Part shown: positions 1-41,348 of the stretch, piece after piece
How positions within the stretch are numbered: position 1 is the first letter of the stretch
Layout of the letters: the number at the start of each line of letters is the position of its first letter
Assembly (NCBI GenBank): GCA_023128825.1
Contig: JAGMDF010000019.1
Span: 1-41,348, forward strand
Direction of reading: 5' to 3'
Origin: Caldifarciminota bacterium
GTDB taxonomy: Bacteria > Hydrothermota > Tepidihabitantia > B3-TA06
Length of the DNA stretch: 41,348 nucleotides
Notes under the pieces: generated by a model
Seen by the model: only the letters and a program-made list of their open reading frames with translations
Database searches by the model: none
What the model was told of the DNA's origin: nothing
Translations under genes and position numbers: made by a program

Positions 1-63
1 GCTCAGTGGTAGAGCATCACCTTGCCAAGGTGGGGGTCACGGGTTCGAAACCCGTCTCCCGCT
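1..63 (+). tRNA. tRNA-Gly (GCC anticodon), 5' end cut off by the window; element attL
   Basis: D-arm GCTCAGTGGTAGAGC, anticodon loop TTGCCAA, T-arm CGGGTTCGAAACCCG, acceptor strand ...CTCCCGCT. Confidence 0.9.
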
Positions 64-91
64 TTCCTTTCAACGACTTATGCGAACCGAC

Positions 92-1291
92 TTAAGACCC
101 CTTCTCTAATTGCACCACTTTTGCACCAAGAGAATCCGCCATTTGCTGAACGTGCTTTGGGGAAATGTGGGTATATCGCCGCACCATTGACAAACTCTTA
201 TGGCCAGAGTAAGCCTGAATCTCCAGATCACTATAGCCCTTATCGCCGAGTATCGAGAAACAAGTATGTCTCAGCATGTGGAAGCAAACGTCTTTAAGCC
301 CCGCCCACTTGCAGGCGGTTTTGAATGATCTTCGCCAATCTCCGTAGGCGGTGTCATCGGAGTTACAGAAAACGTAATGAGCGTGGGGATATTTATTCCT
401 GAGCGCAAGCAGGACCTCACGTAACTCATCGGGCATCGGCTTATAGAAAACTGTCTTAGTTTTGGTTTGACGAACCCGAAGTAGATTTCTTCGAAAGTCT
501 ACATCATCCCAAGTAAGCCTTTGAAGTTCACCTTTACGCAATCCTGAAAGTACAGCAACTTTGACAATCTCGTAGAGGATCGGATTATCGCTAAGTTTGC
601 AAGCCTCAAGTAGACGATATAATTCTTCTTCAGTGAGACCCATACGTTCATTGAACGTATAAAAATCGCCGTGGTTGTGCACTATTGGGAAAGGGATTAT
701 CTTCTGAGCAGGATTGGTAGCAATGTAACCTTTGTCTTCTGCGAATTTGAAGATGAGTTTGATTGTAGTAAGTTCACGGTTAACCGTACAGACATTTATC
801 TTTTGTTCATATCGTGTACCGTCTTTAATACGGACAACCGTCTTATCTTTGCGCCGTTCCAAGTAGGTAGTGAGTTGGTGTTCAGTAATCTCGGAGACTT
901 TCTTATTACCAAACTCCTTACGAAGGTTCTTAAGTCTACTCTTATCGTTTTCAACCGTAGAGGGCATCCATCTTTTTTCGATGTATTGCTCAAATTCCTT
1001 AGCGAGTTGAGAAAACGTAATCGGTGATTGACGCCTAGCTGTTTTTGGGTCTCCTGCCCTTTGTACGATTTCCTTGATCTTCAATAGAGCCTTATCGTAG
1101 TCGGCCTCTCCAGTGGAGAGCATCCGTCGTTGTCCATTGAGCCAAAACCTGATATACCAGCGTCCGTTCTTACGCCGATATATGGTCACGTCTACTATGA
1201 GTGTACCCCCATGAAGCATTATGTCAAGTCGTACTTTCCGGTTATGCCTCGATCTCCTTCGCAGTACGAGCTGATCCGTAACAATTCCCAT
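92..1291 (-). CDS. Tyrosine recombinase / site-specific integrase
   Basis: GLRKGELQRLTWDDV, HMLRHT, YSGHKSLSMVRRYTH (R..HxxR..H..Y signature); adjacent to tRNA; GGGAG upstream of ATG. Confidence 0.93.
   Translation of the reverse strand: MGIVTDQLVLRRRSRHNRKVRLDIMLHGGTLIVDVTIYRRKNGRWYIRFWLNGQRRMLSTGEADYDKALLKIKEIVQRAGDPKTARRQSPITFSQLAKEFEQYIEKRWMPSTVENDKSRLKNLRKEFGNKKVSEITEHQLTTYLERRKDKTVVRIKDGTRYEQKINVCTVNRELTTIKLIFKFAEDKGYIATNPAQKIIPFPIVHNHGDFYTFNERMGLTEEELYRLLEACKLSDNPILYEIVKVAVLSGLRKGELQRLTWDDVDFRRNLLRVRQTKTKTVFYKPMPDELREVLLALRNKYPHAHYVFCNSDDTAYGDWRRSFKTACKWAGLKDVCFHMLRHTCFSILGDKGYSDLEIQAYSGHKSLSMVRRYTHISPKHVQQMADSLGAKVVQLEKGS
108..129 (+). repeat. Left copy of 22-bp repeat AATTGCACCACTTTTGCACCAA (candidate integrase arm-type sites)
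   Basis: Identical 22-mer at 9813-9834; contains TTGCACCA twice, 11 bp apart. Confidence 0.7.
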
Positions 1292-1304
1292 CTCAACACT
1301 CCCG

Positions 1305-1760
1305 TCAACCCGAATCCCAGTATTTTTTAGGGATGAAGATGAAAGGTGGTTGTTCCCAGGTTACTTCTTTCTTGATGTATCGAGCAACAGCTTCTTTAGA
1401 GCGAATCGGTTCTATCTTGATTGCCTTGCTTGAAAACCACCTTCCATAAGCTTTCGCCCACAGTTTTGCATAAACTTCAGCAGTAAGCGAAGGGTGAGCC
1501 TCTTGCATCATGTGTATGTTTGGTCTAGCACGTTCAATTTCAACTGCAAAGACCGTCATCAATCCGTCGTGATGTTCACGAAAATGCCGTCCACAAGCGT
1601 GCTCATTGGTTAAACGCCACAGCTTCACGCCTCTGTCATAAGCCCACTCATAGCTTGGTGTTTTGCTGAAAGTAAATGTGGCAAAGGTTTGCAGGTGATC
1701 TGACAAATCCATCACCCACTTGAAGTATTCATCACCTGCATGAGTTTTATTCAAACCCAT
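1305..1760 (-). CDS. Putative HUH-superfamily Rep-like replication initiator (small)
   Basis: FATFTF (motif 1-like), PNIHMM (motif 2-like, first His replaced by Asn), AVARYIKKEV (YxxK motif 3-like); strong RBS GGAG; ends 13 nt before the integrase start. Confidence 0.5.
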   Translation of the reverse strand: MGLNKTHAGDEYFKWVMDLSDHLQTFATFTFSKTPSYEWAYDRGVKLWRLTNEHACGRHFREHHDGLMTVFAVEIERARPNIHMMQEAHPSLTAEVYAKLWAKAYGRWFSSKAIKIEPIRSKEAVARYIKKEVTWEQPPFIFIPKKYWDSG

Positions 1761-1778
1761 AACATATCTCCTTTCTTA

Positions 1779-1801
1779 AAGTCTACCAATTTAGTAGACT
1801 T
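1779..1801. promoter_or_regulatory. Perfect 8-bp inverted repeat AAGTCTAC-N7-GTAGACTT upstream of the rep-like gene (candidate operator)
   Basis: Direct reading of the sequence. Confidence 0.45.
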
Positions 1802-1956
1802 AACTTCCAATACAGAGTCAAGACAGCGGAAGCTTACTCCCAACTGTTCTTGAACTATGTCCATCTCTCTCATTGCCCGGAAACGCCAGACAATGAGTTC
1901 TTTTTCAAGAACGTATTGTTTTGCAGGTGAATGTACTTTGGGTTGTGGCGAGACTA

Positions 1957-2024
1957 AGTTAAGCCGCCAGTTTCCTGGATTAGGCTAAATAGCCGCCAGG
2001 TTACTGGGTTAGGCGAACTTAACT
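1957..2024. other. Structured region A: 7-bp outer stem enclosing two 23-nt hairpin direct repeats
   Basis: AGTTAAG(1957-1963)/CTTAACT(2018-2024); GCCGCCAGTTTCCTGGATTAGGC and GCCGCCAGGTTACTGGGTTAGGC, each with CCAG/CTGG and GCC/GGC stems. Confidence 0.65.
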
Positions 2025-2050
2025 GCCGTCCGCCGTAATTCCACTTGTGA

Positions 2051-2145
2051 ATCTAGGTCGCTGAGGCTTCCCGAATGGGTTTGAGACTCAGCTGAACCGA
2101 CCGCCCTTACGGGTTGTGGTCTAAGTTCAGCCTTGCGACTTAGAT
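2051..2145. other. Structured region B: potential three-way junction with an 11-bp closing stem
   Basis: ATCTAGGTCGC(2051-2061)/GCGACTTAGAT(2135-2145), one G.U in RNA; arms TGAG/CTCA (2062-2090) and GCTGAAC/GTTCAGC (2091-2131) with inner GACC/GGTC and CCC-TTAC-GGG. Confidence 0.7.
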
Positions 2146-2166
2146 CTTTGTACTTGTAGAAGCGAG

Positions 2167-2204
2167 TTAAGGAAACCTTCCTTACGGGTTTAGGTTTCAG
2201 TTAA
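2167..2204. other. Structured region C: hairpin TTAA-GGAAACC...GGTTTC-AG-TTAA
   Basis: GAAACC 2172-2177 pairs with GGTTTC 2193-2198; TTAA/TTAA outer; apical CC-TTAC-GG as in region B. Confidence 0.55.
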
Positions 2205-2311
2205 ACCCGCCTCTTTTTAACTAATAAACTCTTTAAAAATCCTATGCAAACTCAAAGAGCAAACCCTTATCCCTATATCTCCAGGGGTACGCCCCCCTAG
2301 AGGGTGAATAC

Positions 2312-2335
2312 CCCCATACCCACCCCCATACCCAC
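2312..2335 (+). repeat. Two tandem 12-bp repeats CCCCATACCCAC
   Basis: Direct reading. Confidence 0.7.
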
Positions 2336-2349
2336 AAGGGCGCTGGTTG

Positions 2350-2862
2350 CTAGGCCTGGGTGGGTGCTCTCGTTGAACTATCATTAAACATTCGTCCTAG
2401 TGCTTTGGCAGCCAACCTCGCCCCCATCGGGCCGTCTGCGTTGGAAACTTTCCGGGCAAAGTGACACACCATGCCAAGCGCAACGCTTTCAAACTGTTTT
2501 AGCCGTGAGTAATATGGTTCAAGACCTTGTTCTGCAAACCTACACCAGCGATTCCAGCTTGAACGAGCCACAGCATTGACAGCAAAAATTCGTCCGAGCT
2601 CGAGACAATAAGGCTCGCTTGCTAGTTTCTCTAGGGTAGTTATGGTTGATTCAAACACTGTAGTTGGTCTTCCTATAGTCTTGGGTGGAATTGGAATAAT
2701 AGCATCCCAAGCGATAGCGCCTAGCCGTGCCATAACTGCGCTAGTCGTATCATCTATGCGTAGGCGTAACTTTGTAGTTCCTGATTGACGTAAAGTTGTA
2801 GCTCTTATCTGTCTAGTATCTGTCATAGAGCCAATTATAAAGAAAAAGGGTAAGCTTGTCAA
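2350..2862 (-). CDS. Hypothetical protein, possible HTH DNA-binding / terminase-small-subunit-like
   Basis: Pattern GRPTTVFESTITTLEKLA...NAVARSSWNRWCRFAEQ resembles HTH regions of TerS-like proteins; likely start at internal MTDTRQIR (about 2826). Confidence 0.35.
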   Translation of the reverse strand: MTSLPFFFIIGSMTDTRQIRATTLRQSGTTKLRLRIDDTTSAVMARLGAIAWDAIIPIPPKTIGRPTTVFESTITTLEKLASEPYCLELGRIFAVNAVARSSWNRWCRFAEQGLEPYYSRLKQFESVALGMVCHFARKVSNADGPMGARLAAKALGRMFNDSSTRAPTQA

Positions 2863-3071
2863 GTAAAGTTACGTAAGACAAATGTAACGATATAGAGCGA
2901 GACAATAGCTACAGGGATAGAGAGAATCGCATAAGCTACGCAGTAAGGGGATATACTAGGCGCGGAGGAAGCAAATACTACTAATGATAACTTATGCGAC
3001 AAATCCAATTCAACTTGAGTTAGCTAAAACCTCAAATCGAAGCGATGATAAGTAAAGTCATGATTCCTCCT

Positions 3072-4223
3072 TTACTCGGTGACCGTGATGTAGTCTCTTT
3101 TGGTGAGTGTGTCTTTTCCCCAGCGATCGCTTGCAATCAAACGAACCGTGTAAATACCGGGGCTATAGTAAATGTGGCTCAAACCTCCACCCCATTTTTT
3201 TGGTGCTCCCTCACCCACATACCACTCACGGTCCCAGGGTGTTCCTTCCCAATAGGTAGATAGATCGGAAAAATAGACATATAGAGGAACTTGTCCTTGA
3301 GTAGGTGTTGCATAGAAGTCGGCAATCGGAGGGTCGCCTGGCTCGTAATGGATGTAGTTTTCTTTTACCATTGTATCTGTTCCGCCAGGATTAGTAACGA
3401 TTAGCATAACTGTAAAAGCAGTATCATTCCAATAAGGAAGCATAGAATCCGCTGCATAACTATAGCTATGGCTGTATGGATTGTGTTCAGTAGAAGTATA
3501 ACCATCACCGAAATCCCAAAACCAGGAAGTAGGATCGTTGAGGGATTGATCATAAAAGTACACGCCAAATTGCCCTTTTCCTTCGGTAGGTTCGGCATAG
3601 AAATCGGCGATAGGCGGTGGAGGTAATTGAGCATGGATATAGTTTTCTTTTGTGAGCGTGTCGGTTCCGGCGATGTTAGAAACGATCAAGGCAACATCGT
3701 AAATACCTGCTTCGCCATAGTAACCCACAGGGTTTTGCATTGTATCTATACCATGATACTCTCCTTCTAATTCCCAGCGCCAAGAGGTAGGATCGTTGAG
3801 AGATTGGTCATGGAATTCTACTCTAAGAGAGATTAGCCCTTCGGTTGGTTCGGCGTAGAACTTAGCGATAGGTGGAAGTTGGGAGCCAGTGCCGCAGAAA
3901 ACTACGTCGGAGGTAGCAAGCAGGACCGAATCTTCATCATAGATCGAGAGCCAATACCAACCATCGGTAACGGATAGGGTAGAGGTGTAGACATCACTTG
4001 AGTCTACGTACCAGTATTCCGTCTGCACGAGCGAGTCTACGCCATACGCCCGATTCTCCCAATCCAGACGAGCGATGCCCGCTCCCTGGAGGTCTACGTA
4101 TGCGGTAACTGAATCAACATCCCCGCCAGGCGGCAGGATGTCAATAGCCTTGACTTTCAGAGACCCGGTTTGCGAGCATCCGATGATAAGCGCCAGAAGC
4201 GCTACGAGTTTAATGTGTTTCAT
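3072..4223 (-). CDS. Secreted lipoprotein with three PKD-like repeats
   Basis: Start MKHIKLVALLALIIGCSQTG (lipobox) preceded by AGGAGG; repeats PIADFYAEPTEG...DQSLNDPTSW.W; ORF extends upstream to 4373 but 4223 fits the RBS. Confidence 0.8.
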   Translation of the reverse strand: MKHIKLVALLALIIGCSQTGSLKVKAIDILPPGGDVDSVTAYVDLQGAGIARLDWENRAYGVDSLVQTEYWYVDSSDVYTSTLSVTDGWYWLSIYDEDSVLLATSDVVFCGTGSQLPPIAKFYAEPTEGLISLRVEFHDQSLNDPTSWRWELEGEYHGIDTMQNPVGYYGEAGIYDVALIVSNIAGTDTLTKENYIHAQLPPPPIADFYAEPTEGKGQFGVYFYDQSLNDPTSWFWDFGDGYTSTEHNPYSHSYSYAADSMLPYWNDTAFTVMLIVTNPGGTDTMVKENYIHYEPGDPPIADFYATPTQGQVPLYVYFSDLSTYWEGTPWDREWYVGEGAPKKWGGGLSHIYYSPGIYTVRLIASDRWGKDTLTKRDYITVTE

Positions 4224-4675
4224 GGTTCCTCCTTGACGCCCAAGGATACTCTTGATTACCTTCTGTGTCAAGCCCTTGAGGTCAGAGCGCCAAGCTGCCA
4301 AAAATAAAAGAAGGGCGCGCGCCAGCAGTAGCCTTTCGTCAAAAGCCCCTCCGTTGTCGGTGTTTTTCCTCAAGCCATATCCGCCCGCTGCACCTCACCG
4401 CTCCGGTTTCGCACCTGCTCCACTGCGCTCACGGTGCCAACCCCGCCCGACCACCCTATTGTGAAAGGCAGCTCGCCGTGGGCTGTCCTCGGTCGCGCAG
4501 AAAGCCTTGCCTGCAAAAGACCGAACCAGGGTGTTGCCTTTTAAGTAAGAGACTAAGGTTGGCAAAACGTCCTGAAGATGCAGTCTGCGGCTAACGAAAC
4601 TGCGCGCCCTGCGGCAGCCACGCCTCACGCCTGCAGGACGGTGCCATATTCCTAAAAGCACTGCGGTTTGAGGGG

Positions 4676-4703
4676 TTGACAAAGGCTCTTTTTAGAATAT
4701 TGT
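4676..4703 (+). promoter_or_regulatory. Sigma70-like promoter for the restriction operon
   Basis: TTGACA-N16-TATTGT; followed by AGAGGAGG and ATG at 4743. Confidence 0.6.
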
Positions 4704-4742
4704 CTTTACGTAGAAGCGACTTAACTTAGAGGAGGAATTGTT

Positions 4743-4901
4743 ATGGCCGTATGGGTAGTCCGGGCAGGTGGAAGTGGAGAGTATGAAGATTTGGCTTTGG
4801 AGAAAGGGCTTGTAGTTATCGGGTGGTCTGAGCTTGGAGCCCTTTTAAAAGTAAGCACCCAGGAAGAATTGATACAAAACTGGGGCAAGGAGATGAAATG
4901 A
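4743..4901 (+). CDS. 52-aa protein resembling the N-terminal segment of EVE/Mrr-type restriction proteins
   Basis: MAVWVVRAGGSGEYEDLALEKGLVVIGWSELGALLKVSTQEELIQNWGKEMK; AGGAGG RBS; stop overlaps the next ATG (ATGA). Absent from the supplied ORF track because of length. Confidence 0.6.
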   Translation: MAVWVVRAGGSGEYEDLALEKGLVVIGWSELGALLKVSTQEELIQNWGKEMK

Positions 4902-5686
4902 AACCATATAAAATAATCGACGAAGTATCAGAGCAACAACTCGAAGAGCTTGTGCGGACTCATGCGGACATGATTGAGGAAGGTTTGTCCTACCTGGGTC
5001 ATCAGAAACCTGCGGCAGGCGGCAGACTGGATGTCTTGTTGGTTGACAGCGGCAAGTCTTTAGTCGTTGCTGAACTCAAGGTTGTAAAGGACGACGATAT
5101 GCTGATACAGGCCGTTGACTATTATGACGATGTCTCTAGTCATGTCGAGGCGTACGCCCGCATCTACCAGCAGACCTCACAGATTGATCCGAAGCAACAA
5201 GTCCGTCTTTTTCTCATCGCCCCTTCATTTACCCCGGCGCTTGTCAACCGTTGCAAATGGTTTAACATCCCTATCTTTCTCTTCACTTTCCAATGTCTAA
5301 GGTTCGATGGCATAGAAGAACTTGATTTGGTTCCGGTGTTCCAAGAGCAATCCATCCCTAGCCCACCAGAAGTATTCGAAGTTCCAACTGTTGAAGAACA
5401 CCTTAAATACATTACTGACACAAAAGTGAAGTCGAAAGCCAAAGCCCTTCTGGGTGAAATTGAGAAATGGAAACCAGGAAAGGTAACTCTAGACGCTGTT
5501 AAGTCTGCAATCTCCATCAAAGTGAACAATCGGGTCTTCGCTTACTTCTATCCTCGAAGGAAATTCTATGTACTGTCGACATATAATGAGCAAGAGGTAT
5601 GGACAGACTACCCAATAAATGATGATGAGGACCTATCAAAAATCAAGCCCGTCATGAAGGCTGCAATGGAGCGCAGGGTAAAATGA
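4898..5686 (+). CDS. PD-(D/E)XK endonuclease-like protein (NucS-like core)
   Basis: GGRLDVLLVDSGKSLVVAELKVV (D...ExK); C-terminal KPGKVTLDAVKSAISIKVNNRVFAYFYPRRKFYVL module. Confidence 0.65.
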   Translation: MKPYKIIDEVSEQQLEELVRTHADMIEEGLSYLGHQKPAAGGRLDVLLVDSGKSLVVAELKVVKDDDMLIQAVDYYDDVSSHVEAYARIYQQTSQIDPKQQVRLFLIAPSFTPALVNRCKWFNIPIFLFTFQCLRFDGIEELDLVPVFQEQSIPSPPEVFEVPTVEEHLKYITDTKVKSKAKALLGEIEKWKPGKVTLDAVKSAISIKVNNRVFAYFYPRRKFYVLSTYNEQEVWTDYPINDDEDLSKIKPVMKAAMERRVK

Positions 5687-5716
5687 TAAGTGTCCAGTTG
5701 GTTCCGGGGGAGTAAG

Positions 5717-7759
5717 ATGCATTTATCTATTGACGATATTTTCAGAAGCAAAGATACCCGACACAGCCTAACCCTTTTCACTGAAGAAGAAAAAGCTTGG
5801 ATCGAAGAACGCCTTTTTGAGAAGGAAGGGAAACCCTATTTAAATTGTTTGATTAAAGAGAAACCTCGCCAAGCGAAACCTGAAGAGATCGTTCGGCAAC
5901 TCTATGCTTACAAGCTGATTAAGGACTATGGCTATCCTGAAAAGAGAATTGCACTTGAACACCCTGTTCAATTTGGAACAGAAACCAAGTACGCGGATAT
6001 CGTCGTTTTCGATAAAGACAGGCCGACGGTCGAGTATATAATTGTTGAACTAAAAAGACCGAAACTAAAAGATGGGAAGGAACAACTACGTTCCTACTGT
6101 AATGCAACAGGCGCCCCGATAGGCGTATGGACTAACGGTGGACAGATCGAATATTACAACAGAAGAGACCCTAATTTCTTTGAACCAATTACAGACATCC
6201 CCAATGTAAATCAAACCCTCGCCGATATATTAAAGGAACGTTTCACATGGCGGGATTTGATAATCAAAGACAAGATATCGAATAGGGGAATATCGCTTAA
6301 GACAATTATCACCGACATGGAGGATGAAGTCCTTGCGAATGCCGGTGTGGATGTTTTCGAGGAAGTCTTCAAACTAGTATTCACAAAATTACATGATGAA
6401 ATGAAAAGCAGAGATGACAAGGTTGTCCTTGATCGCTTTGTTGAAACGAACATGAATCCTGAAGACGTTGGAGATTTCGAAAAGCTGAAGGAAGTATTGA
6501 AAGATTATGACGATTCAAAGTTCCGTACCTTGGAGTTCAGAAACACGGGTCAATCTGAAGGCGAACTGAAGATTAAAATCCAAAAGCTCTTTAATGAAGC
6601 CAAAGAAAAATGGTTTGGTGTATTTGACGATGAAAGCAAAATCACTCTTTCGCCTTCTCACCTTTCAATTTGTGTTTCAAGTTTGCAGGATGTGAAGCTC
6701 TTCAATTCAAACTTGCAGGTTATAGATGAAGCGTTTGAGTACCTGGTAAGCAAATCCTCCAAGGGTGAAAAGGGGCAGTACTTTACCCCCCGTCACGTTA
6801 TTGATATGTGCGTCAAGATGCTCAACCCCAAAAAAGGCGAATACATGATAGACACTGCCTCGGGTTCGTGCGGCTTTCCCGTTCATACGATATTCTACCT
6901 CACTGGTCATTTGTTTGAAAATACTGAAATCTCAAAGGAAGATAAAGAGGACGTGTTAAAGGTATTCGGGATTGACTTTGACGAAAAAGCCGTTCGGGTA
7001 GCAAGGACATTAAACCTTATCGCGGGTGACGGTGAATCGAACGTGCTTTACTTGAACACCCTTGATTATGAGCGCTGGGATGAAACCACCAAAACCGAGG
7101 AATGGCTGTTGACGTATGGCAAAGGTTTCAAAAGGCTTGAAGCGTTGAAGAAAGCAAAGGACTCAAATAAGGAATTCAAGTTTGATATCCTGATGGCAAA
7201 CCCGCCGTTTGCCGGAGACATTAAGGAACCAAGGATAATTCACAAGTACGATCTTGGTTACAATGAAAAGAGAAAGCCCAAAAACAAGGTAGGTAGGGAC
7301 ATTCTTTTCATCGAAAGGAATCTTGATTTTATTAAACCTGGCGGTCGTCTGGCAATCGTTCTTCCACAAGGCAGGTTGAACAACACGACCGATAAAGACA
7401 TCAGGAAATATATTACAGAAAAAGCGCGTATTATTGCGGTCGTAGGTTTGCATGGTAACACATTCAAACCTCATTCTGGGACAAAAACCAGCGTCCTTTT
7501 CCTGCAAAAATGGGACGACAAGCTTTGCCCTAAAAAGGAAGACTATCCGATTTTCTTTACCGTATCCGAAAAGTCAGGCAAGGACAACTCCGGTGATTAT
7601 GTTTACGTGAAGAACGGTGAAGGCAGGCCGAGGATGGATAAATACGGCCACCTAATAGTCGATCACGATCTACATAACCACGGGGGTGAATTGCCAGATG
7701 GTGTTGCTGAGGCCTTTATTGAATGGGCTAAAAAAGAAAAACTCTCCTTCTGGAATTGA
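5717..7759 (+). CDS. Restriction-modification protein: N-terminal HSDR_N-like nuclease domain fused to N6-adenine methylase (HsdM-like)
   Basis: EHPVQFGTETKYADIVVF...YIIVELKRPK (D..ExK), KGQYFTPRHVIDMCVKML, DTASGSCGF, ILMANPPF. ATG at 5717 with GGGGGAG RBS; ORF opens at GTG 5690. Confidence 0.85.
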   Translation: MHLSIDDIFRSKDTRHSLTLFTEEEKAWIEERLFEKEGKPYLNCLIKEKPRQAKPEEIVRQLYAYKLIKDYGYPEKRIALEHPVQFGTETKYADIVVFDKDRPTVEYIIVELKRPKLKDGKEQLRSYCNATGAPIGVWTNGGQIEYYNRRDPNFFEPITDIPNVNQTLADILKERFTWRDLIIKDKISNRGISLKTIITDMEDEVLANAGVDVFEEVFKLVFTKLHDEMKSRDDKVVLDRFVETNMNPEDVGDFEKLKEVLKDYDDSKFRTLEFRNTGQSEGELKIKIQKLFNEAKEKWFGVFDDESKITLSPSHLSICVSSLQDVKLFNSNLQVIDEAFEYLVSKSSKGEKGQYFTPRHVIDMCVKMLNPKKGEYMIDTASGSCGFPVHTIFYLTGHLFENTEISKEDKEDVLKVFGIDFDEKAVRVARTLNLIAGDGESNVLYLNTLDYERWDETTKTEEWLLTYGKGFKRLEALKKAKDSNKEFKFDILMANPPFAGDIKEPRIIHKYDLGYNEKRKPKNKVGRDILFIERNLDFIKPGGRLAIVLPQGRLNNTTDKDIRKYITEKARIIAVVGLHGNTFKPHSGTKTSVLFLQKWDDKLCPKKEDYPIFFTVSEKSGKDNSGDYVYVKNGEGRPRMDKYGHLIVDHDLHNHGGELPDGVAEAFIEWAKKEKLSFWN

Positions 7760-7763
7760 TCAA

Positions 7764-9206
7764 ATGCAGCATTCGATTGTCAACTACGTAACTTTACACG
7801 GTCAACCTTCTTTCAGAATAGATGCAGAATTTTATCACCCCCTGGCCGTGAAATATGAGAAAATGATCGAAGCAACTGACGGTGACACAATAAAAGGAAT
7901 TGGATGCAAGGTTGTCAGTGGGCCATTTGGTTCGACGTTAAAAAGCGATTCATATTTAACGAAAGGGGTTCCATTCATTAGGATATCCGATTTATCGAAC
8001 TTTACCATTGAGAAACAAAACCTAATCTATATTTCAGAAGAAGATAATGCAAGACTATCTTCTTCTCAGTTAAAAATAGGGGATTTAGTCCTCTCAAAAG
8101 TTGGAAACACAATAGGTATAGTTTCAATCATAACTGAAGAAATTGGAAAATGCAATATTAGTGAAAATAACATAGGAATCAAGTTCCCCGACAACTTTGA
8201 AGGGAATAAAAAAATTGCTACTCTTGTCTATTTGAACTGTTATATCGGACAATCACAGATACTCCGAGCGATTAGTGGAAATGCACAGCCTAAACTAAAT
8301 GTGTCTGATATTGAGGGCTTAATAATTCCCGGTTTTAAATATATCGATAAGGTACTTTCAAATATAGTTATTGAGGCGTTACGTTTAAACAATAAAAGCC
8401 AAGACTATTACAAGGTTGCAGAAACCATATTGTTGAACGAACTCAGCCTTGTGGGCTGGAACCCGAAGCACCGCCTTTCATTTGTCAATAACTACTCCGA
8501 TGCGCAGGAAGCCGGACGTATTGACGCTGAGTATTTCCAGCCAAAGTATAAAGCGATTGTTGAGGCAATTAGGAAATATCAAAGCAATGATGTCTTAGAA
8601 AATATTGTCACAATCAAAAAGTGTATCGAGCCGGGAAGTGAAGCGTATCAAGACGAAGGCAATCTATTCTTGCGTGTTAGCAATATATCTAAATATGGCA
8701 TTAGAGACGGGAATCAAAAGTATCTCAGCAACGAATTATACGAAGGGCTGAAAAAACATCAGCCTAAGAAAGGCGAAATTCTTCTGACAAAAGATGCAAC
8801 ACCAGGAATAGCTTACTATCTAAGTAATGAACCCGAGAAAATGATCCCTTCTGGTGGAATACTTCGGCTAACTGTTAGAAAAGGTGCTGGGGTCTTGCCG
8901 GAGTATCTGACACTTGTGTTGAACTCAATCATTGTGCAAAAGCAAATGGAGCGCGATGCTGGCGGTTCAATAATAAATCACTGGCTTGTTGGTCAAATCG
9001 AAAACACACTTATACCGAAAGCAGATGACACAATACAGGAAACAATTGCAGAAAAAGTGAATGAATCATTCCAAAGTCGAAAGAAAGCAAAAGCCCTTCT
9101 TGAGATTGCCAAGCGAGGTGTGGAAATAGCCATTGAGAAGACTGAAGCTGAAGCTGAAAAATGGATGAAAGCCGAAGCCAACAAATTGGGGATTGAACTT
9201 GCGTGA
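7764..9206 (+). CDS. Type I-like specificity subunit (HsdS)
   Basis: Two TRD-like halves (SGPFGSTLKSDSYLTKGVPFIRISDL; KGEILLTKDATPGIAYYL); directly follows the methylase stop. Confidence 0.85.
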   Translation: MQHSIVNYVTLHGQPSFRIDAEFYHPLAVKYEKMIEATDGDTIKGIGCKVVSGPFGSTLKSDSYLTKGVPFIRISDLSNFTIEKQNLIYISEEDNARLSSSQLKIGDLVLSKVGNTIGIVSIITEEIGKCNISENNIGIKFPDNFEGNKKIATLVYLNCYIGQSQILRAISGNAQPKLNVSDIEGLIIPGFKYIDKVLSNIVIEALRLNNKSQDYYKVAETILLNELSLVGWNPKHRLSFVNNYSDAQEAGRIDAEYFQPKYKAIVEAIRKYQSNDVLENIVTIKKCIEPGSEAYQDEGNLFLRVSNISKYGIRDGNQKYLSNELYEGLKKHQPKKGEILLTKDATPGIAYYLSNEPEKMIPSGGILRLTVRKGAGVLPEYLTLVLNSIIVQKQMERDAGGSIINHWLVGQIENTLIPKADDTIQETIAEKVNESFQSRKKAKALLEIAKRGVEIAIEKTEAEAEKWMKAEANKLGIELA

Positions 9207-9777
9207 GTACAGTAAAGAATGGCTTGAAAAGGCGCACGTAGACTACTTCTCCCAGTTTATGGCCTTGTGGCTTGGGTTTAACTCCTGGTATAGATCTCAG
9301 TATTCAGATCTTGGGAAAAATGACCGTTCCTTGATTGATAAAATGAAATCCGATTTTACCGGAAGAAATCACATTTACACAAGGTTTTGTGACCTAATGG
9401 CTATTGCATCAATAAAAGAAAACCTTAGATTCAAATCAAATTTGGAATCCTTGCACTACACCTTGAACCGTGCTTCGACCAAATACCCAGATGGGTACTA
9501 CAATTACCCAATTACTTTCGAGTACGCTTTATTCGCTTATAAAAACCGGAAAGTAACCACTGGATATAAGAACCTAATTAGAACGAAAGGGCAGCACGAT
9601 AAAATAAAACTCGATGAGATTTATATCACTGATGACAATGAGAAAATCTTTCCGTGTTTACTTGAAATAATATATCAAATCCGTTGTTACCTTTTCCACG
9701 GGGACATTGAACCTTCAAGTGAAAATCACGAAGTAGTTAAGTATTGCTATTTTATTTTGTGGGACTTGATGAATTAA
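9193..9777 (+). CDS. HEPN-like protein, putative RNase toxin or guard of the RM operon
   Basis: C-terminal EIIYQIRCYLFHGD fits HEPN RxxxxH; TTG start overlaps the hsdS stop. Confidence 0.5.
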   Translation: MNLREYSKEWLEKAHVDYFSQFMALWLGFNSWYRSQYSDLGKNDRSLIDKMKSDFTGRNHIYTRFCDLMAIASIKENLRFKSNLESLHYTLNRASTKYPDGYYNYPITFEYALFAYKNRKVTTGYKNLIRTKGQHDKIKLDEIYITDDNEKIFPCLLEIIYQIRCYLFHGDIEPSSENHEVVKYCYFILWDLMN

Positions 9778-9803
9778 AACCTCATATCCTGCCTCTTTAA
9801 CCT

Positions 9804-9834
9804 CTGCACCAAAATTGCACCACTTTTGCACCAA
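9804..9834 (+). repeat. Right set of YTGCACCA repeats (3 copies, 11-bp period)
   Basis: YTGCACCA at 9804, 9815 and 9826; includes the exact 22-mer shared with the left end. Confidence 0.7.
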
Positions 9835-9989
9835 TCCCTTGATTTTAGGCGGGTTAGAGATACCACCAATGCCATAAAAGCCAAAGCCCCCTACTTTGGA
9901 GCAAAGACGTACCTGTGCCCTAAGTATCCTAAACACGTCGCTTGTCGGTATATCAGGTTGGCTCAGTATTTTGTCTATAGACCCCCATT

Positions 9990-10038
9990 ACCTTGCCAAG
10001 GTGGGGGTCGCGGGTTCAAAACCCGTCTCCCGCTTTCC
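9990..10038 (+). repeat. attR: partial duplicate of the tRNA-Gly 3' end
   Basis: Matches 19-67 from the anticodon arm to past the acceptor end; no D-arm of a tRNA immediately upstream. Confidence 0.85.
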
Positions 10039-10079
10039 CCGTAACACCCCCCCGTAACACCCCCCCCGTAACACACCCC
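10036..10079 (+). repeat. Short C-rich tandem repeat (CCCCGTAACACCCC units, about 3 copies)
   Basis: CCCCGTAACACCCCCCCGTAACACCCCCCCCGTAACACACCCC. Confidence 0.8.
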
Positions 10080-10162
10080 AAAATCATCGAATCGTTCAGG
10101 CTGCCTCGCTTGCAAAATCGCCGAATTCGACTATGCTGTAACAAACAGAGATAAGGAGGGGG

Positions 10163-11164
10163 ATGACTATTCTCTATCGGATACTCAAACTACTTGCAGC
10201 CTTCCTTGCCGGAACTGCAGGTGTCTGGCTTGCACGAACTATCGCACGGAAACTCAGGCTGTTAAACAACCCTAACCCCATCGTAGAAACCCATAGGGAG
10301 CCTGTCCCCTATCTAGGCGGTGCCGGCATCTTCCTGGCGTACGGCGTGCTCCTTGTTTTATTCTCATGGTTCAAGACCTGGGCGCTTCTCTTTTTAGCGG
10401 CTGTATGGATTCTGGTGATTTTGGGAACGATAGACGATCTGCGCCCCCTGCGCTGGTGGATCAAGCTTGCTGTTGAAGTAGTGGTTGTATCCATCTTTCT
10501 CCCTTTGATTCTTGGCTCACTGGGGATCGCAATTCATCCGATCTTAACCGCATTGGGAGTCATTGCAGTACTGATCATAACCAACGGCTTCAATCTCATC
10601 GACGTAGCTGACGGTCTTGCCGCAGGAGCAGGCGGTATGATCTCACTTGGATTATTCTGGGCGCTGCTCTTCTACTCTTCCCGACCCGAGCTGGCCACCG
10701 CCCCCCTGCTACTGATAGGGGCATTGGGAGGATTCCTTATCTTTAATAGACCTAAGGCCAGCATCTACCTGGGTGACGGCGGCAGCCTTCCTCTAGGAAT
10801 GGCTCTAGGTATACTGCTGGTGGTCTGGTTTTACGATGTAGGCTTGGATACGAGGACTCTGATTGTTTTTCTGGCACTGGCAAGCCCTTTTTTGTTCGAG
10901 ATAGCCTTGGTCTCTTTTCATCGCATACGCAAGGGCAAATCTCCCTTTAAGGGCAGCCCCGACCACTTCGCGCTGCGGCTTATTCATAAAGGTTGGAAGG
11001 CACACCAAGTGCTTCTGGTTACTTTAGTGGTGTGTGTCTATCTCGTTGCCTCAATCGCCCTCCTGTGGCTGCCTGAGTTCTGCTCCTGGATCTATGCAGG
11101 GCTGCTTCTTGCTTTCTACTTTACGAGTTTCATCTGGCTCTCGAGAATAAAGGTGAACGCGTGA
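10163..11164 (+). CDS. Polyprenyl-phosphate sugar-1-phosphate transferase (MraY/WecA/TagO family)
   Basis: PYLGGAGIF, DDLRPLRWWIKL, NGFNLIDVADGLAAG, YLGDGGSLPLG. Confidence 0.88.
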   Translation: MTILYRILKLLAAFLAGTAGVWLARTIARKLRLLNNPNPIVETHREPVPYLGGAGIFLAYGVLLVLFSWFKTWALLFLAAVWILVILGTIDDLRPLRWWIKLAVEVVVVSIFLPLILGSLGIAIHPILTALGVIAVLIITNGFNLIDVADGLAAGAGGMISLGLFWALLFYSSRPELATAPLLLIGALGGFLIFNRPKASIYLGDGGSLPLGMALGILLVVWFYDVGLDTRTLIVFLALASPFLFEIALVSFHRIRKGKSPFKGSPDHFALRLIHKGWKAHQVLLVTLVVCVYLVASIALLWLPEFCSWIYAGLLLAFYFTSFIWLSRIKVNA

Positions 11165-12429
11165 GGAAGCCGATCATAATTATTGGGGCAGGACTTGCAG
11201 GGCTGGCGGCCGCATGGAAGCTAAAAGAGAAAGCAGAGGTTTTCGAGGCAAGCGATGCAGTTGGTGGTGTTGCAAGAACATACAAATGCAAAGGCTTCAG
11301 TTACGATCTTGGCCCCCACGTGCTTTACTTCCGCAACCTCAAGACGCAAAGGTGGGTAGAAGAGATCCTTGAGGGCAGGTGGAGAAGGCAAGCCCGCAGG
11401 GCAAGGATAGTTATAGACGGTGAGAAGGTGGACTATCCCATCCAGGAGGGATTCTTACAATCCGATAGGCTGAAGAGGCGTTTCCTTCCCGATTTTCTGA
11501 AGGCTACTCAGTGTAAGGAAGGTAACTTCAAAGAGATGGCGGCGAATCTATACGGCTCGGCTCTTGCCGAGGACTTCTTTATCCCTTACAACACCAAGCT
11601 GTGGCGCTACCCTCTGGAGGAGATGGACAAGGAATGGGCGCAGCGATTCCTTCCCTCCTTCCCCAGGGACGATCTAAAGCGCCTGGCTAAAGGAGAGACC
11701 CTGCCACGAGGTCCGAACGCCTACTTCTTCTATCCGGAGAAGAGCGGGATAGGAACCTTATCGCAAGCGTTGGGTGAAGGATTGAGGAATCGCATTCATC
11801 TATCAACTAAGGTGACAAGTATCAACACCAAGGAGGGATGGGTAGAGACGAATAGCGGAACAAGACATCACTACTCCTATCTGATCTCAACCATACCTCT
11901 GCCTGAGATATTAAGGACCTCTGTGGATCTGCCGGAATCTGACAGGAACCGGGCAAAAGAACTAAGAAGCGTAGGCATGGTTTTCGTGCATCTTTCTCTT
12001 GCACACCCTTTAAGCGAGGATTCCCACTGGGTGTACTTTTCCGATCCAGAGATATGTTTCCACCGCATCTCGATACCTCGCAACTACTCAGATGTTATGA
12101 TTCCACCGGACAGAGGCTCAATCGTCGCCGAGGTTTCTTTCCCCTCGGATAAGAACCCGGATATCCAAACCATTGTAGAGAAGGTGAAGATGGATACGGT
12201 TAAATCCGGGATAGTCGAGGGATTGAATGACATCACCTCGCACGACGCCCAGGTGCTTCGCTACGCCTACGTCTTCCCTACCATGAAAGGCGAGAAGGCC
12301 CGTGAAGAGCTGCGTTCAATCCTGAGGGAGAAAGGCATACTTCTTGCAGGACGATACGGAGTGTGGGAGTATGCAAACATGGAGCGGGCTTTAGAACAAG
12401 GAATCAAGACGGCGGAGGCGTTGTGCTAA
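11161..12429 (+). CDS. FAD-dependent amine-oxidase/protoporphyrinogen-oxidase-like protein
   Basis: IIIIGAGLAGLAAAWKLK...AVGGVARTYKCKGFSYDLGPHVLYF. Confidence 0.82.
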   Translation: MRKPIIIIGAGLAGLAAAWKLKEKAEVFEASDAVGGVARTYKCKGFSYDLGPHVLYFRNLKTQRWVEEILEGRWRRQARRARIVIDGEKVDYPIQEGFLQSDRLKRRFLPDFLKATQCKEGNFKEMAANLYGSALAEDFFIPYNTKLWRYPLEEMDKEWAQRFLPSFPRDDLKRLAKGETLPRGPNAYFFYPEKSGIGTLSQALGEGLRNRIHLSTKVTSINTKEGWVETNSGTRHHYSYLISTIPLPEILRTSVDLPESDRNRAKELRSVGMVFVHLSLAHPLSEDSHWVYFSDPEICFHRISIPRNYSDVMIPPDRGSIVAEVSFPSDKNPDIQTIVEKVKMDTVKSGIVEGLNDITSHDAQVLRYAYVFPTMKGEKAREELRSILREKGILLAGRYGVWEYANMERALEQGIKTAEALC

Positions 12430-13568
12430 CGATCATTGCCAGAATCGTTTTCTGGATTTGCCTGGGGATATTCCTGTATATCCTGATCGGCCACGGACTA
12501 CTGCTTGTCTTACTTAAGGCCTTTTTCTCCAGACCGGTAAAACGTAAACCGATCACACCTGACGTATGCTTCATCATACCCGCCTACAACGAAGAAAAAG
12601 ATATTGAGGGAAAACTTGAAAACACCCTTGCACTTGATTATCCGAAGGATAAACTAAAGATCGTTGTGGTCTCGGACGAGAGCACTGATCAAACGGATGA
12701 GATAGTTAAACAAGCCTCTAAGAAAGAAGGCCGAATCCTCCTCTTGAGACAACGCTCCAGACAAGGCAGGACTATCGCCATAAACACCGCTGCCGAAAGA
12801 TATAAAGCCAAGGTGTACGCTATCTCGGATTCCGACGTAACGCTCGATTCTCAAGCCCTCCGCCAACTGGTGGCCAGCTTCGCTGACCCTGAAGTGGGAG
12901 CGGCTGTCTCAAGATTCATAAAGCTAAAGACGAATCTCAACCCAACAGAAGGAGGTCTGAGCTCCTATTGGAACTATGAACATTGGATTCACCTATCGGA
13001 GGGAGATATCGGTTCACTGCCTTTTCTTGCAGGCAGCTTAAGCGTGGTGAAGGCGGATTCGCTTCCTCAAGTACCTGCCAATGTGACCCATGATCATTAT
13101 TTGCCCGCCTATATAGCCCAAAAGGGGTTCCGCTCGGTATACGAACCTCGTGCGGTTGTATACGAGTATCCGGCGGATACCCCTTTGGAGGAAACCAAGA
13201 TACGGGCGCGCAACTTCCTCATGGGGATGAATTTTCTGCGCGAACTGCCACGTATACTCAATATCTGGCGCCATCCCTGGTTCTTTTTGAATCTCTTATT
13301 CCGAAAAATCCTGCGCTGGTTCTGTCCTTTATTTCTCATCATATCACTGATAGCGGCTGTATTCCTTATACCCGAACCAGCTCCACTGACCTTACTCGGC
13401 CTGACAGGAATCGGAGCAACAATGACTGCTCTCATGTTGGTTTTCAAATCACCCCCCGGTTGGCTATCTACTGCAGGATTCTTTGGTCTGGCGCAAATAG
13501 GCCTGCTTTGGGGGATCATCCAGTTCATATTCGGCAAACGCATCGTTGTATGGGAGCCACCGCGATAA
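12423..13568 (+). CDS. Membrane-anchored glycosyltransferase family 2
   Basis: VCFIIPAYNEEKDI, VVSDESTDQTDEI, ISDSDVTL, multiple TM segments; GTG at 12423 overlaps the upstream stop. Confidence 0.85.
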   Translation: MLTIIARIVFWICLGIFLYILIGHGLLLVLLKAFFSRPVKRKPITPDVCFIIPAYNEEKDIEGKLENTLALDYPKDKLKIVVVSDESTDQTDEIVKQASKKEGRILLLRQRSRQGRTIAINTAAERYKAKVYAISDSDVTLDSQALRQLVASFADPEVGAAVSRFIKLKTNLNPTEGGLSSYWNYEHWIHLSEGDIGSLPFLAGSLSVVKADSLPQVPANVTHDHYLPAYIAQKGFRSVYEPRAVVYEYPADTPLEETKIRARNFLMGMNFLRELPRILNIWRHPWFFLNLLFRKILRWFCPLFLIISLIAAVFLIPEPAPLTLLGLTGIGATMTALMLVFKSPPGWLSTAGFFGLAQIGLLWGIIQFIFGKRIVVWEPPR

Positions 13569-13720
13569 AAGAATCTCCCCGCTCCAAGCATCCAGAATAC
13601 CCGCTTTAACCGATCTATCGCAGGCTATGATTCCTCTCGCGTCACTGTCAAGCAAGGACCCCAACAAAAACTTATCTGGAGAGAATTCGAACCTTGCGGC
13701 GACTCCATCTCAGTCGTCGA

Positions 13721-14689
13721 TCAAGAAGAAGCCTTGGAGATCTTGCGTTTCCCGAACCAGCGGATGGTACGGCTCAAACCTTCCTTGAGAGAAACCTTGG
13801 GATTCCACCCCAGCAGGTTCTGTGCCCGACTGATATCAGGCAAGCGCCGGGGAGGGTCTTCGCATAGGGCAGGCAAGTAAACTATCCGGCTGGGGCTTCG
13901 GGTAAGACGAAGCACAAGGTCAGCCAGTTCCCTGATTCCTATCTCTTCCGGAAACCCCAAATTCACAGGCCCTGTAACATCGGAATCCATCAAAAGGATA
14001 AGCCCGTCGACGATATCATCGACGTAACAAAAGCTGCGAGTCGCTTCCCCTGTTCCGTAAAGAGCAAGCTCCTCACCAGCATCAGCCGCCTGGATGAACG
14101 TGGGGATTACCCGCTGATCGTCAGACCTGAACCCGGGTCCATAGACGTTAAACAAACGGGCTATCTCCACAGAAAGCCCTCGCTCAATCTGATAGGAACG
14201 GCAAAGGGCCTCCCCTGCCCGTTTTGCCTCCACGTAAGGGGAACGTGGACCAAGGGGATTTGTATAGCCCCAGTATGTCTCCGGCTGCGGATGAACGCCA
14301 GGGCTGCCGTAAATCTCTGAGCTGGAAACGTAAAGCACACGTATCCCCTTATCCGCACACCAGCGAAGCACACGGAGCGTCCCCTCGATCACGGTAAGGA
14401 TTACATTGAGAGGCTCGCGTTCCACCCTGGGCACCCCGCAAAGTGCAGCAAGGTGATAGCAACCGTCTGCCTCGATAGCTTCCAACTCCACCTCCCGGAC
14501 GTCCCCTTTGATAAAGGTAAACCGGGGATTGTCAAACAACCCGGAGATATGCTCAAGACTTCCGGTTGACAGGTTGTCTACACAGAAAACCCGATCTCCC
14601 CTCTCAACCAGCTTCCTGCAAAGATGGCTCCCTATAAAACCCGCTCCGCCTGTAACCACATATCCCTTGCCTTTAGAGTCAACTTCCAT
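13721..14689 (-). CDS. NAD-dependent epimerase/dehydratase (extended SDR)
   Basis: VVTGGAGFIGSHLCRKL, SSSEIYG, SPYVEAKR, FNVYGPG; ATG at 14689 (ORF extends to 14755). Confidence 0.88.
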   Translation of the reverse strand: MEVDSKGKGYVVTGGAGFIGSHLCRKLVERGDRVFCVDNLSTGSLEHISGLFDNPRFTFIKGDVREVELEAIEADGCYHLAALCGVPRVEREPLNVILTVIEGTLRVLRWCADKGIRVLYVSSSEIYGSPGVHPQPETYWGYTNPLGPRSPYVEAKRAGEALCRSYQIERGLSVEIARLFNVYGPGFRSDDQRVIPTFIQAADAGEELALYGTGEATRSFCYVDDIVDGLILLMDSDVTGPVNLGFPEEIGIRELADLVLRLTRSPSRIVYLPALCEDPPRRLPDISRAQNLLGWNPKVSLKEGLSRTIRWFGKRKISKASS

Positions 14690-14838
14690 CACTACTCCCT
14701 TTTTGTTAATAAATGGAGTATAGGCCGGTTCTCTGCAAAAGTCAAGCTGTCGCATTGCCTCATTAAAAATCTACTCCAAAGGTTAGACATTCAACCGATT
14801 TGTTCCGTTGACGTCGTCCTTCGGACGTGTAGCAGATA

Positions 14839-14864
14839 AAGGGCCGACCTTCAGGTCGGCCCTT
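14839..14864. terminator. Terminator-like hairpin
   Basis: Perfect 12-bp inverted repeat AAGGGCCGACCT-TC-AGGTCGGCCCTT between the epimerase and SRPBCC genes. Confidence 0.5.
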
Positions 14865-14905
14865 ACGACCTCTTAAGTTCAGCAGTTGCAGGGACTAAGT
14901 GTTTA

Positions 14906-15482
14906 TCACCGGCTTTCCACGTAACGCTTGAAGTTTTTGAGGATGCGTTTGCCGTCGCGTTTGGCGATATGGGTGTAAAGATCTTCGAACCCTGCGGCAT
15001 AGACCTCCACCACGGTTTGATAGTGAATCCGGGAACGTGAATTCCCCAACGGTTCAATGCGCCAGTACCCATCGGAACTTATCAATTTAAGAGGCAAGAA
15101 GGTTTCCAGCTGGCACTCGATGGCCTTGGCTCCGATGTGCCTTCCCTCTTCTATTATCCACTTGCGATTCGTGACCTCGGCGTGCACGAAGGGGAAGTTA
15201 CCTACCAACCGCACCATGTACCAGTCCTCACCACCTGCGATGGAATCGATGCGATCCACATCGTCGATGTAACTCGACATGTGACGGAACTCCCAAAGGT
15301 AAGATCAGACCTGGTCGGCGGAGCGCTCCACATCGATGTATGCCTTGAGGGTAAAGACCCTTCCTTCTCTGGCTATATCCAAATAAGGCTCCGCCGCCAG
15401 GCCGATCTTAACGGAGAGCAAAAGAGTCAAGCCAAGTATTAAAGCAAGGTAACGCTTAAATGTGAAGATGCCACTTGGCAAG
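14906..15482 (-). pseudogene. SRPBCC/START-like secreted protein, apparently disrupted
   Basis: ORF 14906-15280 continues upstream in frame through a single TGA (15305-15307) as ...YIDVERSADQV*SYLWEFRHMSSYID; removing one T in the T5 run near 15420-15424 restores MPSGIFTFKRYLALILGLTLLLSVKIGLAAE. Confidence 0.6.
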
Positions 15483-15490
15483 AATCAACC

Positions 15491-16267
15491 TTACAGTTCG
15501 GCGAAGCGATCGGTCAACTCGGCGACCAGGACGTAGCGGGAGCGGGTGTTTTCAAGATCGCGGGTGTCGCGGTAGACCTGTTTGTCAAGTTGTCTGGTCT
15601 TATCCCCGCCCGGCCAGATGCGCCAGGAATCGTTGTCTATCACGTCGGCAACCACCAGATCGCCCTCGTCCGTTCGACCGAACTCCAGCTTGAGGTCGAC
15701 GAGTTTTATATCCAGCCTGGCCCAGGCTGTGAAGAGGACGTCGAAAACCCGGCGGGTAATTTTGGTGATCTCCTCGATCTCGGCAGGGGCAAGCAGGGAT
15801 TCGATCTCTTCGATGACGTTTTCATCCGATACCGGTTCCTTGGGTGGGTGAAGCTGCCAGCCCTTGGGACCGAAGGTAACGATAGGGTCGTGGCGGGAAT
15901 CGTCTTTGATGAAGAACTCGACCGGGAGAGGAGCATCGAGATCCTGACCTTCGGAGGCTTGCGGATTGCGCTTGAGATAGGAACCGGTAGCGGTGCCGCG
16001 GATTACTACCTCCAGAGGAATCATCTGACAGCGTTTGCAGAGAAGCCTGAGTGAATCAAGACGTTTGATGAAGTGGGTGGCGATACCGCTGCGGTTGAGT
16101 AACTCGAACACGTTGGCCGTAGTGCGGGTAGCGAGTTCAGCCTTTCCTGTAATAACGTCATGCTGGAAGCCGTCGCCTGCGGTGATGTCGTCCTTGGAGA
16201 CTATCTCGACCGTTCCGTCGCCAAGATCGTAGATTATCTTGGTCTTGCCCTCGGCAAGCTTTTGCAT
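15491..16267 (-). CDS. purC: Phosphoribosylaminoimidazole-succinocarboxamide synthase
   Basis: QKLAEGKTKIIYDLGDG, KDDITAGDGF, PLEVVIRGTATGS, VVADVIDNDSWRIWPGGDKTRQLDKQVYRD. Confidence 0.95.
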   Translation of the reverse strand: MQKLAEGKTKIIYDLGDGTVEIVSKDDITAGDGFQHDVITGKAELATRTTANVFELLNRSGIATHFIKRLDSLRLLCKRCQMIPLEVVIRGTATGSYLKRNPQASEGQDLDAPLPVEFFIKDDSRHDPIVTFGPKGWQLHPPKEPVSDENVIEEIESLLAPAEIEEITKITRRVFDVLFTAWARLDIKLVDLKLEFGRTDEGDLVVADVIDNDSWRIWPGGDKTRQLDKQVYRDTRDLENTRSRYVLVAELTDRFAEL

Positions 16268-16330
16268 AGTGGTATTTTCGGGATTATTGATCAATTGTCA
16301 ACCGGACGGGTTGAAATGCAACAGTTGCTT

Positions 16331-16437
16331 TTGTCGTTGCGAGATTTCGCGAAGCGGAATCGAAGCAATCTCATAGCACTATGTATTGCAACTTTCTGTC
16401 ATGAGATTGCTTCTGGACTTCGTCCCTCGCAATGACA
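16331..16437. repeat. About 107-bp imperfect palindromic intergenic repeat
   Basis: TTGTCGTTGCGAG.../...CTCGCAATGACAA ends and inner GAAGCAATCTCAT/ATGAGATTGCTTC. Confidence 0.7.
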
Positions 16438-16480
16438 AGGGGAAATGTCCCCGCATGAAGCTAAACTGCATCTGGGATGT

Positions 16481-17707
16481 TTAAATTACGATCTCCTCGA
16501 TGACGAGGTCCTGCTCAGCGAAACGCTCGAATCTGAGCGCACGGGCGTCAATAGTCCTGTAGGAGCCGTGGACTACAAGCTCGGCCAGCGCCTGCCCGGC
16601 GGCTGGAGAGACCATTGCCCCGTGGCCTGACCATCCGCAGGCAAGGTAGAGACCTTCGTATGCCGGATGTGCCCCAAGGATGCCGTTGTGATCATCTCGC
16701 GTTATGCTGTAAAGTCCGCCCCACATGGATTTCACGTTGCAGTGCTCGGTGCCCGGGATGCGCTCCTGCATGTAGGGAGCTATCTCATCTTTATAGTAGG
16801 CAAGCGACGCATCCTGATCGAACCCCGACTTCTGTTCAGGATCGGCGCGGCCTATCTGCAGGTTGCCGGTCTCGTACTTGAAGTAGATGCCTCGGTCGAT
16901 GATTACCAGGGGGATGTGCTCATAGCCTGGGATATCGGGCAGGTTGGTAACAAACAGCTGCCGCTTGATGGGATCGACCGGAAGGTTCTCATCGTCGGGT
17001 AAACCGGAGGCGGCCAAAAGCTGCATTGACCAGGGACCGGCGGCAAGAATCACGCCTCCGGCACCTATTCGGCGCCCGTTGGAAAGCTGGACCCCCTTGA
17101 CTTTTCCAGACTCAAACTCGATGCGTTTTACCTCGGTGCGCAGGTGAACCTCGGCGCTTTCGGCAAACTCGCGCTGGGCACGCTCGGTATATCCCTTGGC
17201 CGCGGCAGAAGGGTCAAAGCTGCCGCAGTCAGGACCGTAAAGTCCGCCTGCAAAAGGCTGGAACCCTGCAAACTCTCGGATCTCAGGATCCATGTGATCT
17301 ACCCCCGCTTTAAGACCCGGAACCATGCGTTCAATCTCTTCAAGGGGGACAAGCTCGGCGCGAACACCTACCTCATCGAACGTCGGCTTGTAGGCTTTGA
17401 CCCGCTCCCACGGCTCAGGATAGAAGGTAAAGAGGTAGCCGTGCTTGTGAAAGCCTATGGGGATATCGAACTCTTTCTCGAAGGTGGAAAGAAACTTGAT
17501 CGAGCAGGTAGACATCTCCATGTTGATGCGAGAACCCCACAGATTTCGGAACGCACCTGCGGATTTGGCGGATGTTTCTTCGGCCAGGGCGTCGCCGCGC
17601 TCGAAAAGTGTCACGTTTCCCATAAATCCCTGAGCCTTAAGATTCCAGAGGATTGATGTTCCGATGATGCCTCCTCCAATAATCACGAGATCGTATGAGT
17701 CGCGCAA
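16481..17707 (-). CDS. FAD-dependent oxidoreductase, DAO family
   Basis: YDLVIIGGGIIGTSILWNLKAQG, SAGAFRNLWGSRIN, CGWSGHGAMVSPAAGQALAELV. Confidence 0.85.
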   Translation of the reverse strand: MRDSYDLVIIGGGIIGTSILWNLKAQGFMGNVTLFERGDALAEETSAKSAGAFRNLWGSRINMEMSTCSIKFLSTFEKEFDIPIGFHKHGYLFTFYPEPWERVKAYKPTFDEVGVRAELVPLEEIERMVPGLKAGVDHMDPEIREFAGFQPFAGGLYGPDCGSFDPSAAAKGYTERAQREFAESAEVHLRTEVKRIEFESGKVKGVQLSNGRRIGAGGVILAAGPWSMQLLAASGLPDDENLPVDPIKRQLFVTNLPDIPGYEHIPLVIIDRGIYFKYETGNLQIGRADPEQKSGFDQDASLAYYKDEIAPYMQERIPGTEHCNVKSMWGGLYSITRDDHNGILGAHPAYEGLYLACGWSGHGAMVSPAAGQALAELVVHGSYRTIDARALRFERFAEQDLVIEEIVI

Positions 17708-17805
17708 TTTGGCCTCCGATTTTTTAGCTGAGTCTATGTCTTCTTCCCTAGTTTGTCAAGTTATAGGGTATGTCATAAGCAGGTTGATTGCTAGTCTGTT
17801 CCGGG

Positions 17806-17833
17806 TTGACAGATAACAAATAAAGTCTATACT
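17806..17833 (+). promoter_or_regulatory. Sigma70-like promoter
   Basis: TTGACA-N16-TATACT, 27 nt before an AAAGGAGG-preceded ATG. Confidence 0.65.
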
Positions 17834-17860
17834 GGATTAAAACCAAAGGAGGATAGCATT

Positions 17861-18931
17861 ATGAAAAAAGCCTTCGCGTTGGCTCTTCTCGTCGCTGCCC
17901 TACCTATCGTAGCGCAGCCGGTTTTCACAGCCGACGATCTGCCGGACATCGGTTATGAGGCCACACTCATTCAGGACACCGTTAAGCCTATCATCGTGGA
18001 CGTGGGTACCACTGGTGGTCCTCAGACCTGGGATTTCTCCCGTGAGGTATTCGGAGATACTGTACCATTCGAAGTGCTTGAACCTGCAGATACCCCTGTA
18101 GCAGACTCCTTCCCTGATGCAGAGTTCGTTTATCACCTCGCCGGAGTACTTCAGGATACTATCAGGGGCGAGATGTGGCAATACTACGCCACAACATCAA
18201 CAGAGATGCTGATGGTTGGAGACTACATCGAATCATACCACCCCGTATTAGACAGCATAAAACTATACCATGATTACGATCCTGATCGAATCAACTCCGT
18301 CCTTCCTTTCCAGATGGGTGCAGAATGGCATGATTCCTTCTACACCGCCGACACCATCAGCCCACAGCTTCGCGTCATCATAGAACAATGGGGTAAGAGT
18401 CACAGTAAGGTGGACGCCTGGGGTACCGCAATCGTCCCCGCAGATACCTTTGATGAAGCCCTGCGCTACATAACCTATGATACGACCATCACCCTTTTGA
18501 CCTTCGGCGTACCCGGGGATACGGACATCGTCACCACCATCAACTACACCTGGGTTGCTGCCGATGTAGGACCGGTAACACGCATCTCCAGCCTGGAGGA
18601 TGAGATCGATCCCCAGTTCGATACAGCCGGCACTTACGTGGTACTTACAGAGAACAACCTCACCCCGGGCATCGAAGAGACAAAAATGACCGCTCCGCCA
18701 GAGATACGCATAAGGGACCAAAAGGTCTTCTTCCATACAGCCCAGGCCGGGGTTGTAGAGCTTGATCTTTACGATGCAGGGGGCAGAAAGGCCGCTTCTC
18801 TGTGTCATGGAATCCTACCCGCAGGAAAACACAGCTTGCCGCTGCCAGCAAACCTTACACGCGGCGTATACTTTGTGCGAATGAGAACATCCACTGAGAG
18901 CATGACAGGCAAGTTCGTGGTGCTTGACTAA
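17861..18931 (+). CDS. Secreted protein with C-terminal sorting-type/FlgD-like Ig domain
   Basis: Signal peptide MKKAFALALLVAALPIVAQP; C-terminus VELDLYDAGGRKAASL...LPAGKHSLPLPANLTRGVYFVRM...GKFVVLD, a type IX-like sorting pattern. Confidence 0.65.
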   Translation: MKKAFALALLVAALPIVAQPVFTADDLPDIGYEATLIQDTVKPIIVDVGTTGGPQTWDFSREVFGDTVPFEVLEPADTPVADSFPDAEFVYHLAGVLQDTIRGEMWQYYATTSTEMLMVGDYIESYHPVLDSIKLYHDYDPDRINSVLPFQMGAEWHDSFYTADTISPQLRVIIEQWGKSHSKVDAWGTAIVPADTFDEALRYITYDTTITLLTFGVPGDTDIVTTINYTWVAADVGPVTRISSLEDEIDPQFDTAGTYVVLTENNLTPGIEETKMTAPPEIRIRDQKVFFHTAQAGVVELDLYDAGGRKAASLCHGILPAGKHSLPLPANLTRGVYFVRMRTSTESMTGKFVVLD

Positions 18932-18951
18932 GCAAAAAGGATTAAAGCCAG

Positions 18952-18976
18952 AAGGCGGGGCAAGCCCCGCCTTTTT
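18952..18976 (+). terminator. Rho-independent terminator
   Basis: AAGGCGGGG-CAAG-CCCCGCCTTTTT just after the CDS ending at 18931. Confidence 0.85.
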
Positions 18977-19051
18977 ACTTGATGCACACCTATAGGAACC
19001 GGCGTAATACCTCAGTTCTCCAGGATGGCACCCCAATTGCTAACAAAGTCC

Positions 19052-20715
<1,664 letters not shown>

Positions 20716-20732
20716 GAAAGAGAATTAGCCCC

Positions 20733-21488
20733 GTGCTGATCGTATTCTTTTTGATTCTGCTGCGGTCAGCCCCATTTGAGATAGCGATGATTCTCGCAAG
20801 GCTACTTGTAAGGACGTATGCGGCATTTGTTCCGGCCGGCCGCTTTCAATTGTACAAAGCCGCTCAAAGGCTTGGAAGCCGACGATTCCGTGCAAAGGAT
20901 TATTTAGATCATGCGGCGTTCAATCTCGTCGTGATGGCACGCATGGGAACCGGGTTTTCACGCAGGCTAACCGAGAGGGTGTTGATTGAAGGCGAGGAGA
21001 GTATACGAAGACTTAAAGAGAGTAAGAAATCGGCCGTGGTTGCGACCTTCCACTACGGGCCGTGGGAACTTCTTGCCGAAACGTTCGCAAGAAAAGGTTA
21101 TCCGGTTGCAGCGCTCGTAGGCCGCCAAAGCATGCGTATCTTCGAGGGTTATCTTGCGGCCCTGCGGCGCAGGGCGGGCCTTAGAACCATAACCGACCTG
21201 AACACGGCATCACGCGTTCTTCGGAACGGTATGTTCCTTGCCGTACTTCTGGACAAGACCCGCCGCGCGAAAACCCAGGCTTGGGGATTGCCTTATTCGG
21301 ACTATAATGTATCCGTGATACCACAGCGGCTCGCAAAAAAGACAGGCTCCAGCCTGATCCCTGTGATGTGTCGTTTCCGCAACCGAAGGCTCGAGGTAAC
21401 TATAGGCTCTCCTACCAAAGACCTTCGTGAGTTCTTTATGCCCTTCTTTCAAGAAGCCCCGTTCGAGTGGCTCGTATGGGGGGAATGA
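20733..21488 (+). CDS. Lipid A biosynthesis acyltransferase (LpxL/HtrB-like)
   Basis: ATFHYGPWELLAETFARKGYPVAALVGRQ; LDKTRRAKTQAWGLP; precedes lpt genes. Confidence 0.7.
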   Translation: MLIVFFLILLRSAPFEIAMILARLLVRTYAAFVPAGRFQLYKAAQRLGSRRFRAKDYLDHAAFNLVVMARMGTGFSRRLTERVLIEGEESIRRLKESKKSAVVATFHYGPWELLAETFARKGYPVAALVGRQSMRIFEGYLAALRRRAGLRTITDLNTASRVLRNGMFLAVLLDKTRRAKTQAWGLPYSDYNVSVIPQRLAKKTGSSLIPVMCRFRNRRLEVTIGSPTKDLREFFMPFFQEAPFEWLVWGE

Positions 21489-22036
21489 TGCGGAAGATAC
21501 TCTGGTCATTCTTCTGGATGTTTGGCTGCGTATTGCTTCTGGGGTCCTGTTCCGGGGAGGAACGGGAAAAGGTCACCGAAGAAGAACTGCCGAGCCAGAT
21601 CGTCGACAACTTCCAGATGCAGGAATCCAAAAGCGGCAAGGCGCTTTATTTCCTTCAAGGCCGCCGCGCGTTCTACTACGATAAGCGAAACAAAATCGTG
21701 GTGCTTGATCCGCACATCACCTTCTACGGACGCGGTAAAGAAGTAACCTCGGTGGTTGTATGCGACTCGGGCGTGATATCGAACCGTACCAGTGATCTTG
21801 TAGCTTATGGACACGTCGTTGTAACAACATCAGACAGCACGATACTCCAGACCGATTCCCTGGCCTGGTTCAACCGCCGAGCCAAGATAGAAACCGACGC
21901 AGAGGTAACTATCGCATCAGGAGAAGGAACCATCAAGGGCAAGGGTTTGATCTCCGACGCCGACTTAAACAGAATAGAGATCAAGGAGGAGGTCTCAGGA
22001 ACCACCCCATTCTCGATAGATGAGGAGAGTGAATGA
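21488..22036 (+). CDS. lptC: LptC-like LPS export lipoprotein
   Basis: MRKILWSFFWMFGCVLLLGSCSGEE lipobox; OstA-like beta repeats; position upstream of lptA/lptB. Confidence 0.65.
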   Translation: MRKILWSFFWMFGCVLLLGSCSGEEREKVTEEELPSQIVDNFQMQESKSGKALYFLQGRRAFYYDKRNKIVVLDPHITFYGRGKEVTSVVVCDSGVISNRTSDLVAYGHVVVTTSDSTILQTDSLAWFNRRAKIETDAEVTIASGEGTIKGKGLISDADLNRIEIKEEVSGTTPFSIDEESE

Positions 22037-22935
22037 TTTTGCTTTCTCTCATTATTTGCTCCGGACTCCAATACACGGCGGACAAGATGGAGAACCTGCG
22101 AGAGGGTGCGGGCAGAACGACACACCTTATCGGCAACGTGCATCTTTATGAAGAAAAACTCGATATCCGGGGCGCCGAGGCGTGGTTCAAGCCTGCAGAA
22201 GAGAGTTTCATAGTATACGACTCGCTGCGCATAAAGGCGCAGGATGCGGATATCACCGCGGACTCGCTGTGGTTTGAGACCGGGAACCGCATCTCGCATC
22301 TTTACCGCAGGGTCATCGTAAAAAGAGGGAACACGGAGATAAGAGCCCCCGAGATCACGATATACCACCGTACCCGAACCGCAAAGATCCCATACGGTGC
22401 CCAGATACGGGACCTAAAGGAGGAGATCCTGGTAACAGGGGACGCGGTCTCCTACAGCCTGGAGGATGATAAGGGTACCATAGAACGCAACCCACGCCTG
22501 AGGGAGGATCGAGACTCATCGAATTTTCAGATCACAAGCAAGCGCATGCACATTGATCAAGGCAATAAATCGGCAAGCGCGGCAGAGAACGTACGTATAG
22601 TTACCGAGGATGCGAACGTCTACTGCGACACACTCATTCTATTCTATGAGCAGGATTTTGGGCATGCGTTCGGGAACACGGCAATAGAAAGCCCGGAGGG
22701 CAGAATCGAGGCTGACTCGGCCAATTTCTGGCTTACCGGACGCAACCTTGAGGAGATATTCCTTTACCCGGATGTCGTAACCCGTCACCGCACCGAAGGA
22801 GAGGACTCGGTGGTAATCCGCTCACCCTATCTGACCATCGATCTTTCGAAAAAGAACGCTGAAACCCTGATCTTTACTGGAGGAACACGTGGCACCTACT
22901 TCTGGCGAGAATCAGAAGCCCGAGCCGAAGAGTAA
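22033..22935 (+). CDS. lptA: OstA/LptA-like periplasmic LPS transport protein
   Basis: YTADKMENLREGAGRTTHLIGNVHLYEEKLDIRGAEAWF; repeated AD.A.. patterns; position. Confidence 0.65.
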   Translation: MILLSLIICSGLQYTADKMENLREGAGRTTHLIGNVHLYEEKLDIRGAEAWFKPAEESFIVYDSLRIKAQDADITADSLWFETGNRISHLYRRVIVKRGNTEIRAPEITIYHRTRTAKIPYGAQIRDLKEEILVTGDAVSYSLEDDKGTIERNPRLREDRDSSNFQITSKRMHIDQGNKSASAAENVRIVTEDANVYCDTLILFYEQDFGHAFGNTAIESPEGRIEADSANFWLTGRNLEEIFLYPDVVTRHRTEGEDSVVIRSPYLTIDLSKKNAETLIFTGGTRGTYFWRESEARAEE

Positions 22936-23680
22936 GAAACCCGAGACCAGAACCAACTCAAGCGTCTTACGAGCAGAAGGTCTGCGCAAGGAGTTTGGCA
23001 AGCGGGCGGTTGTGCAGGACGTATCTTTACAGCTTCGTCAGGGTGAGGTTGTAGGTCTTCTGGGTCCCAACGGCGCGGGCAAAACCACGACCTTCTCGAT
23101 GATCATCGGATTCCTGCAGCCTACGGCAGGGGAAATAACGATAGACGGAAAGCGTATCAACGACCTGCCTATCTTCCGCCGTGCCCGCATGGGAATAGGT
23201 TACCTCTCACAGGAAGCATCCATCTTCCGCAAGTTAAGCGTTGAGGATAACATAAAAGCCGTTCTTGAGCTAAGAGGCTACTCCAAGGAAGAGATCGTGG
23301 AACGCACAGAGACCCTCTTAAAGAAGTTCGAGATCGGGAACCTGCGGCGGTCGAAGGGGAATACCCTCTCAGGAGGAGAAAGACGCAGGGTTGAGATAGC
23401 CCGCGCGCTCGCCACCCAACCCAAGTTCCTCCTGCTTGACGAACCATTCACCGGTATCGACCCGATAGTACGAGGTGAGATACAGAAGATAATCCTCCTT
23501 TTGAAGAAAGAGGACATCGGGATACTCGTAACCGACCATAACGTGCGAGAGACCTTTGAGATCACCGATCGTACCTATCTTATGTACGACTCACGCATCC
23601 TTGTATCAGGTACGCCTCACGAGCTTGTCGCAAACAAGAAGGTGCGCGAGGTCTACCTGGGTAAAAAATTCAAGATATGA
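22889..23680 (+). CDS. lptB: LPS export ABC transporter ATPase
   Basis: GLLGPNGAGKTTTFSMIIGFLQPTAGEI, FRKLSVEDNIKAVLE, LSGGERRRVEIARALA, FLLLDEPFTGIDPI. Confidence 0.93.
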   Translation: MAPTSGENQKPEPKSKKPETRTNSSVLRAEGLRKEFGKRAVVQDVSLQLRQGEVVGLLGPNGAGKTTTFSMIIGFLQPTAGEITIDGKRINDLPIFRRARMGIGYLSQEASIFRKLSVEDNIKAVLELRGYSKEEIVERTETLLKKFEIGNLRRSKGNTLSGGERRRVEIARALATQPKFLLLDEPFTGIDPIVRGEIQKIILLLKKEDIGILVTDHNVRETFEITDRTYLMYDSRILVSGTPHELVANKKVREVYLGKKFKI

Positions 23681-25038
23681 GACCCACGCCACCTTACGGA
23701 ACACAGCGCCTTGAGACCTCGCTTCGACCTGAACTTGCCCTGCACCTTACTCCCCAGATGCGTCTGCGGCTTGAGATACTTCAGGCCAATATACTCTCCC
23801 TCGAGGAGATGCTTTCGCTTGAACTGCAACAGAACCCTGCTCTTGAGTTGATTGAAGGAGAACCGGAAGCGGAGGAAGAGAGGGCTTCGGAAGAGTTCTC
23901 AGTTGACGACTTCTATCCCCACAACCCTGGTGCCGATTACGAGGAAGCCGAGAAAAGACCTGAGCCGGGATCACAGTGCACGGATCGTTCACCCCTTGAG
24001 GAACATATGATGTTAGCCATCACCCAGGAGTTCTCAGGATGCGAGACGGATTACCGCATCGCCCGCTACATACTTGAAGGTCTTGACGAGGATGGATTCC
24101 TGCACGAGGAATCAAATTCCATGGCTCAGGCTCTTGGCACAACCGAAGAAGAGGTGGAACGAGTAAGACGACGTATCCAGTTCCTGGAACCGGTTGGAAT
24201 AGCCTCCCGCGACATTCCTGAAGCGCTTTTGGTACAGCTCGAAACCCTTGGGTATAACGAAGAATCTACGGAGATACGCATCATCAAAGAAGGCTTCGAT
24301 GCCCTGCTCCAGAAAAGAATCACATCACTTGCGAAGATTCTGAGACTTCCAACCGAAGTAATTGCTGAGGCCTTTGAAACGATCTCCAGGCTTGACCCGA
24401 AACCGGGGCGCAACTTCCGCGAGATAGTATGCCGTTCCGTTCAGCCGGATATAACGATTCGTTACCGTGAAGGTAGGCTGGAGGTGGCTGTAAACGAGAG
24501 CCCTTTGCCCGGCTTGAGACTTTCGGCAAAGTTCAAGGAGATTCTTAGGAATCCAAAGAGATTCTCCAGCGAGGAGGTCGAGTTCGCCAGGCGAAAACTT
24601 GAAAGCGCGCAACTCTTTATCAAGGGAATCCTGCAGCGCCGCGACACCCTGCACCGTCTGGCTCAAAACGTGCTCCTCAGCAACTACGACTTCTTCAGCG
24701 GACGAACCAGTCAATCAACACCACTCCTTATGAAGAACATGGCCGATGAGTTAGGACTGCATGCTTCAACGATCTCACGCGCGGTACGTGACAAGTATAT
24801 TGAAACCCCGGTAGGTATATTCCCCCTGAGATCGTTTTTTGCGAAAGGCAAACAAAATCCTCTGCGCTCAAAACTTTCAGCAATCATAGCATCTGAAAAC
24901 AAGGATAACCCTTTGACAGACGAACAGATTGCCGAGCAACTGACCCGGATGGGGCTAAAGATCTCACGTCGCACTGTTGCAAAGCACCGGCTCAAGCTGA
25001 ATATCCCGGACCGTTTCCAGCGCAAAGCGCTGGGGTAG
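23677..25038 (+). CDS. rpoN: RNA polymerase sigma-54 factor
   Basis: LALHLTPQMRLRLEILQANILSLEEML, MADELGLHASTISRAVRDKYIETPVGIFPLRSFF, RpoN box ISRRTVAKHRLKLNIP. Confidence 0.95.
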   Translation: MRPTPPYGTQRLETSLRPELALHLTPQMRLRLEILQANILSLEEMLSLELQQNPALELIEGEPEAEEERASEEFSVDDFYPHNPGADYEEAEKRPEPGSQCTDRSPLEEHMMLAITQEFSGCETDYRIARYILEGLDEDGFLHEESNSMAQALGTTEEEVERVRRRIQFLEPVGIASRDIPEALLVQLETLGYNEESTEIRIIKEGFDALLQKRITSLAKILRLPTEVIAEAFETISRLDPKPGRNFREIVCRSVQPDITIRYREGRLEVAVNESPLPGLRLSAKFKEILRNPKRFSSEEVEFARRKLESAQLFIKGILQRRDTLHRLAQNVLLSNYDFFSGRTSQSTPLLMKNMADELGLHASTISRAVRDKYIETPVGIFPLRSFFAKGKQNPLRSKLSAIIASENKDNPLTDEQIAEQLTRMGLKISRRTVAKHRLKLNIPDRFQRKALG

Positions 25039-25151
25039 TGAATCGGGCGAACGCTCCCTTGCCCCATCGTGACGTAGTTCAGCCGAGAAAAAAGGCAGAG
25101 GCTACTCGAACCTCTATAAATTGGCGTAGGACTGATTTTTGCCTTTAGGGC

Positions 25152-25179
25152 TTGACAAGGTTGCATAGCTGAGTATTTT
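25152..25179 (+). promoter_or_regulatory. Sigma70-like promoter of the Type IIG-like gene
   Basis: TTGACA-N16-TATTTT, 19 nt before ATG 25199. Confidence 0.45.
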
Positions 25180-25198
25180 ATACTTGGAAGTGAAATAG

Positions 25199-28006
25199 AT
25201 GGCCAAAAAAAATCCAAACTTGGTTGAGCTTGATCAACTCAAGGAATACCTGCTTAACCCAGGTAAAGAGAAGGCCAAAGATTATTTGGCATTCCCGCTG
25301 TTCAAGAAATTGTTTGGCAGCAAGTTCAAAAAGGAAACGGATGCTGCCCGTGCGGACATCTATATTCAAGGGCAATTGCTGGTCGAACTAAAATCCGATT
25401 CCCGCGACTACATCGCAGGTTTCTACCAGGCGCTCCATTACGCGAAGCTAGGGTTATCTTTCTCTGCCATCTGTGTTATAGCACAGAAGTTCATCGCGTT
25501 GTGGAAGGTGAACAAAATCCCCGACCACGCAAAGCGCCTATCGGCAAAAGCGGATGCGACCATGCCTCCGAATGCCATCGGTGCCCTAAATGCTAGACGA
25601 ACGACAAAGGCACAGTCCATCGAAATTCTCAATGCTGCAGTATTCAAGTTGGTTCCGGCAGACTTTGAAGGATTATTTAAGAGGGATTTCGACACGGCGC
25701 TCCCCGAGTTCGTTCAAGTGCTTAAAAACCTGGAGGCAAAGCGTATTCAGATCGATACGCACAACTTCATTGACAGTATTAAACAGCTTGAAAGATTCTT
25801 CGAAGATCCCTTGGATGCTGTCCACTGCTTCTACGCTATTGTCGGTTTCTGGGATGTCACATCAACTGTTGCCACTGATGCGTCAGGTGAGCTTTTCTTG
25901 ATTGGAAAGAGGGGGTCAAAGGTCAGCGAGAAATTGAAAATCAAGCCTCGTCTCCATGAGGAGTTCAAAAAATTTGTTGAGAGCCGTTACGTCTTCACAA
26001 ATGAAGGTTCTGGTCTGACAGTTGATTATTATTTCAGTCGGTTTGACGAAGTCATTACCCGCATCAAACCCGAATATGCCAGGCAGCATGGCATATTTTT
26101 TACCGACAATAATCTCAGTAAGTTCGCTCTCTGGTTCGTGCACGAGTTTTTCGAGAAGAGATTGAGCGATAGGTATATCGTTCTCGACCCCGCGGGCGGC
26201 TCAGGAAATTTGGTAACAAGTTGGAAGGGACACCTGAAACATAAGGTTATCTCAGAGTTGGAGCCCGACTTGCTCAAAACCATTGAGCGCCGGATGAAGC
26301 TCGACCCTGAGCAGATCGAAGGTGGTTTTACCATCATTCCGAAAACGAACGAAAATAAGGGTTTGAACTTCTTAGACAAATCCGCAGAGCAATATGTGAA
26401 ACGTCTTTTGGCGGAACTAAGAGACAAGGATATTAAGTTCGACAAGCCGATTGCTTTTCTTCTCAATCCTCCATACAAAAATACCGACGAAAGTGAAGCA
26501 TTCCGTACCAAAGTAGGCACAGTCTATCAAATTCACCCTTCCATTCTGGAATTGACCGGCCATGATGCAGGCAGGGAGCGTTACCTGGCTTTTCTTGGGC
26601 AAATCATCAATATTGCGCGACTGCAAATGGGTGACTTGCAATTAACGGAGTTGAAACCTGAGGACATTCACCTTCCTGCACCACAAGGTAAGAAGAAAAA
26701 GGTGACTCCGCTGATTCTCATCTTCACCCCGACATCGTGGCTGATCCCGCGACCGACCTACGTCCCGTTTAGAGAAATTTTCGACGCCTTTTTCAAATAC
26801 GAGATGGGGTTCATCTTCCTGGGGAATGAGTTTTTCAAAATTAAAGGGCGCTTCCCTATTTCTTTTACCATTTGGAGCTACCACTACAAGATAGGGGGAA
26901 ACAAGAATAACGTAATTGTAAAAGACCTGACTCATTTGACGAATTCCGATTTGGAGGTCAATTGGAATTTGCCGATAGAAACCATTTCAAAGAAACTGAA
27001 AAGCCTTGTCAAAGCAGCAAAGGACGTTCTGTTCAATAACACTCGTGGGGACATCAGAAATCTTCTTCCAAAGCTTGCGGACAAATCAGGCAAACTTATT
27101 ACCCAGCCTCGCTATGATTACAGCGTTGCGAAGAAAGATACTGAAATAGGAAAATTAGTGAGTGGTTTTCCGATAAAAGATGAAAAGAACCATTTCGAGT
27201 TGATGCGGAAATGTGGAGATGCACTTGGAGAGTTTGTCGGATTCATGGATGATAATACTCCAGTAAGGGTGAAACAGGACAGTTGTTCGAGAATGTCGAA
27301 TAAAGGGAACAGAGCATGGTTTCGATTAGACCTTGATTTCAAGGGCATGAATAAAACACGGATTCAAGCAGGTTGTCCAGATAATAGAGGTTATTGTGCA
27401 TACGATCTCAATTCCGCTAAGACTACGTTTTTATGGTTTGCAATGACCAAAGTTTTGAATGGACGGTACCCAGTGTGGGTGAACCAATTTGACATTTGGG
27501 CGCCAAACATACCACAGCAAAAGGAAAAACAATTCTATTCCCTCTGTTTCGCGTTCGGTTTGGCAGAGAACCGATGCGTCGTGACAAAGTTCGAGAAAGA
27601 TAATCCCGTAGAAGGCGCACCTGAAGTGTTCGTTGACAATCCGCTATGCCCGACCAATCCAGAATCCTTCTGGTCAACAACGCTCGACCGCGAAATCGTA
27701 GCCAGGCCTAAGTTGGCCCGCGAGTTAGTCGGGCTTGTCAAAGAACTCTATAAAAAATGGAATCAGAAGTACTGCAAGGGGCAAATCCTGTACAGCGTCG
27801 GGCTGCAAGACGAACCTTATTTCAAGTATTTCGACTATAAGGATTTCCTCACACCGTATTCAGGGCTTATCCAAATAAAAAAGTATGCAGAACTAAAAAA
27901 TCTCGAAGACCTGCTGAATCTCTTTGAAAAGATTTCTGCAAAGACCAAAGAAGTTCGAGAAGAGATTTACAGGCTATTGACGGAGGAGTTCGCGTATTTT
28001 GAATAG
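25199..28006 (+). CDS. Type IIG-like restriction-modification protein (PD-(D/E)XK-like N-terminus plus N6-adenine methylase)
   Basis: ARADIYIQGQLLVELKSD (D..ExK); DPAGGSGN; FLLNPPYKNTDE; stand-alone 935 aa. Confidence 0.75.
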   Translation: MAKKNPNLVELDQLKEYLLNPGKEKAKDYLAFPLFKKLFGSKFKKETDAARADIYIQGQLLVELKSDSRDYIAGFYQALHYAKLGLSFSAICVIAQKFIALWKVNKIPDHAKRLSAKADATMPPNAIGALNARRTTKAQSIEILNAAVFKLVPADFEGLFKRDFDTALPEFVQVLKNLEAKRIQIDTHNFIDSIKQLERFFEDPLDAVHCFYAIVGFWDVTSTVATDASGELFLIGKRGSKVSEKLKIKPRLHEEFKKFVESRYVFTNEGSGLTVDYYFSRFDEVITRIKPEYARQHGIFFTDNNLSKFALWFVHEFFEKRLSDRYIVLDPAGGSGNLVTSWKGHLKHKVISELEPDLLKTIERRMKLDPEQIEGGFTIIPKTNENKGLNFLDKSAEQYVKRLLAELRDKDIKFDKPIAFLLNPPYKNTDESEAFRTKVGTVYQIHPSILELTGHDAGRERYLAFLGQIINIARLQMGDLQLTELKPEDIHLPAPQGKKKKVTPLILIFTPTSWLIPRPTYVPFREIFDAFFKYEMGFIFLGNEFFKIKGRFPISFTIWSYHYKIGGNKNNVIVKDLTHLTNSDLEVNWNLPIETISKKLKSLVKAAKDVLFNNTRGDIRNLLPKLADKSGKLITQPRYDYSVAKKDTEIGKLVSGFPIKDEKNHFELMRKCGDALGEFVGFMDDNTPVRVKQDSCSRMSNKGNRAWFRLDLDFKGMNKTRIQAGCPDNRGYCAYDLNSAKTTFLWFAMTKVLNGRYPVWVNQFDIWAPNIPQQKEKQFYSLCFAFGLAENRCVVTKFEKDNPVEGAPEVFVDNPLCPTNPESFWSTTLDREIVARPKLARELVGLVKELYKKWNQKYCKGQILYSVGLQDEPYFKYFDYKDFLTPYSGLIQIKKYAELKNLEDLLNLFEKISAKTKEVREEIYRLLTEEFAYFE

Positions 28007-28035
28007 GCCCTGTCCAGCTTTTGGGTAGTTTCTGT

Positions 28036-28079
28036 CCATCTTTTGTCCACCTTTTGACCACCTTTTGACCACCTTTTGA
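28036..28079 (+). repeat. 11-bp tandem repeats: CCATCTTTTGT then 3x CCACCTTTTGA
   Basis: Direct reading; begins 30 nt after the RM gene stop. Confidence 0.85.
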
Positions 28080-28125
28080 CCAGCTTATTTTTTACCCCGG
28101 ACGTCTGTGTATTCTGCGTGTCGGG

Positions 28126-28153
28126 TTGACTAAAATGTAAGGGAAAGTAGAAT
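28126..28153 (+). promoter_or_regulatory. Sigma70-like promoter, leaderless arrangement
   Basis: TTGACT-N16-TAGAAT with ATG 28159 only 5 nt after the -10. Confidence 0.55.
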
Positions 28154-28158
28154 CCGTC

Positions 28159-29052
28159 ATGCCTAAACCTACTAAGAAGAAGTTCGTTTTAAAGCTTAAC
28201 TGGAAGCACGAGCTGCGCGATGCTGCGTTCATCGCCATTGGAAGTGCCGTGTGCGGCGCAGCTTACGCGATGTTCCTTATTCCGCACCACATCGTTTCAG
28301 GCGGGGTGGGCGGCATATCCATCATAATCAATTACCTCACCAAATGGCCGGTAGCCCTGTTCTATGTCGTACTGAACATACCGATCTTCTTCCTCGGCCT
28401 GCGCGGGATGGGGAAGCGCTACGCTCTAAAAAGCCTGGCCGGTATTTTTGCCGTATCAGGCTTCATCTTTCTTTTTGGAAACGTCCTTCAGTTACAGGAA
28501 GTTACCAAGGAAATCGACATCATCCTGAGCGCAATCTACGGCGGTGCTCTCCTTGGACTGGGTCTGGGGATAGTCTTCCGGGGCCACGGCTCCACCGGCG
28601 GAACCGACATCGTCGGTCAGTTCCTGGCAAAGCACACCAACATCTCGGTCGGCGGATGGATTCTCATTATAGACTTTATCGTCATCGGCTCCTCAGGATT
28701 CATCTTCAAGACCCTTGAAGCGCCTCTCTATGGAATACTGTCCCTGATCGTGAACACCAAGGTAATTGACCTGGTTCTTGAGGGCTTCAGCTACGCCCGT
28801 GCCGCCCACATCATTACATCAAAACCCCAGGAGGTTTCGTGGGCGATAGCACTTGAGATGCGGCGCGGGGTGACAGCACTAAAAGGACACTCATACTTCT
28901 CAGGGAAGAAACGCGAGGTGCTCTACATCGTGCTTACCCGAAGGGAGATCTCCTATCTCAAATACATCGTAAAACAGGTGGACCCTGACGCGTTCGTGGT
29001 CATCTCCGACGTGTACGAGGTGCTGGGCAAGGGGTTCAGGCCAAGGGTGTAG
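28159..29052 (+). CDS. YitT-family membrane protein (DUF161/DUF2179)
   Basis: AAYAMFLIPHHIVSGGVGGISIIINYL; GLGIVFRGHGSTGGTDIVGQFL; C-terminal KKREVLYIVLTRREISYLKYIVKQVDPDAFVVISDVYEVLGKGF. Confidence 0.9.
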   Translation: MPKPTKKKFVLKLNWKHELRDAAFIAIGSAVCGAAYAMFLIPHHIVSGGVGGISIIINYLTKWPVALFYVVLNIPIFFLGLRGMGKRYALKSLAGIFAVSGFIFLFGNVLQLQEVTKEIDIILSAIYGGALLGLGLGIVFRGHGSTGGTDIVGQFLAKHTNISVGGWILIIDFIVIGSSGFIFKTLEAPLYGILSLIVNTKVIDLVLEGFSYARAAHIITSKPQEVSWAIALEMRRGVTALKGHSYFSGKKREVLYIVLTRREISYLKYIVKQVDPDAFVVISDVYEVLGKGFRPRV

Positions 29053-29213
29053 CTGACATCTCTATATCCAGGAACTAAGGCCGCCGTAGGCAAGAGGGTC
29101 TCTCTCTTGACACGACCCGATCTACCAATATCATAGGGAGATCAGAAAACGCGAAGAGCAACCGCTTCAGACGATAGGAAAGCAAAGCAGTTTGTCAGGA
29201 TAAGAAAGGAGTT

Positions 29214-29360
29214 ATGATGCAGCCACGAGATGCGGAAAACCAGGAAGCTAAAGTCGACAAAACCATTATCACGGTCTCCGTGGTTTTGGGCGGCATATAC
29301 TTCCTTCTAATATTCGGGTACATAGCTTTGATTGCGTCTCTGTTTTCACGAACCTGGTAG
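29214..29360 (+). CDS. 48-aa single-TM small protein
   Basis: MMQPRDAENQEAKVDKTIITVSVVLGGIYFLLIFGYIALIASLFSRTW with AAAGGAG RBS; too short for the ORF track. Confidence 0.6.
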   Translation: MMQPRDAENQEAKVDKTIITVSVVLGGIYFLLIFGYIALIASLFSRTW

Positions 29361-29449
29361 TATTCTTCAAGGGCGAGCAATCCCTGCTTCTATCTCTTTC
29401 CATGAACACCGGGGATTAGGGGACGAAAAATTTAAGCCTACCCTTGAGG

Positions 29450-29917
29450 TTAATCCTTCTTTACCGCCTTGAACTCTACCGACTTATCTGAGCGGGGTAC
29501 TGCGATGATCTGACAGGGATAGGTAAGTGCCATGGTAACCATCGCGTCGGGCGGCGGGGACTTCTCTTGGTACTCCACAATAATGGTCTTTGGCCCTTCG
29601 AGCACGCGCTGGATTGAAATGCTGTAGCCACCGGTGGGCTTTTCGCCGGAAAAGACACCCACAAGCATCTGAGTAGAGAAATCAACCTCCGGAGCAGGAA
29701 GCTTGTTGCCTTCGCCGGTTATCACCATGCAGTAGCGATCCCAGAACGCCTCCCAGCTCTCTGCATCGCGAAAAACCATACCGCCGGATTCAGGATACTG
29801 CAAACCACTACAAGGTATCGATTCAAGTGGGGAGACCGGTTTAAGGGTCTTCACGTTGGAACACCCCATCATCAATAAGAGGGCCACAATGGACCCAAAG
29901 ATGAATTTGCTTATCAT
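29450..29917 (-). CDS. Lipoprotein with PrcB C-terminal-like domain
   Basis: Lipobox LLLMMGCS; VGVFSGEKPTGGYSISIQRV...YPCQIIAVPRS. Confidence 0.65.
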   Translation of the reverse strand: MISKFIFGSIVALLLMMGCSNVKTLKPVSPLESIPCSGLQYPESGGMVFRDAESWEAFWDRYCMVITGEGNKLPAPEVDFSTQMLVGVFSGEKPTGGYSISIQRVLEGPKTIIVEYQEKSPPPDAMVTMALTYPCQIIAVPRSDKSVEFKAVKKD

Positions 29918-31011
29918 ACTTTCTCCTCGCCCATCTCAGTGAACTCATCCTCCCTGAAGGTTGCCAATGGTAAAGGATCGGTGAGGGAGCGACCCGCATG
30001 GATATCCAACTCCTTCTGGGCGGTGGTAGAGATGAGGGTGAACAGCTGGCCGACCCTGATATCATGTGGACAGGCCTGCTCGCACATCCCGCAGGCAACG
30101 CAGGAAAGTCCAATGTGGTTCATGCGCCCCAGGTGGAACAGTATCTCGTCGCGCGGCATCGCGAGGATACCGCGACGCTGGGTCCACTCCTCGTAGCGCG
30201 GTCCTTCGAAGTGAAAGGTGGCGGAGTCGAAAAAGCACTCGTTGCAGTAGCACACCGGACACATTGTTCGACAGTTGTGACAGTCAACGCATTTGGCAAA
30301 GAATTTTACGAGGCCCTCGATGCCGGCGACTTCTTTCTTTAGCTCTGCCAGATTCTTCTCCATGAACGCGGTACGCTTCTCGGCTTCGGATTTAAGCGCG
30401 GACTCGCGGGCGGAGGTATCGGAAAGTTCTGCGTCGAGGGCTATGTGCTTGAGTATCTCTTCACCTTTGTCGGTCTTGGCTTCCAGGATGATTCCGCCGT
30501 CGGCCCCGAAGGTGCCGATGTTGATGTCGGCCACCGGTGCGGTGGGATGCTCGCACATGCGGCAGACGGGACGGATTTGTTCTTCGGTGAAATCGGAGAA
30601 TCCAGGAAGGGTATCGGACGCCTTCTCTTCGAACGTCTCAGGCTCCACCGTACCCGGGCAGTCGCGGGTGATTAAAAGAACGTTATCAAGGCTGATCTGG
30701 CGCAGTTTGACCAGTTCCACCGCGGCCCTGGATTCGCAGGGACGAAGCAGCACGGCGACGGTATTGGTTGGATTGGCAAACCGGGTGATCTTGGAAAGTT
30801 GAACGGCAGTGGATAAAGGCATGACCGGAGCGAACGGGAAGGTTTCATCGAGGGAGTCCTTTGAGGAAAGCAGAGCGGGGAATATCTGGTTCAGGCCGGA
30901 TTTTCTGGCAGGTAGTAATGCGGAGGCAATAAGGTTCGCGCCGAATAGCTCGGCAAAGAACTCACGGGTCGCCTCGCGAGGATTCAGATCCTTCGCATAG
31001 ATTCCAACCAT
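29914..31011 (-). CDS. 4Fe-4S dicluster oxidoreductase subunit (FrhB/FdhB-like) in the Hdr operon
   Basis: LLRPCESRAAVELVKLRQ, CVDCHNCRTMCPVCYCNECFF, CVACGMCEQACPHDIRVGQLF. Confidence 0.75.
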   Translation of the reverse strand: MVGIYAKDLNPREATREFFAELFGANLIASALLPARKSGLNQIFPALLSSKDSLDETFPFAPVMPLSTAVQLSKITRFANPTNTVAVLLRPCESRAAVELVKLRQISLDNVLLITRDCPGTVEPETFEEKASDTLPGFSDFTEEQIRPVCRMCEHPTAPVADINIGTFGADGGIILEAKTDKGEEILKHIALDAELSDTSARESALKSEAEKRTAFMEKNLAELKKEVAGIEGLVKFFAKCVDCHNCRTMCPVCYCNECFFDSATFHFEGPRYEEWTQRRGILAMPRDEILFHLGRMNHIGLSCVACGMCEQACPHDIRVGQLFTLISTTAQKELDIHAGRSLTDPLPLATFREDEFTEMGEEKV

Positions 31012-31019
31012 CGTTACGC

Positions 31020-31445
31020 CTATGTCTGCGGGGATTTGCCCATCGGGTTCGGGCCTTTTTCTTTGATTTCATCGGTCATCTGGCGAACCACCTTGGCGAA
31101 TCGCACCCCCTCGGATGCTGATATCCATCTAAGCCACACCCGGTCAGGGTCCAAATCGAGGGTATTGAAGATGGATTTTAAAAGCGCCACCCTGCGCCGG
31201 GCCTTGTAGTTGCCGTTCACATAGTGGCAATCGTTGGGATGGCAGCCGCCGATCAAAACACCGTCGGCGCCTTCCAGCAGCGCCTTGATAACGTAGCTTG
31301 CGTCCACCGAACCGGAGCACATCACGCGTATAGGCCGCACGTTGGCCGGATACTGGATACGCGAGGTACCCGCCAGGTCAGCCGCGGCAGCGGTGCACCA
31401 GTTGCAGAAAAAACCTACGATCTTCGGATCAAATTCCTTTTCCAT
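31020..31445 (-). CDS. mvhD: Hydrogenase iron-sulfur subunit, MvhD family
   Basis: KIVGFFCNWCTAAAADLAGTSRIQYPANVRPIRVMCSGSVDASYVIKALLEGADGVLIGGCHPNDCHY. Confidence 0.9.
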   Translation of the reverse strand: MEKEFDPKIVGFFCNWCTAAAADLAGTSRIQYPANVRPIRVMCSGSVDASYVIKALLEGADGVLIGGCHPNDCHYVNGNYKARRRVALLKSIFNTLDLDPDRVWLRWISASEGVRFAKVVRQMTDEIKEKGPNPMGKSPQT

Positions 31446-31462
31446 TAATCGCCTCTTTCAGT

Positions 31463-34438
31463 TTAGGCCAGCATTACATCAATCATACGGAATGCCTGAT
31501 CACTTTCAAGTGTCAACAAATGCGCCGCCTGCGAAGGGCAAGCAGAAGCACAGATTCCACAACCTTGACAGATCGCCTCTATCACCCTGGCGGACATGAG
31601 ATCATCGTCCATCACCCGTGCGGAGTTGGGACAGGCGTCGATGCAGATACCGCAGAAGGCGCATCGCCGGGTATTTGTGCGGGCAACGTAGTACTTTGGC
31701 GCGAGCTTTTCGCGACGCAAGAAGACCAGGGCCTTGGCGACAGCGGCGGATGCTTCGGTGAGAGACTCGGTGAGCCTTTTAGGTCCCTTGGCCAGACCGG
31801 CGGCAAACATTCCGTCAACTTCGAGCTCGGTGGGTCTGAACTTGGGGTTAACCTCGGCAAAGAATCCGAACTCATCGAAGGAGATCGACTTGTCGTTGTA
31901 GAGAATGGGAGGGGTGGAGGCAACGATTCCGTTAGCCAGTACGACGCTGCCTGCCGAGAGCTCGACAGTGGCATCAAGGAGGCGATCAAACACGGACACC
32001 ACCAGCTTACCGTCACGCCGGGAGACCGTGGGAGGATTATCCTTCTCGTATCGAATGAAGTTAACCCCCAGCTCGCGCGCCTTGAGGTAGTAGAGTTCAC
32101 TAAGCCCCCAGCTCATCACGTCCCGGGCGATGATAGTGACCTCTATCTTGGGATCCGCTTCCTTGAGCGCAATCGCGTTTGCCAGAGCCCGCCGGCAGCA
32201 TACACGGGAGCAGTAGGGATGCTCCTCGTTCCGGGATCCAACGCACTGTATCATTACCACAGATTTCAGATCGTCGGTCTCTCCTTTTGAAATCCGTCCG
32301 GCAAAATCTCTTTCACTTATCACACCTTCCAGCCCCCAGCCGAACTCATCCTTCTTGGGTTCGTACTCCTGGGCACCTGTGGCAAAGAGGATTATCGTAG
32401 CACCCCGTATCAGTTCTTTCTCACCCCGCTTGAGATGGCAGGTGAATTTGCCCAGCTCACCCTCGATTCGATCGAGGGTGGTGTTGGTGAGGAGTTCGAT
32501 CTTTTTGATTTTTTTTACTTCCTTGATGAGTTCGTCGAGGAAAGGCTTAGCCTCGAACCCCTCTAAAGTCCGGGTGAGCTTGCTCGCCTGACCTCCGGGC
32601 TGTTCGGTTTTTTCGATAAGGGTTACTGAAACGCCAACGTCGGCGAACTGTCTGGCCGCCCACAGACCGGCAGCGCCTGCTCCAACGATAAGAGCGCGTC
32701 CGAAGGGCTGCACCGGCTCCGCTGAATCGAAGCTGAGAAGACGCAGCTTCTCGGCGTGAGCAAGAGCCAGGGTTAGTGCCGCTTCGTTAAACTTAGATAC
32801 GTCCTCATACCCCCACAGCACCGGCTCGCGGAAATCCAAGAGCTCCAATTGAGCAGGATGCCAGCCCATCTGCTGCGCCCTTTCTTTTAAGATGCGCTCG
32901 GCTTTATTCGGGTTTGGACCTGCTACCACCAGCCGGTCGAGTTCCTTTTCCTTGATGAAGTTCTCGAGTTCGGCCAGCCCCTTCCCGGTTTCGGTGTAGT
33001 TGATGAACGCCGTTGTAATGCCTTTTTCGGCAAAGAAGGTTTTGATGGCATCCTTGTCCAGCCCATCGTCGTCACCCACCGGGTCGAAGACTATTCCAAC
33101 TTTAGGGAATGGCTCAACTGACTTCGGAGGTGTGTTACGGGTCTTAGGTATCCCCAAGAGCGACGCGATTCGTCCCGCCGCGGCCTGCGCCTCGGTTATT
33201 GAATCGGGCAGATCCTTTGGCCCTCCTGCCGAACCGATAGCGAACACCCGCGGGTTTGCTGTCTCAATCTCGGTCCCTTCCTTGATCTTGATAAATCCTT
33301 CTGTGGTCTCAAGCTCAAAAAGCTCTGCAAAATCATCTGCCCTGCCTTCCTGCCCCACCACCAGGGTCAGCAGATCAAACTCCTCTTTGTGGAACTTGCC
33401 GTCCTCGGACTCGTAGTGGACGATGAGGTTGTTGTCTTGATCCTCCTCGACCTTGGCCGGTCTGCACGGTATCCAGCGAACATCTGGCAGCGTCTCTTCC
33501 ATATAAGAATAGTATGGTTTTCCATATCCCCTTCTGTCCATGTAGAAAATGGTTAGCTCGGTATCCGGATATTTATCCCCCAGCATCCGCGCTTCCTTGG
33601 CACCGTACATGCAGCACGCCGCCGAGCAGTACTGGTGAACCCTATCTCGCGAGCCGGCGCAGAACACGAACGCTACCTTCTTTGGTTCGGAGCCGTCAGA
33701 CGGGCGCTTGAGTTCGCCTTGGGTGGGGCCGTAGTTGGAGAGGATGCGTTCCAGCTCCAGGCTGGTTACGACGTTTGGGAAGCGTACCCCCAGCTCGGTG
33801 AGATATGCCGGATCGATTAAAGAAAAGCCGGTGGCTATTACCACCGCATCTGCTTCCAGCGATATTTCACGAGGCTGCATCTCGAGATCGATGCAGTCTG
33901 TAGGACACACCTTGACGCACTCGCCGCAGCGAGTACAGTTTTCGCCGTCAATCACCCAGGTTGACGGCACGGCCATGGGATAGAGGGTATAAGCCGCCTT
34001 GCGCTTGCCTAAGATGTTGAACTCGTCGGGGACCTCCACCGGGCATACGTCTTCGCACTTCCGGCAGCGCACGCACAAGCGAGGCTTGATGTAGGCAGGC
34101 TCCTGATTGAAGTAGAGTTTGAGCCTCTCGCCCTTGAGCTTTTCAACGTTACAGAGTGTTGAAAGGTTGTAGATGTCAAGACCTTCTGCCCCAAGGTCTC
34201 GGCGCAGGCAGAGTTCAGATACGCCAGGCTCCACGCGGGAACGAAGCTGGCAGAACCCGCACGCATCGTTTGGGAACTGCTTGTCAAGCTGGCCGATGGT
34301 TCCCAGAAGGTGGGAGTTTTTATCTATTAGGGATACCTTGAACCCCAGATCGTTGAGTGCCAGTGCAGCCGCGATGCCTGCCGCTCCTCCGCCAAGAACC
34401 ACCACGTGCTTTTCAAATTCCTTAACCTTCTTAGCCAT
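31463..34438 (-). CDS. hdrA: HdrA-like protein with two tandem FAD/Fe-S halves
   Basis: VVVLGGGAAGIAAALAL and ALIVGAGAAGLWAARQF; several 4Fe-4S motifs including CRRCAFCGICIDACP-type and CQGCGICASACPSQA. Confidence 0.85.
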   Translation of the reverse strand: MAKKVKEFEKHVVVLGGGAAGIAAALALNDLGFKVSLIDKNSHLLGTIGQLDKQFPNDACGFCQLRSRVEPGVSELCLRRDLGAEGLDIYNLSTLCNVEKLKGERLKLYFNQEPAYIKPRLCVRCRKCEDVCPVEVPDEFNILGKRKAAYTLYPMAVPSTWVIDGENCTRCGECVKVCPTDCIDLEMQPREISLEADAVVIATGFSLIDPAYLTELGVRFPNVVTSLELERILSNYGPTQGELKRPSDGSEPKKVAFVFCAGSRDRVHQYCSAACCMYGAKEARMLGDKYPDTELTIFYMDRRGYGKPYYSYMEETLPDVRWIPCRPAKVEEDQDNNLIVHYESEDGKFHKEEFDLLTLVVGQEGRADDFAELFELETTEGFIKIKEGTEIETANPRVFAIGSAGGPKDLPDSITEAQAAAGRIASLLGIPKTRNTPPKSVEPFPKVGIVFDPVGDDDGLDKDAIKTFFAEKGITTAFINYTETGKGLAELENFIKEKELDRLVVAGPNPNKAERILKERAQQMGWHPAQLELLDFREPVLWGYEDVSKFNEAALTLALAHAEKLRLLSFDSAEPVQPFGRALIVGAGAAGLWAARQFADVGVSVTLIEKTEQPGGQASKLTRTLEGFEAKPFLDELIKEVKKIKKIELLTNTTLDRIEGELGKFTCHLKRGEKELIRGATIILFATGAQEYEPKKDEFGWGLEGVISERDFAGRISKGETDDLKSVVMIQCVGSRNEEHPYCSRVCCRRALANAIALKEADPKIEVTIIARDVMSWGLSELYYLKARELGVNFIRYEKDNPPTVSRRDGKLVVSVFDRLLDATVELSAGSVVLANGIVASTPPILYNDKSISFDEFGFFAEVNPKFRPTELEVDGMFAAGLAKGPKRLTESLTEASAAVAKALVFLRREKLAPKYYVARTNTRRCAFCGICIDACPNSARVMDDDLMSARVIEAICQGCGICASACPSQAAHLLTLESDQAFRMIDVMLA

Positions 34439-37400
34439 CAGTAATCCCTGGTCGCTTCCTCAATCATGGCAAACAGCTGGGTCCGGGTGGCGTTGCGTAA
34501 TTTCACCGCCTGGGACGGACACGCCGCGGCGCACGCCCCGCAGCCCTCGCACAATGCCTCGTTTACCTTGGCCTTTTTCTTTACCGGGTCGACCACTGAC
34601 GCGTCGTAGGGACAGACCTCCTCGCAGACGCCGCATCCGGTGCAGATGTCTTGATCGACCTCAGCAATCAAAGGTTCGCGCTCCAGGGTCTCGCGGGAGA
34701 ACATGGCCAGCACCTTGCCTGCCGCACCTGACGCCTGACAGACGGTGTCGGTTATGTCCTTGGGGAACTGGATCGCACCGGCAACAAAGATACCGCCGGT
34801 TAATGTTTCAATAGCGCGGAGCTTGGGATGCGCCTCGGATACCCAGCCGTACTCGTCGGTAGCCAAGCGCAGCCTGGAGGCAAGCTCAGCAGTACCTTTG
34901 GAAGGTATCATGGCCGGAGCCACAACCACCAGGTCTGCCTCCATCTGGATGGGCTGACCGGCCAAGGTGTCCTCCGAGAATACGGTAACCTTGCCGTCGT
35001 GCTCGTATAATCGGGACACCTTGCCCCTGATGAACGTGGCGTGACTTTCCTCCATGGTGCGGGCGTAGAATTCCTCGTAGCGCTTGCCGTTGGTGCGGAT
35101 GTCTATGTAGAAGAGATACGGCTCGCCGTCTTCAACCGCGTGCTTGTATAGCATAGCCTGTTTGACCAGGTACATGCAGCACACCCTTGAGCAGTAGGCA
35201 ACCCCGTGCTCCGGATCGCGCGACCCTGCGCAGTGCACGAACGCAACCTTCTTTGGAACCTTGCCGTCTGCGGGTCTGCGCACCTCGCCCGCGGTGGGGC
35301 CGGAGGGACACAGGATGCGCTCAAACTGCATTGCGTCGATAACGTGCTTGAACTTACCTCCGCCGTACTCGGGCATCTGTGATAACGGCATCAATTCGTA
35401 TCCGGTAGCCACAATGATCGCACCCACCTCAAGCTCCTCTGTCCAGTCTGCAAGGGAGTGCTCGATGCAGTCAGGTTCACACACAGCTTCGCACAGCCGG
35501 CACTCCGAACATCCCCCGCAGTGGATGCACCGCTGCGCCTGGGATACTATCTCTTCTTCGGAATATCCCAGCTCGACCTCGTTGAAGTTGGTGATGCGAT
35601 CCTTGATTGCAAGCTCGGGCATCGGTGACAGAGGAGTGGGCTTGGCCAAATCCTTGTCGCCCACCAGATCAGACTTACGGGAGAGCTCGTTTGCTCGATC
35701 ACGAGTAAAGTCCAGCCCTTCCAGCATCAGGTTGATGGAGCGAGCCGCCTTTCTGCCTGCGCCCGCCGCATCTATGAACGTGGCCGGGCCGGTAACGCAA
35801 TCGCCGCCGGAAAACACCTTGGGGTTGGAGGTTACTAACGTCTCCTCGTCCACCGCGATGGTTCCCCACTCGGTAAGCTCGATATTGTCGGCCTCGGTGA
35901 TGAAGGATAAATCAGGCTTCTCCCCCACTGCCAGGAACACGTTGTCGAATTCTAAAATCTCTTCCGATCCTTCGATGGGTATTGGGCGACGCCTACCCGA
36001 TGAGTCAGGCTCGCCCAGCTTCATGTGAATGACTTCTACGGATTTGAGCTTGCCGCCCTCACCGATGAACTTCGTCGGATTGGTCAGGAGCATGAACTTG
36101 ATGCCCTCTTCCTTGGCCGCGTGTATTTCATCGGATATGGCCGGCATCTCCTTCTCGGTACGGCGGTAGATTATGGTTACCTCGGAACCGAGACGAAGCG
36201 CTGAGCGGGCGGTATCCATTGCCGAGTTCCCACCTCCTACCACGGCAACCCGCTTGCCCAGCTTGGGCGTCTTGCCTCGATTCAACTCACCCAGGAACTG
36301 AACCCCGCCTGAGACGCCATCCAACTCCTCGCCCGGAATACCCATCTTGCCTTCCTTGTACGCTCCGACGCACAAGTAGACCGCATCGTAATCTTCGATT
36401 AACTTCTTGAGAGGTATATCCATGCCGATCTGCGTGTTCGGCTTGTAGTCAACACCAAGCTTGAACACCAGCTCGCATTCTTTCTGCAGTACATCCTTAT
36501 CCAGACGGAACGCCGGGATTCCTGCCCGTAACATACCTCCCGGTTTATCTTGTGCATCAAAAATGATCACTTCGTGACCATTTTTTCGCAAATCTACTGC
36601 CGCTTGTAATCCGCCTGGTCCCGCACCTACGATAGCGACCTTTTGTCCAGACGGAGACTCAATCTCAATCTCCATACTAGCCTCACCCTTCTCCCTCAAC
36701 TCCCAGTCGGCAAGCCAGCGCTTGATGTGCTTGATGGCTACCGAGTTCGAGTCGACCTCCTGACGGGAACACGCATCTTGGCAGGGATGGGTGCAGATGC
36801 GTCCTGCCACCCCGGCAAACGGAAAGCGAGCCTCGTTTCTGATGAGGGAAAGCGCCTGACCGTACTCCTTGGCCGAGGTTGCGGTCACGTACCCGTGGGC
36901 GTTGAGGTGAACCGGACAGGCGGCACGACAGGGCGGCTCACCCTGCTTATCGATGGTGAACTTGTTGGGTACCGCCTGATCAAACGGCCGGTAAGCGGCT
37001 CGGCGGGTATCCATCCCGTGATCCCACTCCGATTTCATCACCACCGGGCAGACCTCGGCGCAGTCCGCACACCCGTTGCACTTCGACCAGTCGATATAGG
37101 GGGAACGGTGGCGGATCTTGACCTCGAAGTTGCCGATGTAACCTGAAACCTCTTCAACCTCGGAGTAGGCAAGAATGTGAATATGGGGATGTTGGGCTGC
37201 CTCGGTCATCTTGGGAGTCATGATGCACTGCGGGCAGTCGAGGGTTGGGAAGGTCTCGGACAGCTTAAGCATGTTGCCGCCGACGGTAGGAGTACGTTCA
37301 ACCAGGTAGACGTCGTGTCCGGCATCGGCGATGTCCAGCGCGGCCTGGATTCCCGCAACCCCTCCGCCTATAACCAGCGCTGCATGGGTAACCGGTATCT

Positions 37401-37815
37401 GGAACGGCTCGAGTTCAAGGTCGCCAGCCAGCTTCTTTACGGTTTCCCGGACGACCGTAAGCGCCTTGCGGGTCGCTTGCTCCTTTTCGTTCTCATGGGG
37501 CCAGGAAACCTGCTCCCGGATGTTGGCAACCTCCACCTTGAACGGATTAAGCCCGGCACGCTTGGCCACGTTGCGGAAGGTTTTCTCATGCAGCGAGGGC
37601 GAACAGTTTGCAACCACGATGCCATCGAGTTTTTCTTCCTTGATAGTTTGCTCGACCATATCCTGGCCAGGCTCCGAACACATGTAGATGTAATCTTTTG
37701 AAAACACAACCCCAGGTATCCCTCGTGACTCCTCGGCCAAACGCTCCACGTCCACCACCCCAGCGATGTTGAGGCCACAGTGGCATACGAAAACGCCTAT
37801 CCGAGGCTTCCTCAC
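34438..37815 (-). CDS. hdrA: HdrA with an inserted GltD/NfnB-like NAD(P)H:acceptor oxidoreductase domain
   Basis: N-terminal GVFVCHCGLNIAGVVDVE...CPQCIMTPKM; internal PPCRAACPVHLNAHGYV...CTHPCQDACSR...VAIVGAGPGGLQAAVDLRKNGHEV; C-terminal HdrA FAD and CTGCGVCEEVCPYDA/CEGCGACAAACPSQA. Confidence 0.88.
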   Translation of the reverse strand: MRKPRIGVFVCHCGLNIAGVVDVERLAEESRGIPGVVFSKDYIYMCSEPGQDMVEQTIKEEKLDGIVVANCSPSLHEKTFRNVAKRAGLNPFKVEVANIREQVSWPHENEKEQATRKALTVVRETVKKLAGDLELEPFQIPVTHAALVIGGGVAGIQAALDIADAGHDVYLVERTPTVGGNMLKLSETFPTLDCPQCIMTPKMTEAAQHPHIHILAYSEVEEVSGYIGNFEVKIRHRSPYIDWSKCNGCADCAEVCPVVMKSEWDHGMDTRRAAYRPFDQAVPNKFTIDKQGEPPCRAACPVHLNAHGYVTATSAKEYGQALSLIRNEARFPFAGVAGRICTHPCQDACSRQEVDSNSVAIKHIKRWLADWELREKGEASMEIEIESPSGQKVAIVGAGPGGLQAAVDLRKNGHEVIIFDAQDKPGGMLRAGIPAFRLDKDVLQKECELVFKLGVDYKPNTQIGMDIPLKKLIEDYDAVYLCVGAYKEGKMGIPGEELDGVSGGVQFLGELNRGKTPKLGKRVAVVGGGNSAMDTARSALRLGSEVTIIYRRTEKEMPAISDEIHAAKEEGIKFMLLTNPTKFIGEGGKLKSVEVIHMKLGEPDSSGRRRPIPIEGSEEILEFDNVFLAVGEKPDLSFITEADNIELTEWGTIAVDEETLVTSNPKVFSGGDCVTGPATFIDAAGAGRKAARSINLMLEGLDFTRDRANELSRKSDLVGDKDLAKPTPLSPMPELAIKDRITNFNEVELGYSEEEIVSQAQRCIHCGGCSECRLCEAVCEPDCIEHSLADWTEELEVGAIIVATGYELMPLSQMPEYGGGKFKHVIDAMQFERILCPSGPTAGEVRRPADGKVPKKVAFVHCAGSRDPEHGVAYCSRVCCMYLVKQAMLYKHAVEDGEPYLFYIDIRTNGKRYEEFYARTMEESHATFIRGKVSRLYEHDGKVTVFSEDTLAGQPIQMEADLVVVAPAMIPSKGTAELASRLRLATDEYGWVSEAHPKLRAIETLTGGIFVAGAIQFPKDITDTVCQASGAAGKVLAMFSRETLEREPLIAEVDQDICTGCGVCEEVCPYDASVVDPVKKKAKVNEALCEGCGACAAACPSQAVKLRNATRTQLFAMIEEATRDY

Positions 37816-38702
37816 GCCGCACCCATCTCAGTGATCAATTTGATGGTCGCCTCGTCCTCGATCCCCAATTCCTTTGCCTCAAGACCGAATGCAAAACCCA
37901 TAAGCTGGGTGAAGTAAAGAACCGGCAAACCCTTGAAACCGTAAGAACGCTCTGCGACCTCCACCTGCCTTGTGCCGATGTTGAACTCGCACAGAGGGCA
38001 GGAAAGGATGATAAGGTCAGCTCCTGATTCACGGGCACTGCTAACGATATGCTCGGTGCGCTCTAAAACCAAATCCTTGTTTGCAAGAGTCTGATAGGAA
38101 CCGCAGCACTCAAGCCGCGAGGGCCAGTTGACCGGTTCGGCACCAAGAGCGCGAACCAGATCTTCCATGACCGAAGGATCTTCCAGATTATCTACACCCG
38201 CGCCTTCAGGCCGTACCAAAGCACATCCGTAATAGGAGGCAACTCGCAGACCACTAAGAGGTTTGGTTACCTTTGAGCGAATCTGCTCCCAGCCCAGATC
38301 GTCGCGCAGGAGTTCTAAAAGGTGACGAACCTTAACCTTGCCCGAATATTTAAGTTCCTCCTTGTACATGAAGTCGTTGAGCTCGGAGAGCCTTACAGGG
38401 TCAGAGGCGATAAACTCGTTGGCACGCTTGAGGGTGTTGTAGCACATGGAACACAGGGTGAGAACTTCACTCTCGCCCATCTCCTCGACCCTTATCATGT
38501 TGCGCACCGTGGCGATGTGGTGCATGGTATCATCGGTGGTAAGGGAGAACACAGTTCCGCAGCAGTTCCAGCGCTCAATCTCCCGCATCTGGATGTTAAG
38601 AACCTTGGCAATGGCGAAAGCCGACTGCTCAAACGCCTTGCCCGTTGTCTTCAAGGTGCAGCCTGGATAGTAGGCGATGGTTCGGGGTTTTCCAGAGCTC
38701 AT
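37812..38702 (-). CDS. hdrB: Heterodisulfide reductase subunit B-like
   Basis: YYPGCTLKTTGKAFEQSA, RWNCCGTVF, LCSMCYNTLKRAN, YYGCALVRPEG, LECCGSYQ (CCG domains). Confidence 0.92.
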   Translation of the reverse strand: MSSGKPRTIAYYPGCTLKTTGKAFEQSAFAIAKVLNIQMREIERWNCCGTVFSLTTDDTMHHIATVRNMIRVEEMGESEVLTLCSMCYNTLKRANEFIASDPVRLSELNDFMYKEELKYSGKVKVRHLLELLRDDLGWEQIRSKVTKPLSGLRVASYYGCALVRPEGAGVDNLEDPSVMEDLVRALGAEPVNWPSRLECCGSYQTLANKDLVLERTEHIVSSARESGADLIILSCPLCEFNIGTRQVEVAERSYGFKGLPVLYFTQLMGFAFGLEAKELGIEDEATIKLITEMGAA

Positions 38703-39106
38703 CCTGACAATTTCCTCAAAGCCGATACCCAGGCGATGGTCGGGTATCGCTCTCGCTCCTCCTCAGGTATGTTATTAAGGTCTAACTGATCGATGTTCTT
38801 GCGCAGACATACCTGGCGAAGCGCCTCCAGCACGCGCGCGATGTCTATCCCTTTGGGACAGCGCGAGGTGCAGGTAAAGCAGGACGCGCATACCCAGATG
38901 GTTTTGGATGAAAGCACCGCCTCCACCTCACCCAATTGCAGAAGCCTGATCGCCTGGTTCGGCATGATGTCCATGAGGCTTATGGATGGGCAGTCGCCTG
39001 AGCAGCGTCCGCACTGGTAGCAGGCAAAAACGTCAACTTCAGAAATCCGCTCAACCTTGTCCAGGATGTCGCGGCGAGACTTCGTATGCTTGCCAAGCTC
39101 AATCAT
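38699..39106 (-). CDS. hdrC: Heterodisulfide reductase subunit C-like
   Basis: CYQCGRCSGDCPSISLMDIMPNQAIRLLQLG; CASCFTCTSRCPKGIDIARVLEALR. Confidence 0.92.
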   Translation of the reverse strand: MIELGKHTKSRRDILDKVERISEVDVFACYQCGRCSGDCPSISLMDIMPNQAIRLLQLGEVEAVLSSKTIWVCASCFTCTSRCPKGIDIARVLEALRQVCLRKNIDQLDLNNIPEEERERYPTIAWVSALRKLSG

Positions 39107-39115
39107 TTAGCGGTG

Positions 39116-39144
39116 ATTATAGGACTAAGACGGGGGGTTGTCAA
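39116..39144 (-). promoter_or_regulatory. Sigma70-like promoter of the Hdr operon
   Basis: Minus strand TTGACA-N17-TATAAT, 9 nt before the hdrC ATG. Confidence 0.65.
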
Positions 39145-39181
39145 CCAGAATAGCGGCTGCTTATATAAGGGATTCTTACCC

Positions 39182-39209
39182 TTGACAAAACCCCGCTTTG
39201 GCCTACTAT
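39182..39209 (+). promoter_or_regulatory. Sigma70-like promoter
   Basis: TTGACA-N16-TACTAT before GGAGGTG and ATG 39227. Confidence 0.6.
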
Positions 39210-39226
39210 TCTTATGGAGGTGATTT

Positions 39227-40111
39227 ATGAAGCATCTAAAGCTTAGCTTAATCCCTTTAGGGGTTATCTTGGCATTCAGTGGGTGCACACACGTGGTAAA
39301 CGTCCCGCAGATACCGGAGTTGATAGTCCCTGAAGATGGCGCGGTGTTTGAAGCGGAACCGCCGACGTTTATCTGGACCTCCGATTCGTTATTTCTAGCG
39401 GACGCCTACATTATCATAATCCTCAAGGACTCATTGAGAAGTGAAGACACCCTGGTCTATGAAACCCTCGAAGATACGACTTATACGATGCCCCAGGATA
39501 TATTTAACTCAGCCGACAGCGGCACCTACTGCTGGGTGGCGGTGGTTCACTGGATAGACGGGAATGTGGAGACTACCGCCCACGGCGATCCTCGCACCTT
39601 CGTCATCAAGAAACCGGAGGAACCGCAGGGCCTTGACCTCGACACCACCTACTTCCCGTTCGGGCTGGGGTATGAATGGTGTTATGAAAGCAACAACGGG
39701 GGTGTCTATGACACATTCACGGTAGAAGTCACAGATTCTTCTTGGATAGCAGACACGCTAGTGTTCCAATTAATTGGAAGTTTTTACGGCATTAGTAACC
39801 CAGTAGAAATCTGGGATAATCAAGTGACGGTATTCGATGAGTTAATTGACGTCGTCCCCCAGGCATGTACCTTAATAAATGAACCTTTGAAGTTTTACGT
39901 AATAAGCTATCGTAGCGATATTCTGTGGATAACAGTGTACTATCCCTGGGGTGAAGATCCAGATGGCTTTGCCGAATGTTGGACAACGCATGAAAGAGGC
40001 ATCGGAGCAAGAAAACAAGAAAGGACAAACTGGAGTGGAGGAGGACCTGTATCAGGTTTTACTTATACACTTCTTACTATGACCACCCCGGAGGGGCAAA
40101 GATACCCGTAA
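39227..40111 (+). CDS. Secreted lipoprotein of unknown function
   Basis: MKHLKLSLIPLGVILAFSGCTHVV lipobox; fibronectin/Ig-like ELIVPEDGAVFEAEPPTFIWTSD. Confidence 0.7.
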   Translation: MKHLKLSLIPLGVILAFSGCTHVVNVPQIPELIVPEDGAVFEAEPPTFIWTSDSLFLADAYIIIILKDSLRSEDTLVYETLEDTTYTMPQDIFNSADSGTYCWVAVVHWIDGNVETTAHGDPRTFVIKKPEEPQGLDLDTTYFPFGLGYEWCYESNNGGVYDTFTVEVTDSSWIADTLVFQLIGSFYGISNPVEIWDNQVTVFDELIDVVPQACTLINEPLKFYVISYRSDILWITVYYPWGEDPDGFAECWTTHERGIGARKQERTNWSGGGPVSGFTYTLLTMTTPEGQRYP

Positions 40112-40161
40112 ACGAACCAATTTAAACCTATAATCACGTCTTAATCCACGGAATAAAATCG

Positions 40162-40189
40162 TTGACATCGGTGTATTTCTCTTTAGACT
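40162..40189 (+). promoter_or_regulatory. Sigma70-like promoter
   Basis: TTGACA-N16-TAGACT immediately upstream of the 40197 ORF. Confidence 0.5.
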
Positions 40190-40196
40190 ATAGGAG

Positions 40197-40889
40197 ATGA
40201 AGGTGTTGTTATTGCTGTATTTGGCGGCTCTCCCCCAAAAGGAGGTGCTGACATACGACGTCAACCTCGGGCCGCTGTACGCCGGTGAGATGAAACTCTC
40301 GTTCATCGAGACCGAGTTTGAGGGTCAGCACTGCTACAGGTTCCGCTCGGTCCTCTCATCCCTTGAGAGCCTTGCCTGGCTCTTTACCCTGAACGACACC
40401 ATCTACTCTTACGTAACCCGCGATTCTTTCAAGGTGCTCTACTTCGAGAAGCGAATGCACGAAACTAATTACGATACCGTAATAAGGGTGCGCTTCGACT
40501 GGGAGGGTCAGCGCATCTGCTACGAGGACGGCTCCTCCTATCCCCTGCTGCCCGGCACCCTGGATATCGTATCGATCTACTATTACTTCAGACTCAACCC
40601 GCTGGCTGTGGACGAGGAACGCGATGTTGTCCTGCACGCCGATCGCATGACCGAGCGAGCGACAGTACAGGCGGTCAAGGAGGTGGCGGTCAGATCGAAA
40701 GCCTCGCCTTCTGGATCGTTCTCCTGCACCAAGCTGGTGCCCGACGTTCGAGGTAAGGGCAGCTTCGGCTCGGGCGGAAACCTGATCTTCTATCTTACGA
40801 ACGATGAGAACCTATATCCTGCGTTAATCAGAACACTTATGACAGTTGGCTCCATCTCGGCGAGGCTAAAATGGATCTGGCAGGAATGA
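40197..40889 (+). CDS. DUF3108-like exported protein
   Basis: LTYDVNLGPLYAGEMKLSF...YRFRSVLSSLESLAWLFTLNDTIYSYVTRDSFKVLYFEKRMHE; true start may be GTG 40203. Confidence 0.65.
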   Translation: MKVLLLLYLAALPQKEVLTYDVNLGPLYAGEMKLSFIETEFEGQHCYRFRSVLSSLESLAWLFTLNDTIYSYVTRDSFKVLYFEKRMHETNYDTVIRVRFDWEGQRICYEDGSSYPLLPGTLDIVSIYYYFRLNPLAVDEERDVVLHADRMTERATVQAVKEVAVRSKASPSGSFSCTKLVPDVRGKGSFGSGGNLIFYLTNDENLYPALIRTLMTVGSISARLKWIWQE

Positions 40890-40985
40890 CCACCTCACGA
40901 AGTAGCTGCCGGCTGAAGCCGTCGTGGGGACCCCGGAATATTTACCCCAAGACAATTCACCGCAATTTCGAAGCAACTCTTTATT

Positions 40986-41018
40986 CCCTCCCCCTTGATG
41001 GGGAAGGTTAGGAGGGGG
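40986..41018. repeat. Short imperfect palindromic repeat CCCTCCCCCTTGATGGGGAAGGTTAGGAGGGGG
   Basis: Similar unit at 41097-41130. Confidence 0.55.
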
Positions 41019-41096
41019 TAAAAGTAGTGCGAACGTTCGCACCATCGTGGCGCCGTTGTGCGTCAAGTTTTCAGCGAGGCTTAAGACTCGTATTAC

Positions 41097-41130
41097 TCCC
41101 TCTCCCTTTGGAGAAGGCTAGGGTGAGGGG
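41097..41130. repeat. Short imperfect palindromic repeat CTCCCTCTCCCTTTGGAGAAGGCTAGGGTGAGGG
   Basis: Similar layout to 40986-41018. Confidence 0.55.
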
Positions 41131-41158
41131 ATTTACCATATGAAACAGGAGCAGTTTA

Positions 41159-41348
41159 ATGACATCTAAGCCACCGGAGATCCATGCCATTCTTCTTGTA
41201 GGAGGCAAGGGCGAGCGATTCTGGCCCGCAAGCACGCCGGAACGCCCCAAGCAGTTCCTACGGATATTCTCTGATAAATCAATGGTGGCCGAAACGGTGG
41301 ATCGCATAAGTTCAATGATTCCAAAGACTAACATTCACTACGTACTGC
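41159..41348 (+). CDS. Mannose-1-phosphate guanylyltransferase, N-terminal part (runs off the window)
   Basis: MTSKPPEIHAILLVGGKGERFWPASTPERPKQFLRIFSDKSMVAETVDRI. Confidence 0.85.
   Translation, partial: MTSKPPEIHAILLVGGKGERFWPASTPERPKQFLRIFSDKSMVAETVDRISSMIPKTNIHYVL

Follow-up and report, generated by a model that had tools for sequence, protein, structure and literature searches.

The linkage of HEPN domains to restriction-modification (R-M) systems was proposed in 2013 as a multi-pronged, second-line defence, with at least 16 HEPN clades involved (Anantharaman 2013; PMC3710099). That is, the idea itself is known. The well-studied case, PrrC guarding PrrI, needs a large Type I complex. PrrC and other R-M-linked HEPN families share with the locus presented here the placement of a (here predicted) HEPN RNase gene within an R-M operon, but in PrrC an ABC ATPase domain is present and the host is a complete Type I system including HsdR, whereas here a bare HEPN-like protein without a Pfam family accompanies a helicase-less R-M system. 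Variable defence genes inside or beside hsd genes are described as well, i.e., the Type I-embedded genes and TgvAB (PMC11411939). The rlo genes and TgvAB resemble our locus in having a variable defence gene in or near hsd genes; in contrast to them, the host operon here lacks HsdR, and the full-length HEPN-like protein is found only together with the operon's nuclease-methylase (M) and specificity (S) genes. Like our locus, the Type IIB enzymes BsaXI, BcgI and CspCI combine a nuclease-methylase (RM) fusion carrying an E-D-ExK tetrad with a separate S subunit and are motor-free. Compared with them, M is shorter here (680 aa vs. 916 aa for BsaXI) and a third, coupled HEPN gene is found only here.

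Our literature search found no paper joining HEPN with Type IIB. New are the motor-free host, the HEPN-like family outside Pfam that is full-length only next to M-S, and an exchangeable gene slot, i.e., a helicase-less and swappable HEPN-R-M form with a near-obligate link. This three-gene, motor-free version measures about 4 kb and occurs in E. coli and Klebsiella, such that the way in which a restriction enzyme would restrain and fire an RNase could be studied in a laboratory strain.

Operon layout and the Type IIB-like core

The window, i.e., the whole analysed stretch of 41,348 nt (contig JAGMDF010000019.1, Caldifarciminota bacterium), holds five consecutive forward-strand ORFs at 4743-9777. 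Their order (peptide, nuclease, nuclease-methylase, HsdS, HEPN-like protein) is the one given by a sequence-only reading of the same DNA. The core unit comprises three of these genes, namely M (5717-7759), HsdS (7764-9206) and the HEPN-like gene (9199-9777), all on the forward strand.

M fuses a PD-(D/E)XK nuclease to a gamma-class m6A methylase with an NPPF motif (Pfam HSDR_N_2, 1.1e-27, and N6_Mtase, 2.6e-35). According to Shine-Dalgarno (SD) sequence and homologues, it most likely starts at ATG 5717 behind GGGGGAG rather than at GTG 5690. Numbered from ATG 5717, the tetrad of the N-terminal domain is E81, D94, E111 and K113, and both tetrad and NPPF are invariant in 31/31 aligned rows of M. 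The catalytic residues of BsaXI are E73/D90/E105/K107 (PMC11997821). RM.BsaXI is also the top PDB sequence match of M (8.9e-16). The three top fold matches, all BsaXI (3.1e-16 to 1.6e-15, about 700 columns), outrank every Type I M protein, given a model of moderate quality (pLDDT 72). On Picosynechococcus pAQ6, a 59%-identical M is fused with S into one protein of 1179 aa, which resembles the single-chain IIB enzymes. Together, the closeness to BsaXI by sequence and fold, the kept tetrad and the M-S fusion of the Picosynechococcus relative support the helicase-less, Type IIB-like organisation first proposed from the letters of the window.

The separate S subunit matches PADLOC's Specificity_I (6.3e-34). 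Its most likely start, ATG 7764, lies 4 nt past the stop of M, which leaves the two genes without overlap. M and S are furthermore near-full-length distant homologues of MAD2 and MAD5, respectively (NCBIfam 4.9e-88 and 1.7e-35). MADS is an eight-gene system, and its other genes are not seen here. We reject MADS membership since both matches fall far below the equivalog cut-offs, i.e., 296 of 720 bits for M and 123 of 400 bits for HsdS.

No HsdR adjoins M, neither in the operon of the window nor in 80 related loci, where ORFs of at least 450 aa were scanned for helicase motifs without a profile search. The own genome, an assembly of about 91% completeness, has no match to PF18766 (SWI2_SNF2), while 10/14 control genomes do. 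That is, no HsdR with the SNF2-type motor of a Type I system was found, and the earlier observation of a missing motor subunit holds within the operon and just outside of it. Candidates for a hidden HsdR were dismissed, as the motif search returned only unrelated helicases 4-6 kb away or RecG-like ORFs.

The remaining two ORFs precede M. The first (4743-4901, +), behind a good SD sequence (GAGGAGG), encodes a peptide of 52 aa without a Pfam match. Among plasmids it has a single relative, the N-terminus of a Streptomyces ORF of 559 aa (45% over 40 aa), so we consider it a fragment of roughly one third of an EVE-like domain. Of its assignment as an EVE/Mrr-N-like peptide, the resemblance to this N-terminus stands, while it has no Pfam match and is only a fragment. 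The Streptomyces ORF (L162, 2480-4159) itself shows by eye an EVE-like N-terminus, followed by a CBS-like part and a HEPN-like end with RNKTMHF; a validated CBS-HEPN system, DS-11, offers itself for comparison (PMC13092281). The second ORF (4898-5686, +) encodes an optional NucS-C-like PD-(D/E)XK nuclease of 262 aa with kept D...ELK residues; its matches to NucS_C (1.7e-4) and PRK04247 (2.7e-8) are both below cut-off. Searches for NucS returned nothing from viral contigs and a single NucS domain match from plasmids. Neither gene occurs in any of the 80 related M loci, nor is there a match to either in the HEPN-anchored loci introduced below. Missing from the 80 loci, both appear lodger-like; the peptide is probably a lodger or a gene remnant, while the NucS-like gene could account for part of the restriction.

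Several overlapping starts and stops had been proposed for the operon. This applies to the peptide and the NucS-like gene (ATGA, 4898-4901) as well as to S and the HEPN-like gene, where TTG 9199, with GGGGA 6 nt upstream, overlaps the S stop TGA at 9204-9206. On the other hand, 30 nt separate the nuclease stop from M given its start at ATG 5717, and M and S are 4 nt apart. The suggested single promoter fares worse: there is a consensus match (TTGACA-16-TATTGT) at 4676, but the region shows 15 promoter-like sites where 10.2 +/- 3.8 are expected by chance.

The HEPN-like protein and its exchangeable place

The predicted RNase carries the motif RCYLFHG. While its ORF opens at TTG 9193, homologues fit the start at TTG 9199. 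The Rx4H residues (R164, H169) are invariant, in 12/12 and then 16/16 homologues. In the AlphaFold model (pLDDT 89.5), R164 and H169 end the helix 149-169, which is followed by the last helix and preceded by a beta-containing insert. The HEPN fold is described likewise, i.e., with Rx4-6H ending helix 3 before the last helix and an insert ahead (PMC3710099). Comparisons with Pfam, PHROGs, PADLOC and a PDB profile gave no significant match, and the best Foldseek match, AbiV, is not significant either (E 2.3, probability 0.04). HEPN membership thus rests on motif and topology, and we call the protein HEPN-like without filing it as a proven member. The earlier designation is kept in this sense, i.e., with an invariant Rx4H and HEPN topology to its credit and no known HEPN that it matches significantly by profile or fold.

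To see where the genes occur, we scanned 84,980 species genomes with M, which gave 80 loci of 61-81% identity from very diverse phyla. The constant pair among them is M and S. Considering the 59 fully visible loci (view of at least 700 bp past S), the HEPN-like gene is present in 11. Searches with the HEPN-like protein itself gave nine distinct loci: four viral ones (five found, two with identical sequence) and five new ones from class-wide samples of 391, 382 and 369 genomes, one of which sits in a genome already in the M scan. Here, HsdS lies directly upstream of HEPN in 9/9 loci and M is present in 8/8 where the contig reaches. Even in three loci with an M of merely 28-30% identity, HEPN is still accompanied by M-S. 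One viral copy (L134) is split across two frames. In phage records, no HEPN copy was found.

The whole M-S-HEPN cassette is also found on three E. coli chromosomes, out of 5,426 complete genomes, and on one Klebsiella plasmid. Another 465 plasmids, nearly all from Klebsiella, retain nothing of HEPN but its C-terminal half; the one plasmid we inspected has lost M-S and carries IS1 alongside. A C-terminal half in locus L137 (3992-4408) adjoins IS1 and two paired DUF262/GmrSD genes. No full-length homologue was found away from M-S, neither among the nine HEPN-anchored loci nor in Klebsiella and E. coli, while weak partial matches away from M-S occur in G056 (a MauJ-like protein), G047 and G166 (second match). 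The co-occurrence of the HEPN-like partner is therefore confirmed from the HEPN side, with S and M beside it. Extended to all five genes, co-occurrence is conserved for M-S-HEPN (9/9 HEPN-anchored loci) but not for nuclease and peptide (0/80). Given this absence and a HEPN present in a minority of M-S loci, the five-gene set is no unit.

Within the 59 fully visible loci, an extra gene of at least 150 aa lies between M and S in 22 and one follows S tightly in 11, with either position occupied in 32. In the other 27, no further gene is tightly linked to M-S, which therefore seems functional without HEPN. The position of HEPN varies, too, being between M and S in six loci and otherwise after S. 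Besides the HEPN family, the slot harbours RhuM-Fic, Fic, DUF4145, DUF1016-YhcG, Bro-N, NYN, DUF6119, Mrr and AAA genes, a list that takes in some loci cut by a contig end.

HEPN is scattered on the M tree (93 rows). We count 15 changes of the three-way label, and the starred branches force at least 11 changes of HEPN presence or absence; this is a quick tree in which rows cut by contig ends are scored as without HEPN, which inflates the count. With such scatter and 15 label changes, a single origin of the HEPN link was discarded.

Readings of the locus

That very distant bacteria, plasmids and viral contigs share this three-gene set suggests a defence that cuts DNA and brings along its own back-up toxin, the latter being a function we infer. 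We consider it fairly probable that the locus, on a tRNA-integrated island, encodes an R-M enzyme of Type IIB-like build to which a HEPN RNase is coupled. This reading builds on the observed gene content, catalytic residues, missing adjacent motor gene, stop/start overlap, co-occurrence and mobility. M and S would assemble into a complex of the (RM)2S type and methylate adenines of a bipartite site in self DNA, while unmethylated invading DNA would be cut near the site by the nuclease domain of M, with no translocating motor. HEPN, presumably the next protein translated after S on their common message, would be held in check by the M-S complex or in its vicinity. If M-S is neutralised or meets DNA beyond its capacity, HEPN may be freed or activated and would cut RNA, such that the cell is stopped.

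Alternatively, M-S may be the whole restriction system, with HEPN an embedded hitch-hiker acting independently. We regard this as rather unlikely, although there is precedent in TgvAB, which works alone from within a Type I locus (PMC11411939), and although the slot is filled by many unrelated genes and HEPN is often missing from M-S loci; an independent HEPN does not fit well with a full-length protein that was never found away from M-S, even at 28-30% M identity, and with a conserved, tight HEPN/S junction. The occurrence of the cassette on a recent island, plasmids and viral contigs could also speak for a toxin-antitoxin-like addiction in which M-S or its methylation restrains a toxic HEPN mainly to retain the island, with little phage defence. 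HEPN is indeed truncated where Klebsiella plasmids lost M-S, which may go back to one ancestral IS1-linked deletion; nearly all M relatives, however, keep nuclease and methylase residues that addiction alone does not require, and we deem this improbable. Least credible, and hardly to be expected, is one defence machine of all five genes. The ATGA overlap of peptide and nuclease, the nuclease placed 30 nt ahead of M and a NucS-like gene overlapping a distant M-S in locus L123 agree with it, but the two genes are absent from the 80 related loci, have no match in the HEPN-anchored ones, and the peptide is a fragment.

The slot permits a broader, tentative idea, i.e., that M-S is a general sensor of methylation state with interchangeable effectors under its control (HEPN, DUF4145, RhuM-Fic, Fic, DUF1016 nuclease, NYN, AAA and others), which might be inserted either between the two genes or immediately behind S. 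If true, one M-S sensor would serve many kinds of cell-stopping effector, and the swappable slot would provide natural experiments on effectors with a common sensor.

The integrative island

The operon is part of an island of about 10 kb (15-10038) in tRNA-Gly(GCC), within which the window starts. A 53-nt direct repeat, the 3' part of this tRNA gene, forms an attL-like copy at 15-67 (+), 94% identical to the attR-like copy at 9986-10038 (+) that marks the right island end. Just inside the repeat, a tyrosine integrase is encoded at 92-1291 on the reverse strand (Phage_integrase, 6.4e-32). Two sister genomes (G002 and G004) show the empty site, i.e., an intact tRNA-Gly with the flanking gene directly after it, and in G002 the right flank is 98.5% identical. 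The empty sites imply that the operon was gained recently.

We also note further elements in and around the island. A 151-aa ORF adjoining the integrase (1305-1760, -) looks Rep-like by eye and has no Pfam match, while a PKD-repeat protein (3072-4373, -) is an unusual cargo of the island. Positions 10040-10085 hold a short repeat of the CCCGTAACACCCCC type, which is scattered in genomes of the genus. Further downstream, a 935-aa ORF (25199-28006, +) has by eye the look of a Type IIG nuclease-methylase (ADIYIQGQLLVELKS, NPPY), with a Pfam N6_Mtase match of E 0.16 only.
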